DNA of 64,000 nt, from the NCBI GenBank assembly GCA_040756905.1, contig JBFLYD010000043.1:62001-126000 (forward strand), written 5' to 3'. The notes beneath the pieces were generated by a model. It ran no database searches. It saw only the letters and a program-made list of their open reading frames with translations, and had not been told where the DNA came from. Both the position numbers and the translations under genes were made by a program. Origin of the DNA: Acidobacteriota bacterium. Lineage in GTDB: Bacteria > Acidobacteriota > Aminicenantia > JBFLYD01. Below are positions 1 to 64,000 of the stretch, in pieces; the stretch's first letter is position 1; every line of letters starts with the position of its first letter.

Positions 1-608
1 GTTGCAAGGGCTACTTTGGGATAACCACCATAGATTACATATTCTTCATATGCTGCAAGGATATGGGAGATAAGCGGTTCTGGAATTTTTCTACCCTGAG
101 AATTATCAAGAATTTCTTTGAATTCTTGTTTTCCTGAAAAATATAGGAATTCGCTGAATGATAAAGGATGAAGATCGAAAACTACTTTCCTGCCTGTAAG
201 AGGTTCTCCCATTTTAAATTTTAATTTAAGACTTGAGGAACCTGTGGCGATTAGTTTCAATTCTGGATAATGGTCATGAGTATACTTCAATATGCTACTG
301 ATATCTTCAATATAATGGATTTCATCAAGAAAGATGTATGCCCTCTGACCCTTTCTCCAACCCAATGCCTCCAAAAAAGATATGAGGTTTCGTACTGACT
401 TTATATATGATCGAAGTTCAATATCTTCAAGGTCAAGAAAATACGTTTTTTCCCCCTCTGCATCTAATTTCTCCTGGAGATAGTGAAGAAGTGAGGTCTT
501 ACCAACCTGTCTTGCACCAAGAATAACAATAATCTCATCCCTATCCAGCCAGGAATTTAACTTTTTGACTATATTCCTATACAAAAATTTAATACTTTTT
601 GTATACAT
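1..608 (-). CDS. DUF4143-type AAA ATPase, partial (runs off the left edge)
   Basis: The minus-strand reading frame is open from an ATG at 608 to the window edge, giving the first 202 residues. It shows a P-loop (GARQVGKTS), a Walker B with FLDEIHYI, a sensor-like IATGSSS and a later GGYPKV motif. This order is typical of the archaeal/bacterial AAA ATPases that carry a C-terminal DUF4143 nuclease-like domain, which would lie outside the window. It has the same architecture as the complete protein at 58264-59529. The cellular role of this family is not settled; its members are often accessory and mobile. It sits just upstream of CRISPR-like repeats and a toxin-antitoxin pair, so this edge looks like an accessory region. 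The family call is fairly sure and the function unknown. Confidence 0.85.
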   Translation of the reverse strand, partial: MYTKSIKFLYRNIVKKLNSWLDRDEIIVILGARQVGKTSLLHYLQEKLDAEGEKTYFLDLEDIELRSYIKSVRNLISFLEALGWRKGQRAYIFLDEIHYIEDISSILKYTHDHYPELKLIATGSSSLKLKFKMGEPLTGRKVVFDLHPLSFSEFLYFSGKQEFKEILDNSQGRKIPEPLISHILAAYEEYVIYGGYPKVALA

Positions 609-660
609 AATAATACAATTTTATATAAATTTTTGTAAATGTCAAGAAAAAAGCTATTTA

Positions 661-774
661 CATCCCCAATTTAACGGGTCTTCTTTTCTCACTGAAGCTG
701 ATAGAGGAATATCCGGTTGAGACCGAAAAGGAGAGTCGCAATCCCCAATTTAACGGGTCATAAATTCTCTCATC
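661..774 (+). CRISPR. CRISPR-like repeat pair with one 38-nt spacer (degenerate)
   Basis: Two related repeats, about 661-696 and 735-774, share ATCCCCAATTTAACGGGTC and flank a unique 38-nt segment (697-734). The first ends in ACTGAA, resembling the 5' handle of many crRNAs. The second starts with GTCGCAATCCCC and has a diverged 3' half, as terminal CRISPR repeats often do. The first copy has lost its first bases. No cas gene is in the window, so this would be a remnant or an orphan mini-array. A non-CRISPR short interspersed repeat is the main alternative. Confidence 0.45.
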
Positions 775-775
775 T

Positions 776-1042
776 CTATAATTTCCGATATGCATCTCTA
801 CGATGTCGAACATAATAAATAGTCACAGTCTTTGATTTAGTATCTACTTGGTAAATCACCCTATAGTCCCCGACTCTAATTCGGTAAAATCGTTCTACTG
901 CTTGAAGCTTACGGTTTTGAGGTGGAAATGGATTGTTTGCAAGGGAATCGACAGCTTCAATAATTCGAGGAATATCTTTTAGATCGATTTTACTTAAATC
1001 CTTTTCTGCTGAGTGCTTCCATTGAACTTTATAAAAGGCCAT
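776..1042 (-). CDS. RelE/ParE-family toxin (mRNA interferase-like)
   Basis: This 88-residue basic protein has the compact RelE/ParE fold signature: an N-terminal W-KHSAEKDL helix, a central NPFPPQNRKL turn, then FYRIRVGDYRVIYQVD and the C-terminal YYVRHRRDAY strand. Such toxins cleave mRNA at the ribosome or inhibit gyrase. The FYRIRVGDYRVIY pattern with a terminal RHRRDAY favours the RelE side. Its start overlaps the end of the antitoxin gene by 14 nt, the standard antitoxin-first arrangement that couples translation. The gene ends inside or next to the upstream CRISPR-like repeat. Family is secure; the exact target is not. Confidence 0.9.
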   Translation of the reverse strand: MAFYKVQWKHSAEKDLSKIDLKDIPRIIEAVDSLANNPFPPQNRKLQAVERFYRIRVGDYRVIYQVDTKSKTVTIYYVRHRRDAYRKL

Positions 1043-1220
1043 CTTTTCTTAGCCTTTTCTTCAGTTCTTCAAAAGTAATCACAGACTCATCTCGACGCTC
1101 GGCAATAACTACTAAATCGTGAATATCCTCCAAAAGTTCTTCATATTCTTCAATCGGAAGAATCACTGCTGTCTTGTTTCCTTTTTCATCTACAATATAT
1201 TGTTCCCGAGATTTCTCCAT
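1029..1220 (-). CDS. Antitoxin, Phd/YefM- or RelB-like
   Basis: This 63-residue acidic protein precedes and overlaps the toxin gene. The N-terminal half contains the motif QYIVDEKGNKTAVILPIEEYEELLED, typical of small Phd/YefM-like or RelB-like antitoxins, in which a beta-strand region binds DNA and the following helices wrap the toxin. The C-terminal acidic helices (ITFEELKKRLRKDGL) would be the toxin-binding part. The pair is probably autoregulated from a promoter upstream of 1220, though no clear operator is visible there. The role is inferred from size, motif and position. Confidence 0.85.
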   Translation of the reverse strand: MEKSREQYIVDEKGNKTAVILPIEEYEELLEDIHDLVVIAERRDESVITFEELKKRLRKDGLL

Positions 1221-1397
1221 AATATTTCTCCTCTTTGATTTTCATGGCGATTATTTACATCTTTATGATACCACAGATTTACAATTTAGTATAACAGTTA
1301 ATCTAAAGAAGTTGCTCCACTAACTCTTCTCTTCAAAAACAGAAATCTCTTCATCCCACCTCGCTTCCCATCGTCTCTCGCTCACCACTATTTCTTC

Positions 1398-1513
1398 ATC
1401 GCAATCCCCAATTTAACGGGTCTTCTTTTCTCACTGAAAGAGCATGAGGGGCTTCGTGGTATCAGTTCAGAAGGTCGCAATCCCTTATTAATCAAGTCAT
1501 AAATTCTCTCATT
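1398..1513 (+). CRISPR. Second CRISPR-like repeat pair with one 35-nt spacer
   Basis: Repeats at about 1398-1438 and 1474-1513 flank a 35-nt unique segment. The first repeat is the best preserved of the four and ends ACTGAAAG, like an 8-nt crRNA handle. The second, GTCGCAATCCCTTATTAAT followed by a diverged 3' half, ends in CATAAATTCTCTCAT. That same 3' tail is found in the last repeat of the pair at 661-774. The two pairs therefore share both an internal and a degenerate terminal repeat, as if one array end had been duplicated around the toxin-antitoxin module. Confidence 0.45.
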
Positions 1514-3218
1514 AAGAGATGGTTTTGCCTTTTATTATATTTTTTGAAATTTCGGACCAGAAATCGTCAATGTTGCGGTTGAGGTAGGAGATTCGGTGCC
1601 GGATTTGTTTTCTTGCCTCAAAGAAGAAAGCCTTGCAGAGCATAATTTCATAGCTTGAATTTTCAAGGCTTTTTTCTTTTATTATCGAATCAGTCTTAGA
1701 AAGTGTTGCAAGCATTCCGTAAAGATAAATTGCTACATCAGCAAGCCTTTCAAGGATATACTCTTTTTCGATTATCTTTTTACCGTATCTCTTAAGCACT
1801 CTTTCAGTCCAGATGCTCAAAGCCTGGGTATACTGGGAAACCATGTTTGCTTCTCTTTTCAAAGGCGAAGGAATTCCTTTAAGTTTTTCAGGTGCAATTC
1901 TTTTTTTTATCTCTTTATATGCAAAGTCTTTTAAAATGCCAATTGATGTAAATGGAGATTTAAGAGCTCTTCCCATCTGCTTTAAATATTCTCCTACCCC
2001 TCTTATTCCATAAAGGGCGATGAAAAGCCTCTGAATTTCATTTGTTCCCTCAAATATCGTATTAATCCTCGCATCCCTCAAGTATTTCTCATAGGGATAA
2101 TCCTTTGTGTATCCATAGCCTCCTGCCACTTGAAGAGCTTCGTTCACGCTTTCCCACAAAATTTCCGAAGCAAATGTTTTGCATATCGCTGACTCCAATG
2201 AAAAGTCCACATCATCTCTTTCACTTATGCCAGCTGTAAGATAAACCATGCTGTCAGCTGCATATGTTAAAAATGCTATCCTTGATAATTTCTTTTTAAT
2301 CAATTCAAAATCAGAAATTGGTGAACCAAATTGAACCCTCTCTCTGGAATACTCTGATGAAATTCTAAGAAGTTCTTTTGCTCCTCCGACACATCCTGCA
2401 GCAAGCCCGAGCCTTCCCCAGTCCAAAGCCTCCAAGGCAATCTTCAACCCTTTTCCAATCTCTCCTATTAGATTTTCTTTAGGAACCTTCACATTTTCGA
2501 ATGTAATCTCAACTGTAGAAGATGCTTTTATTCCAAGCTTTTCCTCTTCCTTTGAAATAGAAATTCCTTCTAAATCTCCTGGAACAAGAAGCGCAATGAA
2601 ACTATCTTTTTTCTCATCAGTATCCTCGAGTTTTGCAAAAACTGTGTAAATTCCTCGAAAACTTCCGTTTGTAACAAATAATTTTGATCCATCTAAAATT
2701 AAATATTTTCCATCATCTGAGATTTTTGCTTTTGTCTTTATCGAAGATGGGTCTGAACCTGCAGATGCCTCTGTAAGGCAGAACGCTGCAATTTTTTCTC
2801 CCTTTGCAATTGAAGGAAGAAATTTCCTTTTTTGCTCTTCATTTCCATAAAGAAGAAGAGGTTTCACTCCGATGGATTCATGGGCTCCAAGCATAGTTGC
2901 GAGTGAGGCATCAATTTTGGCCATTTCTTCCATCACTCTATTATAGGCCCATTGACTCATCCCGAACCCTTCGTATTCTTCAGGAATTATCATTCCAAAA
3001 ATTCCCATCTCACCCAGAGCATTCAGAATTTCCCAAGAGATTTTTCCTTCCTCTTCCAATTTTTTTGGGTTTATCTTTTCTTTTGCGAATTTTCTCAATG
3101 AATCAATAAGAAAATCCAGGTTTTCTCTTTCTTCCTCAGATTGGGTTGGGAATGGAAAAATAAAGTCCTCTTCAATGTTTCCATCAAAAAGATTTTTAAC
3201 TATACTTCTTTTTTGCAT
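1512..3218 (-). CDS. Acyl-CoA dehydrogenase (long-chain type with C-terminal extension)
   Basis: This 568-residue FAD-dependent acyl-CoA dehydrogenase would catalyse the first step of fatty-acid beta-oxidation. The first signature, CLTEASAGSD, is at about 148-156 and the second, QVAGGYGYTKDYPYEKYLRD, at about 363-382. It is followed by the catalytic base Glu390 in IFEGTNEIQR. At about 570 residues it is longer than the usual 380-residue form. The extra C-terminal helical domain is like that of VLCAD/ACAD9-type enzymes, suggesting long-chain substrates and possibly membrane association. It is the last gene of a minus-strand operon behind the FadJ-like protein (11-nt gap) and thiolase. The electron acceptor (ETF) is not encoded here. 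Confidence 0.93.
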   Translation of the reverse strand: MQKRSIVKNLFDGNIEEDFIFPFPTQSEEERENLDFLIDSLRKFAKEKINPKKLEEEGKISWEILNALGEMGIFGMIIPEEYEGFGMSQWAYNRVMEEMAKIDASLATMLGAHESIGVKPLLLYGNEEQKRKFLPSIAKGEKIAAFCLTEASAGSDPSSIKTKAKISDDGKYLILDGSKLFVTNGSFRGIYTVFAKLEDTDEKKDSFIALLVPGDLEGISISKEEEKLGIKASSTVEITFENVKVPKENLIGEIGKGLKIALEALDWGRLGLAAGCVGGAKELLRISSEYSRERVQFGSPISDFELIKKKLSRIAFLTYAADSMVYLTAGISERDDVDFSLESAICKTFASEILWESVNEALQVAGGYGYTKDYPYEKYLRDARINTIFEGTNEIQRLFIALYGIRGVGEYLKQMGRALKSPFTSIGILKDFAYKEIKKRIAPEKLKGIPSPLKREANMVSQYTQALSIWTERVLKRYGKKIIEKEYILERLADVAIYLYGMLATLSKTDSIIKEKSLENSSYEIMLCKAFFFEARKQIRHRISYLNRNIDDFWSEISKNIIKGKTIS

Positions 3219-3229
3219 TTTTGCTCCTT

Positions 3230-5353
3230 TTATTGATAGAAATTCATTCCCCGCGAAGCCATGTCTTTAATGATTTGAGATGCTTTAAACCTTTCGCCAT
3301 ATTTTTCATAGAATCTTTGAAGTTCATTAAATAAATTCTTTATTCCCAGATTATCCGCATACTTTAAAAGCCCTCCTCTAAAAGGTGGAAACCCTGTTCC
3401 AAAAATCATCCCGATATCTACTACTGAAGGAGATTTTACAATGTTTTCTTCAAGGCAACGGGATGCTTCGTTTATCATCAAAAGCACCATTCTTTTTACA
3501 ATTTCTTGTGAGTTGAATTCTCTTTTTTCAATGTTTAAGATTTTATAAATTTCAGAGTCGACTGCTTCTTTTCCGTTAAGTCTGTAAAAACCTTTCTTCG
3601 ATTTTTTGCCAAGTCTTCCTGATTTTATGATGGCATCTAAAATTGATGGGGGTTTCATTCTATCACCAAAAGCCTGATGGATAACTTCTGAAACTTTTGA
3701 AGCTACATCGATTCCAACCTCATCTATAAGCCTCAAAGGTCCCATTGGCATCCCGAATTTTTTCATCTCTCCATCAATCTGCTCTATCGAAGCTCCCTCT
3801 TCAAGAAGGAAGGCTGCTTCATTAAGATACGGAGTTAAAATTCGATTAACGAGAAACCCTCTTGAATCTTTTACTACAATCGGTGTCTTTCCCATCTTTT
3901 TCGAAAGAGCCACAACTGTTGCCACGCACTCCTCAGATGTTTTTTCCCCTCTGATTATTTCAACAAGCGGCATTCTGTGGACAGGGTTGAAGAAATGCAT
4001 TCCAACAATATTTTCGGGCCGCGAGGATGCTTTCTGCATTTCCGTTATGGAAAGCGATGAAGTGTTTGAGGCAAAGATTGCATCCTCCTTCATATATTTT
4101 TCAACTTCAGAGATTAATCTTTTCTTCACATCCATATCCTCAAACACTGCTTCTATTACGATGTCAGCCACTGAAAATCCGCTGAAGTCAACGGAAGGTG
4201 AAACAAATCCCATTTTTTTTATAAAATCTTTCTCCTTCATCCTTTTTCTTTTAACTGATTCTCTATAAATCGATGCAATTCTTTCCATTCCAACTGAGAG
4301 AGCGCTTAGGTTTACATCTTTTATTCTTACTGGAACTTCGATGTTGGAGAAAGCATGGGCGATGCCTGCGCCCATTGTGCCTGCGCCCATTACTCCTGCC
4401 CGCTTTATTTCAGCGGGCTTGATATCTTTTCTTTCTATGCCAGGGTCTTTCTTTATCTCTTCACTCATAAAGAATAAAGAGACAAGATTTTTACTCACCT
4501 CAGAAGTAATCAATTTCGAAATAGAGCGGGCATCCTGATCCAGTGCTTTCTTCAGCGAAGTCCAGCGACCTTTCTTCACCCTTTCTACTATCTCTAAAGG
4601 TGCAGGATAATTGCCCTTCGTTCTCTTAAAAACATCCTTTTTAGCTTTTCTAAAAACCAGTATCCTCACCAGGGGTTCGCTTTCAATCAAACGGGTTATA
4701 AGATTTCTCTTTCTCCCTCTGCTTTTTTTTAAGCCCTTTCTCATAACATCTTCTAAAAATTTTTCTACAAATTCTTCAAAATTCTGATGGGGAAAAACTG
4801 CGTCCACAAGGCCAGCTCTTAAAGCTCTTTTTGCATCAAGATTTCTTCCAGTTAACATCAAATCAAGCGCATTTATTGGACCGATTAACTCAGGTAATTT
4901 CTGACATCCTCCCCATCCTGGAAGAATTCCTAAATTTACCTCTGGAAAACCTATTCTCGTTGAAGGACTATCTGATGCAACCCGAAATCCAAAAAAAAGA
5001 GGGAATTCTGCTCCTCCTCCAAGAGCCACACCATCTATAGCTGCAACAGTAGGAAATGGAAGTTTTTCTACAAGGGAAAATATTTCCTGTCCTTTCCTTG
5101 TCTTCTCATAAGCATCGCTTACATCTTTGATTTCCTTAAGCTCATCAAGGTCTGCTCCTGCGATGAACACATCTTTTTTACCGCTCATAAAATATAAGCC
5201 TTTGACATCGGTTCTTTCCATAAGACTTTCCAATAAATCTTTTAGCTCTCTCATCACAGCGGTTGAAAACTTATTTACTTTCTCATCGGGAATGTCAAAG
5301 ATTACTTTAAGAATACCTGATTCTTTTAACTCTTCTTTAAAATAAGTTCCCAT
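3230..5353 (-). CDS. fadJ: Bifunctional enoyl-CoA hydratase / 3-hydroxyacyl-CoA dehydrogenase (FadJ/FadB-like)
   Basis: This 707-residue fusion performs the hydration and NAD-dependent oxidation steps of beta-oxidation. The N-terminal crotonase domain keeps both catalytic glutamates (Glu116 in LGGGAE and Glu138 in GFPEVNLG). The dehydrogenase domain starts with the Rossmann motif GVMGAGTMGAGIAHAF at about 320-335 and carries the catalytic His453 in MHFFNPVHRMPLVE. A second C-terminal 3HCDH domain follows. Its length equals that of E. coli FadJ. It lies between thiolase and acyl-CoA dehydrogenase in one operon, so with them it completes a beta-oxidation cycle. Symbol by domain order and context; FadB versus FadJ cannot be told from this alone. 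Confidence 0.93.
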   Translation of the reverse strand: MGTYFKEELKESGILKVIFDIPDEKVNKFSTAVMRELKDLLESLMERTDVKGLYFMSGKKDVFIAGADLDELKEIKDVSDAYEKTRKGQEIFSLVEKLPFPTVAAIDGVALGGGAEFPLFFGFRVASDSPSTRIGFPEVNLGILPGWGGCQKLPELIGPINALDLMLTGRNLDAKRALRAGLVDAVFPHQNFEEFVEKFLEDVMRKGLKKSRGRKRNLITRLIESEPLVRILVFRKAKKDVFKRTKGNYPAPLEIVERVKKGRWTSLKKALDQDARSISKLITSEVSKNLVSLFFMSEEIKKDPGIERKDIKPAEIKRAGVMGAGTMGAGIAHAFSNIEVPVRIKDVNLSALSVGMERIASIYRESVKRKRMKEKDFIKKMGFVSPSVDFSGFSVADIVIEAVFEDMDVKKRLISEVEKYMKEDAIFASNTSSLSITEMQKASSRPENIVGMHFFNPVHRMPLVEIIRGEKTSEECVATVVALSKKMGKTPIVVKDSRGFLVNRILTPYLNEAAFLLEEGASIEQIDGEMKKFGMPMGPLRLIDEVGIDVASKVSEVIHQAFGDRMKPPSILDAIIKSGRLGKKSKKGFYRLNGKEAVDSEIYKILNIEKREFNSQEIVKRMVLLMINEASRCLEENIVKSPSVVDIGMIFGTGFPPFRGGLLKYADNLGIKNLFNELQRFYEKYGERFKASQIIKDMASRGMNFYQ

Positions 5354-5409
5354 TCTTTCCTCCAGAATATAAAATTAAAAAAAATAAAAATATAAAATCC
5401 TCCCTCTGT

Positions 5410-6705
5410 TTATTTTATTTCGAGGAGAAGTGAACCTCCCTGTCCTCCTCCAACACAGAGGGCAACAAGACCAAGGTTAAGATTTCTTCTTTTCATCTCC
5501 TTTAGTATCGTTATTACAAGTCTTGCCCCTGAAGTTGCCACAGGGTGTCCTAACGCTATCGCACCTCCATTCACATTGAGTATTTCTCGATTTATCTCTC
5601 CGAGTGGGTTGGAATCTCCATAGTATTTTGAGGCAAATTCTTTTGATTTGAATGCAATTTCATTTGCAATAACCACGGCTGCAAAAGCTTCGTTTATCTC
5701 AATCAATTGAATGTCTTTGAAAGAAGCTCCACCTCTCTTTAAAGCTAAAGGAGTTGCCATAGCAGGACCCAACCCCATTCTTTCAGGCTCAACCCCTGCA
5801 TAGGCATAACTTCTGATTATTCCCATTGGCTCATATCCCAATTCTTTAGCTCTTTCTTCACTCATCAATATCATAGCAGCAGCACCATCTGTTATCTGAG
5901 AAGAATTTCCAGCTGTCACTGTTCCATACCTTCTGTCAAAAAAGGGCTTCAAGTTTGAAAGGGCTTCTAAAGTTTGACCTTTTCTTATTCCGTTATCTTC
6001 ATCGACGGGAGTTTTATAATCGGGTGGAATAAAAACAGGAACTATTTCTTCTTTTAACTTTCCATCTGCTGTTGCCTTCTCAGCTCTCTGGTGACTCATG
6101 AGAGAAAATTTATCCTGCTCCAGCCTTGATATTTTGTACTCCCTTGCTAATAGTTCTGCAGTATCCCCCATCATCATTCCTGAGACATTGTCCCTCAAAC
6201 CTTCCATCACTCCAACCACAGGGTTTAAAAAAGCCCCGAGAGGCATTTTTAAAAATCCTTTTAATCTCTGTCTGAATTTCTTTGCTTTTTGAAGGTTCTG
6301 GAAAAAATCAACAGCTTTTTTTCTGTAAAGAAAGGGGATCGAACTCATGGATTCCACACCTCCTCCTATAACTACATCGGCAAGACCGAGAGAAATTTTT
6401 TCTGCAGCTGAAGTTATCGCTTCTAAACCGGAGGCGCAATTCCTTCCCACAGTGTAGGCAGGGACATCTACAGGGATTCCAGCTTTCAATGCTATTACTC
6501 GTGAAATGTTAATTGAATCAACTGGTTGAGCTATGTTTCCAAATATGACTTCTGAGATTAACGAGGGAGAAAGGTTATTTCTCCATATCAATTCCTGAAC
6601 AACTATCCTGCCGAGTTCGACAGGATGAATTTCTGAAAAAAGCGTCCAGGATTTTATGAATGGCGTTCTTAATCCATCGATAATTGCAATTTTTTTTGGA
6701 AGCAT
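5410..6705 (-). CDS. fadI: Acetyl-CoA acyltransferase (3-ketoacyl-CoA thiolase, FadI-like)
   Basis: This 431-residue thiolase cleaves 3-ketoacyl-CoA to acetyl-CoA and a shortened acyl-CoA. The nucleophile is Cys90 in GRNCASGLEA. The EINEAFAA and ALGHPVATSGARL motifs supply the His, and LCVGGGQGGSLL near the C-terminus contains the second catalytic Cys. The length fits FadI-type thiolases, which have a loop insertion compared with 390-residue biosynthetic enzymes. It is the first gene of the beta-oxidation operon; the gap to the fadJ-like gene is 56 nt. The upstream region 6706-7059 holds its promoter, but I see no convincing operator. Confidence 0.93.
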   Translation of the reverse strand: MLPKKIAIIDGLRTPFIKSWTLFSEIHPVELGRIVVQELIWRNNLSPSLISEVIFGNIAQPVDSINISRVIALKAGIPVDVPAYTVGRNCASGLEAITSAAEKISLGLADVVIGGGVESMSSIPFLYRKKAVDFFQNLQKAKKFRQRLKGFLKMPLGAFLNPVVGVMEGLRDNVSGMMMGDTAELLAREYKISRLEQDKFSLMSHQRAEKATADGKLKEEIVPVFIPPDYKTPVDEDNGIRKGQTLEALSNLKPFFDRRYGTVTAGNSSQITDGAAAMILMSEERAKELGYEPMGIIRSYAYAGVEPERMGLGPAMATPLALKRGGASFKDIQLIEINEAFAAVVIANEIAFKSKEFASKYYGDSNPLGEINREILNVNGGAIALGHPVATSGARLVITILKEMKRRNLNLGLVALCVGGGQGGSLLLEIK

Positions 6706-6899
6706 TCTTACCTTCCTTTCTATAATTTAATATATTGCTGAAATGGGATGTAAAAAAACCATATTATAAGAAATAATAAAAAGAATTTAAAAAACATTAA
6801 GTTAAATTCTATATTTAAAATACTAAATTATCAATCTCTCGCCCTAAATTGATGTTACTAATACGAACGCACTAATATTTGTTCCATCTTACTCGTTTC

Positions 6900-6951
6900 C
6901 CCCCCTCACCTCAATCCTCTCCCCAGTGGGGAGAGGGAGGGGTGAGGGGGG
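6900..6951. repeat. GC-rich palindromic element (REP-like)
   Basis: An outer stem CCCCCCTCACC (6900-6910) pairs with GGTGAGGGGGG (6941-6951). An inner stem CCTCTCCCC (6916-6924) pairs with GGGGAGAGG (6928-6936) around a 3-nt loop. The base composition is unlike the surrounding AT-rich DNA. Palindromes of this kind (CCCTCACC-CTCTCCCC-GGGGAGAG-GGTGAGGG) recur in many unrelated bacterial genomes as I remember them. Only one copy is in this window. Confidence 0.75.
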
Positions 6952-7011
6952 CAGGAATGCAAAGGAGGAGAGTTAAGGCGGGGGTATTGTCAAGTATATA
7001 AAGAATTTCCC

Positions 7012-7041
7012 TTGACTGAAAAAGAATTTATATGCTAATTT
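7012..7041 (+). promoter_or_regulatory. Possible promoter of the MglA-like GTPase gene
   Basis: A TTGACT (7012-7017) matches the -35 consensus in five of six bases. It is followed after 18 nt by TAATTT preceded by TGC (extended -10 style). The -10 match is weak, so this is only a candidate. The start codon is 19 nt downstream. Confidence 0.35.
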
Positions 7042-7059
7042 CACTGTTGCGAGGAAACA

Positions 7060-7668
7060 TTGTTAATTGATTATGATTTAAAAGAACTGCTGGCAAAAAT
7101 AGTTTACTATGGTCCAGGATTGAGTGGGAAAACGACCAATCTTCTTTTCATCTTTAATAAGTTTGATGATGAATCTAAGGGTGAGCTTATAACTTTACAG
7201 ACTGATATCGAAAGAACTATTTTCTTTGACATCATTCCATTAAAAGTTGGAAACATCGGCGGCTTTCAGACAAGATTTCAACTTTATACAGTCCCTGGAC
7301 AAACCCAATATAACACTATGAGAAGGATAGTTCTTAAAAATGTTGATGGAATTGTATTTGTTGCAGATTCTCAGAACGAAATGAAATATAAAAATAAAGA
7401 TAGTTTGATAAATTTATCTGAAAATCTTTCCTACTATAAAATTTCTATTAAGCAAATCCCATTTGTGTTTCAGTACAACAAAAGAGACCTTCCAAACATC
7501 TCATCTATTGAAGAAATAAACAAATATCTAAACCAGAATGGGCATCTTTTTTTCGAAGCTTCAGCTATAAATGGGATAGGAGTAATGGAAACGCTTAAAG
7601 AAATTTCGAAATTAACTTTACATTCTATAAAAAACAAAATATTAGCAAGAAAAGAAGATCTTGAATAA
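7060..7668 (+). CDS. MglA-like small Ras-type GTPase
   Basis: This 202-residue GTPase of the MglA/Ras-like family controls cell polarity or motility in Myxococcus and occurs widely elsewhere. The P-loop GPGLSGKTT is at residues 18-26. The switch region carries TLQTDIERTIFFD and the G3-like YTVPGQTQYNTMRR, where VPGQ replaces the Ras DxxG. NKRDLP supplies G4 and EASAINGIGV G5. The start is a TTG at 7060, chosen because GAGG lies 5 nt upstream and the protein then begins as family members do. No MglB/roadblock partner is adjacent. Regulation of outer-membrane or motility functions is a guess from the family only. Confidence 0.88.
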   Translation: MLIDYDLKELLAKIVYYGPGLSGKTTNLLFIFNKFDDESKGELITLQTDIERTIFFDIIPLKVGNIGGFQTRFQLYTVPGQTQYNTMRRIVLKNVDGIVFVADSQNEMKYKNKDSLINLSENLSYYKISIKQIPFVFQYNKRDLPNISSIEEINKYLNQNGHLFFEASAINGIGVMETLKEISKLTLHSIKNKILARKEDLE

Positions 7669-7700
7669 ATTAATTTAGGAGGAGAAAAATTTTATTTGAA

Positions 7701-9314
7701 ATGAAAAAATATTTTACATTTTTTCTTCTTTTAATAATACTATTAAGTTGTAGAACTACCAACACAAAAAAAGAATTATCTTTAATTCCTTCTGAACCCC
7801 CTCCAATTAAAAAGCAAACAGTTGATACAGAAGATGCTGAAGTAAAAAAAATAATCAATAAGGCAAATGAATTATTTTTGCTTGGAAAAAAAGAACTGAA
7901 CGATGGCCATCTTGAAAAAGCAAGAAATTATTTTGACCAGTGTATAGACGTGTTTCTGAATTCAGCGTTTTCAATAAGTGAAGATAATACTCTTAGATCT
8001 GCATTCGAAGATATTGTAAATAAAATTAACTCGATCGAAATGGATGCCATTTCTGAAGGTGATGGATTTACAGAAATTGGTTTTGAAAGAGCCACAATTG
8101 ATGATCTTGAATCAATAGTGACATTTCCTCCTGAAAAAACAGAAGCCCAAAAAATAATCGAAAAGATTCAAAATGAAATGAAAGTGTCAAGGTATGATGT
8201 ACCGATTGAGATAAACGATGCAGTTCTATATTTTTTAAATTATTATCAAAGTAATGGCAAAAGGGAACAGTTTGAAGCAGCCCTGAAAAGATCTGGAAAA
8301 TATGTAGAGATGATGAAAGAAATTTTTAAAGAAGAAGGAATTCCTCAGGATATAATATATTTAGCCATTGTAGAAAGCGCATTTAAAACAAGAGCCTTGA
8401 GCAGAGCCAGAGCCAAGGGGATATGGCAGTTTATAAGAAGTACTGGAAGGAGATACGGACTCAGTGAAAACTGGTGGCTTGATGAGAAATATGACCCGGT
8501 AAAAGCAACAAGAGCTGCTGCAAGATACCTTAAAGATCTTTACAACATGTTTGGAGACTGGTATTTAGCCCTCGCCAGTTATCATGCAGGAGAAGGAAGA
8601 ATTGAGAAGGCGATAAAGAAAACAGGAGGCAGCAATTTCTGGGATATAGCTAAGACCAAGTATATAAAAAGAGAGACAAAAAATTATGTGCCTGCATTTT
8701 TAGCAGCCCTGCTCATTGCAAAAAATCAAAAAGATTATGGTTTTAATATTATTCCAGATGAGCCTTTAAAATGGGATGAAGTTGAAATTTCTTCCCCTGC
8801 GGATTTGAGAATAATAGCTGAATGTTCTGGTTCAACAATTGAAGAGATAAAAAATTTGAATCCTGAGCTGTTGAGACTTACAACACCAAGACATGCATCC
8901 CTCTATAAAATAAAGATTCCTTATGGAAAAAAAGAAGAATTTCTTGCAAAATTTAATTCAATTCCTGAAGAGAGACGGGTTTTCTGGAGATATCATTTTG
9001 TAAAAAATGGTGATACTCTGTATTCAATATCAAGAAGATATGGTGTCAATGTAAGTATCCTTAAGGAAGTCAATTCTCTAAAATCAAATTTAATAAGGGT
9101 TGGCATGAGACTTCAGATTCCATCGAGTTATTCAACTGGAAGAAATTATACAAAAAAAGTTACTAAAATTATTTACAAAATTAGAAGCGGAGATACTCTA
9201 TATCAAATCGCTCAAAATTATAATACCTCTGTTTCCAAGATTAAGAGATGGAACAATTTGAAAGATGATATTCTTTACCCAGGTCAAAAATTGATAATCT
9301 ATCATAATGAGTAA
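7701..9314 (+). CDS. Membrane-bound lytic murein transglycosylase D-like lipoprotein with two LysM domains
   Basis: This 537-residue exported lipoprotein cleaves peptidoglycan. A lipobox ending at Cys17 (LIILLSC) follows a short hydrophobic signal. A low-complexity and helical region of about 160 residues precedes the SLT domain with catalytic Glu225 (IVESAFKTRALSRARAKGIW). Two LysM peptidoglycan-binding repeats close the protein: about 433-476 (VKNGDTLYSISRRYG) and 490-535 (IRSGDTLYQIAQNYN). This order matches MltD. It follows the GTPase gene by 32 nt and overlaps the next gene by 8 nt, so the three are probably co-transcribed. Confidence 0.92.
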   Translation: MKKYFTFFLLLIILLSCRTTNTKKELSLIPSEPPPIKKQTVDTEDAEVKKIINKANELFLLGKKELNDGHLEKARNYFDQCIDVFLNSAFSISEDNTLRSAFEDIVNKINSIEMDAISEGDGFTEIGFERATIDDLESIVTFPPEKTEAQKIIEKIQNEMKVSRYDVPIEINDAVLYFLNYYQSNGKREQFEAALKRSGKYVEMMKEIFKEEGIPQDIIYLAIVESAFKTRALSRARAKGIWQFIRSTGRRYGLSENWWLDEKYDPVKATRAAARYLKDLYNMFGDWYLALASYHAGEGRIEKAIKKTGGSNFWDIAKTKYIKRETKNYVPAFLAALLIAKNQKDYGFNIIPDEPLKWDEVEISSPADLRIIAECSGSTIEEIKNLNPELLRLTTPRHASLYKIKIPYGKKEEFLAKFNSIPEERRVFWRYHFVKNGDTLYSISRRYGVNVSILKEVNSLKSNLIRVGMRLQIPSSYSTGRNYTKKVTKIIYKIRSGDTLYQIAQNYNTSVSKIKRWNNLKDDILYPGQKLIIYHNE

Positions 9315-10833
9315 AGGGCTCTCAAAAATATTTTCCTCCTCACTCCTTGGAGTTGATGCATACCTTGTGGAAGTTGAAGTTGATATCCATCCAGGACTTC
9401 CTGCTTATACAACAGTGGGTTTGCCTGATACTGCGGTAAGGGAAAGTAAAGAAAGAGTTAGAAGCGCCTTGAAGAATAATGGATATGAATTTCCATCTCA
9501 AAAAATTACTGTAAATTTAGCACCTGCAGATAGAAAAAAAGAAGGCTCATCTTTTGACCTTCCAATTGCCATAGGAATCATCTCCACTTATTTAAATTTT
9601 CCCGAAGAAAAAATAAATAGTTTTCTTTTGATGGGCGAACTCGCCCTTGATGGTAGACTTAAACCAATAAAAGGAGCTCTTGCATCTGCTTTTCTTGCGA
9701 AGGAGAAAGGATTTCAGGGAATAATCCTGCCAAAAGAGAACGCAAGAGAAGCATCCCTTGTAGAAAAAATCAATGTTTATGGAATGAATCATGTGATTGA
9801 AGTTGTCGAATTCTTTTTAGGCGAGGTAAAAAGTGAAAATAAATTTGAGCTGGCTGAATTTAATTTTTCACCTGTTTTTGATGTGGATTTCTCAGATGTA
9901 AAAGGTCAGTTTCATGTCAAAAGAGCTCTTGAAGTCGCATCTGCTGGAAGTCACAATGTTTTAATGATAGGCCCACCTGGTTCAGGAAAAACAATGCTTG
10001 CAAGGAGAATCCCCACAATTCTTCCGGAAATGAATATCGATGAAATAATCGAAATTACCAAAATCTATAGTGCTTCAGGACTGAACCTGGAAGACGGGAT
10101 AATAAAACAGAGACCTTTCAGATCTCCGCATCATACTATCACAGATGTAGGGTTGATTGGAGGGGGTCAGATTCCAAAACCAGGAGAGATAAGTCTTGCC
10201 CACAACGGAGTTTTATTTCTCGACGAATTCCCTGAATTTGAAAAAAGCGCTCTTGAATCTTTGAGACAGCCAATGGAAGACGGAAAAGTAATAATATCAA
10301 GAGCTGGTATTTCAGTTACATTTCCATCAAAATTTATGCTTATTGCTGCAATGAACCCATGTGCAGAAACCATGGGATTTTCTGGCGAAGAGTATGATTG
10401 TACCCATTATCAAAAAATGAAATATTATTCAAAACTATCGACTCCTCTTTTAGACAGAATAGATATTCATGTGGAGGTTCCAAAAGTAAAGTTTCATGAG
10501 ATGATCTCAGATGGAAATGAAGAAAGCTCTGATAAAATTAGAGCAAGGGTTGAAAAAGCAAGAAAAATCCAGTGGGAAAGATTCAAGGGGAAAAAGATTT
10601 GGGCAAATTCCCAGATGGGAAAAAAAGAATTGAAAAAATACTGTGTGCTTGATGGTCAATCCCTTCAGCTTATGGAAATGGCTATGAACAGATTAAAAAT
10701 GTCAGCCAGAGCATTCGACAGGATTCTTAAAGTATCAAGAACTATAGCAGATCTGGAAGGCGAAGAGCACATAAAAAGTTATCATGTTTCTGAAGCAATT
10801 CAATATAGAATGCTCGACCGAACCTTCTTATAA
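9307..10833 (+). CDS. YifB/ComM-family Mg-chelatase-like AAA+ ATPase
   Basis: This 508-residue protein of the YifB/ComM family, in Vibrio a helicase that helps branch migration during natural transformation, has the expected layout. An N-terminal Lon-like domain (about 20-170: ADRKKEGSSFDLPIAIG) is followed by a Mg-chelatase AAA+ core with Walker A GPPGSGKT at 222-229, Walker B VLFLDEFPEF and an arginine-rich SARAFDRILKVSRTIADLEG C-terminal helical domain. Length is normal for the family. Its ATG overlaps the preceding gene by 8 nt, pointing to translational coupling. It may act in DNA uptake or recombination; direct evidence is lacking here. Confidence 0.92.
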   Translation: MSKGLSKIFSSSLLGVDAYLVEVEVDIHPGLPAYTTVGLPDTAVRESKERVRSALKNNGYEFPSQKITVNLAPADRKKEGSSFDLPIAIGIISTYLNFPEEKINSFLLMGELALDGRLKPIKGALASAFLAKEKGFQGIILPKENAREASLVEKINVYGMNHVIEVVEFFLGEVKSENKFELAEFNFSPVFDVDFSDVKGQFHVKRALEVASAGSHNVLMIGPPGSGKTMLARRIPTILPEMNIDEIIEITKIYSASGLNLEDGIIKQRPFRSPHHTITDVGLIGGGQIPKPGEISLAHNGVLFLDEFPEFEKSALESLRQPMEDGKVIISRAGISVTFPSKFMLIAAMNPCAETMGFSGEEYDCTHYQKMKYYSKLSTPLLDRIDIHVEVPKVKFHEMISDGNEESSDKIRARVEKARKIQWERFKGKKIWANSQMGKKELKKYCVLDGQSLQLMEMAMNRLKMSARAFDRILKVSRTIADLEGEEHIKSYHVSEAIQYRMLDRTFL

Positions 10834-10900
10834 AATAATTTAAAGCGAGGCAATTTTTTCCTGAGCGATATATCGAAAGGGATCAAAATTTACAAAGAAA

Positions 10901-11269
10901 TATAGTGAGCAGGAAGGGTGGCGGAGAAAACCGTCACGAATGCGTAGCGGGCATGGTTTCCTCCGACATTCTGGAATATCAGAAGTTCGGAGGAAGAGCG
11001 AAACATGAGTGCCGAGCTGGAGTTTTCCAAGTGTGCTGTCCCATAAATCTTTTCCCAGAGAAAGGAGTTCTTTGACAGCACACTGAAGGGGTATGGGGAA
11101 GATGCCTTCCCTATGTCTGGGGGGTGCTCAGCGAAGCGTCTAAGGAGATCTTTCTCCCATAGGGAAAGTGTTGTGACACAAATAAATAACAAAGACAATT
11201 TTGAGTGTCACAACACTTTGATAGGGAAAATACAGCGTGTTTTCGAAGTCACCCTTGCTGATCACTATA
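10901..11269 (+). repeat. Structured repeat, shell module (copy 1) with a core inside
   Basis: The ends pair: TATAGTGAGCAGGAAGGGTG (10901-10920) against 11250-11269 with two mismatches. The left arm contains a hairpin TTCCTCCGA (10958-10966)/TCGGAGGAA (10987-10995). The sequence 10911-11030 and the tail 11221-11255 are shared with the shell copies at 29183-29630 and 45781-46207. The core module occupies 11031-11219. A 10-nt direct repeat TCCTGAGCGA lies outside both ends (10859-10868 and 11291-11300) and might be a target duplication. This fills most of the gap 10834-11335; no protein is likely here. Confidence 0.85.
11031..11219 (+). repeat. Structured repeat, core module (copy 1)
   Basis: Four hairpins in order: GTGTGCTGTC (11031-11040)/GACAGCACAC (11074-11083); ATGGGGAAG (11093-11101)/CTTCCCTAT (11106-11114); GGAGA (11144-11148)/TCTCC (11153-11157); and a perfect 15-bp stem AAAGTGTTGTGACAC (11165-11179)/11205-11219. 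The stretch GTGCTCAGCGAAGCGTCTAA between hairpins 2 and 3 is conserved in the copies at 38268 and 45853 and shortened at 55538. Arms differ between copies but remain complementary. Confidence 0.88.
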
Positions 11270-11335
11270 TGAAATATAAGGTCAACCATATCCTGAGCGA
11301 AGGGAAGAATTGAGTCTATTTAATTAAGAAGAAAA

Positions 11336-11938
11336 CTAGATATTCAGTATTTCCTTGAGTAAATCCCTTGCTTTTTCCTTTATTTCAGATATTTTTTCCC
11401 TGTGATGCGTTTTAAACTCCTCGTCTTCAATTGAATCTAAATTTATTTCTGCATTATAAATTCCGCCCATAACTCCTGAGAATAAAAAAAGGACTGATAC
11501 ATAGAAATCGCTCAGGGTGTTTGGATTTATCTTTTCTTTTACTTTATGGGCATCTTCGAGAATTGAAAAGCTTAATGTAGAAGTCATGAGAGGGACATCT
11601 GTAGCCTTTTTTAAAGCCTCCTGAATTTTTTCTTTTCTGAATCTTTTCTCCTCATCTGAATTTTTTGGAAGTCTGAAACATTTCATAACCTCAGAAAAAG
11701 CCTCTGAATCAAGGTCCATCAATATCTCAGCCCCCCTTCTTTTCTCCGGCAATTTCTCGATTATTGTTCTCAGCATATTCTCTTCAACTTTTTTCAGTGA
11801 TATTTTTCCTGTCATTTCAAAAAGAGAAGCCCCCAGGGCTCCTGAAAGAGCTGAGGCTGTTCCTCCTCCTGGAGTAAGAGAATCAGAAGCCAGGTCATCA
11901 AGAAAGTCTTTAATCTTTTTCTCTGCAAATTGTTCCAT
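11336..11938 (-). CDS. Cyclodeaminase/cyclohydrolase family protein (FtcD C-terminal-like)
   Basis: This 200-residue all-helical protein is related to formimidotetrahydrofolate cyclodeaminase and stand-alone methenyl-THF cyclohydrolases. The N-terminal FLDDLASDSLTPGGGTASAL motif is the family hallmark and forms the folate-binding turn. The rest, with several amphipathic helices (SEVMKCFRLPKNSDEEKR and others), has the length expected of the isolated domain. It would act in the cytoplasm in one-carbon folate metabolism, for example histidine or glycine fermentation, but no partner gene is nearby. It stands alone between repeat copy 1 and the beta-propeller gene. Confidence 0.85.
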   Translation of the reverse strand: MEQFAEKKIKDFLDDLASDSLTPGGGTASALSGALGASLFEMTGKISLKKVEENMLRTIIEKLPEKRRGAEILMDLDSEAFSEVMKCFRLPKNSDEEKRFRKEKIQEALKKATDVPLMTSTLSFSILEDAHKVKEKINPNTLSDFYVSVLFLFSGVMGGIYNAEINLDSIEDEEFKTHHREKISEIKEKARDLLKEILNI

Positions 11939-12078
11939 TATCCTCTCCTCATAATTTCAATAATAAATAAAAAAATAACAAAATGCTCAAAAGCTTTCAA
12001 GAGTAACAATATTACCTTTTTTCTAATTCTTATATTTTAAAGAGAGGTCAACCATATTTCAAAATTTTTTCTGCAGTT

Positions 12079-12121
12079 TTAATTTTTGCCACTAAATATA
12101 TAATATAGAGGCAAAAATTAA
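12079..12121. promoter_or_regulatory. Inverted repeat enclosing a -10-like box upstream of the beta-propeller gene
   Basis: TTAATTTTTGCC (12079-12090) and GGCAAAAATTAA (12110-12121) are a perfect 12-bp inverted repeat with a 19-nt loop. The loop contains TATAAT. This could be an operator around a promoter for the gene starting at 12222, or a transcript-end hairpin; the low GC of the arms favours a protein-binding site. Confidence 0.45.
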
Positions 12122-12221
12122 GATTATGAAACCATGAGAGTAGAATTTAAAAACCAAAAAGAAAGTTTAAAATCCCACTCTTATGCCTCAAAAGAGATTT
12201 AAGGAAAGGAGGTTTATTTAT

Positions 12222-13238
12222 ATGACTAAGTTCAAATCATTGAAATGGTTTTTTATATTCATCGTTTTTATTTTTCTATTTAATAATTGTAAAACTGATA
12301 GCAAATATCCATATAAAAAAATCCAGATAAAGAAGTTGTTCGAGTTCGGTTCTGATGAGGGTGATGATAACTATATTTTTCACGACCCTCATCATCTTGA
12401 TGTAGACAGCATAGGAAACATTTATGTTTTGGATACGGGAAATGCGCGAATTCAAAAGTTTAGCCCCGCTGGAAAATATATAGCAACCATTGGGAAAAAG
12501 GGTGAAGGCCCAGGAGAATTTAGTCAGTTTATTTTCACATTCTACATAGATAATAGGGATATTATCTGGGTTGTAGATCGTGCTAATTTTAGAATTAGCA
12601 AATTCAAAAGTTCTGGAGAATATTTGGGATCCTTGCCGATAAAATTTGATGCGTTGAAAATTTTAGTGAATAGTAAAGGAGATATTATGCTTAAAATTAT
12701 GGATCGTACTCGTACTAACTTATTCGTTATTCTTAATAGCAAAGGGAAATCTCTAAAGAAATTCGGAAAAGTTCAAACTTTTGATAATCCTTATATATTT
12801 GTTCAAATGAATTATGGACAAGTTACTTTAAATCAGCATGATCAAATATTTCATTCTTTCTCTTCGCCATATGTAATCCAAATATATGGAGCAAATGGAG
12901 ATTTACTTAATGAATTTACTCGAGAACTTCCATATAAAGTTTCTATCCCTACAGTTGATACCTCTAAAGGATATGCACAATTCAAAAATTATAAATGGGT
13001 TTCCTTCGCAATATCTGTTGATTCCCATGGGTATATTCTTAACCTTTTTTCTAACAAGCCCGAGAATACTGAGATAGGGGATGCTATAGATATATTTGAT
13101 TCTTCTGGAAAATTGATGCAGACAATTTCTCTTGATACTCCGACAAGGTCTATGGTTCTAAAAGATGATAAATTATATACAATCTCTTTTGCTGATTTTT
13201 ATAAAGTAAGAATCTTCGAAATAGAAAGGAGTAAATAA
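12222..13238 (+). CDS. Six-bladed beta-propeller (NHL-like) lipoprotein
   Basis: This exported protein of 338 residues starts at the ATG at 12222, preferred over an upstream ATG at 12183 because GGAGG (12208-12212) lies 9 nt before it. The protein then opens with MTKFKSLKWFFIFIVFIFLF and a Cys that could be lipidated (NNCKTD). The body has NHL/6-bladed propeller repeats such as HHLDVDSIGNIYVLDTGNAR and IQKFSPAGKYIATIGKKGEGPGEF. This class is abundant in Bacteroidota and Acidobacteriota-like genomes and its ligands are unknown. A remnant ABC exporter gene follows directly, so the two once formed an operon. Confidence 0.85.
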   Translation: MTKFKSLKWFFIFIVFIFLFNNCKTDSKYPYKKIQIKKLFEFGSDEGDDNYIFHDPHHLDVDSIGNIYVLDTGNARIQKFSPAGKYIATIGKKGEGPGEFSQFIFTFYIDNRDIIWVVDRANFRISKFKSSGEYLGSLPIKFDALKILVNSKGDIMLKIMDRTRTNLFVILNSKGKSLKKFGKVQTFDNPYIFVQMNYGQVTLNQHDQIFHSFSSPYVIQIYGANGDLLNEFTRELPYKVSIPTVDTSKGYAQFKNYKWVSFAISVDSHGYILNLFSNKPENTEIGDAIDIFDSSGKLMQTISLDTPTRSMVLKDDKLYTISFADFYKVRIFEIERSK

Positions 13239-13240
13239 AT

Positions 13241-13495
13241 ATAGTCGCCATAAAAACTTATAAAATTAATAAAGAAAAGAAACCAAAAGAAATAATTAAG
13301 TTAATATCATTAAAGCAATTTCTTCCTTATATGAAGATTCAGTGGAAGAAAGTTCTTGCTTCCTCAAACTTAATGATTCTAGTTTCTCTCCTTGCCCTTC
13401 CTACACCTTATTTAATGAAATACATTGTAGATGAGGAGCTATGTGAGAGAAGTTCTTACTTTGGTGAACTTCTTCGGACTCAAAAAGATTCATAA
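13241..13495 (+). pseudogene. Truncated ABC exporter (N-terminal transmembrane-domain fragment)
   Basis: An open frame of 84 codons has no ATG, GTG or TTG at its head but begins at ATA (13241), 9 nt after a good AAGGAG (13226-13231). The peptide contains KQFLPYMKIQWKKVLASSNL followed by a hydrophobic stretch and PTPYLMKYIVDEEL, which is how the first transmembrane segment of type I ABC exporters with fused ATPase reads. It stops at 13493-13495, and the rest of the roughly 600-residue protein is absent; repeat DNA begins 18 nt later. Most likely a gene destroyed by deletion. Confidence 0.7.
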
Positions 13496-13512
13496 TTCTA
13501 TTGTTACTAAAG

Positions 13513-13652
13513 CAAACGCATTATATAAATGTAAGGTAACTCTTTAGAGCCCACCCGGACCTTGCCCTGAACTTGTTTCATGGGTTGATTCAGGGGTTGC
13601 TTGATGCAAGGCTAAAGCCTTGCCCTACATGTAACATTATTTATTGCATTTG
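13513..13652 (+). repeat. Small interspersed repeat (copy 1 of the CAAACGCAT family)
   Basis: A 140-nt element bounded by CAAACGCATT (13513-13522) and an imperfect inverse at about 13643-13652. Inside are TCTTTAGAGCC, GGGGTTGCTTGATGCAAGG and the hairpin GCAAGGCTAAAGCCTTGC followed by CCTACATGTAACA. The same order is found in reverse orientation at 29411-29530. It occupies most of the 329-nt gap before the prenyl synthase gene; the rest of that gap (13653-13824) shows nothing recognisable. Confidence 0.75.
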
Positions 13653-13824
13653 TATTAAGTTAAGGAAAATAGAGGGTTTTCGCTGATTTGTTTTTGAAAC
13701 AATAAGTTTCTGGATATATCCTCTTTTATTTGATAGTTCCTTTATTTTCATTTCTCTCTTTGTGGTTTTTGTGAAACAAATTGATAAAAATGCTCCTTTA
13801 TGATAAATTTTATAATCGATAGAA

Positions 13825-14709
13825 GTGGAAAAATTCCTGGAATATTTAGAAGAAAAAAGAAAAAAGATAGATAACTCAATAGAGAATATTTTACCTCCCC
13901 CTGAAATATATCCATCCAGTTTACATCAGGCAATGAGATATGGAGTCCTAAATGGAGGAAAACGGATAAGGCCAATTCTAACTATCGCTGTATCAGAAAT
14001 AACAGGAGGCAAAGAAGAGCCTGCTATGATAGCAGGAACATCGATTGAACTGATTCATTGCGCATCTTTAATACTCGATGACCTTCCATGCATGGATAAT
14101 TCAGTTCTCAGAAGGGGTAAAGAAACATGTCACAGAGTATTCGGAGAGGATATTGCAATACTTGCAGCATTTGGCCTTTTAAATATGGGTTATTATCTCC
14201 TTGCCACTCTGAAAGAAAAAGGAGTAAAAGATAAAATTGTTGTAAATTTGATGAAAAGATTTAATGATGCAATCGGAACTGATGGATTACTTGCGGGCCA
14301 GACTGTAGATCTTGAATCCAATTCAAAGAATATAACCAGCGAAATTATTGATTATATTTATAATAAGAAAACAGCTTCATTATTTGTGGCAGCAGCCGAA
14401 TTTGGTTCAATTCTTTCTGAGATAAACAAGAAAGAGATGTTTTCAATTTTAAGGTATGCAAGAGATATTGGATTAGCTTTTCAGATAAAAGATGATATCC
14501 TCGATGCTGAGGGAGACATCAAAAAACTTGGGAAAGAAATAAAAAAAGATTTAAAAAAGACCACCCATGTTTCACTCTTCGGAGTAGAAAAATCTAAAGA
14601 AAAGGTTAAAGAATTAATAAATTCTGCGATAAATCACATCAATCAATTTGGGAAAAAAGCTGAATTACTGATTAACCTTGCAAAATTTATAGAGATAAGA
14701 GAAACTTAA
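13825..14709 (+). CDS. ispA: Polyprenyl (farnesyl/geranylgeranyl) diphosphate synthase, IspA-like
   Basis: This 294-residue trans-prenyltransferase condenses isopentenyl diphosphate with allylic diphosphates. The first Asp-rich motif reads DDLPCMDNSVLRRG, the bacterial type with two residues inserted between the Asp pairs. The second reads QIKDDILDAEGD. The NGGKRIRPIL motif near residue 45 binds diphosphate. The start is a GTG at 13825. The residues just before the first Asp motif (IHCASLILDDL) suggest a short-chain product, farnesyl or geranylgeranyl, which cannot be decided by eye. It may feed quinone or undecaprenyl synthesis; the next gene follows after 15 nt. Confidence 0.88.
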   Translation: MEKFLEYLEEKRKKIDNSIENILPPPEIYPSSLHQAMRYGVLNGGKRIRPILTIAVSEITGGKEEPAMIAGTSIELIHCASLILDDLPCMDNSVLRRGKETCHRVFGEDIAILAAFGLLNMGYYLLATLKEKGVKDKIVVNLMKRFNDAIGTDGLLAGQTVDLESNSKNITSEIIDYIYNKKTASLFVAAAEFGSILSEINKKEMFSILRYARDIGLAFQIKDDILDAEGDIKKLGKEIKKDLKKTTHVSLFGVEKSKEKVKELINSAINHINQFGKKAELLINLAKFIEIRET

Positions 14710-14724
14710 AATTAAGGAGAAAAA

Positions 14725-15318
14725 ATGAAAACTAAAATAAAATTTTTTTTAATCTTGATAGTTTTATCACTTTCACTTGCATTCATATTCTCAAACCCAG
14801 AATTTTTGAAAAAAATACCAATCATAAGAGGACTTACCCAGTACATAGAGACAATGAAACCAGAGGAATTAAAAAATTCCATTATGATTTTTGACATCGA
14901 TACTATGTGGATTGAAAAATATACAAGACCTTGGGAAACCGTTCTTGTGCCAGTGATTTCATTTAGAGTTAAAAATATAGGAGATGAGCCTTTAAGGTTT
15001 GTTTATTTTAACGGAGTTTTTAAATTCAAAGATGAAGAGCAAAGTTTAGGAGACGCTTATCTTCTGACAATGAGAAAGCCTCTTTATCCAAATCAAGTTT
15101 CCGATAGAATCACACTTAAATCAAATTATGGTTATAAAGCCTCTTCTAAGGCAGCCTTCATAAACAACCCCAGATGGAAGGAAATGGAGGTAAAAATCTT
15201 TACGCAATCAAAATCTTCAGGATTTGTGTATCTGGGAACATGGAATATAAGCAAAAAAATCGAAGGCATCTCTCCTCTCAAGGAGAATAAAATAGAGATT
15301 GCAAAACCAAAAGATTAA
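14725..15318 (+). CDS. Membrane-anchored protein of unknown function
   Basis: This 197-residue protein has an N-terminal signal or anchor (KIKFFLILIVLSLSLAFIF, residues 4-22) followed by a soluble, probably periplasmic domain. The domain is rich in beta strands (VPVISFRVKNIGDEPLRFVY) and reads like an Ig-like or FxLD-type fold found in small exported proteins. I do not recognise a family. Its start 15 nt after the prenyl synthase, with AAGGAG before the ATG, suggests co-transcription. No active-site motif is evident. Confidence 0.7.
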   Translation: MKTKIKFFLILIVLSLSLAFIFSNPEFLKKIPIIRGLTQYIETMKPEELKNSIMIFDIDTMWIEKYTRPWETVLVPVISFRVKNIGDEPLRFVYFNGVFKFKDEEQSLGDAYLLTMRKPLYPNQVSDRITLKSNYGYKASSKAAFINNPRWKEMEVKIFTQSKSSGFVYLGTWNISKKIEGISPLKENKIEIAKPKD

Positions 15319-15450
15319 TAACCTGAATTTTAGTTTAATTTTTAAACACTGTACAGAAATTATTTAGTTCTGAGTTGTAGTTTTGATAGTATATATTCGA
15401 TTTCAGTGTATAAACTACCCATTACAACTTAGAATTAATGATAATAACGC

Positions 15451-15475
15451 TTGTAGGGCAAAGCTTCAGCTTTGC
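15451..15475. repeat. Fragment of a CAAACGCAT-family repeat
   Basis: TTGTAGGGC runs into a hairpin GCAAAGCT (15458-15465)/AGCTTTGC (15468-15475), resembling the TGTAGGGCAAGGCT-AGCCTTGC part of the repeats at 13513 and 29411. Only this hairpin is left. The rest of the gap 15319-15582 shows nothing else. Confidence 0.45.
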
Positions 15476-15582
15476 TTAATTAAAAAATATGCAAAAATAA
15501 AAGCTTTCACTAATACTATTTTTTATTCAACTATTTTCTCCTTTATTTTATGGAGTGCGCAAGACAGCTAAAAATTAGGCAA

Positions 15583-16626
15583 TTAGAATAGTTTTTTTAA
15601 GGTTTTAAAAAGTTCGACTGTATCTTTTTTAATCGAGTACATTTCATTAAATAAAATTCCGATACTTACTTCTTTTTCCTCGATTTTTTTAAACAAATTT
15701 TCAATCTCATTTAAATCTTTTTTTATACTCTCTCTCAGGAATAAATCATCTTTCAGGAAACTTTTAATCTGATTAATTTCTGAGTTAAGCTCACTGAATG
15801 AATCTTTTAATTCGATTAAATCTTTTTTTTCTGTCTCTTTTAGGGATTTTTCAATCAGATTTTCAACATCTACTATTCTCTCTTTTATTTTGTTGAATAC
15901 TTCATCAGCTTCTTTTTTTAATGAACTAATTAAAAATAGTTTTTTAGAAATTTCCTCTCTATTAGCTGTATACAACTTAAATTCTTCATTAAGCCCATCT
16001 AATTTTTCATGATATTTATTTATTTTTTCCTCAGTGCTCAGGGATAATTTTCTAAATGAATTTTTTATCATAATTTCATTTTTTTTCTTTTCTTTTTTAA
16101 GTCTGATATGGTGTATGGAAAATAAAATTATGATGATCATAAAAGAAATAACCAATAAAATTTCTAATTTATTTAACCCCATCTGAGTTTTTTCAAAGTA
16201 ATGCTCGGAAAATTTTCTGAATTCTCTTCCAATTTTATAAATCTCATTGAATATGTAATATTCAACTTTTATTTCACCTCTTTTATCTTTAATTTCGTTT
16301 GAAAAAAGATTCCAGTATTTGCGAAATGAATTAAGAAAAATCAGATTTGTTCTATCTCTTTCATTTTCAACGCACTCCGGGATGGAATAATTCAGCTTAT
16401 TTAGAATCTCTTTCAACGCTGTGTAATAATTCTTCCCTCCAGTAAGTTTGTAAAGGGCAAGATTTCTTTCAAATTCTTTCAGCAGAATATCCACTTTTTC
16501 TATTCTTGATTTTTGAAACTCCTTTTTTTTAATAACTTCAATTTTTGAATATAAATAGATAAAAGAAAAAACTACGATAAATATTGAAAATATTAGAAAT
16601 GCATTTTTTCTTAACATATTTTTCAT
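15583..16626 (-). CDS. Two-TM coiled-coil membrane protein, sensor-like
   Basis: This 347-residue protein has a first transmembrane segment at about 8-28 (AFLIFSIFIVVFSFIYLY), an extracytoplasmic helical domain of about 120 residues, a second segment at about 155-172 (ILLVISFMIIIILFSI), and a long cytoplasmic coiled coil rich in Lys, Glu and Leu to the end. The layout resembles chemoreceptors or histidine-kinase sensors without their signalling domains; no HAMP, kinase or methyl-accepting hairpin motif is present. Neighbours give no clue. Function unknown. Confidence 0.75.
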   Translation of the reverse strand: MKNMLRKNAFLIFSIFIVVFSFIYLYSKIEVIKKKEFQKSRIEKVDILLKEFERNLALYKLTGGKNYYTALKEILNKLNYSIPECVENERDRTNLIFLNSFRKYWNLFSNEIKDKRGEIKVEYYIFNEIYKIGREFRKFSEHYFEKTQMGLNKLEILLVISFMIIIILFSIHHIRLKKEKKKNEIMIKNSFRKLSLSTEEKINKYHEKLDGLNEEFKLYTANREEISKKLFLISSLKKEADEVFNKIKERIVDVENLIEKSLKETEKKDLIELKDSFSELNSEINQIKSFLKDDLFLRESIKKDLNEIENLFKKIEEKEVSIGILFNEMYSIKKDTVELFKTLKKLF

Positions 16627-16698
16627 TTAAGAACTTTTTCTAAAAATTTTTTCTAAAATAAAACAACAGAACCAATTTTCTTTCTAAAAGGAAAATTA

Positions 16699-18375
16699 TT
16701 ATATCACTCCTGACTTTAATTTCTTTAAAAACTTCATCACATTGTTTCTTCCCCGCCCAAAGTAGTTATATAACTTTGAATATTCTTTGAATAGCCTTTT
16801 ATACATTCTATGATTTTCCTTATCAGGAACATAAACTGTATCTTTTAATCCTGCCATTTTTTCTGCAGCTTCAAAAATACTCTCATACCCACCATTTTCC
16901 TTACCTGCTGCTACTGCTCCGAACATGGCAGCTCCCAATGCTGAAGTTTCGCTCGATTTTGCCATTTTTATCTTCCTTCCTGTCACATCTGAAAATATCT
17001 GCATCAACAATGAGTTCTTTTCAGCAAGACCTCCACATGCATACAATTCTTTAACTTCAACGCCCTTTTTCTCAAAAGCATCGATTATTATGTTTGTTCC
17101 AAAAGCTATTGATTCGATAAGAGCATGATAAATTTCTTCAGGCTTTGTTCCAATTGTAGCACCAATGAGCAATCCTGTTAAGTCACCATCAACAAGTATT
17201 GACCTATTTCCATTCCACCAGTCAAGAGCCAAAAGTCCGCTCTGACCTGCTCTTAAATTTGAAGCCTTTTCCTGAAGAAGACTGTATAAATCTACTCCTT
17301 TTTCTTTTGCCTCATTTTCATAAAAAGAGGGAACACAATTTCTCACAAACCATGCTAAAATATCTCCTGCTCCTGCCTGTCCAGCTTCATAACCATAGTA
17401 CCCAGGAATTATTCCATCCTCCACAACACCGCTTATTCCCTCTACAATTTTCTTCTCCTTTCCAAGAATCATATGGCAGATTGATGTTCCCACAATCATT
17501 AACATTTTTCCCTCTTCCGCTATTGTTGAAGCTGGGACACAAACATGAGCATCCACATTTCCCACAGAAACGGGTGTTCCCTTTTTCAGCTGTGTTATTT
17601 CTGCCATCTCTTTAGTAAGTCCACCTGCTTTTTCTCCAGGAGGATATATGTCAGACCTTAATTTTTCCTCAACAACTTTTTCCAATCGAGGGTCAAGGGC
17701 TCTGAAAAAATCTTTACTTGGGTATCCAATTCCTTTTTGCCATATTGCTTTATAGCCGGCTGAACATGAATTTCTCTTTTCACTTCCTGTCATCTTTAAA
17801 ACAATCCAGTCAGCTCCCTCGATGAATCTATCAGCGGCATTATAAATTTCAGGCGCCTCGTCGAGAATCTCCATTATTTTTGGAAAAAGCCATTCGGAGG
17901 AGATTTTCCCTCCATATATTTCAAGAAAAGATTCTCCTCTCTGCTTTGCAACAGAATTTAATCTATCCGCTTCATATTGAGCAACATGATGCTTCCATAA
18001 TTTTACCCACGAATGGGGGTTATTTCTGTATTCATCCAGCATACAAAGAGGGATTCCATTTTTATCAACTGGCATCATTGTACAGGAAGTAAAATCAATT
18101 CCTATTCCTATAACATCTTCAGGATTAACGTATCCTTTTTTTAATACATCAGGAATTGCATACTTAATAACATCTAAATAATCCTGAGGGTTTTGAAGAG
18201 CCCAGTCAGGCTTCAATTGAATATTACTGCCCGGGAGAAATCTGTCGATAACTCCATCTTTATAATAATAAACTGAGGTTGCTACTTCATTGCCAGTATC
18301 CACCTCTACAAGCACAGCCCTTCCGGACTCAGTTCCAAAATCAATACCAAGTGAATATTTTTTATTTTTCATCAT
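16699..18375 (-). CDS. araB: Ribulokinase (FGGY family, AraB-like)
   Basis: This 558-residue sugar kinase would phosphorylate L-ribulose to L-ribulose 5-phosphate. The N-terminal [20 protein letters not shown] is the AraB-type phosphate-1 motif. Other supports are [13 protein letters not shown], the [18 protein letters not shown] region and the C-terminal FGGY signature [16 protein letters not shown]. Length agrees with AraB (about 560). No araA, araD or transporter is next to it, so it may serve another pentulose. It is a single minus-strand gene with open space on both sides. Confidence 0.9.
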
Positions 18376-18559
18376 ATTTTTATCTACAAATGTTTTTTAA
18401 GCTCTCGTCCCCTTATAAATCCTCTCCGCTTTAAAAAGTCTATCAACTGAGCTAACCCAAATCAAGAAAAAAATCCGATTATAAATAAAAAATTTACATT
18501 ACTTCGATGGGATGCAAGATCCTGTCTGAAATTAAATCTAAAAAACTAAAGAATAAAAC

Positions 18560-18814
18560 TCAGGAATATTTTATTTTGAACTTTTTTGTGAGTTCTCCTC
18601 CTATTTGTAGTTTTTTTATCAATTTTTTCTTGTGATATAGACTATCGAGAGAGTTGGTTAATGGAAATAGACTGTTCAAAAATTTACAATTTATTGTAAA
18701 TAAATGTTTTCCGGCCCTTTCGCTTTTTTGTCTACCGCAACTTTGATTTTGAGGATTTATTGCGAAGAGCCTGAATTTTACTTGCTTTTCAAATTGCCTT
18801 AACTTTATTTTCAT
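18560..18814 (-). CDS. Small basic hypothetical protein (doubtful)
   Basis: This possible 84-residue protein in the 576-nt gap 18376-18951 starts at the ATG at 18814, because GAGGAG (18822-18827) lies 7 nt upstream. It is very rich in Lys, Phe and Leu with no recognisable motif; it could be a decayed gene or a chance frame. The rest of the gap shows only the inverted repeat and promoter-like sequence near 18899-18944. Confidence 0.25.
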   Translation of the reverse strand: MKIKLRQFEKQVKFRLFAINPQNQSCGRQKSERAGKHLFTINCKFLNSLFPLTNSLDSLYHKKKLIKKLQIGGELTKKFKIKYS

Positions 18815-18898
18815 TTCAAAGCTCCTCATAAAACCCTATTTATTTTTGAACAGCCTCTAAAAGTTATTTAGAAAATATTTTGTCAAGGATATGGAGGC

Positions 18899-18944
18899 TC
18901 TATGTCAAATTATTATTGACATAGATGGAAATGTAGCTTAAAAA
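18899..18944 (+). promoter_or_regulatory. Promoter with overlapping inverted repeat upstream of the DUF362 operon
   Basis: TCTATGTCAA (18899-18908) and TTGACATAGA (18916-18925) form a perfect 10-bp inverted repeat. Its right arm contains a consensus -35 TTGACA (18916-18921). After 17 nt comes TAAAAA (18939-18944), a weak -10. Transcription would begin at or next to the ATG at 18952, and no Shine-Dalgarno is visible, so the mRNA could be leaderless. The palindrome over the -35 looks like a repressor site. Confidence 0.5.
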
Positions 18945-18951
18945 TTATTTT

Positions 18952-19842
18952 ATGAAAGCTAAGGTTGTAATTGTTAGAGCTAAAGGAATTGTTGATACCG
19001 GGAAGATAGATAAAGAGCTTGCGAAAAAAGTTATAGATAAGGGATTGGGTGCCCTTTATGATGAAAAAAGTTCTGTAGAGCCTTTAAGGAAAATCTTTGG
19101 AAGGTCAAAATCAATCGGCATAAAAATAAACACCCTTGCTGGAAAGATGATGTCATCAATTCCAGAGATTCCTTTCGCACTTTCAGATTTAATAATTTCT
19201 TCAGGAAAAAAGGCTGAAAACATAATCGTCTGGGACAGGACAAACGGAGAATTAAAAGATTCAGGTTATAAATTAAACTATTCTGGAAATGAAATAAGAG
19301 TTTTTGGGACAGACACATATGGAGTTGGATATGAAGAGGAACTAACAGAACACAGGAACATAGGAAGTCTTTTTTCAAGGATACAATCGCAGTTAACAGA
19401 CTCTTCGATAAGTCTTGGAATTTTAAAGGACCATGGAATAACAGGAATAACAGGAGGAATGAAAAATTATTATGGAGCAGTGCATAACCCCAATAAATAC
19501 CATGACAATCATGGAAATCCATTTATAGCAGACCTTTTCTCCTGTGATTTGATTAAAAATAAGAATAAAATAATTATCCTCGATGCCCTGAAAGTTCAGT
19601 ACCATCGAGGTCCTTCTTTCCATCCAAAATATTTTGAAATGTATGAATCTCTGATTTTTGGGGAGGATCCTGTGGCAGTGGATTCTGTTGGCTTGAAAAT
19701 TATCGAAGAAATAAGAAAAAAACATGGTCTAAAATCTTTAAAAGAAGAGGATAGAGAACCCTTGTGGTTGAAGACTGCTTCAGATTATGGGTTAGGGGAA
19801 TCTGATTTAAAAAAGATTGAAATCCAGGAAATAAATATTTAA
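18952..19842 (+). CDS. DUF362 domain-containing protein
   Basis: This 296-residue DUF362-family protein carries typical family sequence such as SIGIKINTLAGKMMSSIPEI, a middle LGILKDHGITGITGGMKNYY and HPKYFEMYESLIFGEDPVAVD near the end. The family often sits beside iron-sulfur or radical SAM proteins, but its activity is not established. No ferredoxin-like cysteine cluster is present in this version. The start at 18952 fits the promoter spacing. It is followed after 12 nt by an AmrS-type radical SAM gene, so the two are probably one operon. Confidence 0.85.
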   Translation: MKAKVVIVRAKGIVDTGKIDKELAKKVIDKGLGALYDEKSSVEPLRKIFGRSKSIGIKINTLAGKMMSSIPEIPFALSDLIISSGKKAENIIVWDRTNGELKDSGYKLNYSGNEIRVFGTDTYGVGYEEELTEHRNIGSLFSRIQSQLTDSSISLGILKDHGITGITGGMKNYYGAVHNPNKYHDNHGNPFIADLFSCDLIKNKNKIIILDALKVQYHRGPSFHPKYFEMYESLIFGEDPVAVDSVGLKIIEEIRKKHGLKSLKEEDREPLWLKTASDYGLGESDLKKIEIQEINI

Positions 19843-19854
19843 AATATAATCAGA

Positions 19855-20997
19855 ATGAAAAAATCGGGAAGAAGAAAATTTATCAAAAACCTTTCCTCCT
19901 GCGCTCTCTTGGCATCCATCAACCCAAAATTTCTAAAGAGTCTATTTCCGGAAGATTTATTCTTAAACTCATCATCTGAGCTTTCTTATGTTGAGGCAAA
20001 ATTTTATAAAAAGCTACCAGATAATGAGGTTAAATGTGAAATCTGCCCGAGAGAATGTGTAGTAGGAGATAAAGAAAGAGGATACTGCGGAGTCAGAGAA
20101 AATAAAAAGGGGAAATATTACATTCTTGTGTATGGAAGGCCCTGTGCTTTAAACGTGGATCCAATTGAAAAGAAGCCCTTCTTCCATTTTTTGCCCGGAA
20201 CAGAGGCATTCTCAATAGCAACAGCTGGATGTAATGTAAACTGTAAATTCTGTCAGAACTGGCAGATTTCCCAGGTCAGGCCCGAACAGATAAGAAGCTT
20301 CGATGTATCTCCTGAAGAGATTGTTAAATACGCCAAAAGATATGGAGCTCCTTCGATATCCTATACTTATTCGGAGCCGATTATTTTCTATGAATACATG
20401 TACGATGTCTCACTGATTGCATGGAGAAACGGGATCAGAAATACTGTTGTAACCGGAGGACATATAAACCCTGAGCCTCTGTTAGAGCTAACAAAGGTGG
20501 TTGATGCAATAAAAGTTGACCTTAAAGCTTTTCATGAAAAATTCTTTAAAGAAATAGTTCGGGGAGAATTAAAACCTGTTCTTGAAACAATAAAATTAAT
20601 AAAGAAAAGCGGTAAATGGCTTGAAATTGTCTATCTTGTGATACCAACGCTCAATGATTCTCCTGAGGATATAAGAAAAATGAGTCAGTGGCTTGTTAAA
20701 GAAGTTGGAAATGATGTTCCTATTCATTTTTCAAGATTTTATCCTATGTATCTGATGAAAAATCTTCCACCAACTCCAATTTCAACATTAGAAAAATTAA
20801 GGGATATCACGATAAAAGAAGGGGTTAAATATGTATACATAGGAAATGTTCCCGGGCATGAAGGAGAAAAAACCTTCTGCGAAAAATGTGGACAGATTAT
20901 TGTCGATAGATTTGGATATACAATTAGAAACATAAACATAAAAAATGGAAAATGTAAATTTTGCCTCAGCAAGATTCCAGGCGTTTGGAACATCTAA
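19855..20997 (+). CDS. AmrS-type radical SAM protein with a Tat-like signal
   Basis: This 380-residue radical SAM enzyme belongs to the AmmeMemoRadiSam (AmrS) family. The 4Fe-4S site is Cys126, Cys130 and Cys133 (AGCNVNCKFCQNW). An N-terminal Cys-rich module CEICPRECVVGDKERGYCGV (61-80) precedes it, and a C-terminal zinc-ribbon-like module has Cys pairs in FCEKCG and CKFC. The substrate is unknown. The first 25 residues (SGRRKFIKNLSSCALLAS) read like a twin-arginine signal, which is odd for a radical SAM enzyme. The usual MEMO1 and AMMECR1 partner genes are not next to it. It shares an operon with DUF362 and the methyltransferase-like membrane protein (3-nt gap). Confidence 0.87.
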   Translation: MKKSGRRKFIKNLSSCALLASINPKFLKSLFPEDLFLNSSSELSYVEAKFYKKLPDNEVKCEICPRECVVGDKERGYCGVRENKKGKYYILVYGRPCALNVDPIEKKPFFHFLPGTEAFSIATAGCNVNCKFCQNWQISQVRPEQIRSFDVSPEEIVKYAKRYGAPSISYTYSEPIIFYEYMYDVSLIAWRNGIRNTVVTGGHINPEPLLELTKVVDAIKVDLKAFHEKFFKEIVRGELKPVLETIKLIKKSGKWLEIVYLVIPTLNDSPEDIRKMSQWLVKEVGNDVPIHFSRFYPMYLMKNLPPTPISTLEKLRDITIKEGVKYVYIGNVPGHEGEKTFCEKCGQIIVDRFGYTIRNINIKNGKCKFCLSKIPGVWNI

Positions 20998-21000
20998 AAT

Positions 21001-23148
21001 TTGAAATTAACCACTCAAGAATTATCGCCTTTTTTTCTTGGTTTTTTTAGCCTTGGTTTTCAAATAATCCTCATAAGAGAATTTTCTTCTTCGTTTTATG
21101 GAAATGAGATAATCTTCGGGATATTTCTCTCGTTCTGGCTGTTCTGGGGAGGAGTTGGAGCTCTCTTAGCTGAGAAGATAAAATTTAAAAAACATTTGAT
21201 GGTATTTTTCTACTACATGGTTTTGATTCTGATTGTCTTTGCATTGATAGTCTTAAGGTATTCAAAAATTTTACTCGGGTTTCTTCCTGGAGAAATCCCT
21301 GGTCTTCTTCCCACGATTCTGGTTTCTTTTATTATAAATTTCATTGTCACTCTGCCTTTGGGAATAATTTTTGTTTTAAATGTAGAGTTTCTAAAAGGAA
21401 ATTTAAGCAAAACATACATTCTAGAAAGCCTGGGTTCTGCCGTTTCATGTATCATCATATATTTTCTGATAATCCCTAAATTTTCAAACTGGCAGGGTTT
21501 AACATTTATAGCTATAAGTGGATTAATTTTCCTATCTTCTTTTCTCGAAAAAAAGAGATTTGTAATATCTATAATTTTAATTTCGATATCTCTCGCTTTT
21601 GGATTTTTACTCGATAAAATTACTATGAACCATGCGTGGAACCCCTTCCATCTGGAAAGATACAAGGATACTCTTTATGGAAAAATTGCTGTAATCAAAC
21701 AGAATAGTTCTATATCAGTTTACGAAAATGGGTTGTTCTCTTACACCTATCCGGATAGGGAAGGTGCTGAAGAATCTGTACACTTTATTCTGCTACAGAG
21801 AGAAAACCCAGAAAACCTTCTACTGATAGGTGGAGGAATGGGAGGATCCCTTGAAGAAGCACTCAAATATAAAAATATTGAAATTGATTATGTAGAACTT
21901 GACCCTGAAATTATAAAAATTTCTCTTGATTATTTAGATGAAAAAGAAAAGATTCTGGAAAAAAGAATAAACTATATAACCGGAGATGGAAGGTTTTTTC
22001 TCATAAATTCAGTCAAAAAATGGGATGCAATTATTTTAAACCTCCCAGAACCATCAAATGCTTTAACCAATCGATTTTACACTGAGGAATTTTTTAGAAT
22101 AGTTAAAGAAAGACTAACAGACGATGGAATATTTTCCCTTAAAATACCTTCATCTGAAAATTACATAAGTGAAGAGTTATTAGCTTTTGTTTCAAGTATC
22201 TTCCATACTTTAAAAAGTGTATTCAAAAATGTAGAAATCATTCCAGGTAACACAAACATATTCATCGCTTCGAATAGCTTCATTTCAATTGAACCCGAAT
22301 TTCTAATAAACAGAAAAAACGATCTCGAAATCGAAACCTATTTCTTCAACGCTCCCTACCTTTTTAATAGATTAAGCCCTTTCAGATTAGAGATGTTGAG
22401 CAGTGGAATAGAAAGAGTTAAAAAAATTATAAACAGAGATTTTATGCCCACTTCATATTTTTTAAATTCAATTCTCTGGAGTTCTTTCTACGATGGAATT
22501 GAAAAAGGAATCTTAAAATTCCTTTATTCAAAATCGTCATTCTGGCTAATTGATTTACCAGTGTTATTATTTGCTTCAATTCTGGTTATCAATATGTTCA
22601 GGAAAAAAAATCCATTCCTCCTCCCCATCTGGACAATAGGATTTACGAGTATTTCAGTCGAAATAATAATAATTCTCGCATTTCAGGCTATCTTTGGATA
22701 TTTCTATGGAAAAATTTCTTTGCTGCTCTTCTGTTTTATGGCAGGGCTTTACGTAGGTTCTTTTCTTTGCCATAAAAAAATAAAGATTAAATACACAAAT
22801 TTATTGATGCTCCAATTTTTGATTCTGATATCAATATTCTTTATTATCATATTTCTGAAATTCTCTGGAGAATGGAGTGGAAAATTCAATTCATACTTTT
22901 TTTATTTGATTCTCTTTGTCTTTGGAGTTTATGGAGGCGGGGTATTCGTTATTTCAACAGAATTATATCTGAAAGAAAAGAGAAGGTATGGAATTGGATG
23001 GGCGCTTGACCTCTTTGGCTCCTCCATCGGAGCTCTTCTTATTTCAACGGTTCTTATCCCGCTTTTTGGACTCTTAAAAATAATGGAATACATTTTCATT
23101 TTAAATTCTCTTTCCTTCGGTTATTTGACTCTAAAAAAATTTATTTGA
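21001..23148 (+). CDS. Multi-spanning membrane protein with a spermidine-synthase-like domain
   Basis: This 715-residue protein has hydrophobic segments at the N-terminus (about 7 TM in residues 1-210), then a Rossmann SpeE-like methyltransferase fold domain (about 215-430). That domain has LLLIGGGMGGSLEEALKYKN, the acidic DYVELDPEI and TGDGRFFL. About 6 further TM segments follow. Fused membrane spermidine synthase-like proteins of this kind are common in Acidobacteriota- and Deltaproteobacteria-like genomes; their product is not established. TTG is used as start at 21001. The next gene makes agmatine from arginine, so an aminopropyl transfer to a polyamine is plausible but inferred. Confidence 0.8.
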   Translation: MKLTTQELSPFFLGFFSLGFQIILIREFSSSFYGNEIIFGIFLSFWLFWGGVGALLAEKIKFKKHLMVFFYYMVLILIVFALIVLRYSKILLGFLPGEIPGLLPTILVSFIINFIVTLPLGIIFVLNVEFLKGNLSKTYILESLGSAVSCIIIYFLIIPKFSNWQGLTFIAISGLIFLSSFLEKKRFVISIILISISLAFGFLLDKITMNHAWNPFHLERYKDTLYGKIAVIKQNSSISVYENGLFSYTYPDREGAEESVHFILLQRENPENLLLIGGGMGGSLEEALKYKNIEIDYVELDPEIIKISLDYLDEKEKILEKRINYITGDGRFFLINSVKKWDAIILNLPEPSNALTNRFYTEEFFRIVKERLTDDGIFSLKIPSSENYISEELLAFVSSIFHTLKSVFKNVEIIPGNTNIFIASNSFISIEPEFLINRKNDLEIETYFFNAPYLFNRLSPFRLEMLSSGIERVKKIINRDFMPTSYFLNSILWSSFYDGIEKGILKFLYSKSSFWLIDLPVLLFASILVINMFRKKNPFLLPIWTIGFTSISVEIIIILAFQAIFGYFYGKISLLLFCFMAGLYVGSFLCHKKIKIKYTNLLMLQFLILISIFFIIIFLKFSGEWSGKFNSYFFYLILFVFGVYGGGVFVISTELYLKEKRRYGIGWALDLFGSSIGALLISTVLIPLFGLLKIMEYIFILNSLSFGYLTLKKFI

Positions 23149-23243
23149 AGAGACCTCTTAAAAAACTTTATTTACTTCTTTGTTTAAAATAAATTTGAAA
23201 TAAATTGCAAAATATAATAAATTTTTCCCTTATAATTTGAGAA

Positions 23244-23783
23244 ATGGTTCCTAAGAAATTATTCTTAACAAAAGGAGTTGGCAGGCACAGGGAAAAACTT
23301 GCTTCCTTTGAGGAAGCACTTCGTGATGCCGAAATCGCTCCTTTCAATCTGGTTAAAACCTCTTCGATCTTTCCTCCAAAGTGTGAATTAATATCAAAAC
23401 AAGAAGGAATTAAACTTCTAAAACCAGGTCAAGTCATTTTTTGTATTCTCAGTGAAAATTCTACCAATGAACCCCATAGATTAATTGTAGCCTCAGTAGG
23501 AATTGCCATCCCAAAAAATAAGAATACCTACGGGTATCTTTCAGAACATCATTCTTTTGGTCAGAGAGAGGAAGACGCTGGAGACTACGCTGAGGAATTA
23601 GCTGCATCAATGCTTGCAACCACTCTTGGACTACCCTTTGACCTTGAGAAAAGCTGGGATGAGAAAAAAGGAATTTTCAAAATTTCAGATAAGATTGTTA
23701 CAACACGGAATATCACTCAAAGTGCTGTTGGCAAAAAAGGAGTTTGGACAACAGTAATCGCAGGAGCGATATTTATCTTTTAA
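23244..23783 (+). CDS. Pyruvoyl-dependent arginine decarboxylase
   Basis: This 179-residue proenzyme cleaves itself at a Ser-Ser bond to form the pyruvoyl group. The expected site is Ser40-Ser41 in NLVKTSSIFPPKCEL, equivalent to the Ser52-Ser53 pair known from the Methanocaldococcus jannaschii enzyme. The GYLSEHHSFGQREEDAGDYAEELAASML region is characteristic. It converts arginine to agmatine, the first step to polyamines. It follows the spermidine-synthase-like gene on the same strand after 95 nt. Convergent with the PpiC genes. Confidence 0.92.
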   Translation: MVPKKLFLTKGVGRHREKLASFEEALRDAEIAPFNLVKTSSIFPPKCELISKQEGIKLLKPGQVIFCILSENSTNEPHRLIVASVGIAIPKNKNTYGYLSEHHSFGQREEDAGDYAEELAASMLATTLGLPFDLEKSWDEKKGIFKISDKIVTTRNITQSAVGKKGVWTTVIAGAIFIF

Positions 23784-23788
23784 TCTGA

Positions 23789-24769
23789 CTAATCTATTTT
23801 TTCAAAAGGATTTGGGATAAGAATTTTAATGTATGCTTTCTTTTTGAGGGATTCTATATATTTTCTTAAAGCTGGCATTCTCTTTACTTCCAGTATCTTA
23901 TTATAAATTTCTTCTCTGGTCTCTTCAAATGGTTCCATTCCCTCCTCTTTTTTGCTCTCGAGTTTTATTTTATACCATCCATTTGGAACTTTTATCCATT
24001 GAGTTACATCTCCCACATTTGATGAAAAAATAGCTTCATCAAGGGATTTTTCCATTTCCCCTTTTTTAAAACTCCCAAGGTCTCCACCTTTATCTTTCTC
24101 GGGTCCTTGAGAATACATTGATGCAACATTTTCAAAGCTCTCCTCTTTCAATTTTTCCTCGATCTCCTTTTTTAATGATTCAACATTATCAGAATTCTTC
24201 AAAAATATCCCTTTGACATAAACCTCTGCTGGAATTCTAAATTCAGCCTGATGATTTTTGTAATAATCGAGTAACTCTGCATTTTCCACAATCAATGTAG
24301 TATCAATTCTCTTTCTTATTAATTTTTCCTGCAATATGTTTATTTCCATCTCTTTTTTCCATTCTTCGTATTTAATTCCCTCTCTGCTCATTGCTTCAGC
24401 AAGCTGCCTTTCATTCTCTAAATTGTTCTCCTTCATTATATTGGTGATAATAGATGTCAATTCAGCTTCAAACGTCAAATTCTCCTCTTTAGCCTCCTGA
24501 TAAAGAAGTTTCTTCTCAATTAAATTTACAAGAATCGATTCCCTCGTTTTCTCAATTTCCTTCCTCAGCTCTTCTCCTTGAAATTTCTGAGAGAGAAATA
24601 TTCTGAAATTTATGTCAACTTTTCTTACATCAGATAGCGTAATAATATCATTATTTACAATTGCTACTATCTCATCGATTACTTCAGAGGAAACTAATGT
24701 CGTGAATGTCATAAACACAGGGAAACCCAAGATGATACATAAAATCTCAATAAATTGTATCTTTTTCAT
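23789..24769 (-). CDS. SurA-like periplasmic peptidyl-prolyl isomerase
   Basis: This 326-residue exported protein has an N-terminal signal (about 1-28), a SurA_N-like domain with EIVAIVNNDIITLSDVRKVD, and one PpiC/parvulin domain (about 180-270: YVKGIFLKNSDNVESL then SFKKGEMEKSLDEAIFSSNVGDVT). It likely chaperones outer-membrane proteins. Its start overlaps the stop of the next upstream gene by 4 nt (ATGA), so the two parvulins are translated together. Only one parvulin domain is seen, versus two in E. coli SurA. Confidence 0.85.
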   Translation of the reverse strand: MKKIQFIEILCIILGFPVFMTFTTLVSSEVIDEIVAIVNNDIITLSDVRKVDINFRIFLSQKFQGEELRKEIEKTRESILVNLIEKKLLYQEAKEENLTFEAELTSIITNIMKENNLENERQLAEAMSREGIKYEEWKKEMEINILQEKLIRKRIDTTLIVENAELLDYYKNHQAEFRIPAEVYVKGIFLKNSDNVESLKKEIEEKLKEESFENVASMYSQGPEKDKGGDLGSFKKGEMEKSLDEAIFSSNVGDVTQWIKVPNGWYKIKLESKKEEGMEPFEETREEIYNKILEVKRMPALRKYIESLKKKAYIKILIPNPFEKID

Positions 24770-25698
24770 TCACTTCTCTCATATTCGTAATCAAAAAAAA
24801 GCTTATCTAAATATACTCTATAATTTATCTTTTCTTTTACTTCTTTTAATTTTTGCTGATAAAGCATCGATTCTTTTTCCTGAAGTAATCTTAACCTTAT
24901 TTTTTCTTTTGCTTCATCCAGAGAAACAATCTTCGGAGAAAATCTCTCCTCAACTCTGAGAATGTGATAACCAAAATTTGATTTTACAACAGGACTTATC
25001 TCTCCAACTTTCAGGGAAAAAATAACTCTTTCAAGCTCTTCCGGTAATTCTCCTTTTGCAAAATAACCCATTTCACCACCTCTCTGACTCTCAGGACTTA
25101 TCGACTTATCCTTTGCTATCTTAGCAAACTCAGAAGGAGGGGATTTTTTCAATTTCTGAAGTATTTCTATTGCTTCAGACTCTGAGGAAAGAAGTATCTG
25201 ACTAACTCTAACCCTCTCTAAAAGTTTAAATTTTTCAGGATGAGATTTATAATAATTTTCTATTTCCCCCTCGTCAATTTTGATGTTCTTTTTTATAAAA
25301 TCAGAGACATATTTTTCAATAATATAATTCTCCTCATAAATTTTTTTATATTCTTCCTTGATGCCTTCCTGTTTCAAGAAATAATCCTCATCTTTTCCTA
25401 ACTGAATTTCCATTTTTTTCGCTTCGAAAAGTAAAATTTTTTCATTAACAAACTTGTCAAACAGTCTGCTCAAAACTTTTGGCTGAAGGGTTTTTTCTCC
25501 TTCTTCAAAAATAAAGGAAATATAATCTTTAAAATCTTTATTTGTATAAAAGATTGAATCGATCTTTAAAATAATTTCTCTATCAGAATTTTTTACTTTA
25601 TTAATATTTGGTTTTGTTTCACCCTTTTTTTCTTGATCTTTATTGCATGCAATAAACAAAATAAAAAATATTGTAACAATTGTTAAAAATCTTTTCAT
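24766..25698 (-). CDS. PpiC-domain (parvulin) lipoprotein
   Basis: This 310-residue lipoprotein has the lipobox FILFIACNKD near residue 18, then a helical chaperone region and a parvulin domain (about 160-255: RVSQILLSSESEAIEILQKL and GGEMGYFAKGELPEELERVIF). It resembles PrsA/PpiD-type folding factors. It precedes the SurA-like gene with a 4-nt overlap and follows mfd by 37 nt, so mfd-parvulin-parvulin form one transcription unit. Confidence 0.86.
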   Translation of the reverse strand: MKRFLTIVTIFFILFIACNKDQEKKGETKPNINKVKNSDREIILKIDSIFYTNKDFKDYISFIFEEGEKTLQPKVLSRLFDKFVNEKILLFEAKKMEIQLGKDEDYFLKQEGIKEEYKKIYEENYIIEKYVSDFIKKNIKIDEGEIENYYKSHPEKFKLLERVRVSQILLSSESEAIEILQKLKKSPPSEFAKIAKDKSISPESQRGGEMGYFAKGELPEELERVIFSLKVGEISPVVKSNFGYHILRVEERFSPKIVSLDEAKEKIRLRLLQEKESMLYQQKLKEVKEKINYRVYLDKLFFDYEYERSE

Positions 25699-25735
25699 TT
25701 CCTGCTTACCTTTAGCAGAAAATTCTATCCGATAA

Positions 25736-28700
25736 TTAAATACTTTTCAATAAATTCTTTATTTCATCAAGAATCGAACCCTTCTCTTTTTCTTTTAAGG
25801 ACAAAATTACCTCTTCTTCTGGAGTAATTCTTCCTTTTGTAAGTTTTACCAGTTCTATCAATTTTTCTGTATTAAATTTGGGATGATTTACAAACTTTAG
25901 TTTCAAGGATGAATCCACTCTTTCAATTCTTTCTATTTCTTTTGTCTGCGCCAGGTATTTAATCTCTCCAAATTTTAATAAATCTACAAATTCAGGAGGG
26001 ACTTTTCCGTATCTATCCTCCACCTCTTCTCTTATTTTCTCTATTTCTTCAAGTTCCTTTACAGAGGATATTTTTTTGTAAAAATATATTCTCTGACTCA
26101 TTTCAGGAATAAAATCCTCGGGAATCTTCAATTCCATTTTCAAATCAATTTCTGAAATTATCCCAGCTTCTCCAATTCCTCTAAGTTCCCGGACTGTTTC
26201 TTCAATAAGCTTTATATAATAATCAAAACCAACTTCTCCAATATGCCCGTGCTGCCTCTCTCCCAGAAGATTTCCAGCGCCTCGAATTTCAAGATCCATA
26301 GCAGCAAGTCGGAAACTTGACCCCAGTTCGGAGAATTCTTGTAAAGCTCTCAATCTCTTCTTTGCAACATAATTCATTGCTCTCATAGATGGTGCTAGAA
26401 AATACGCATAAGCCTGTCTATCGGATCTCCCAACCCTTCCTCTTAACTGATACAATTGAGCCAATCCAAACATGTCAGCACGATTTACTATAAGAGTATT
26501 AACAAGAGGAATATCTATGCCGTTCTCTATTATAGTAGTCGAAACTAATATATCATATTCGTGGTTTATAAATTTCATCATTATATCCTCTATTTGAGAA
26601 CCTTTCATTTTTCCATGCATGATTGCGATTTTCGCTTCTGGCACCAATCTTGACAAAAATGAATGAATTACATTTAAATTTTCAATCCTGTTGTGGACAA
26701 AATACACCTGTCCTCTTCTACCCAGTTCTCTTTTGATCGCCTCATAAATTACTTCTTTTGAAAAGTTTGTCACAATCGTCTGAATTGAAAGCCTGTCTTT
26801 TGGTGGAGTCTCGATCAAGCTTAAATCTCTCATACCCATTAAGGTCATGTTTAGCGTCCTCGGAATTGGGGTGGCTGTCATTGTTAAAACATCTATTTTT
26901 GTCTTCAATTTTTTTATCTTTTCTTTATGACTGACTCCAAATCGTTGCTCTTCATCAACAATCAACAAACCTAAATCTTTATATTTTAAATCAGAGGAGA
27001 GTAATCTGTGAGTCCCTATAACTATGTCCACCAATCCTTTTCCTAAATCATCGGTTATTTTTTTCTGTTCCGATTTTTTTTGAAGACGACTTAACATCTC
27101 TATCCTGACAGGATATCCCGTGAATCTCTTTTTAAAAGTGTTATAATGCTGAAAAGCAAGAATTGTGGTTGGACATAGAAGAACAACCTGCTTTCCATCC
27201 ATAATTGCCTTGAATGCAGCTCTAATTGCCACTTCTGTCTTTCCATATCCAACATCTCCGCATAAAAGTCTATCCATAGGATAAATGGCTTCCATATCTT
27301 TTTTTATCTCTTTAATTGCTCTTTCCTGGTCTTCAGTTTCTTCAAACTCAAATGATTCTTCAAATTCTCTCTGCCATATACTATCTCCAGAATAGGCATG
27401 ACCTTTAATTGTTTTTCTCATCGCATAAAGATTGAGTAGTTCGACTGCCATTTCTTTGATTGCCTTTTTTACCCTGCTCTTTACTCTCTCCCAGGTTACA
27501 CCCCCGAGTTTGTCTAAAACAGGTGAGGTTCCACTCTTGTAAAGATGAATCAAATCAAGTCGATATAAAGGTAAAAGAAGCTTATCACCATCTCTGTATA
27601 AAATTTCCATCAGCTCATGAATTTGACTGTCTACTCTTACATTCTTCAACCCATTGAAAATTCCTATCCCATGCTCCGAGTGAACTATAAAATTCCCAAT
27701 TTTTATATCCCTGAAAGATGAGGTGAATGGTTTTATATAAGACCTTCTGAAATGAAGTTCAATTTCACCAAACAAATCATTCTCGGTGAGAATATTTATC
27801 TTTTCTTCAGAAAAAGAAAAACCTTCTGAGAGGTCATTCCTTAATATTAACAATTTAGATTTACTGTTTGAACTTTCAATAAAATTAAAAATACTGTAAT
27901 CCTCAAAAGCTTCATGCAGTCTTTTTGATTTATATTCTGATTTAATGAGAAATATGTAATTTTCATCATTCCTGATCCCTCTTTTTATGTCTTCAATAAA
28001 AATTGGGATATTCCCTTTATACTTTGGAGAAGTCTGAAAATTAAAATAAAATTTATTATCTCCTGGAGAAATTTCCTCAAAAAATATCCCATTTTTTTCA
28101 ATGTTTTTAAAAAAATCAAAAGAAAATATATAATTAATCGGTAATACTAATTCCCGGTTTTTCTTTGCTGATTCAATACTTAATGAGACATTCTTGATAT
28201 GGTCTTCTATTTCCTGTTCTATCTGATCTTTTTCATCAAGAACAAACAGAAAATCTCTGAAAAATACATCCGGTGAGATGAATTTTTCTTTTAATATCAA
28301 GAAGAGAAAGATAAATTCCGAAGAAATTTCTCCCTTTCTCAAGATATTTATTTTATCCTCTAATTTTTCCTTTAAAGAAGCATTTCCCCAGTAATCATTT
28401 GACAATTTTATCCATTTAGTTACTGAATCTTCATCAACAGGGATTTCAAAAAAAGAAGGAATTATTGCCTCTTCAATTTTCTTTATTGACCTCTGAGAAG
28501 AAGGGTCAAAATATCTGACAGATCGAATAATTTCATCTTCAAACTCAATCCTGAATGGATAGTTCTCCCATGGAGAAAAAACATCTAAGATCCCTCCTCT
28601 CCACGAAAACTCTTCCTTTAAAGTGGTCAGATCTTCCTCTTTATATCCAAAAAATTTTAATTTTTTAATTAGAGTTTCTCGATCATATTCATATCCAGTT

Positions 28701-29137
28701 ATAATTTCAATAAAAAGATTTCTTACATCATTAAGCCCAAGAAAAGGCTTCAAGATCCCTATCCATGGGGTTATGCCGATGCTAATTGTATCGGTTTGCA
28801 TTGCATAGAAAAATTTCATTCTTTGAGAAAGATTTCCCCAAGGAGTAGCAGGTTCATGGTAAGGATTGATTATTGATGGCGGAAGAACAAATGTCTCATC
28901 TTCTTTATTTAGTATTAATTTTGACAAAGGTTTTATCTTTTTTAGGTATTCCTCACTGGAAAATGCAGTTGGATGAATAAGGAGAATTTTCCTGTTCAGT
29001 TCTTTCTGAAGAATAGCCAAAACATAAGACTTTGCAGTTGAATTTAACCCAGATATATGAAGACCTCTTTCTCCAGATTCAATAAGATTGAGTAGATTTT
29101 TAAATCTCTTGTTTTTATTAATAAAACAAATATCCAC
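25736..29137 (-). CDS. mfd: Transcription-repair coupling factor Mfd
   Basis: This 1133-residue Mfd displaces stalled RNA polymerase and recruits UvrA. It has the UvrB-like N-terminus, a CarD-like RNA polymerase interaction domain (GNFIVHSEHGIGIFNGLKNV, about residues 477-496), then the translocase core with Walker A LLCGDVGYGKTEVAIRAAFK (about 628-647), the DEEQRFGV box and the SRxxQRxGRVGRS motif VI (LYQLRGRVGRSDRQAYAYFL). A C-terminal TRCF domain follows. Length matches the family (1130-1180). It heads the operon with the two PpiC genes. Confidence 0.96.
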   Translation of the reverse strand: MDICFINKNKRFKNLLNLIESGERGLHISGLNSTAKSYVLAILQKELNRKILLIHPTAFSSEEYLKKIKPLSKLILNKEDETFVLPPSIINPYHEPATPWGNLSQRMKFFYAMQTDTISIGITPWIGILKPFLGLNDVRNLFIEIITGYEYDRETLIKKLKFFGYKEEDLTTLKEEFSWRGGILDVFSPWENYPFRIEFEDEIIRSVRYFDPSSQRSIKKIEEAIIPSFFEIPVDEDSVTKWIKLSNDYWGNASLKEKLEDKINILRKGEISSEFIFLFLILKEKFISPDVFFRDFLFVLDEKDQIEQEIEDHIKNVSLSIESAKKNRELVLPINYIFSFDFFKNIEKNGIFFEEISPGDNKFYFNFQTSPKYKGNIPIFIEDIKRGIRNDENYIFLIKSEYKSKRLHEAFEDYSIFNFIESSNSKSKLLILRNDLSEGFSFSEEKINILTENDLFGEIELHFRRSYIKPFTSSFRDIKIGNFIVHSEHGIGIFNGLKNVRVDSQIHELMEILYRDGDKLLLPLYRLDLIHLYKSGTSPVLDKLGGVTWERVKSRVKKAIKEMAVELLNLYAMRKTIKGHAYSGDSIWQREFEESFEFEETEDQERAIKEIKKDMEAIYPMDRLLCGDVGYGKTEVAIRAAFKAIMDGKQVVLLCPTTILAFQHYNTFKKRFTGYPVRIEMLSRLQKKSEQKKITDDLGKGLVDIVIGTHRLLSSDLKYKDLGLLIVDEEQRFGVSHKEKIKKLKTKIDVLTMTATPIPRTLNMTLMGMRDLSLIETPPKDRLSIQTIVTNFSKEVIYEAIKRELGRRGQVYFVHNRIENLNVIHSFLSRLVPEAKIAIMHGKMKGSQIEDIMMKFINHEYDILVSTTIIENGIDIPLVNTLIVNRADMFGLAQLYQLRGRVGRSDRQAYAYFLAPSMRAMNYVAKKRLRALQEFSELGSSFRLAAMDLEIRGAGNLLGERQHGHIGEVGFDYYIKLIEETVRELRGIGEAGIISEIDLKMELKIPEDFIPEMSQRIYFYKKISSVKELEEIEKIREEVEDRYGKVPPEFVDLLKFGEIKYLAQTKEIERIERVDSSLKLKFVNHPKFNTEKLIELVKLTKGRITPEEEVILSLKEKEKGSILDEIKNLLKSI

Positions 29138-29182
29138 TTTTTAATTTTATAAAATTTTCAATAATCAGCAAAGGTTTTGAAG

Positions 29183-29630
29183 CAAGTAAAGTTTTGTGGG
29201 GTAAGAAGTTAACTAATGTATTTATGGGCAGCAGGGGTGGCGGAGAAACCGAAGGTTCCTGAAAACCGTCACGAATGCGAAGCGGGCATGGTTTCCTCCC
29301 CATTTTAATTGGGGAGGAAGAGCGAAGCATGAGTGCTCCCGCACTAACTGTATTCATTCCAAAAAAATTAAGTGATGGGAGTAGAGATATTATGAATTCC
29401 TTAATTTATAGCAAACGCATAAAATATTGTTACATGTAGGGCAAGGCTAAAGCCTTGCATTAAGCAACCCCCGAATCAAGTTCGGGGCAGGCTCTAAAGG
29501 GTTGCCCTACAATTTATTCAATGCGTTTGTATTAGGTAATAATAAGTTAGTGCGGGACTGGGGAAAATACAGCGTGTTTTTGAAGTCACCCCTGCTGCCC
29601 AAATTTTTTACCACTACAAAACTTTACTTG
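29183..29630 (+). repeat. Structured repeat, shell module (copy 2), with an alternative insert
   Basis: The ends pair twice: CAAGTAAAGTTTTGT (29183-29197)/29616-29630 and GGGCAGCAGGGGTG (29226-29239)/29587-29600, both perfect. The left arm has the same GGCGGAGAAACCG...GGGCATGG sequence as the other shells and the hairpin TTCCTCCCCA (29293-29302)/TGGGGAGGAA (29310-29319). The tail GGGGAAAATACAGCGTG is also shared. No core module is present; instead an insert is bounded by TCCCGCACTAACT (29337-29349) and its perfect complement (29545-29557). Fills most of the gap 29138-29646. Confidence 0.85.
29411..29530 (-). repeat. Small interspersed repeat (copy 2), nested in shell copy 2
   Basis: CAAACGCAT (29412-29420) and ATGCGTTTG (29521-29529) bound a 120-nt element with hairpins GCAAGGCT (29441-29448)/AGCCTTGC (29451-29458) and CCCCGAA (29469-29475)/TTCGGGG (29481-29487). 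Its reverse complement matches 13513-13652 through most of its length. It lies inside the insert that replaces the core in the shell copy. Confidence 0.8.
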
Positions 29631-29646
29631 TTTCCCCACAGATCAA

Positions 29647-30117
29647 TCAAGTGTTTAATATCTTTGCGATGATTGCTGAAGTTGAATATTTTTTTTGGTA
29701 TGGGAATATGAGAACTCTCCCCCCATATGACTCAACAAAATCTCTACCCACAACCTGGTCTGTGTTATAATCTCCTCCTTTTATCAGAAAATCCGGTTCG
29801 ATATTCTTTATTAACTCAAGAGGTGTTTCTTCATCGAAAGGGACAAGATAGTCTATGTATTCAATGGATTCCAATATCTCCAATCTTTCATTCAAAGGGA
29901 ATATGGGTCTATTTTTTCCTTTAATGACCTTTACTGAATCATCGGTGTTAACTCCAACGATAAGAATATCACCCATTGATTCAGCCCACTTGAAAAGCCT
30001 TATGTGACCAGGGTGAATCAGATCAAAACATCCATTTGTAAAAACAATTTTTTTATTGTGTTTTTTTAAATTTGTTTTTATTTCAATTATCTCATCAAGA
30101 CTTCTTACTTTTTCCAT
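29647..30117 (-). CDS. rfaE2: D-glycero-beta-D-manno-heptose 1-phosphate adenylyltransferase (RfaE2/HldE C-terminal type)
   Basis: This 156-residue nucleotidyltransferase has the HxGH motif in TNGCFDLIHPGHIRLF and the GVNTDDSVKVIKGKNRPIFP and STSAIIAKI motifs of the adenylyltransferase half of HldE. The kinase half is absent, so it is a monofunctional version. It makes ADP-heptose for the LPS core. It overlaps the preceding ABC gene by 13 nt and closes the gene series that begins with the ATP synthase. This is one of the stronger signs of a Gram-negative envelope. The close relation to other cytidylyltransferase-like proteins is the main uncertainty. Confidence 0.85.
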   Translation of the reverse strand: MEKVRSLDEIIEIKTNLKKHNKKIVFTNGCFDLIHPGHIRLFKWAESMGDILIVGVNTDDSVKVIKGKNRPIFPLNERLEILESIEYIDYLVPFDEETPLELIKNIEPDFLIKGGDYNTDQVVGRDFVESYGGRVLIFPYQKKYSTSAIIAKILNT

Positions 30118-31385
30118 TTTATGTTAGGTGAAAAGGTCCAAGAATGGTTTGGTCTCCAAATACCTATATCTTTTTTCCTTGAGAATACCCTGAATTCATA
30201 TAGAGATCTGTGATAATCATACGCGTATCCATCTCTTTTATGAATTGCGACATCAAGAAAATAACTTCCATTTATCAAGTTAAGATTTTTTATTTTAAAT
30301 GTGACCTTCCCTCTCCCTTCTAAATGGTCAGAAACAAAATCCTCAAAGTTAGTATTTGTTCCATAAACCGACATACCCTGAGGATTAAAAATTCCAATCC
30401 CAAAAACAAAATCATCAATTTTTTTCTTTGATTCTACTTCAAGCTCAATCCTCATTTCCTCGCCCTCATGAAATACCCACTTCTCTTCCCCATCGGAAGA
30501 TTTCAACTTCACAGAGAGAATCTCCACTTCTCTACTGCCCCATCTTGCCTCTCTCTTTTCCTCTATTTGAGGAGCCAATTCTTCTCTCTCAGCTTCTTTC
30601 TCTTTTTCTTTATGAAGGGTCTCCAATTTTTCCTCTGTTATCTGAGCTACATCCTTCAAATATGCATCAACTACCCTTTTTGGGTCACCTTTCGTCTGAC
30701 ATTTACCTTTTTTTAGCCAGATCACTTCATCGCAGATATTCTCAACTGTCGTAAGGTCATGACTCACAAAAAGTATGGTCTTCTGTCTTCTTTTAAAATC
30801 TGCTATTCTATCAAGACATTTTGGTACGAAAGCTGCATCTCCAACAGCCAAAACTTCATCTATTAAAAGAATATCAGGGTTAACGTTTATTGCTATTGAA
30901 AACCCAAGTCTCATATACATTCCAGAAGAATAAGTTTTTACTGGCTGATCTATGAATTCTTCAAGCTCTGCGAATTTAACAATCTCATCAAACTTTTCCG
31001 AGATTTCCTTCTTACTCAATCCGAGCATAATGCCATTTATGTATATATTTTCTCTCGCTGAAATTTCAGGATGAAAACCTACCCCCAATTCAATTAAAGC
31101 TGAAACTTTACCATCCACATTAACTGCACCCTCTGTTGGTTTTGTGATACCCGCAATGACCTTCAACAGTGTGCTTTTTCCTGAGCCATTTGCTCCTATA
31201 ATTCCGAGAGTTGCTCCTTTCTTTACACTAAAACTCACACTATCAAGAGCATGGATTATCTCATCTGGCCTTAATTCTTTAAAGAAAGTGCCCCTTAATA
31301 GAGCACTTTTTAATGTTTGAAATCTATATCTTGATGAATACTTTCTGTAGATTTTAGAGACATTCTGAACATCAATAACGATCAA
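30105..31385 (-). CDS. ABC transporter ATP-binding protein for polysaccharide export (Wzt-like)
   Basis: This 426-residue ATPase of the Wzt/TagH type has Walker A GANGSGKST, the Q-loop region, signature YSSGMYMRLGFSIA, Walker B ILLIDEVLAVGD and the H-loop FVSHDL. After residue about 250 comes a Glu/Lys-rich linker and a C-terminal beta domain (about 280-426) like the Wzt polysaccharide-recognition domain that reads the chain end. It exports lipid-linked O-antigen across the inner membrane. Its partner permease is encoded directly upstream. Confidence 0.9.
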   Translation of the reverse strand: MIVIDVQNVSKIYRKYSSRYRFQTLKSALLRGTFFKELRPDEIIHALDSVSFSVKKGATLGIIGANGSGKSTLLKVIAGITKPTEGAVNVDGKVSALIELGVGFHPEISARENIYINGIMLGLSKKEISEKFDEIVKFAELEEFIDQPVKTYSSGMYMRLGFSIAINVNPDILLIDEVLAVGDAAFVPKCLDRIADFKRRQKTILFVSHDLTTVENICDEVIWLKKGKCQTKGDPKRVVDAYLKDVAQITEEKLETLHKEKEKEAEREELAPQIEEKREARWGSREVEILSVKLKSSDGEEKWVFHEGEEMRIELEVESKKKIDDFVFGIGIFNPQGMSVYGTNTNFEDFVSDHLEGRGKVTFKIKNLNLINGSYFLDVAIHKRDGYAYDYHRSLYEFRVFSRKKDIGIWRPNHSWTFSPNIKWKK

Positions 31386-32195
31386 TTACACCTCCTCAGA
31401 AAATGAATCTCTCAGCTTATTAAAAACAAAATAGCCAATTAAAAATACTACTACAGAAAAAATGAATGTAACAGATAATCTTTTCCAGTGAGGCAGGGAG
31501 CTATAAAATATGGAATATTGATATGACTCTATCACATGAGTCATAGGATTCAGACTCAAAAATATTTTCAGGAATTTTGATTCCTGAATTACAGGGAATG
31601 AAAAAGGATAAATAATTGGTGTTGAAAAAAACCATAATGTCACAAGATTAGCTAAGATATTTTGAATATCCCTGAATATGACACTTAAAGAAGATATTAA
31701 TAGCGAAAACCCCAATATCAGGATGAATTGAATAATTATTGAAATTGGGAGAAAAAAAACCCAGAATGTAAGATTCCTGCCGATTAGAATAAAAAATAAA
31801 AAAAGGATAGGAAGGCCAAATATAAAATTCATAAGATTTGCCAGAACTACTACTGTAGGCAGAACCTCAGCAGGAAATAGAATTTTTTTAATAAGATTTC
31901 CGTTAATTATTAAAACATTAGAACTTTCCAGAAGGGAGGAACTGAACCATATCCATGGAAGTAATCCACAAAATAGAAATAAAGAATATGTGAAAGGGTT
32001 TGCTTCGAAAGTCGGGTCTCTTGGCCTGATTATAAAACCAAAAACAATAGTATAAACGAGAAGAAGAAGGAATGGATTAAAAAAAGACCAAAGAAACCCG
32101 AGGATTGACCCTCTATATCTTGCTTTTAGCTCTCTTGAAACAAGACTTTGAATTAAAACTCGGTATTTTAAAAGCTCTCTGATGTTTTTTATCAT
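31386..32195 (-). CDS. ABC-2 type polysaccharide export permease (Wzm-like)
   Basis: This 269-residue membrane protein has six predicted TM segments. The N-terminal ELLKYRVLIQSLVSRELKAR and RGSILGFLWSFFNPFLLLLV are typical of Wzm/TagG permeases, with LWFFSTPIIYPFSFP and LNPMTHVIESYQYSIFYSS further on. It forms the channel for the Wzt-like ATPase, whose gene directly follows. It overlaps the tRNA methyltransferase-like gene by 4 nt. Confidence 0.9.
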   Translation of the reverse strand: MIKNIRELLKYRVLIQSLVSRELKARYRGSILGFLWSFFNPFLLLLVYTIVFGFIIRPRDPTFEANPFTYSLFLFCGLLPWIWFSSSLLESSNVLIINGNLIKKILFPAEVLPTVVVLANLMNFIFGLPILFLFFILIGRNLTFWVFFLPISIIIQFILILGFSLLISSLSVIFRDIQNILANLVTLWFFSTPIIYPFSFPVIQESKFLKIFLSLNPMTHVIESYQYSIFYSSLPHWKRLSVTFIFSVVVFLIGYFVFNKLRDSFSEEV

Positions 32196-32924
32196 ATAAC
32201 CTTGCCATTAAGAATATTCTGCATTTCTTCAGTAAAAGTTCCATCATCCTTGTGGATTATAATTGGCTCTTCCTCAATAATCTTGTTTGAAAAAAAAACA
32301 ACTTCTGTGAGAAAAAGATTTGATTTGGAATTTTTTTTTGGATAAACATATTTTATTCTTTTAATTTTTAACTTATTCTTCATGCACGCATCTTCAAAAT
32401 CATCTTTTCTTTCAGTCCTAAATATAAAATAGGCTTTTCCATTTTTTTTCATTAAAGAAGATGTGACTTTCATTACATCATAAATATCGCATAGAATCTC
32501 ATGTCTTGCAATTGCCTTCTCTATATCAGGATTTGTCTTTCCCTCTCCTACTTTTCTGTAAGGAGGATTAGAAAAAACCACATCGTATTTTTCATTCAAA
32601 CATAATTTCCTCAGATCAGCCTGAAGAACTTTGATTTTGTTTCCAAAGTTATTTATCTCAACATTTTTTTTCGCCAACTCTACAAGGGATTTCTGTATTT
32701 CAACAGTAACAATTTTCTTAAGGGGATTTGAGTGGGTCAATATTAAAGAAATAATTCCATTTCCAGCTCCCAATTCAATTAGTTTATCGCCTTTTTTTGT
32801 CTTGATGAAAGAAGCCAAAAGAGGAGCATCTATTGAGAAACGAAATCCTTTTACTTTTTGAAGTACCTTAATTTTTCCTTTAAAAAAGGAATCAAAACTT
32901 ATTTTATCGTTAAATTCTTCGATA

Positions 32925-32935
<11 letters not shown>
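32192..32935 (-). CDS. SAM-dependent methyltransferase, TrmN6-like (tRNA1(Val) m6A37)
   Basis: This 247-residue class I methyltransferase has the SAM site KLIELGAGNGIISLIL and the catalytic NPPYRK tetrapeptide (NPPY) of amino-group N-methyltransferases. The N-terminal FKGKIKVLQKVKGFRFSIDA (RFSID) is like TrmN6/YfiC. It would methylate adenine in tRNA. It sits between atpC (11-nt overlap) and the polysaccharide permease gene (4-nt overlap), with no functional link apparent. HemK/PrmC-type enzymes share the NPPY motif, but the N-terminus favours TrmN6. Confidence 0.85.
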
Positions 32936-34771
<1,836 letters not shown>

Positions 34772-35637
34772 CTAAATTCTCGATTTAGCCAGAGCTTCTG
34801 AAGCAGTCATAATATCTATCAATTCTTTTGTGATGGAAGCCTGACGAATTTTATTCATAATCAATGTAAGATTTTCGATTAAATCCCCAGCATTCTTTGT
34901 TGCCTGCTCCATCGCCATCATTCTTGCAGAATGTTCAGCAGTAGCAGATTCCATCAAAATGTTGAAGACAAGAAATTCTACATATTTTGGCATAAGTTCA
35001 TTGAAAATCTCCCGCGGTTCCGGCTCATAAATATAATCAATCATCACTTCTTCAGTTTCCCATTTGGGAACTGGCAATAACTTTTCCCATACAATTTTCT
35101 GTCTTATCAATGACTCAAATTTATTATATATTACATAAATTGCATCTGTTTTCCTGTTCTCGTAAAGCTCAATTATTTTTTTGGATATATCAAGAGTTTT
35201 CTCATAATTTATCTTAAAAAATAAGTCTATCCATACATGCCTTATGGGATAAGGTCTTTTTCTGAAAAAATCTCTTCCTTTTTTCCCTATCAAAATCAAA
35301 TTAATTTTTGATTCTTTAGTCTTTTCCTCGATAAATTCATGGGAAAATTTTATAATGTTTGAATTGAAAGCACCGCATAATCCTTTATCTCCGGTAACAA
35401 TAACTACATCAACCGATTTCTCTTCCCTTACCTCGAGCAAAGGATGGAGAGAAGTAACAACTCTTGAGGAAAGGCTTCTGATAACATCTTTTAACTTTTC
35501 AGAATAAGGCCTTGATGATAAAAGTGTTTTCTGAGTTCTTTTTAATTTTGCAGCAGAAACTGTTTTCATCGCACTTGTCATCTGTTGAGTATTTTTTATG
35601 CTTCTGATCTTTCTCCTATAATCTAAAAGTGTTGGCA

Positions 35638-35638
<1 letters not shown>
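34772..35638 (-). CDS. atpG: ATP synthase gamma subunit
   Basis: This 288-residue central-stalk subunit has an N-terminal helix (DYRRKIRSIKNTQQMTSAMK), the VVIVTGDKGLCGAFNSNIIK motif and the C-terminal helix ending ASITKELIDIMTASEALAKS. It couples proton flow to the catalytic subunits. It sits between atpA (shared base at 35638) and atpD. Confidence 0.96.
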
Positions 35639-37703
<2,065 letters not shown>

Positions 37704-37705
37704 TA

Positions 37706-38461
37706 TTAAATCTCCTTTAAATCTTCCAAGACTTTGGTAATTATTTTCTCTTGCTGATCTTTATCCAGTGTTTTTTTCATTTTTTCTTCTGCCAGAGCTA
37801 TTGAAAGCTGAGAACCATATTCTTTTAGCTCATCCATTGCTTTCTTTGCATGGGTTTCAATTTCCTTCTTAACAGATCTCAGGATTTTCTCTCTTTCTAC
37901 CTCGGCTTCCTTTAATAATTTTTTCTTCTCCTCTATTCCTTCCTCCTCTGCCTTCTTCTTCATCCCTTTTATCTCTTCTCTTATTCTCTCAAGTCTCCTT
38001 TCAATTGATCTTAATCTTTCCTCTGCTTCTTTTTTGAGATTTTCTGAGCTTTCGATTCTTTCTTTTATTTTATCCCCTCTACCTTTCAAAAAATTTATCA
38101 ATGATTTTCTAATTAAAAGGAATATGAAACCAAAAAGGATAACAAAATTAAAAGTTTTTCCAAGAAAATCAAACCATGCTGATCTGTGGGCTTCACCTTC
38201 GCTCATTCCGAAAATATCTATGGACGAGCACACTGAAAAGAAAATAAATAAAACTAATACAAGCCTGGTGTGCTGTCCCGTAAACATCTTCATAAACAAA
38301 AAATCTTTCCTACAGCACACTGAAGGGGCATGGGGAAGAGGCTTCCCCATGTCTGGGGGGTGCTCAGCGAAGCGTCTAAGGGGGGCTTGCCCCCATAGGG
38401 AAAGTGTCTTGTCGCATAAAAATAAAAAAAGATATTTAAGTGACAAGACACTCGCTTTCAT
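37706..38461 (-). CDS. atpF: ATP synthase b subunit, with a repeat-encoded N-terminal insertion
   Basis: This 251-codon frame encodes a stator b subunit. After the insertion come the hydrophobic stretch RLVLVLFIFFSVC, then SEGEAHRSAWFDFLGKTFNF, the membrane helix and a long charged coiled coil. The first ATG (38461) overlaps the stop of the upstream b' gene as ATGA. Codons 4-65 (38267-38452) are the core module of the interspersed repeat, in antisense and without a stop. Deleting them would give MKARLVLVLF as a clean signal-like start and a protein of 189 residues. The insertion may be translated or bypassed from an internal ATG (for example the one for MKMFTGQHT). Signal-like N-termini occur in b subunits of related phyla. 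Confidence 0.88.
   Translation of the reverse strand: MKASVLSLKYLFLFLCDKTLSLWGQAPLRRFAEHPPDMGKPLPHAPSVCCRKDFLFMKMFTGQHTRLVLVLFIFFSVCSSIDIFGMSEGEAHRSAWFDFLGKTFNFVILFGFIFLLIRKSLINFLKGRGDKIKERIESSENLKKEAEERLRSIERRLERIREEIKGMKKKAEEEGIEEKKKLLKEAEVEREKILRSVKKEIETHAKKAMDELKEYGSQLSIALAEEKMKKTLDKDQQEKIITKVLEDLKEI
38268..38452 (+). repeat. Structured repeat, core module (copy 2), inside atpF
   Basis: Hairpins: GTGTGCTGT (38268-38276)/ACAGCACAC (38312-38320); CATGGGGAAG (38329-38338)/CTTCCCCATG (38342-38351); GGGGGC (38381-38386)/GCCCCC (38389-38394); AGTGTCTTGTCGC (38403-38415)/GTGACAAGACACT (38440-38452), the last with one G-U wobble. There is no shell here. Compared with copy 1, arms of hairpins 3 and 4 have changed on both sides. 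Confidence 0.88.
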
Positions 38462-38877
38462 ATTTTTAAAAAACTCTCCACTATCATTTCTGAAATCTCA
38501 TCGGCTTCCTTTTCTAACTTTTTTATAGCCTCTCTTTTTTGATTATCTATTTTTTTTAATTCCTCTTTCAGCATTTTCTCCGATAAAGCTTTTGCCTCAT
38601 TTATTATTCTCTCAATTTCAGTCTGGGTTTTGTTTCTAATATTTTCCTTAATCTCTGAAGCTTCAATTCTTGCCTGGCTCAGTTTATCATTTAAAAACGA
38701 TAATTTTTCCTCATAAATAGAAACTATTTCAGAAACCTTTTTTTCATTCTTAGAAATTAGACTCTCCCTGCCCTCTTTTATTTTCGAAACAGAATTGAAG
38801 TAAACTTTTTGCATGAAAAAGGTAAGAATGCCTATTATCAATGCAATAGCGAACAGCGACAGATCTAAAGAAATCAT
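38458..38877 (-). CDS. ATP synthase b' subunit
   Basis: This second b-type stator subunit is 139 residues from the ATG at 38877. I prefer this start over the TTG at 38919 because the protein then begins MISLDLSLFAIALIIGILTF, the usual b/b' membrane helix, and because TTGACT at 38914-38919 reads as a -35 box. A long Lys/Glu coiled coil follows (about 35-139). Organisms with b and b' pair them as a heterodimer. It is the first gene of the operon and overlaps atpF by 4 nt. Genes for subunits a and c are not in front of it. Confidence 0.88.
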   Translation of the reverse strand: MISLDLSLFAIALIIGILTFFMQKVYFNSVSKIKEGRESLISKNEKKVSEIVSIYEEKLSFLNDKLSQARIEASEIKENIRNKTQTEIERIINEAKALSEKMLKEELKKIDNQKREAIKKLEKEADEISEMIVESFLKI

Positions 38878-38890
38878 AAAACCATTTAAT

Positions 38891-38919
38891 TTTTTAGCAT
38901 TTTTGCACTCTAAAGTCAA
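38891..38919 (-). promoter_or_regulatory. Promoter of the ATP synthase gene series
   Basis: On the minus strand TTGACT (38914-38919) is separated by 17 nt from TAAAAA (38891-38896), which is preceded by TGC as in extended -10 elements. The ATG of b' lies 13 nt further down, so the leader would be very short. The spacing and the -35 match are good and the -10 is weak; the same TTGACx-17-TAAAAA layout occurs at 18916. Confidence 0.5.
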
Positions 38920-39062
38920 TTTCTCTCTATTGTATCATCAACATTTTTAACATAGAGCCTAAACCTATTTTCATGTCACACCAGAGAGACAAAGAGAATT
39001 TAAGTAAATTGTGTTTGATTCAAGTATTTTAAATAGGATTCAGATTAAACGAAATTCTTTAG

Positions 39063-39284
39063 TTAGTCGCAGGTACTGCAGCTTGTCATCTTACATGAAG
39101 AGCAAGAATTGGAAGAAGAAACACTGCTTTCAAACTTATCTCCTCCTGCTATGCCAAAAGGAGAGTAAAGTTTTTTTAAACTTTTACCCTTACATTTCGG
39201 ACATTCTATAATCTGGTCTGATTTTAATATGATAACCTCAAATTTCTCATTGCACTCATTACAACTAAATTCATATATTGGCAT
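39063..39284 (-). CDS. FmdB-family zinc ribbon protein
   Basis: This 73-residue protein starts at the ATG at 39284 with MPIYEFSCNECNEKFEV, the universal FmdB opening; the open frame extends further upstream but without family similarity. It has the two zinc-knuckle Cys pairs CNEC and CPKC, then a flexible Ser/Cys-rich tail (SNSCSSCKMTSCSTCD) with three more Cys pairs. Function is regulatory or unknown in most organisms. It stands alone between the ATP synthase genes and the ftsH operon. Confidence 0.88.
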   Translation of the reverse strand: MPIYEFSCNECNEKFEVIILKSDQIIECPKCKGKSLKKLYSPFGIAGGDKFESSVSSSNSCSSCKMTSCSTCD

Positions 39285-39405
39285 AAATATTATATTAAAA
39301 CATTTCCCTCTAATTGTCAAAAAAATTCTTTTGTCCGGAAGCATTTCCAATTTCGTGATGGAAGATAAAATGCTCATTTACGAGTGTTATTCCGAATCCT
39401 GAAAG

Positions 39406-39434
39406 TGTCATGCTGAAACAAGTTCAGCATGACA
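39406..39434. repeat. Palindromic hairpin TGTCATGCTGAA
   Basis: TGTCATGCTGAA (39406-39417) and TTCAGCATGACA (39423-39434) form a perfect 12-bp stem with a 5-nt loop in the ftsH upstream gap. The same motif is met in many unrelated genomes as an intergenic palindrome as far as I remember. It may act as a bidirectional transcription or mRNA-end hairpin; no T-tract follows. Confidence 0.6.
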
Positions 39435-39533
39435 TTTTCTGTCTTCATCACGGAAAAGGAGATGCTTACTGAATGTCAAATAATATTTGCAAATGTTTAA
39501 ATTCGTGGTAAAATTTTAAATTAGAGGGTTTTA

Positions 39534-41408
39534 ATGAATGGGAAAAAAAAGTCTACATTAAAAAGTGCTCTTTTTTGGATAGTAACAGGGATTATCATCA
39601 TTCTATTGTGGAGCTTATTGCAGAGTCCAGCGAAGAAGAAACAAGAACTAAAATTCAGTGAATTTCTTGATGAGGTTACTCTTGGAAAAATAAACGAAGT
39701 AACAATCAGTGGCTCTGAAATAAAAGGTTCTTATGAGGATGGAACTGCTTTTAAAACAACAGCTCCACCTCAGTATAATGACCTTGTCAAGATCTTAAGA
39801 GAGCATAAAGTAATAATATCAGTAAAAGACACATCTCAGAGCCCCATATTTTCCTATATATTTACATGGGCACCACTTATTATCCTCGTTGTTTTCTGGA
39901 TTCTTTTTATGAGACAGATGCAAAGTGGTGGAAACAAAGCCCTTTCGTTTGGAAAAAGCAGAGCTAAACTTTTTTCTGAGTCGGGCAAAAAGGTAACATT
40001 TAGAGATGTTGCTGGTGTTGATGAAGCAAAGGAAGAATTACAAGAAATAATCGAATTTCTTAAAGATCCCCAGAAATTTCAAAGACTTGGAGGCAGAATT
40101 CCAAAGGGTGTGCTTCTTGTCGGTCCACCAGGAACAGGAAAAACATTGCTTGCAAAAGCGGTAGCTGGAGAAGCAGATGTGCCTTTTTTCTCCATTAGCG
40201 GTTCAGATTTTGTTGAAATGTTTGTGGGAGTTGGTGCATCAAGGGTGAGAGATTTATTTGACCAAGGGAAAAAGCATGCACCCTGTCTAATTTTCATAGA
40301 TGAAATAGATGCTGTGGGAAGAGAAAGAGGTGCTGGACTTGGCGGTGGGCATGACGAAAGAGAACAAACTTTAAATGCTCTCCTTGTGGAGATGGACGGA
40401 TTCGATTCCAATGAAGGAATAATTTTAATAGCTGCCACAAACAGACCCGACATTTTAGATCATGCCCTTTTAAGGCCTGGAAGATTTGACAGAAGAATTG
40501 TTGTAAACAAGCCGGATGTTAAAGGAAGGGAAGAAATATTAAAAGTTCACACAAGAAAAATTCCCCTCGATAAAGATACAGATTTAAAATTAATTGCCAG
40601 AACAACTCCTGGTTTCTCAGGAGCAGATTTAGCTAACATGGTGAATGAAGCTGCTCTAAATGCAGCAAGGTATGGTAAAAAAGCCGTTCAAATGAAAGAT
40701 TTCGAACATGCCAAGGATAAGGTACTTATGGGTGCGGAGAGAAAAAGCTTGATAATTTCAGACGAAGAAAAGAAAAATACTGCATTTCATGAAGCAGGGC
40801 ATGCATTGGTAGCATCGGTTCTCCCTGAAGCTGACCCGATCCATAAAGTTTCAATAATTCCAAGAGGACTTGCCCTCGGAGTTACTCAACAATTACCCCT
40901 TGATGACAGGTACACATACAATAAAGAATATTTAGAAGCCCAGATTTCAGTTCTATCTGCTGGTAGAATCGCTGAAGAAATAGGTCTTGGAAATATGACC
41001 ACCGGAGCTGGCAATGATTTTGATGTAGCCACAGAGATAGCTCGAAAAATGGTATGTCAATGGGGTATGTCAGATTTAGGCCCAATAACATTTGGGGAAA
41101 GAGATGACCTTGTATTTCTTGGCAGAGATTTGACAATGAGAAGAGACTTCAGTGAAGAAACAGCGCAAAAAATCGATGAAGAGGTAAAGAAAATCATTAT
41201 GAGAAATTATGAAAGAGCAAGAAATATATTATCGGAGAAAAAAGACAAACTCTTCAAGATTGCAGAAACATTACTCGAAAAAGAAGTGTTAACATCAGAT
41301 GAAATTAATGCTATTTTAGAGACAAAACCAAAAACTGAAAAAGCCCAGAGAAAGAAAACAAGAGAAACATCTTCGCCGGAAATGGCCGGAGAGATTCCTT
41401 CGAAATGA
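39534..41408 (+). CDS. ftsH: ATP-dependent zinc metalloprotease FtsH
   Basis: This 624-residue membrane protease has two TM segments (about 11-27 and 107-125) around a small periplasmic domain. The AAA domain has Walker [21 protein letters not shown], Walker [15 protein letters not shown] and the second region of homology ([20 protein letters not shown]). The zinc peptidase motif HEAGH is at about 420. It degrades misfolded and regulatory membrane proteins. First gene of a six-gene operon; its stop overlaps the folP start as ATGA. Confidence 0.97.
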
Positions 41409-42250
41409 GGGAAATTTTCTCGATAAAATTTAAAAGTAGACAACTCATTCTTGGAAAAGAAACAAAAATAATGGGAATCCTGAATGTAACACCCGATTCT
41501 TTCTCTAATGGAGGTGATTATTTCAGTACTGAAAAAGCTATAGAAAAGGGAACCCAGATGGAGGAAGAAGGAGCTGAAATAATTGATATAGGTGGAGAAA
41601 GCACAAGACCTGGTTCCGAGCCGACTCCTCTGGAAGAGGAAAGAAAAAGAGTAATACCTGTACTAAAAGAATTGAGGAAAAAAGTAAATTGTTTCATTTC
41701 CGTGGATACCTATAAAGCAAGAATAGCTGAAGAAGCTTTTGATTGGGGAGCAGATATGATCAATGATATAAGTGGATTGAGGTTTGACAAGGAAATGATA
41801 AAAATTATAAAAAAAGAGAGTTGTCCTTTCGTTATTATGCATATGAAAGGAACTCCTAAAACCATGCAGGACAATCCTGTTTATGAGAATCTTTTCGAAG
41901 AAATTGAAAATTTTTTTTATGAAAGGATAAACTTTCTCAGTTTAAACGAAATAGATCTAAACAAAGTTATTATAGATCCAGGAATAGGTTTCGGAAAATC
42001 ATACGAGAACAATCTCAGAATCATAAAAAACCTTAATTTTTTGGAAAAATTTAAAAGACCTGTTCTTATTGGAGTTTCAAGAAAATCTTTTATAGGTAAG
42101 ATTCTCAACCTTCCCCCAAAAGAAAGAGTTGAGGGATCGATTGCAGCATCAATAATTTCAGTAATAAATGGTGCTCATATTCTCAGATCCCATGATGTAA
42201 AATCAATAAAAAGAGCAATAAAAACAGCGGAAGAAATATTATATTCATAA
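41405..42250 (+). CDS. folP: Dihydropteroate synthase
   Basis: This 281-residue enzyme joins p-aminobenzoate to dihydropterin diphosphate for folate synthesis. The TIM-barrel motifs are all present: [59 protein letters not shown], and the terminal [12 protein letters not shown]. It overlaps ftsH by 4 nt and is followed by cdaA after 8 nt; a folP between ftsH and cdaA is a common order. Confidence 0.95.
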
Positions 42251-42258
42251 GACAAAAA

Positions 42259-43029
42259 ATGGAAACCCTTCTTCATCTTTTATCGAAGTTTAGTCTTGCT
42301 GATATTTTCGATATTCTTATTGTTGCATTTCTTATTTACAATTTTCTTCTCCTGATAAAGGAAACAAAAGCTTATCAGATGACAATAGGACTTTTTATCA
42401 TTGGCTTTGCCTATATAATTTCAAAACTGATTAATCTTCGTGCTTTCAACTGGCTGATAAGAAATTTCATCCCATACCTTATATTCGCACTAATTGTCCT
42501 GTATCAGGCAGAAATAAGAAAATTTTTAGCTGACATTGGCTCAAAAAAACTTTTCAGACCATTTGTTCCCAAACCTTCAGAAAAGAGCATAAAAGAAATA
42601 TCTGCTGCGGTTGAGTATCTCTCATCCCAGAGGATAGGCGCCCTAATAGGAATTGAAAGAGAAATATCTCTTAAAAGCTTTGCGGAAAAAGGTATACCCA
42701 TAAATGCAAATATATCAAAAGATTTAATAGTGAACATATTTTACCCGAGAACCCCTTTACACGATGGAGCTATAATAATTCAGAAAAATAAAATAACCGC
42801 AGCGGGATGCCTTCTCCCCTTTCCTTCTCATCATTCTTATGGTGAAGAGCTAAAGATAAAAACAAGACATTTGGCTGCTATTGGACTTTCTCAGGAGACG
42901 GATGCAATAGTTGTAGTTGTGTCAGAAGAAAATGGCTCGATATCTCTTGCATCCAGAGGGAATCTTATAAGAAATTTAACAAGGGATGAGCTTGAAGAAA
43001 GGATGATAAAATTAATAGGTATTGAATGA
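42259..43029 (+). CDS. cdaA: Diadenylate cyclase CdaA (c-di-AMP synthase)
   Basis: This 256-residue enzyme makes cyclic di-AMP from two ATP. Three N-terminal TM segments (about 16-33, 42-60, 67-82) precede the DAC domain. The DGA motif is at 169-171 (YPRTPLHDGAIIIQ). The second motif reads RHL at 203-205 (KTRHLAAIGLSQETDA), where most synthases have RHR. The c-di-AMP signal controls potassium, osmolytes and wall homeostasis. It overlaps the cdaR start by 4 nt, the conserved cdaA-cdaR-glmM arrangement. Confidence 0.93.
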   Translation: METLLHLLSKFSLADIFDILIVAFLIYNFLLLIKETKAYQMTIGLFIIGFAYIISKLINLRAFNWLIRNFIPYLIFALIVLYQAEIRKFLADIGSKKLFRPFVPKPSEKSIKEISAAVEYLSSQRIGALIGIEREISLKSFAEKGIPINANISKDLIVNIFYPRTPLHDGAIIIQKNKITAAGCLLPFPSHHSYGEELKIKTRHLAAIGLSQETDAIVVVVSEENGSISLASRGNLIRNLTRDELEERMIKLIGIE

Positions 43030-43697
43030 AGAATATCATAAAGAATTTTTTTAAGGAAAACATTGAAATTAAAATTATTTCGATTGTGCTTGCATTCCTG
43101 ATATGGTTTACAATTGGTAAAGATGAAAAATCTTTTTCTGATATCTACATTCCTGTTCCAATCGAACTAAAAAACATTCCAAATAATTTGGAAATTATCG
43201 GAACCTCTGTAAAAAATGCTGAGATAAGAATTCGAGCCCCGGAAAGAATAATAAGGAATTTAAATCCAGACAAAATCTCACTAAAATTAAACCTTGAAAA
43301 AGCGAAAGAAGGAACACAATGGTTTAAAATTTCTGATGAAGATATAATCATTCCTGAGGAAGCAGAAATAGTTAAAATAAACCCGTCGATGATTCAGATT
43401 ACTTTTGACACCATTCAAGAAAAATATGTAGACATTAAACCAGTTATAACTGGAAAAATGGCGAAGGGGTTAAAGTTAAAGAGTGTAACTGTGTTTCCAA
43501 ACAAAACTAAAGTATCTGGGCCCAAGACAAGATTTAAAGACGGGATGAACGTTAAGACTGATTCTATAAATCTATCCCAATTAAATTCTTCGATAGAAAT
43601 GAAGGTAAATATTTTTCCTCCCAATCAATATTTAAGGCTTTTGGATGATAAATTTGTGATAGTAAAAATAGAAATCGAAAAGACAAACGAGGAATAG
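43026..43697 (+). CDS. cdaR: YbbR-domain regulator CdaR
   Basis: This 223-residue membrane-anchored protein has one N-terminal TM segment (about 14-30, IKIISIVLAFLIWFTIG) and then YbbR repeats (DIYIPVPIELKNIPNNLEII; VDIKPVITGKMAKGLKLKSV; KTKVSGPKTRFKDGMN). It binds CdaA and adjusts its activity at the membrane surface. Encoded between cdaA (4-nt overlap) and glmM (1-nt gap) as in Firmicutes. Confidence 0.9.
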   Translation: MKNIIKNFFKENIEIKIISIVLAFLIWFTIGKDEKSFSDIYIPVPIELKNIPNNLEIIGTSVKNAEIRIRAPERIIRNLNPDKISLKLNLEKAKEGTQWFKISDEDIIIPEEAEIVKINPSMIQITFDTIQEKYVDIKPVITGKMAKGLKLKSVTVFPNKTKVSGPKTRFKDGMNVKTDSINLSQLNSSIEMKVNIFPPNQYLRLLDDKFVIVKIEIEKTNEE

Positions 43698-43698
43698 A

Positions 43699-45033
43699 AT
43701 GTCAAAATATTTCGGAACAGATGGCTTAAGAGCAAAAGCAGGAGAATTTCCTTTAGATTATGATTCTTTGTATATAATCGGGCAAATACTCACTGAAATA
43801 TTTGAAGAGAGAGGAATTAAAAAAAATGTCCTGATTGGAAAAGACACAAGAGAATCGGGTTCCTGGATAGAAGCATCACTTTGCTCGGGGATAAAATCAA
43901 AAAATGGGAAAGTTTATCTTGCTGGAATAATTCCAACCTCAGCCATATGTTACTTAACAAGAAAATTTAATTTTTCCGCGGGGATATCTATATCAGCTTC
44001 TCACAATCCCTATGAAGATAATGGAATAAAAATATTCGGTTCTGATGGGATAAAGATTGAGGATGAAATTGAAGAGGAGATCGAAAAAAGATTAATCGAA
44101 AGAAAGAGGTCAAAGATAAAAAGAGAAGAAATTATCGAAGATAAAAAATTCTCTTCGGAATATTTTAATTTTCTCAAAAAAGTAGGAGAAGGGCTAAATG
44201 GGGATAACCTGAAAATTGTTGTGGACTGTGCGAATGGAGCAGCATCAAATTTTGCCCCTATCCTATTTTCAGAACTGGGCTTTGATGTTATTCCAATAAA
44301 CAATAACCCTGATGGAAAAAATATAAATTATAGATGCGGTTCCCTTTTCCCAGGATCTCTTTCAAAGGAGGCTACATCAAAAGGAGCTATTTTTGGTATT
44401 GCCTATGACGGAGATTCTGATAGGGCTATTTGGGTGGATAAGGATGGAGAAATTTTTGATGGTGATCACACTCTTCTAATTCAGGCTAAATATTTAAAAG
44501 ATAAACTTATCTCTCCATTCATCATAGGAACTGTGATGAGTAATTTAGGATTAGAAATTGCTTTAAAAAAGTATGGCTTTAAGCTGATTAGAACTCCAGT
44601 GGGAGACAAATATGTACTACAGGAAATGAGGAAGAGAAAATCAAAACTTGGAGGAGAACAATCTGGTCATACAATCTTTCTCGATATTTTACCAACAGGA
44701 GATGGAATTGTCACTACTATACAGATGCTGAAAGTAATCGTCGCTGAAAAAAAGTCCCTGAAAGAGCTTTCCTCAGATATGGAGAAATTTCCTCAAATTT
44801 TAGTAAATGTAAAAGTCAAGGAGAAAAAACCTTTAAATGAATTGCCTGAAATAGTTAACATCGAAGAAAAAATAAAAAAAGAAATCGGAAAGCGTGGTAG
44901 GATTCTTCTCAGATATTCAGGTACAGAGCCTAAACTGAGAATAATGATAGAAGGCGAAAATGAAGAGAAAATCAAAGATTGGGCAGAAGAAATTGCTTCT
45001 GCTGTAAAAAATACCTTGGGAGATGAAAAATGA
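43699..45033 (+). CDS. glmM: Phosphoglucosamine mutase
   Basis: This 444-residue enzyme converts glucosamine 6-phosphate to glucosamine 1-phosphate for peptidoglycan and LPS. The active-site phosphoserine is Ser101 in ISISASHNPYEDNGI. The metal loop is AYDGDSDRAIWVD and the sugar loop GGEQSGHTIF; RYSGTEPKLRIMIEG binds phosphate near the C-terminus. In some bacteria GlmM also represses CdaA directly, which fits its place next to cdaA-cdaR. It overlaps pdxJ by 4 nt. Confidence 0.96.
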   Translation: MSKYFGTDGLRAKAGEFPLDYDSLYIIGQILTEIFEERGIKKNVLIGKDTRESGSWIEASLCSGIKSKNGKVYLAGIIPTSAICYLTRKFNFSAGISISASHNPYEDNGIKIFGSDGIKIEDEIEEEIEKRLIERKRSKIKREEIIEDKKFSSEYFNFLKKVGEGLNGDNLKIVVDCANGAASNFAPILFSELGFDVIPINNNPDGKNINYRCGSLFPGSLSKEATSKGAIFGIAYDGDSDRAIWVDKDGEIFDGDHTLLIQAKYLKDKLISPFIIGTVMSNLGLEIALKKYGFKLIRTPVGDKYVLQEMRKRKSKLGGEQSGHTIFLDILPTGDGIVTTIQMLKVIVAEKKSLKELSSDMEKFPQILVNVKVKEKKPLNELPEIVNIEEKIKKEIGKRGRILLRYSGTEPKLRIMIEGENEEKIKDWAEEIASAVKNTLGDEK

Positions 45034-45746
45034 AATTATGTGTGAATGTGGATCATATTGCAACTCTAAGACAGGCAAGAAAAGCAAAAGAGCCAGACCC
45101 TGTTTTAGCATCTTTGTTAGCTGAAATTTCTGGAGCTGATGGTATTGTAATCCACCTTAGAGAAGACAGAAGACACATTCAGGAAAGAGACCTTGAAATT
45201 TTGCGAAAAGTTGTCAAGACAAAATTAAATCTTGAGATGGCAGCAACTACTGAAATGATAGAAATCGCGGCAAAATACAAACCTGATATTTCTACTCTTG
45301 TTCCTGAAAAAAGAGAGGAACTCACCACTGAAGGAGGTCTTAATGTTATTTCCAATTTCAAGGAATTAAAAAATGCTGTTGATAGGTTGAAAAAGGAGGG
45401 AATAGAAGTATCTATATTCATCGACCCAGATGTAGAACAAATCAAAAAATGTGGAGAGTTAGGAGCAAATACGATCGAAATCAATACTGGAAAGTACTCA
45501 GAAACAGAAACGCTGGAGGAAAGGGAAATGGAACTTCAGAAGATTAAAAATGCCGCAAAAATTGGAAAAGAAATCGGATTCAAAGTTGTAGCGGGTCATG
45601 GGCTTGACTATAAAAATGTATCACCAATCGTAAAAATTGGAGAAATAGAAGAGCTAAACATCGGCTTTTCAATCATCGCAAGGTCAGCAATCGTCGGGAT
45701 CGAGAAGGCAGTAAGAGAAATGAAAGAGCTCATCAGAAGGAAATAA
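45030..45746 (+). CDS. pdxJ: Pyridoxine 5'-phosphate synthase
   Basis: This 238-residue TIM-barrel enzyme joins 1-deoxyxylulose 5-phosphate and 3-amino-2-oxopropyl phosphate to make pyridoxine 5'-phosphate. Typical PdxJ sequences are VNVDHIATLRQARKAKEPDP, IHLREDRRHIQERDL, LVPEKREELTTEGGL and VAGHGLDYKNV. It is the last gene of the ftsH operon and is followed by repeat copy 3. Confidence 0.96.
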   Translation: MKLCVNVDHIATLRQARKAKEPDPVLASLLAEISGADGIVIHLREDRRHIQERDLEILRKVVKTKLNLEMAATTEMIEIAAKYKPDISTLVPEKREELTTEGGLNVISNFKELKNAVDRLKKEGIEVSIFIDPDVEQIKKCGELGANTIEINTGKYSETETLEEREMELQKIKNAAKIGKEIGFKVVAGHGLDYKNVSPIVKIGEIEELNIGFSIIARSAIVGIEKAVREMKELIRRK

Positions 45747-45780
45747 TCATTAAAATAAAACGATGCTTTTTTATGAAAAT

Positions 45781-46207
45781 AAGTAAAGTTTTGTAGTAGT
45801 CAATAATTAGAGCTGGAAGAGTGACCCTAAAACATGCTGTATTTTCCCCATCAAAGTGTTGTGACACTCAAAATTGTCTTTGTTATTTATTTGTGTCACA
45901 ACACTTTCCCTATGGGGGCAAGCCCTCCTTAGACGCTTCGCTGAGCACCCCCCCAGACATGGGGAAGACACCTTCCCCATACCCCTTCAGTGTGCTGTCA
46001 AAGAACTCCTTTCTCTGGGAAAAGATTTATGGGACAGCACACTTGGAAAATTACAGCTCGGCACTCATGCGTCGCTCTTCTCCCGAAAATGCACGAGAGA
46101 AACCATGCCCGCTACGCATTCGTCACGGTTTTCAGGAACCTTCGGTTTCTTTGCCACCCTTCCAGCTCATAAAAATGTTAAGTTGATTTATATTACCACA
46201 AAACTTT
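45781..46207 (-). repeat. Structured repeat, shell module (copy 3) with a core inside
   Basis: The element is inverted relative to copies 1 and 2. The outer ends AAAGTTTTGT (45785-45794)/ACAAAACTTT (46198-46207) pair, and GAGCTGGAAGAGTG (45810-45823) pairs with CACCCTTCCAGCTC (46155-46168) with one wobble. The arm hairpin CGAGAGAA (46094-46101) faces TTCTCCCG (46078-46085), different in sequence from copies 1 and 2 but paired. It fills the gap 45747-46236; no gene is likely here. Confidence 0.85.
45853..46042 (-). repeat. Structured repeat, core module (copy 3)
   Basis: In reverse, the hairpins are GACAGCACAC (46033-46042)/GTGTGCTGTC (45980-45989) and a perfect 15-bp stem AAAGTGTTGTGACAC (45853-45867)/45893-45907, with ATGGGGAAG/CTTCCCCAT and GGGC/GCCC stems between. 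The H4 stem is the same as in copy 1 and different from copies at 38268 and 55538. Confidence 0.88.
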
Positions 46208-46236
46208 GAACGCTAAGTTTTTTTATTGATAAATAA

Positions 46237-47913
46237 ATGAAATTAAAAAATACACTAAAAATAGTCTTATTATTTTTATTATTAATTTTCCTCTTAAATT
46301 ATAAAAAATTTTTTTTCACACCTTATAAAAGTGATGTAAATTCATCCGAACTGGAAGGAGTTATTCATGTTCATTCTATCCTTAGCGATGGAAAATCCGA
46401 TGTAAAACAGATTTCAGAAGAGGCAAAAAAAGCTGGCCTTGATTTTCTGATCCTCACGGACCATGGTCACCCGAATTTTAAGTCTTTAAAACAGGAAGGA
46501 ATTCATAACAGTATCTCTGTAATTTCCGGTTCAGAAATCTCTGTCCATGAAGGACATCTTCTTGGAATTGGTTTTGAAGAGCCAACTTATAAATTTTCTC
46601 CAGTTGGTAAAGAAGCTATGGAGGATGTAAGAGAAGGGGGAGGAATTTCAATAATAGCTCATCCTAATTCTAAGAAGGTTCCATGGAATGGAAATTTCGA
46701 TGGAAATTTTAATGGAATTGAAATTATAAATATTGATTCTCAGATGAGAGGTCACAATCTTGTTTCTCTTGTTACTCTTCCTTTTATATATCCAATAAAT
46801 CCATTATACGCATTCTTAAGGATAATAAAAAACCCAGTAGAAGAGATAAAAAAATGGGATTCATTGAATAAAAAGGGAGAAGTCTGGGGTTTTTATGCCC
46901 TTGATGCCCATGGGAAGCTTAGCATTACAGAATCGTTTTCTCTTCCTTTTCCTTCATACAGCTCGCTTTTCAGAATAATCAAATTACATATTCCTGTTGA
47001 AAAAGATTTTCCCATAAATTTTAGGGAAAAAAGAGCGTTAATCCTGAATAGCCTGAAAAATGGAAAATTCTATTCTTCGATAGATGGGGCTTCCTCAAGT
47101 CGTGGATTCAGGTTTTATGGGAAAAAAGGTAATAAATTTTTAAGTGCCGGGGAGATAGAAGAAAAAGAATCCGACCTTTTTGTAGAAGCATCTTTTAACT
47201 TTCCCTTTGAAATACATCTTATCAAAAATGGAGAAACTATAAAAAAATCAAAGGAAAAAATTCTGAAATACAGGGTTAAAGAAAATGGCTTTTATAGAGC
47301 AGAGGTTCATCTCATCAATAATCCAGTGTTAAGGGAGGATGTGCCATGGATCCTGTCAAATCCAATTTATATGAGAAGCAAAAAAACTGATGAAATCAAT
47401 GGGCAAAAAAATGAACTTTTGAAAGAAAAATTTCTAACGGATTTTAAAAATGAAAAATATTTTGTGGAGGAAAAAGACCAAAAATCATGGGTACATACTG
47501 AAATTTCAGAGGATGGGAATAAAAATTATCTTTTAATGAAATTCAAACTTGGAATTCCTGAAAAAAAGAATGAGAACCTCTGGTGCGCCCTTACACGAAG
47601 AGAATACATGAATTTTAATGAATACAAAGGGCTTTCTTTCAACATTAAGAGTGATAAAAAATTGAGAGTCTGGTTTCAAGTTAGAGACATATTCCAGAAT
47701 GAGGAAAGATGGTGGGCCCGATCAGTAAAAATAAAAGAAAATTGGGAGGAAAAAATAATATATTTCAAAGATCTTTATAATATAAAGGGAAAAAAGGATT
47801 ATCCCATTAATCTTAAATACATAACAGGTATTTTCTTTGTTTTTGACAGAGGTTCAACTATAGAAGGAACTGATGGAAAAATTTATTTATCTAAGTTATG
47901 CTTGATATATTGA
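46237..47913 (+). CDS. PHP-domain metal-dependent phosphoesterase-like protein, membrane-anchored
   Basis: This 558-residue protein has an N-terminal hydrophobic segment (residues 9-21, LLFLLLIFLLNYK), then a PHP domain (about 40-270) with the metal motifs GVIHVHSILSDGKS and LILTDHGHPN, and the later IIAHPNSKK. From about 390 the C-terminus reads like a carbohydrate-binding-type beta-sandwich. The PHP domain may hydrolyse phosphoesters; the substrate is unknown. It is preceded by repeat copy 3 and its end overlaps the frame of the next gene by 16 nt. Confidence 0.78.
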   Translation: MKLKNTLKIVLLFLLLIFLLNYKKFFFTPYKSDVNSSELEGVIHVHSILSDGKSDVKQISEEAKKAGLDFLILTDHGHPNFKSLKQEGIHNSISVISGSEISVHEGHLLGIGFEEPTYKFSPVGKEAMEDVREGGGISIIAHPNSKKVPWNGNFDGNFNGIEIINIDSQMRGHNLVSLVTLPFIYPINPLYAFLRIIKNPVEEIKKWDSLNKKGEVWGFYALDAHGKLSITESFSLPFPSYSSLFRIIKLHIPVEKDFPINFREKRALILNSLKNGKFYSSIDGASSSRGFRFYGKKGNKFLSAGEIEEKESDLFVEASFNFPFEIHLIKNGETIKKSKEKILKYRVKENGFYRAEVHLINNPVLREDVPWILSNPIYMRSKKTDEINGQKNELLKEKFLTDFKNEKYFVEEKDQKSWVHTEISEDGNKNYLLMKFKLGIPEKKNENLWCALTRREYMNFNEYKGLSFNIKSDKKLRVWFQVRDIFQNEERWWARSVKIKENWEEKIIYFKDLYNIKGKKDYPINLKYITGIFFVFDRGSTIEGTDGKIYLSKLCLIY

Positions 47914-49352
47914 AAATGGTGAAGAAAAAAATCCTAATTGTTGATGATGAAGAAAACATAAGGAAAAGCTTAAGTATGATACTCGAATATGAAGGATATG
48001 AATGCATCGAAGCTGAATCAGCCTTATCTTCATATAGATTATTAGAAGAAGGTCCGGATTTAATCCTTCTGGATATAAAAATGCCGGGCATCAATGGAAT
48101 GGAAATTCTTCAGGAAATAAAAAAAAGAAAGCCCCTTACAGAAGTCATTATGATATCCGGTCATGGAACTATATCCACTGCAGTAGAAGCAACAAAATTA
48201 GGGGCTTTTGATTTTCTTGAAAAACCCCTCTCAAGAGAAAGGGTTTTACTCTCAATTAGAAATGCCTTAGAAAAGAATAAACTTCGAGAAGAAAATATAC
48301 TGTTGAAAAAGAAAACAGAAAAAAAATATGAGCTAATAGGTGAATCGACATCAATAAAAGAATTGAGAGAGCAGATTTTAAAGGTTGCCCGGACAGATGC
48401 AACTGTACTGATTATGGGAGAAAGCGGAACAGGAAAAGAGTTGATAGCAAGAGAGATTCACATATTAAGTCTAAGGTCATCCTTTCCGTTTATACAGGTA
48501 AATTGTGCAGCAATTCCTGAAGAACTAATCGAATCAGAACTATTTGGCCATGAAAAAGGAGCGTTCACTGGAGCAACCGACAAAAAAATTGGAAAGTTCG
48601 AACTTGCCCATAAGGGAACGATATTTCTTGATGAAATAGGAGATATGAGCCTGAGAACCCAGTCAAAAGTGTTAAGAGTTCTGGAAGAAGGAGAAGTGCA
48701 GAGGGTGGGCTCATCAAAAATCATAAAGGTCGATGTCAGAATTTTAGCTGCTACAAACAAAAATTTGAAAGATGAAATAAAAAAAGGAACCTTCAGAGAA
48801 GACCTCTACTTTCGCCTTAGTGTTGTTCCAATCGTTTCAGCTCCTCTCCGAGATAAAAAAGAGGACATACCAATTCTCATAAATTATTTTTCTGAAACTT
48901 TCTCAGAGGAAAATAATTTTAAGATGAAAAAATTCTCCGATGAAGCAATAAAATTTTTGATGAGATACCCATGGAAAGGAAATGTGAGAGAATTGAAAAA
49001 CCTTGTTGAAAGACTTATTATAATGACTGAAAAAGAAATTATCGATGCGGATGACCTCCCTAATTATATAAAAGGTGAAACATCAGTTTTAGTTCCAGAA
49101 ATAAGCAGGACTAAAACACTAAAAGAGTTTAAAGAAGAAGCTGAAAAACTATTTATTGTTGAAAAATTAAAAGAGAATAAGTGGAACTTATCAAAAACTG
49201 CGAGAAAAATAAAAACACCGAGGTCAAACCTCTACAAAAAAATTGAACAATATGGTATAAAATATAAGGCTGGAGCAGGCGATGGAATCGCTTCCCCAAA
49301 ATACTATGGGGAGGAGGAAAGTCCGAACTCCACAGGGCAGGATGCTGGGTAA
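47898..49352 (+). CDS. Sigma-54-dependent response regulator (NtrC family), C-terminus read into rnpB
   Basis: This 484-codon frame has a receiver domain with Asp59 in [10 protein letters not shown], an AAA+ domain with Walker A GESGTGKE at 174-181, the sigma-54 contact loop GAFTGA at 221-226 and [11 protein letters not shown], and a Fis-type HTH ([20 protein letters not shown]). The natural HTH end is near IEQYGIKYK (about residue 456). The last 28 codons lie inside rnpB (49268-49352), and the stop TAA is at 49350-49352. Another start at 47916 ([12 protein letters not shown]) is possible. A partner kinase is not adjacent. Confidence 0.9.
49231..49260 (+). promoter_or_regulatory. Possible rnpB promoter inside the sigma-54 regulator gene
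   Basis: TCTACA (49231-49236) matches the -35 consensus at four positions, and 18 nt later TATAAA (49255-49260) matches the -10 at five. The first RNase P base (49268) is 8 nt from the -10 end, as expected for a start site. The promoter would lie inside the HTH coding region. Confidence 0.45.
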
Positions 49353-49705
49353 TACCCAGGGTTCCGAGAAATCGGAATACGGAAAGTGCCACAGAAAACA
49401 TACCGCTCTGTTCTTTATAAAGAACAGGGTAAGGGTGAAAAGGCGAGGTAAGAGCTCACCGCTCTGATGGTGACATCAGAGGCATGGCAAACCCCATCTG
49501 GAGCAAGGCCAAATAGACCCTGCTTTCCATTCTCCTTTTGCTAAAGGAAAATGGATAAGAATTGCCCGTTCGAATCTTTGATTTATCAGAGAGGCAGGGT
49601 GGGTAGGCTGCTAAGATTCCAGGAGTAATCCTGGAACAAGAGAAATGATTCCATTCTCCGATTTATTCGGAGAAAACAGAATTCGGCTTATGCCCTGCTC
49701 CAGCC
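49268..49705 (+). ncRNA. rnpB: RNase P RNA (bacterial class A)
   Basis: This 438-nt catalytic RNA trims tRNA 5' leaders. GGCTGGAGCAGG at 49268 pairs with CCTGCTCCAGCC ending at 49705 (P1/P2 ends). The universal GAGGAAAGTCC is at 49314-49324, and the 3' partner ACAGAATTCGGCTTAT is at about 49676-49691. GCAAACCCCATCTGGAGCAA and GGCCAAATAGACC in the middle, and GTGGGTAGGCTGC, are also typical. Length is within class A range. Its 5' 85 nt overlap the frame of the sigma-54 regulator. It converges with phoU after 64 nt. Confidence 0.96.
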
Positions 49706-49769
49706 TTCCTTATCCAAAAATAAATGAAGAAATCCTCCTTTAATTGATTGAGAAATAGGTTAAACAATT

Positions 49770-50435
49770 TTATTTTATTTCTTCAAGATGATGTCTCACA
49801 TCTTTCCCTGCCACCATAAAAATTACATCTTCCGCTATGTTTGTGGCGTGATCTGCAATTCGCTCTAAATGTCTCGATATCAGGATTAAATTTAATGCTC
49901 TTTTAATCGTAGAGGAATCAGAAATCATATAAACTAACAATTCATTAAAAACCTGATTTTTTAGAGCATCTACCTCATCATCCCTTTTAAGTATTCTCCT
50001 TGCGTTGTCAATATCTTTTCTGATGAAAGAATCAATGCTTTCTCTTACCATTTCTTCAGCAATCTGTGTCATCCTTGGAATATCAATCAGAGGTTTTAAC
50101 TGAGGTTGAGTTATAAGAAACTGTACACTTTCAGAGATATTAATCGCCTGATCAGCCATTCTTTCTAAATCAGTATTGATTTTGGCAGCTGCCAGTATAA
50201 ACCTTAAGTCAGCTGCTGCGGGTTGATGAAGAGCAAGTAATTTCAAACTTCTTTCATCAATTTCAATATGAAGTCTGTTGACTTCATCTTCTTTTATGTA
50301 AACATCTTTCAAAAAGGAATCATCCTTTTCAACAAGTGATTTTATCGAATTGTGAATCATTGATTCAGCGAGACTCGCCATGTAAAGAAGTCTATTTTTT
50401 AATTCATTTAATTCTATATCAAAGTGTCTTTCCAT
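49770..50435 (-). CDS. phoU: Phosphate transport regulator PhoU
   Basis: This 221-residue all-helical protein with two PhoU repeats (about 15-100 and 118-200) has the metal-binding motifs AADLRFILAAAKINTDLERM and RHLERIADHATNIAED. It lowers PhoR signalling when phosphate is sufficient. Last gene of the pst operon; it follows pstB by 12 nt. Confidence 0.95.
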   Translation of the reverse strand: MERHFDIELNELKNRLLYMASLAESMIHNSIKSLVEKDDSFLKDVYIKEDEVNRLHIEIDERSLKLLALHQPAAADLRFILAAAKINTDLERMADQAINISESVQFLITQPQLKPLIDIPRMTQIAEEMVRESIDSFIRKDIDNARRILKRDDEVDALKNQVFNELLVYMISDSSTIKRALNLILISRHLERIADHATNIAEDVIFMVAGKDVRHHLEEIK

Positions 50436-50447
50436 ATTTCCTCCTTG

Positions 50448-51233
50448 TTATCCAAATCTTCCAGTTATATAATCTTCGGTTAGTATTTTTGATGGAGTAG
50501 TAAATATTTTTTCTGTTTTATCAAATTCTACTAATTCTCCTAAATATATAAAAGCTGTATAATCAGAGACCCTTGCTGCCTGCTGCATGTTATGGGTTAC
50601 AATAATGATGGTAACCTCTTTTTTAAGTTCCATTATAAGCTCTTCAATTTTAAAGGTAGCTGTAGGATCAAGGGCAGATGTAGGCTCATCAAACAATAAA
50701 ATTTCCGGGTCAGTGGCAAGGGCTCGTGCTATACATAATCTTTGCTGTTGGCCACCTGAGAGATTGAATGCCATTTCATGAAGTTTATCTTTAACCTCAT
50801 CCCATAAAGCTGCTTTTTTTAAAGAGAACTCTATTCTCTCATTTAAAAAGCCCCTTTTGTTCAGCCCGCGTATTCTAAGCCCGTAAGCAACGTTTTCATA
50901 TATAGACTTTGGAAAGGGATTTGGTTTCTGGAAAACCATACTTATACGCATTCTAATCTCTACTGGGTCGATTCGAGAGTCTAAGATATTAATGTTATCT
51001 GGATAGATAATTAATTCACCATTATATTTATTATGAGGGTAAAGGTCATGCATTCTGTTAAAACATCTAAGGAAAGTAGTCTTACCACAGCCAGAGGGGC
51101 CTATAATTGCTGTTACCTTATTTTCAATAATCGGCAGATTTACATCTTTTAGTGCTTGAAAATCATTATAATAAAAATTAAGATGCTTAACTTCTGATTT
51201 CAAATCTTTATAAATAGCTTTTTCCACAGACAT
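50448..51233 (-). CDS. pstB: Phosphate ABC transporter ATP-binding protein
   Basis: This 261-residue ATPase energises PstCA. Walker A is [20 protein letters not shown], the Q-loop [20 protein letters not shown], signature [17 protein letters not shown], Walker [14 protein letters not shown] and the H-loop [10 protein letters not shown]. Length and motifs are standard. Confidence 0.96.
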
Positions 51234-51277
51234 TTTTTTCTTCTACCTATACTTCTCTACCTAATAAAACTTTAATT

Positions 51278-52246
51278 TTACCATCTTATTTTCTTCCTGA
51301 ATTTGTACCTTATATAGATTGCTAAAGAATTTATAAATAACGTTATTATTAAAAGAACTACAGCTGCTGCAGCGGCATTGACATGAAATTCATCCTGAGG
51401 TCTTGATACCCAGTTGAATATTTGTATGGGAAGTACTGTAAAAGGGTCAAGAAGCCATTTAAAAGATATAAAAGGAAAACTTGAAGATATAGGGGATGAA
51501 GGAAGAAAAGCTATAAAAGTCAGGCCTCCTATTGTAATCAGAGGAGCTGTTTCTCCAATAGCTCTTGAAAGTCCTATAATAACGCCGGTGAAAATTCCTC
51601 CAAGTGAATAAGGGATTATATGATCTTTCACAGTTTGCCACTTTGTTGCACCAAGAGAGTAAGAGGCTTCTCTTATAGAGTTAGGTATTGCTCTTATAGC
51701 TTTCCTGGTCGTTGTTACTATCAAGGGAAGTATTAAAAGAGAAAGTGTCAATCCTCCTGTCAATATGCTTTCTTTAAATTTGAAGAAATAAACAAATAAA
51801 CTCAGGGCTAAAAGTCCATATATTATAGAAGGCACTCCAGCAAGGTTTATGATGTTAATCTCTATTATATTTGTGAGCCAGTTTTCTCTGGAATACTCCT
51901 CAAGGTATATACCTGCGGTTACTCCTAAAGGAATTGAAACAATTGCGGTGACAACCATTACAAGAATAGTTCCAATTAATGCTGAAAGGATGCCTGCATT
52001 TTCAGGAAACCTTGAAGGAAAAGACGTTAAAAATCTACAGTTCAATCTTAAATAACCATCTAAAAATAAATCAATTATCAATGTAAACAGGAGAACAAAA
52101 CCGATTAAAGTTGAGAAAAGACCTATTGTCCAGAAAGCATAATCCTTGAATTTATTAAAGACAATTCTTTTCTTAATATATTCTCTATTTTGATCTAATA
52201 TTGATATATCCTGATTATTACTTTTGAAAACATTTAAATTTTTCAT
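51278..52246 (-). CDS. pstA: Phosphate ABC transporter permease PstA
   Basis: This 322-residue inner-membrane permease has six TM segments and the EAA-like loop [20 protein letters not shown] that contacts PstB. It is somewhat longer than E. coli PstA owing to an N-terminal cytoplasmic extension of about 35 residues. The gene starts directly after pstC stops. Confidence 0.95.
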
Positions 52247-53149
52247 TTAATATGATTCCCTTATCCTTTTCTTTAGCCAGGCGCCAATCAGGTTAAAAAA
52301 TAAAGTTAGTAAGAATAAAGTTATCCCTGCTGCAAATATTGTTTTATACTCAATAGTTCCATGAGGAGCATCTCCTAAGCTTATCTGAACTATGAAAGCA
52401 GGTATAGCCTGAACAGACTCAATCGGATTTAACGTTAAATTTGGCATCATTCCAGCTGCAATTGAGACTACCATTGTTTCTCCAATCGCTCTTGATATTC
52501 CCATGATAAAAGCTGCTGATATTCCAGAGAATGATGCTGGAATTACGACCTTAAAAGCTGTTTGAAATTTTGTAGCTCCCATGGCATAGGAGCCCTCTTT
52601 AATATGCATTGGAACAGATTTCATAACATCTTCGCTTAATGAGCTTATATATGGAATTATCATTATTCCTATTATTATTCCCGGACTTAAAGCATTGAAG
52701 CCCTGGATTTCAGGAATGATTTTTTTTAGCAAAGGGGTTAAAAAAAGCAGTGCAAAATAGCCGTATACTACTGTTGGAACCCCGGCTAAAAGCTCAAGAA
52801 GTGGCTTTAAAATTTCTCTGATTCGATAGTTAGCATATTCACTTAGATAAACAGCTATTATTATTCCCAAGGGTAAAGCTACTGTTAAAGAAATTACACT
52901 TATTAAGAGGGTTCCTGTGATAAGGGGCAATATTCCAAATTTTGGGTTCGCAAAAAGGGGTGTCCACTGTTTTTCTGTCAAAAATTCTTTTATAGAAACT
53001 TCTTTGAAAAATCCCATTGCTTCATATGAAAGAAAAATTACTATACTGATTGTAATAAATACAGAAAAAGAGGCACTGAGGAGGAATGCCCCCTCAATAG
53101 CCCTCTCTTTTGTCTTACTGAGTACTTTTCCTTTAGCTCTTCTTTTTAT
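52247..53149 (-). CDS. pstC: Phosphate ABC transporter permease PstC (probable ATA start)
   Basis: This permease has EAA-like loop [20 protein letters not shown] and [19 protein letters not shown]. The first ATG at 53017 would cut off the first TM segment. The frame continues upstream for 44 codons without stop to ATA at 53147-53149, which overlaps the pstS TAA and sits 8 nt after GGAGGAG. From there the protein begins with [19 protein letters not shown] and a hydrophobic segment ([20 protein letters not shown]), as in full-length PstC, giving 300 residues. No ATG, GTG or TTG exists in the extension. A ribosome start at ATA is therefore likely. Confidence 0.88.
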
Positions 53150-54159
53150 TTTTTCTTCTCCTCCAACTTGAGTAAATCCTCTATCCTTACCCCAACTTTA
53201 GCTTCCCCACCGAATACTGTACCAGTGATACCTTTAATGAACCTATCCAAAGTAAGCTTATAGGCCTTATCAGTTAAAGGAATGTATTTCACTTCCTTAA
53301 CAAGGACTGGAGCTTTCTTTATGTAGAATTCAACAAATTCTTTTACCTCAGGTCTTAAAGAAGATCTCTTGTTAACATATATGAATACTGGTCTTGATAG
53401 AGGTTGATATGTTCCATCCATTACAGTCTTTTCAGAAGGAAGGATGCAACCCTGTCCACCATCTATGGCTACAAGTTTTAATTTGTCAACATTTTCTACG
53501 TAGTATGCGTATCCGAAATAGCCTAAACCATTCTTATCAGCAGATATACCCTGAACTAAAACATTATCATCTTCACTCGAGGTATAATCTCCTCTGCTTG
53601 ACTTTGATTTACCCACTATTGCCTCAGTGAAATAATCAAAAGTTCCTGAATCAACTCCTGGACCATAAAGCCTTATAGGATTGTCCGGCCATTCCGGTCT
53701 GATCTGATTCCACCTTACTATCTTGCCTTCAGCCTCTGGCTCCCAAATTTTTTTAAGCTCAGAAACATTCATGCAGGATACCCAGGTGTTTCTTGGGTTT
53801 ACCATAATAGCAAGTCCATCATATGCCACTGGAAGTTCGAAGTATTCTATTCCTTCCTTCTGGCATAACTCCATTTCTTTTTGAAGTATTGGCCTTGAAG
53901 CATCTGATATATCTATCTCTCCTCTGCAGAACTTTTTAAACCCTCCACCTGTTCCAGATATTCCCACTGTAACCCTAATAGCTCCCTTTTTTAGCTTCTG
54001 AGACTCCTCAGCTACAGCTTCTGTAATTGGATAGACTGTGCTCGATCCATCAATCTTAATGATTTTTTCCTGAGCTTTAATTGTGATTTTAGCCCATACG
54101 AAAAAAATTGCTGAAGTTACTGCAATTGCAATAACTTTTTTCAAAATTTCTTTTTTCAT
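53146..54159 (-). CDS. pstS: Phosphate-binding periplasmic protein
   Basis: This 337-residue exported protein has an N-terminal signal (residues 8-26) and then [19 protein letters not shown], the phosphate-binding motif, [20 protein letters not shown] and [22 protein letters not shown]. It captures phosphate and hands it to PstC/PstA. First gene of the pst operon, preceded by four 11-bp Pho repeats. Confidence 0.94.
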
Positions 54160-54180
54160 GTTTGTCCTCCATTATACAAT

Positions 54181-54224
54181 TTTTTTATCACATAAATGTT
54201 ACATTTCAGTAACATTTCTGTTAA
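54181..54224 (-). promoter_or_regulatory. Pho box upstream of pstS (four 11-bp units)
   Basis: Read on the minus strand, four contiguous 11-mers are present: TTAACAGAAAT (54214-54224), GTTACTGAAAT (54203-54213), GTAACATTTAT (54192-54202), GTGATAAAAAA (54181-54191). Direct repeats at 11-bp spacing are the binding signature of PhoB-type regulators, and PhoB is encoded nearby. It lies 22 nt before the pstS start. Confidence 0.8.
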
Positions 54225-54278
54225 ATCAAGGGTTTGTCTAAAATTTATACATCTGAAAATATAGATCATTTCCCTATC

Positions 54279-55325
54279 TCACTGAGACCAGGAATAAAAG
54301 AACGTAACCTTAAGATAAAAATCTGTTTTATGCCCTGAATTAGGAGGCTTATCGTAAGAAATCAATTCTATATTAGGGATAAGGCTCGCATTTTTGATTG
54401 GATGCAAATCCAACCCTGCAAGAAAAAGAGAAAAGGGAGTACCTCCGTTAATAGGAACATAGGCTATGGATTGGCCTGATGGATTAGGGTCAGCCATTCG
54501 ATCGTATCGGAAAAGAAGAGATGTTTTATCAGATGTTTTAAATATCCCAAATACAGAACTCACAGAAAGATTAAGAATTTCATTTCCTATCCCCTGCTGA
54601 AGGGTTTGATAGGCATATTGAACACCTATACGAGTTCTTTCTCCCCGATACCCAAAGAAACCTTGATAAACCCAGCTGTTTCTATCGGATGTAACCTGTG
54701 AATAATCTCCATAGATTTCAAAAAGAAAGTGCTTGCCGATTTTGAACAGAAAGGAAGCCATCCCTTTCTTCTGTTTATTTACTTCTGACTTTGTTCCTTC
54801 TCCATTTGCCACCTGAATATGGTAGGAGAACCATTTTTCCTTTCCCATAGAACCTTTGAAAGCAAAGCCAAAATCACGGGAATCTCCCATCCTATAAAGA
54901 TCTAAAGGAGTCTTTTCCACTGACCTGTATCCCCAGAATGCCTCAATGAATTCCCATGTTGGAGTTGGAGAAATTCCGATTATAACATTGTGATTGCCTG
55001 TCTTCCATCCGAGATATGCATCTTTCACATAGGGCTTTAATGTGTCATTGGTTTTGAAATCTCCAGGGCTGTTAAGTTCGAGTCTAAATCGAGTGAAAAA
55101 TTCATCGGTTAATTTATAGTCATAAGTAAAGTAAATACGACGGAACCAGAATCCATTTTGACCTTCAAGATTTATGTTGTGATGGTTAAAAACATAGTAA
55201 TAGTCACCAAACATATATCCTGAGAATTTCCCCTGAGCAAAAGTTTGCCCTGCCAATAATAAAACCCATCCTAAGACCAAAAACCTCAAGTAATAATGAA
55301 CAAAAAGATTTTTTGATACTTTCAT
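54279..55325 (-). CDS. Outer-membrane porin, phosphate-selective type
   Basis: This 348-residue beta-barrel protein has a signal peptide (about 1-31, ends LLLAGQTFAQG), then alternating strands such as FSGYMFGDYYYVFNHHN and FWFRRIYFTYDYKLTDEFFT, ending in a hydrophobic KVTFFYSWSQ strand. It resembles OprO/OprP-type porins. Its place between phoR and pstS and a Pho box in front of it suggest phosphate or phosphonate uptake under starvation. Confidence 0.8.
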   Translation of the reverse strand: MKVSKNLFVHYYLRFLVLGWVLLLAGQTFAQGKFSGYMFGDYYYVFNHHNINLEGQNGFWFRRIYFTYDYKLTDEFFTRFRLELNSPGDFKTNDTLKPYVKDAYLGWKTGNHNVIIGISPTPTWEFIEAFWGYRSVEKTPLDLYRMGDSRDFGFAFKGSMGKEKWFSYHIQVANGEGTKSEVNKQKKGMASFLFKIGKHFLFEIYGDYSQVTSDRNSWVYQGFFGYRGERTRIGVQYAYQTLQQGIGNEILNLSVSSVFGIFKTSDKTSLLFRYDRMADPNPSGQSIAYVPINGGTPFSLFLAGLDLHPIKNASLIPNIELISYDKPPNSGHKTDFYLKVTFFYSWSQ

Positions 55326-55380
55326 TTATTTAACCTCCCTTTTTAGCATTTTTTATTGCTCGCATTCTTAATAATAAAAT

Positions 55381-55413
55381 TAATTTGTGACATTTTTATT
55401 AAAGGTTTGTTAA
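55381..55413 (-). promoter_or_regulatory. Pho box upstream of the porin gene (three 11-bp units)
   Basis: On the minus strand TTAACAAACCT (55403-55413), TTAATAAAAAT (55392-55402) and GTCACAAATTA (55381-55391) are contiguous 11-mers related to those before pstS. A fourth unit at 55370-55380 is weak. The site is 56 nt before the porin start. Confidence 0.7.
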
Positions 55414-55537
55414 ATTTTAGTAAAAAAATTCAGATGTAGAGATAGTCTAAAAACTATATTTTTCTTGAAAACTGAATATAATAAAATCAATGAGTTAGAC
55501 GTAGTAGGGAGGTTTAAAAATTAGGTTTTTAGACCTA

Positions 55538-55715
55538 GCGTGCTGTCCCTTACATATCTTTACAGGCAAAAAATCTCTAAGACAGCACACTGAAGGGGTA
55601 TGGAGAAGTGGTCTTCCCCAGCCTGGGGAGCGAAGCGTCTAAGGAGATCTTTCTCCCATAGAGAAAGTGTCATGTTACAATAATATAACGAAAGGTATTT
55701 AAGTGACATGACACT
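55538..55715 (+). repeat. Structured repeat, core module (copy 4), without shell
   Basis: GCGTGCTGTC (55538-55547)/GACAGCACAC (55581-55590), GGAGA (55643-55647)/TCTCC (55652-55656), and AGTGTCATGTTAC (55666-55678)/GTGACATGACACT (55703-55715) with one wobble. The second hairpin is decayed, and the GTGCTCA part between hairpins 2 and 3 is deleted. It lies in the 402-nt gap between phoR and the porin gene. Confidence 0.85.
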
Positions 55716-55727
55716 ATCTCTATGTCT

Positions 55728-57527
55728 CTAATTTCTAAGAGGAAGGGTGAATATAAATTTCGAACCTTTTCCTAATTTACTTTCTGCTCTTATGTTTCCA
55801 TTATGAGCTTCGATTATGTGTTTTGCAATGGCTAATCCAAGTCCAGTTCCTCCGGAATCTCTTGAACGGGCCCTGTCGACTCTGTAAAATCTTTCAAATA
55901 TTCTTGGAATATCCTTTTCAGGTATTCCGATTCCATTATCCTCTACTTCTGTTTCTAAAAAATTTTCTTTTACTCGACATCTTATATCAACTCTTCCATC
56001 TTCATCTATAAACTTTACTGAGTTATCTAAAAGATTCAGAAGAACTTGAAGCAGTTTTTCTCTATCTCCTGGAACTTCAGGAATATCTTCTGGAACGTCA
56101 ATTTTTATAAGAATTTTTTTTCTCTCAGCTTTTGGTTTAATATAATTAATAGCGTCTTCTATAATCTCTTTAATAGAAATTTTTTTAATTTCAAATTTTA
56201 TCTTTTTCGATTCTATCTTTGAAAGCTCCAGCACATCCTCTATTAAATTAGAAAGTCTCTCTGACTGCTCTTTAATCTTTAAAATGAAATTTTTTTGAAC
56301 TTCTCTGCTTTCTTCATTTCCTTCTAAGAGAGTGTCCACAGCTCCCTTAATCACAGTTAGTGGAGTTTTAAGTTCGTGGGAAACATTTGAGGTAAACTCT
56401 ACCCTCCTTCTCTCTAACATTCTTATTTCTGTAATGTCAAAGAAGACCGCTAAAACTCCAGAAAAGAGTTTATTTCCCATTGGGACTGCGTTTACATGAA
56501 ATATCTTCTCTTCCGGAAAATAAAAAAATATTTCTTTCGAGTGAATTTCTTTTTTATTCTTCACTGTTGTCATGAGTTCTATTAATTCAGGACTTCTCAT
56601 TACTTCTATCAACTCTTTTCCGATTGCTTCTTTAGCATTTATTCTGAATAATTTTTCAATGGATTCATTTATCATTGTAATTCTTTCAGATTCATCTACA
56701 GCAATTACTCCCTCCACCATATTGTTTAATACTGCCTCCTGTTGCTCCTTCTCTATTTTAATATCCTGAATAAGTTTTTGAACTTTAGATGCCATCTCAT
56801 TAAATGTTTTTCCTAAAATTCCTATTTCATCCTCTGAATCCAGACTAACTCTTACATTAAAATTTCCTTTTGAGTATTCAATTGATTTCTGAATAATTTC
56901 TTTGATAGGTTTTGTTATACTTTTTGCTATTAAATATCCAATTAAAAAGAAAATAAATGCGGTTAATAGAGCTCCTGTAACTATTAATTTTTGAATCAAC
57001 GAAAGAAACTCTTTTATTTCTTTTAGGTCCAGAGAAACTCTTGAGACACCTATTATCTCTCCATTTTTGTTAATAATCGGGACCGCCACGTATAACATAT
57101 TTAGTTTCACTGTATTACTAAACCTTATTTTACTTCCAATTCTTCCCATAAAGGCTTCTTTTATTTCTGGTCTATCTTTATGATTTTCAATATATGGAAT
57201 TGCCTCAACAGACACATCAGAATCTCCAACCACTGTTCCTTTCCTATCAATAATAGTCACTCTTGCATTTATCTTACTGCTCAATCTGTCTACAACAGGT
57301 TTGATGTCAGTGTAACTTTTCCTCGAACTTATCATTGGCTCTATATGAAAAGATATCAATCGGGCTGAATCTATGAGCCTTCTTTCTATGCTTTTTTTAA
57401 TGTATTTGTTCAAGGTAAATGATGAAATTATACTTATTATCGCCGCGCATAGAAAAATTAAGATTATGTAACTGCTGAGAAGTTTTGATCCAATCTTTTT
57501 AAACATTCTAAATAAATTTGTACCCAA
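55728..57527 (-). CDS. phoR: Phosphate regulon sensor histidine kinase PhoR
   Basis: This 599-residue kinase has two TM segments (about 15-32 and 180-200) around a periplasmic sensor domain, then HAMP (AKSITKPIKEIIQKSIEYSK), a PAS domain (about 260-360), DHp with the phosphorylation His in FTSNVSHELKTPLTVI, and the ATPase domain with DNSVKFIDEDG, NGIGIPEKD and GGTGLGLAIAKHI. E. coli PhoR lacks the large periplasmic domain, so this is the longer form common in Gram-positives and others. It overlaps phoB by 20 nt. Confidence 0.9.
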   Translation of the reverse strand: MGTNLFRMFKKIGSKLLSSYIILIFLCAAIISIISSFTLNKYIKKSIERRLIDSARLISFHIEPMISSRKSYTDIKPVVDRLSSKINARVTIIDRKGTVVGDSDVSVEAIPYIENHKDRPEIKEAFMGRIGSKIRFSNTVKLNMLYVAVPIINKNGEIIGVSRVSLDLKEIKEFLSLIQKLIVTGALLTAFIFFLIGYLIAKSITKPIKEIIQKSIEYSKGNFNVRVSLDSEDEIGILGKTFNEMASKVQKLIQDIKIEKEQQEAVLNNMVEGVIAVDESERITMINESIEKLFRINAKEAIGKELIEVMRSPELIELMTTVKNKKEIHSKEIFFYFPEEKIFHVNAVPMGNKLFSGVLAVFFDITEIRMLERRRVEFTSNVSHELKTPLTVIKGAVDTLLEGNEESREVQKNFILKIKEQSERLSNLIEDVLELSKIESKKIKFEIKKISIKEIIEDAINYIKPKAERKKILIKIDVPEDIPEVPGDREKLLQVLLNLLDNSVKFIDEDGRVDIRCRVKENFLETEVEDNGIGIPEKDIPRIFERFYRVDRARSRDSGGTGLGLAIAKHIIEAHNGNIRAESKLGKGSKFIFTLPLRN

Positions 57528-58188
57528 GAGATCTAACTGTAACTATATGTTCTCTTGAATCTCCTAATTTCTCTCTTAATCTTCTTACATGAACATCAAC
57601 TGTCCTTGTTTCAACTTCAGCATCAATTCCCCAGACTTTCTCTAACAATTTTTCTCGACTCAGAAGAAATCCTTTATTTTGAGCAAGAAAGTATAACAAT
57701 TTAAATTCTTTATTAGTGAGATTTATCAGTTTATTATTGACAAAAACTTCATATTTTAATGGATCGATAACTATGTCTTTGAAATTTAAAATTTCATTTT
57801 CTTTTATTTTTTCCTTTTTGGCTGTTCTTCTTAATACTGCCTTAATTCTCGCCAGTAATTCCCTTACACTGAAGGGTTTTGTAACATAATCATCAGCTCC
57901 TATTTCAAGGGCAAGAACTTTATCGATTTCTTCGCTTTTTACAGTAAGCATGATTATGGGAATATCTTTTGTTTTCTCATCGTTTTTTAAAATTTTACAT
58001 AGCTCAATTCCGTTTATTCCTGGAAGCATAATGTCAAGAATTATTAAATTAGGCTTTTTCTCTTTTGCAACTCTAAGAGCAGAATTCCCATCCGTTTCAG
58101 TAATTACCTGATAGTTTTCTTTTTCAAGATTGTATTTTAATATTTCGAGAATGTCTCTCTCATCATCCACTACCAATATTTTTTCCAT
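57508..58188 (-). CDS. phoB: Phosphate regulon response regulator PhoB
   Basis: This 226-residue OmpR-class regulator has a receiver domain with Asp52 in IILDIMLPG and Lys in VTKPFSVRELLARI, and a winged-helix domain (about 130-225: KEFKLLYFLAQNKGFLLSRE; RTVDVHVRRLREKLGD). It would bind the 11-bp boxes in front of pstS and the porin gene. It is first in its transcription unit, overlapping phoR. Confidence 0.93.
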   Translation of the reverse strand: MEKILVVDDERDILEILKYNLEKENYQVITETDGNSALRVAKEKKPNLIILDIMLPGINGIELCKILKNDEKTKDIPIIMLTVKSEEIDKVLALEIGADDYVTKPFSVRELLARIKAVLRRTAKKEKIKENEILNFKDIVIDPLKYEVFVNNKLINLTNKEFKLLYFLAQNKGFLLSREKLLEKVWGIDAEVETRTVDVHVRRLREKLGDSREHIVTVRSLGYKFI

Positions 58189-58263
58189 TTTTTTCTTATT
58201 TTAAATTATATCAAATAATTTTTTGTTTAAAATTATAAGAAATATTCATTGCCCAATTTTCTT

Positions 58264-59529
58264 TTAGAGAAAATAATATGGAAGAAAATAAATCTCTTTT
58301 TTATTGTAAATAATTTTATTAACATTTCCTGGATATAACACAAAAATCCTTTCAGGAGAATATTTATCAATAAAACTAATTAGAGATTTACCAGCTTTTG
58401 TTTTTATTGAGGATTTTACTTCAATTGAGATTCTTTCCTTTCCTTTTTCAATAATAAAATCAACTTCAGCTTTAGATTTAGTTCTCCAAAAATGGAGGGG
58501 ACTTCCATTTTTATAAATTTCTGTTGCAATCACATTTTCAACAAGAAATCCCTTGTCCGTCCTGCTCGAAAGGGGCTTAAAATCTTTTATGAGTGAATTT
58601 CTGAGACCTGTATCTAAAAAGTAAATTTTTGGGTTTTTTACGAGTTCAAGTCTTTTATTTGTATAAAATGGGTAAGAAAAAATAGTGATATATGTTTGTT
58701 CTAAAATTTTAAGGTGTTTTTTTAATGATATATGAGGAAGATCTGAGGTCTGTGAAAGTTCATTATATTGAATTAAATTACTAATTTGAAATGCAAGTGA
58801 TTTTATAAGTCTTTGAAGATTATATTCTGTTGAAAGCTGAAGAAGTCCTCTTATATCTCTAAGAAGGTATGTATTAATTATGTTTTGCAGAACCATTTCC
58901 CTTTCTTCAGAATCTTCGGAAATATGTACCCTTGGATATCCTCCCCATAAAACAAATTCTTCATAAAACTCCATTATTTTTTTATGTATTTCATCAGGTA
59001 GTTTTTCTCTCTCAAGTTTTCCTACTCGAACATTCTCTTTTAAGGGTAGATAAAAATTTCTATAAATTTCGTCATTTTTATAATGAAGGAATTCATCAAA
59101 ATTCAAAGGGAGAAGTTCAAATACAAAAATTCTTCCTGTGAGATATTTAACAGTTTTTACCGTAATGTCGATCGATGATGAGCCAGATATTAAAAATTTG
59201 GCTGGGGAATGATCATAAAGATATTTTAAAAGTTTTCCTCCATTCTCAGCATATTGAAACTCATCTATAAAAATGAATTTCTTTCCCCCCACATACATTT
59301 TAGCAAATGTTTTTATGTCCTGCTGGAAAAGAGAAAGAGTTTCTCTATCTTCGAAATCAAGAAAAACAGAAGGAGAAGGTAACGTCAAAAATATTTGTTT
59401 CATTAATGTAGTCTTCCCTGATTGTCTTGGTCCTACAATTGCAATTATTTCACGGGTCTCAAGATATTTTTTAATTTTCTCTTCTAAATTTCTTTTTATA
59501 TAAATTATTTCCCTGTTATAATTAATCAT
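58264..59529 (-). CDS. AAA ATPase with DUF4143 domain
   Basis: This 421-residue protein has P-loop AIVGPRQSGKTTLMKQI at about 30-46, Walker B KFIFIDEFQYAENGGKLLKY, the sensor SGSSSIDI, and a C-terminal nuclease-like DUF4143 region (FWRTKSKAEVDFIIEKGKER, SIEVKSS). It has the same plan as the partial protein at the left edge. Many members are encoded in variable regions; the function is unknown. Confidence 0.88.
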   Translation of the reverse strand: MINYNREIIYIKRNLEEKIKKYLETREIIAIVGPRQSGKTTLMKQIFLTLPSPSVFLDFEDRETLSLFQQDIKTFAKMYVGGKKFIFIDEFQYAENGGKLLKYLYDHSPAKFLISGSSSIDITVKTVKYLTGRIFVFELLPLNFDEFLHYKNDEIYRNFYLPLKENVRVGKLEREKLPDEIHKKIMEFYEEFVLWGGYPRVHISEDSEEREMVLQNIINTYLLRDIRGLLQLSTEYNLQRLIKSLAFQISNLIQYNELSQTSDLPHISLKKHLKILEQTYITIFSYPFYTNKRLELVKNPKIYFLDTGLRNSLIKDFKPLSSRTDKGFLVENVIATEIYKNGSPLHFWRTKSKAEVDFIIEKGKERISIEVKSSIKTKAGKSLISFIDKYSPERIFVLYPGNVNKIIYNKKEIYFLPYYFL

Positions 59530-59607
59530 ATTAAAATAATAGCAGGGAAAATTTATTAAGTCAAGTTTAAGATTCTACTTCTTTAATTATGTCAGTCTTC
59601 CCTACCT

Positions 59608-59838
59608 TTAATTAATTACAATCCATTCATCAAATTGCTTTAGATAGCAGAGGCAGTATTCCCTTTCGTCTTCTCCTATAACTTTAAAACAATCTGCTTC
59701 TCCCCTTTCGGGCTCAATTTCCTCCTGATACCAGGTTTCAATTATTTCCTTAACCTTAATTTTTCTGTCTCCGATAAAAAATGCAATCGGTTTTTCTTCA
59801 GCTTTATAGCCTGAATAACAAATAACTTTTGTTTTCAT
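59608..59838 (-). CDS. Small conserved hypothetical protein
   Basis: This 76-residue acidic protein has SGYKAEEKPIAFFIGDRKIK, the motif IIETWYQEEIEPERGEAD and a C-terminal CLCYLKQFDEWIVIN. Four Cys residues in total and its beta-rich pattern resemble small proteins of unknown function seen in Deltaproteobacteria and Acidobacteria-like genomes. Isolated gene between the ATPase and GH57 genes. Confidence 0.7.
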   Translation of the reverse strand: MKTKVICYSGYKAEEKPIAFFIGDRKIKVKEIIETWYQEEIEPERGEADCFKVIGEDEREYCLCYLKQFDEWIVIN

Positions 59839-59961
59839 ATTATTTTATTCTTAATACATCTGAGATATTTTCCTTAAAATTATAGATACAAGTCATTTTT
59901 TATAATTTTATAACATATGCTCATAAACTGTATTAATAGAACATAGAAAAATTAGAGCCCC

Positions 59962-62040
59962 CTAAATTTTCTTTATTGCTAATTTAATCCCGATAATTGG
60001 CTCTAATGAATAAAGGAAAAGGCATGTACCCTGAAATATCTTTTCTATTCCTCTTTCTGATAGAGATACTGTTTCAACTGGATAGACCCACAGATTTAAA
60101 GGTTTTTCCAGAAAAATTTTGAGTCTTATTCCCAACCATAGATCTTCAAATTCAATTTTTTCTACATCATTTCTTTCTCCGGTCAGGTCAAGACGAAATT
60201 TATTATTGTCAATAATTAAATTTCTGTCTGTTGAATCCGGAGCTAAAAAATTAAAATTAAATTCTACTCCAAAAATGCCTTCTCCTGATCTGGTATTTTG
60301 ACCATGTTGGGTTTTAAATTTCTGAACAAATTCTATAAGTGGTTCTGATTTGCTAATTCTAAATTCTTTTTCAATCCTGTTATTTTCTTTTGAGAGCATT
60401 TTAATCAGAATAAAATCTTTTTTCCTGTGGGTTTCCCATCCATAGGGTCCAACCGGTTCATAATTGTTTTTTCTGAAATCGGAAAAAGAAAAATCAGGAG
60501 GAAATATGTGTGATATAAAACAATTTCTGAGATTTTTATCGAATATAATGAATTTTTTAAGTCCCTCTTCATTTTTAATATCTTTCCCATGGATTGTCTC
60601 TATCTTTTCCTGGTTTTTCGATAAAGGATTCCTCACAATTTTAGAATGATAAATTTCTTCTCTTCTCTTCAATGAGTTTATCAAATTGAATTTTTTTAGC
60701 TTGTAACTTATTTCCACAACACTTCCACCTTCATCTGGTTTAAATACAATTGAAAAACCCTGAGTTCTCACCATTATCTCTTTCTTTAAATCACAATCAA
60801 TATCATTCTCTTCCACATATGACCATTTATCCTTGCTTTTATTCTCTATCTTCTCTATCAGGTATTCAGCCTCTAAGAGATTTCTGAAAAAAACAGTTCT
60901 CAGATGGGGCAAATACAATCCACCAAAGATTCCGTGCCAGTAAAAATCATTGGACTGGCTCTTCAATAAACTGTCATATGCCTTAGTAAAAATAAATAAT
61001 TTTTTTCTGGTTTTTTTTATTTCTTTAAATTTATGACTCAGACCGAGCATTCTTTTATGCATATAATTCGATTCATAATATTTTACTAAAAACAATCTCC
61101 AGAACCCTCCTCTCACAAAAGGCAGAAGATCCTCTCTTCCTGAATTCTTTAAAATTTCTTTTGTTTCTATTAATTTTTTCTGAGCATCTGAAGAAAGAGC
61201 CCATTCCATCATTTCAAAATAAGAAGCAGTTGGAAAATAAATTCGGTCTTTTGCGGGAAAATTCTTGATGATATCAGAAAATTTTATCGTTTCAATCCAG
61301 TCAGAACTTTTTTCAATTTTTTCAAAGAAATTCTCCAGCCATTTTTTTTCATAACAGAGTCTGTACGTGTTAGGCCATACCCCAAATTTCTCACCATCAT
61401 CACCCATCGATGTAAATTGGAAATTTCTTTCTTTAAATACATAACGCAGATAATCGATAACTTCTTCAACAGGATGGAAAGGGATTAAATATCTCAGCTT
61501 TTCAGAGCTGGGAAAAACATTCATACTATATCCATTGTGTTCAGTAATAAAATATCCATTTAAATCTTCCCTCTTCAATCCAGAGAGCAAAAAATGAGTC
61601 TCATCAAGAACCGTAAATTTTAATCCACTTCTTACAATTACCTCTACATCAGAAGGCTCCCAAACTCTTTCTGCTACCCAGAACCCCTCAGGAATTATTC
61701 CAAACCTCTCTTCTATAAAATTGTTCAACTTTCTAATCTGATTCTCTGCATCTTCTGAAGTAATTGAAGAAAGAATTGGCTCATAGAAACCCCCTGAAAT
61801 CAGCTCTATCTGCTTTCTTTTAAGCAGCTTTTTTAATAATAACTCTAACTCTTTAAAATTTTTTAAAAGAAAATCAAACAGCCATCCTGAGTAATGAAGA
61901 GATAATTTGATTCCAGGATGTTTTTCAAGCACTTTTAGAAACGGCAAATATGCTTTTCTATAAGCATCATGAACAACTGAAGAAAAATTTTCTACAGGCT
62001 GGTGATTATGGATAAGAAGACTTAAGAAAAGTTTTTTCAT
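59962..62040 (-). CDS. GH57 4-alpha-glucanotransferase
   Basis: This 692-residue enzyme of glycoside hydrolase family 57 transfers alpha-1,4-glucan chains. The five family motifs begin with HNHQPVEN (11-18), then GGFYEP (83-88), WVAERVWEPSDV with nucleophile Glu124, and FTSMGDDGEKFG with acid/base Asp214. The Thermococcus litoralis enzyme uses Glu123 and Asp214, so positions agree almost exactly. The C-terminal domains (DUF1925/DUF1926-like) complete the usual architecture. Cytoplasmic, in glycogen or maltodextrin metabolism. Its start lies 18 nt past the end of the nuoN gene. Confidence 0.92.
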   Translation of the reverse strand: MKKLFLSLLIHNHQPVENFSSVVHDAYRKAYLPFLKVLEKHPGIKLSLHYSGWLFDFLLKNFKELELLLKKLLKRKQIELISGGFYEPILSSITSEDAENQIRKLNNFIEERFGIIPEGFWVAERVWEPSDVEVIVRSGLKFTVLDETHFLLSGLKREDLNGYFITEHNGYSMNVFPSSEKLRYLIPFHPVEEVIDYLRYVFKERNFQFTSMGDDGEKFGVWPNTYRLCYEKKWLENFFEKIEKSSDWIETIKFSDIIKNFPAKDRIYFPTASYFEMMEWALSSDAQKKLIETKEILKNSGREDLLPFVRGGFWRLFLVKYYESNYMHKRMLGLSHKFKEIKKTRKKLFIFTKAYDSLLKSQSNDFYWHGIFGGLYLPHLRTVFFRNLLEAEYLIEKIENKSKDKWSYVEENDIDCDLKKEIMVRTQGFSIVFKPDEGGSVVEISYKLKKFNLINSLKRREEIYHSKIVRNPLSKNQEKIETIHGKDIKNEEGLKKFIIFDKNLRNCFISHIFPPDFSFSDFRKNNYEPVGPYGWETHRKKDFILIKMLSKENNRIEKEFRISKSEPLIEFVQKFKTQHGQNTRSGEGIFGVEFNFNFLAPDSTDRNLIIDNNKFRLDLTGERNDVEKIEFEDLWLGIRLKIFLEKPLNLWVYPVETVSLSERGIEKIFQGTCLFLYSLEPIIGIKLAIKKI

Positions 62041-62058
62041 TCTGAATCATCCAAATTT

Positions 62059-63477
62059 TTATAGAATTATAGCTTTCTGAATCCAGTAAAGAATCCTTCC
62101 TGGAAAAATTCCAAGCTGAAGGACTCCGAGGGCGCATAAAAATAGGGTGAGGATTAATGGTGGGTTTTCAAGCTCAATGTGAATTTCTCTTATCTCTTCC
62201 TTCATATACATAAATACAATAACTCTTAAATAATAATAAACTGATATCAGAGTTGTAATTATCGCAATTATGACAAGAATTATATAATCATTTCTAACTG
62301 CAGAAGAAAATAAATAAAATTTTGCTAAAAATCCTCCTGTAGGAGGAAATCCTGCAAGGGATAGGAGAAACAAAGAGAAAAAACCCCCAATCCAGGGATA
62401 TCTGTAGCCAATTCCGCATAAATCCTCAAGTTCACAATATTCTTTCTTTTTTCCAGTTAGCGAAATTAAAGATGCAAAAGCTCCCACGTTCATGAAAAGG
62501 TATGCTAAAAGGTAAAATAGAAGAGACCAATCTCCTTTTGCTTTAAGGTTCATTATACCAACTAAGATATATCCTGAATGAGCTATACTTGAATAAGCGA
62601 GCATTCTCTTCAAATTACTCTGTCTTAATGCAGCTATGTTGCCCCATATCATTGTAACTGAGGAAATAACCCATAGAGTATCCAAAATAAATTTTTGATC
62701 GAGTTCAAAAGAAAACTTGGTAAAGATTCTTAAAAGCACAGCAAATCCCGCAATCTTTGGAGAAACTGAAAGAAAAGTTGTTACTGGTGTTGGAGCTCCT
62801 TCGAAAACATCAGGAGCCCAAGAATGGAATGGGACAAGGGTTAATTTAAACCCGAATCCAACAAGTACTAATCCAAAGCCAATAAGAAAATATGGAGCTA
62901 AATTAATCGAACTGAAAATTACTGATATTTTTGTTGATTTTATAATCCCGTAAAGAAGCACGATACCCATAATTATAAAAGCGGATGAAAATGCTCCGAG
63001 CATAAAAAATTTTGTTCCTGCTTCAGCGGACCTTTCATCCTCTCTTCTGATATTTGAAAGAGTGTAGCTTCCAATTGCTAAAATCTCAAGTCCTAAAAGA
63101 ATCACTATCAGGTCATCTGATGAGACCATCAGCATCATTCCCAGAAGAGAAATCACCAATATGGAATAATATTCTCCGAAATTTATCTCCTGGTAGGTTA
63201 AATACTTAATTGATACAAATATTACAAAAAGGAGTGAATAGAACAGCAAACAAAATGAAAAAAGAGAAAAATTATCAAGTAAAATCCCTTTCTCAAAAAA
63301 AGAAACATTTTTATTCCATAATGTATAAACAATAACTATCCCTGCCATTATAAGGAGTGCAATCGATACATATCCCAGAAATTCTTTTTTATCATCTTTT
63401 ATGAAAACATCTAAAAGAAGCAAAACAAAAGATAAAATTAATACATAGATGAAAGGAGATAATGCAAGTATGTTCAT
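62059..63477 (-). CDS. nuoN: NADH-quinone oxidoreductase subunit N
   Basis: This 472-residue antiporter-like membrane subunit of complex I has about 14 TM segments. Lys-containing proton-channel helices and the motif GFKLTLVPFHSWAPDVFEGA are typical of NuoN. It follows nuoM (7-nt gap), the usual order at the end of the nuo operon. Confidence 0.95.
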   Translation of the reverse strand: MNILALSPFIYVLILSFVLLLLDVFIKDDKKEFLGYVSIALLIMAGIVIVYTLWNKNVSFFEKGILLDNFSLFSFCLLFYSLLFVIFVSIKYLTYQEINFGEYYSILVISLLGMMLMVSSDDLIVILLGLEILAIGSYTLSNIRREDERSAEAGTKFFMLGAFSSAFIIMGIVLLYGIIKSTKISVIFSSINLAPYFLIGFGLVLVGFGFKLTLVPFHSWAPDVFEGAPTPVTTFLSVSPKIAGFAVLLRIFTKFSFELDQKFILDTLWVISSVTMIWGNIAALRQSNLKRMLAYSSIAHSGYILVGIMNLKAKGDWSLLFYLLAYLFMNVGAFASLISLTGKKKEYCELEDLCGIGYRYPWIGGFFSLFLLSLAGFPPTGGFLAKFYLFSSAVRNDYIILVIIAIITTLISVYYYLRVIVFMYMKEEIREIHIELENPPLILTLFLCALGVLQLGIFPGRILYWIQKAIIL

Positions 63478-63484
63478 TTGCTGA

Positions 63485-64000
63485 TTAATTCATGTTTATA
63501 AATTTGATTTTTTTACTTAAATCTTCTACCACAATCTTTTCATGATATTTTATGTCATTTAGGATTTTAGATATTGTATTCTCTGTCCTTTTCAGGATGA
63601 AATTGGGATAGATTCCCATCCAGAATATGAAGAAAATTATGGGCAAAAAATAAAAAAGTTCTCTCAAATTCAAATCTTTAAAATTAAAAAATCTTTCATT
63701 TTTAATTTTTCCCTGCATTACTCTTTGAAAGGCCCAGAGAAGATATGCAACTGATAGAATAATCCCGGTAGCTCCTAAAGCTGTCCAGACTACATTTACT
63801 TTAAATACTCCAATCAATATTAAAAATTCTCCTATGAACCCGTTTAACCCAGGAAGACCTATAGAAGACAGCATTATTATTACAAAAATTGCTGAAAACA
63901 AAGGTAGTTGTTTTGAAAGACCTCCAAATTCATCTATTATTCTTGTATGAGCTTTCTCATAAAGAAACCCAACTACCAAAAAAAGACCTCCTGTACTTAT
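63485..64000 (-). CDS. nuoM: NADH-quinone oxidoreductase subunit M, partial (runs off the right edge)
   Basis: The minus-strand frame is open from 63485 to the window edge (171 codons; no start inside). ISTGGLFLVVGFLYEKAHTR, the FGGLSKQLPLFSAIFVIIML stretch and LPGLNGFIGEFLILIGVFKV are NuoM/ND4 C-terminal sequence. The N-terminal two thirds lie beyond the window. Together with nuoN it forms part of the proton-pumping arm of complex I. Confidence 0.93.
   Translation of the reverse strand: MSTGGLFLVVGFLYEKAHTRIIDEFGGLSKQLPLFSAIFVIIMLSSIGLPGLNGFIGEFLILIGVFKVNVVWTALGATGIILSVAYLLWAFQRVMQGKIKNERFFNFKDLNLRELFYFLPIIFFIFWMGIYPNFILKRTENTISKILNDIKYHEKIVVEDLSKKIKFINMN

Follow-up and report, generated by a model that had tools for sequence, protein, structure and literature searches.

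The window, a stretch of 64,000 nucleotides from the draft genome (2.56 Mb, 69 contigs) of an uncultured bacterium, contains an ATP synthase operon in which the gene of the b subunit, atpF, carries a palindromic repeat within its coding sequence. The nearest named AtpG is of Acidobacteriota type (50% identity). The operon order b′, atpF, atpH, atpA is intact on either side of the insert, and the features of the region are the following:

37134..37703, minus strand: atpH (delta/OSCP), downstream of atpF; Pfam OSCP 5e-40
37706..38461, minus strand: atpF, ATP synthase b subunit; open reading frame of 251 aa, 62 codons of which are inserted in frame
38267..38452, minus strand: palindromic mobile element in atpF; 186 nt, in the sense of atpF, residues 4-65
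38291..38293, minus strand: possible internal ATG at codon 57, within the 3′ hairpin; weak SD TAGGAAA
38459..38461, minus strand: native ATG of atpF, in an ATGA overlap with the stop of the b′ gene; SD GGAGAG
38458..38919, minus strand: b′-type ATP synthase subunit gene, upstream of atpF; Pfam ATP-synt_B 7e-12
Signal-like segment of the atpF product: LVLVLFIFFSVCSS

An earlier note on this DNA had claimed that a repeat lies in frame near the start of atpF. This is borne out by the profile of the repeat family, which matches atpF at 38452-38267 on the minus strand over 186 nt (nhmmer, E 3e-60), and by the ORF 38461-37706, which is open throughout. The note's assignment of codons 4-65 to the repeat is exact, and these codons are free of stops: in coding order the gene encodes MKA, then 62 repeat codons (38452-38267, 186 nt) and then RLVLVLFIFF, with the frame kept. 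As the note had described, removal of 38267-38452 restores the start in the same frame (ATG AAA GCG AGG CTT GTA, M K A R L V), with AGG CTT GTA opening the strongly hydrophobic segment of atpF. The upstream b′ gene, the real start of which is probably the ATG of MISLDLSLF, retains its ATGA overlap with atpF, as the note had stated. The remainder of the protein is recognizable as a b subunit (Pfam ATP-synt_B on residues 101-228, E 8.8e-20), and AtpF is the sole match of its kind in its own genome outside the repeat.

The earlier note had also pointed to a comparison with insert-free alleles of atpF, and these were found in 27 relatives of the same class. Their AtpF proteins have a start of the form M-basic-hydrophobic without the insert and measure 183-204 aa, against 251 aa here, the lengths being approximate because the start codons were picked by rule. 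The nearest relatives compared stand at the level of the class. When 141 further genomes of the class were searched for the element, nothing was returned beyond a trivial 33-nt match, and a core 22-mer of the element had no match in a pattern scan of genome_contigs.

That the repeat is real, as the note had supposed, is evident from its abundance. A 216-nt query recovers 50 BLAST matches in the bacterium's own genome, the best other copy being 91% identical to the one in atpF. The profile search, with a profile built from 39 copies, recovers at least 57 near-full-length copies among the loci searched, and in addition partial and longer ones. The copies begin and end with TAGTGTC...CACACTA. The dinucleotide TA is found on both sides of 34 of 55 full copies and on the left of 44 of the 55, and the element may transpose at TA; the copy in atpF is flanked by GA/CA instead of TA/TA. 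The terminal inverted repeats, TAGTGTCGTGTCAC and TAGTGTGCTGTCCC, match by eye at 11 of 14 positions. Several copies are chained head to tail, with a junction common to the neighbours. With a length below about 200 nt and many copies, the element is non-autonomous and too short for a transposase gene.

The atpF copy folds into five successive hairpins with a minimum free energy of -67.9 kcal/mol (z -7.4). The terminal ones are:

38403..38452, minus strand: 5′ terminal hairpin, AGTGTCTTGTC...GACAAGACACT (helix 1)
38267..38321, minus strand: 3′ terminal hairpin, AGTGTGCTGT...ACAGCACACC (helix 5)

Across 47 copies, 90.9% of the cells in the five hairpins are paired, and eight pairs show compensation, one of them in 19 sequences. 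In helix 1, pairing is kept in 94.6% of cells and compensatory changes occur at 3 pairs, with up to 19 sequences at one; in helix 5 the values are 87% and 4 pairs. Private to the atpF copy is a compensated T-A pair in the 5′ stem, where other copies have G-C or A-T. Pairing and compensation over the 47 copies exceed those in shuffled and slid controls, the structure having an advantage over the slid controls in that it was derived from one of the 47 sequences. Several extra hairpins occur in the middle of two long versions (L086:2083-2452 and L088:2016-2384; about 365 nt), and the peptide frame is still open in both.

Outside atpF, the profile matches the window at three other places:

11030..11217, minus strand: element copy nested in a second repeat
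45855..46043, plus strand: element copy nested in the same second repeat
55537..55716, minus strand: element copy with a shorter middle hairpin

The second repeat, of about 330-420 nt, occupies window positions 10926-11260, 29214-29633 and 45777-46180; the 186-nt element is nested in two of its copies, and another palindrome (29397-29530) lies at the same place in the third. A third hairpin-rich repeat (AAACGCATAAAATATTGTTACAT...) occurs at 13500-13667 and 29397-29530 of the window and at loci L021, L024, L078, L082 and L083. Flanks like those of the third repeat also enclose the 186-nt element at five other places.

The insertion in atpF is one of several in which the element is carried in frame by a protein gene. 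The opposite strand of the element, which is not the one read in atpF, encodes the peptide LVCCPINIFANKQFLIKHTEGVWGRGFPMSGGCSAKRLRRSFSHRESVVSQKNNERYLSDTTL, always in one frame. This frame (LVCCPINIF...YLSDTTL) recurs in six host proteins, to which atpF is the exception. Three copies lie in the middle of long open frames: of 956 aa at L018 (628 codons before the element, 265 after), of 1032 aa at L019 (546 before, 423 after) and of 864 aa at L031 (292 before, 509 after). At L025:2041-2829, a pseudopilin gene, the element sits within a type IV prepilin leader, where 63 aa separate MKQ from KGFTLIEV, ahead of the expected cleavage site. A BadF/BadG-type ATPase (L012) has the element peptide at its N-terminus, and an HlyD-type lipoprotein (L022) is preceded by it; in these two genes the element may lie before the native start or replace it. 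L019, L098 and L099 have truncated or long versions at their signal peptides or close to them, and another such version lies at the end of a contig in a TPR protein (L096). In an RdgB-like ORF (L014:6249-6433) and a zinc-ribbon ORF (L077:2050-2247) the open frame starts inside the element, and neither seems to have kept a start codon of its own.

Two of the mid-gene insertions have clean empty sites in relatives. The glycosidase-like protein of L031 has orthologues in two genomes of the comparison (G002, where it is a single 774-aa ORF, and G007) that are 62-68% identical and are missing exactly the 62 residues. Relatives of the L019 protein do not have residues ~543-605, nor the long-variant insert near its N-terminus. 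The relatives of the L018 protein are too distant around the insert for an exact empty site to be visible.

We used a check of frame keeping that does not depend on openness, considering full copies with open runs of at least 80 codons on both sides on one strand. Eight copies qualify. Three of them interrupt one gene each, and in every one of the three the frame is kept without a stop. At L090 and L017, which were inspected, the element lies between two different genes, and at L022, L085 and L012 (+) the ORFs suggest adjacent genes or a frame that is spurious. Among 40 other copies, 45% have no stop in the frame that atpF uses, so an open frame by itself does not demonstrate that the inserted peptide is under selection. 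A codon-position test of the antisense peptide in non-genic copies found no wobble excess (p 0.76), so nothing indicates that the peptide is under purifying selection. Genic and other copies were also compared for frame openness by a Fisher test, which was discarded: it is partly circular, because the genic copies were first found by their openness, and it misreads L022, which has internal indels.

We consider it probable that atpF contains a MITE-like mobile palindrome that is tolerated in frame and read through from the native ATG. A lineage-specific, non-autonomous palindromic element (186 nt net) would have multiplied in the host genome, and one copy would have landed between atpF codons 3 and 4, at the boundary of the start and the hydrophobic signal segment. 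Copies would be tolerated inside protein genes when the reading frame is kept, and the atpF insert would have been retained because its net addition of 62 codons kept the frame. The ribosome would most likely start at the native, translationally coupled ATG and read through the insert, and the cytoplasmic N-terminal lead of the b subunit before the signal segment would be 62 residues longer. The extended lead would then be cleaved off together with the signal peptide or stay on the protein as a harmless extension; by analogy with the signal-like starts of the relatives' proteins, the insert may be removed together with the signal peptide. Most likely the insert does no more than lengthen the signal peptide by a long stretch that is dispensable. 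Residues 1-15, at the start of the insert, are rather hydrophobic (KD 1.45), which makes its effect on membrane insertion uncertain.

The earlier note had named three fates of the insert: translation, removal with the signal peptide and bypass by an internal start. The comparison of the two candidate start codons favours translation from the native start and leaves the bypass the weaker proposal. In the bypass, the element would supply the ATG of codon 57 (MKMFTGQHTRLVLVLF...), the working AtpF would be a protein of about 195 aa, and the insert would for the most part be leader RNA. Such a product fits the 183-204 aa of the relatives, a TAGGAAA stands upstream of this ATG, and the open frames of the RdgB-like and zinc-ribbon ORFs likewise begin in the element. 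However, the Shine-Dalgarno interaction at codon 57 is weaker and its spacing longer (-4.2 kcal/mol, 12 nt) than at the native ATG (-6.7 kcal/mol, 10 nt), and codon 57 lies in a paired part of the 3′ hairpin, with an unpaired probability of 0.24 against 0.62. Together with the ATGA coupling to the b′ gene, which the native start retains, the stronger SD and the less paired ATG suggest that the native start is probably used. Moreover, an internal start needs no open frame across the whole insert, yet the frame is open. We therefore regard initiation at codon 57 as a possible but rather unlikely alternative.

Excision of the insert from the atpF mRNA, with the structured element self-splicing or being processed out, would agree with the conserved RNA-type structure with its compensatory changes and with the sharp ends of the element within a coding sequence. 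Compensatory changes are, however, also expected of hairpins kept at the DNA level, the atpF insert has no Rfam intron or ribozyme match, and the in-gene copies are stop-free and keep the frame, which a spliced intron would not need; we find excision very improbable. A misjoining of the repeat into atpF is hardly credible, even in a draft metagenome assembly of 69 contigs in which some copies are at contig ends: the junction is in frame within an operon that is intact on both sides, the atpF copy has compensated changes of its own and no other copy is more than 91% like it, and unrelated genes whose orthologues have clean empty sites show the same pattern.

The likeness to Rickettsia palindromic elements (RPEs) that the earlier note had drawn is supported by the in-frame copies in the middle of three long ORFs, in the prepilin leader and at further N-termini, and by the clean empty sites. 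The palindromic elements of Rickettsia and Wolbachia are short hairpin repeats with many copies, which are both intergenic and in frame in conserved protein genes and encode a recurrent peptide (PMC2229807, PMC10969869, PMC3767692). Our element shares with RPEs the hairpins, the many copies, the recurrent peptide and the in-frame insertion in conserved genes with orthologues lacking the insert. It differs in length (186 nt against 105-146 bp), in its build of five successive hairpins instead of one long stem-loop, in the TA at both ends of most copies, in its ~365-nt variants, in the use of the opposite strand by atpF and in its host, an Acidobacteriota-like bacterium of another phylum than the Rickettsiales. 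We therefore call it RPE-like: it works like an RPE, as an in-frame coding MITE, and is likened to this group by its behaviour and its hairpins and not by sequence, with no claim of membership. RPEs have been reported in the RNase P RNA of Rickettsia. The class A RNase P RNA of the window (49272-49705) has an extra ~50-70 nt around P12, which are not the 186-nt element.

Other families resemble the element in part. Correia/NEMIS (in its 107-bp form), ERIC and YPAL/RU-2 are shorter than 200 nt, with ORFs fused in frame to other ORFs and, in several families, TA ends; in one case a YPAL copy supplies part of a predicted signal peptide (PMC2229807). Correia, ERIC and YPAL mostly form a single stem-loop by end-to-end pairing, have other sequences and other hosts and do not have mid-gene insertion in conserved genes as their main habit. 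RUP of Streptococcus pneumoniae is a TA-bounded, non-autonomous MITE with many copies, thought to be moved by IS630-Spn1 (PMC2229807). Our element likewise is non-autonomous, has many copies and is mostly bounded by TA, but RUP is intergenic and IS630-linked, whereas a search of the bacterium's own genome for two transposase families, DDE_3 and Y1_Tnp, recovered no match to DDE_3 (IS630). It did recover four Y1_Tnp (IS200/RAYT-type) genes (L190-L193; G000 C64, C45, C35 and C43:44212), one of them with an internal stop, which are possible but unproven movers of the element.

More speculatively, and in our opinion doubtfully, the hairpins and the coding frame may both have been shaped for carriage in host proteins, with cleaved leaders (Sec, prepilin) as safe landing places that leave the mature proteins unchanged. 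In-frame coding palindromes have so far been treated mainly as a peculiarity of the Rickettsiales. The present family is a separate one from another phylum, has clean empty-site pairs and has hit the stator of the ATP synthase and several leader peptides. The survival of selfish repeats inside proteins would thus become testable outside obligate intracellular bacteria.
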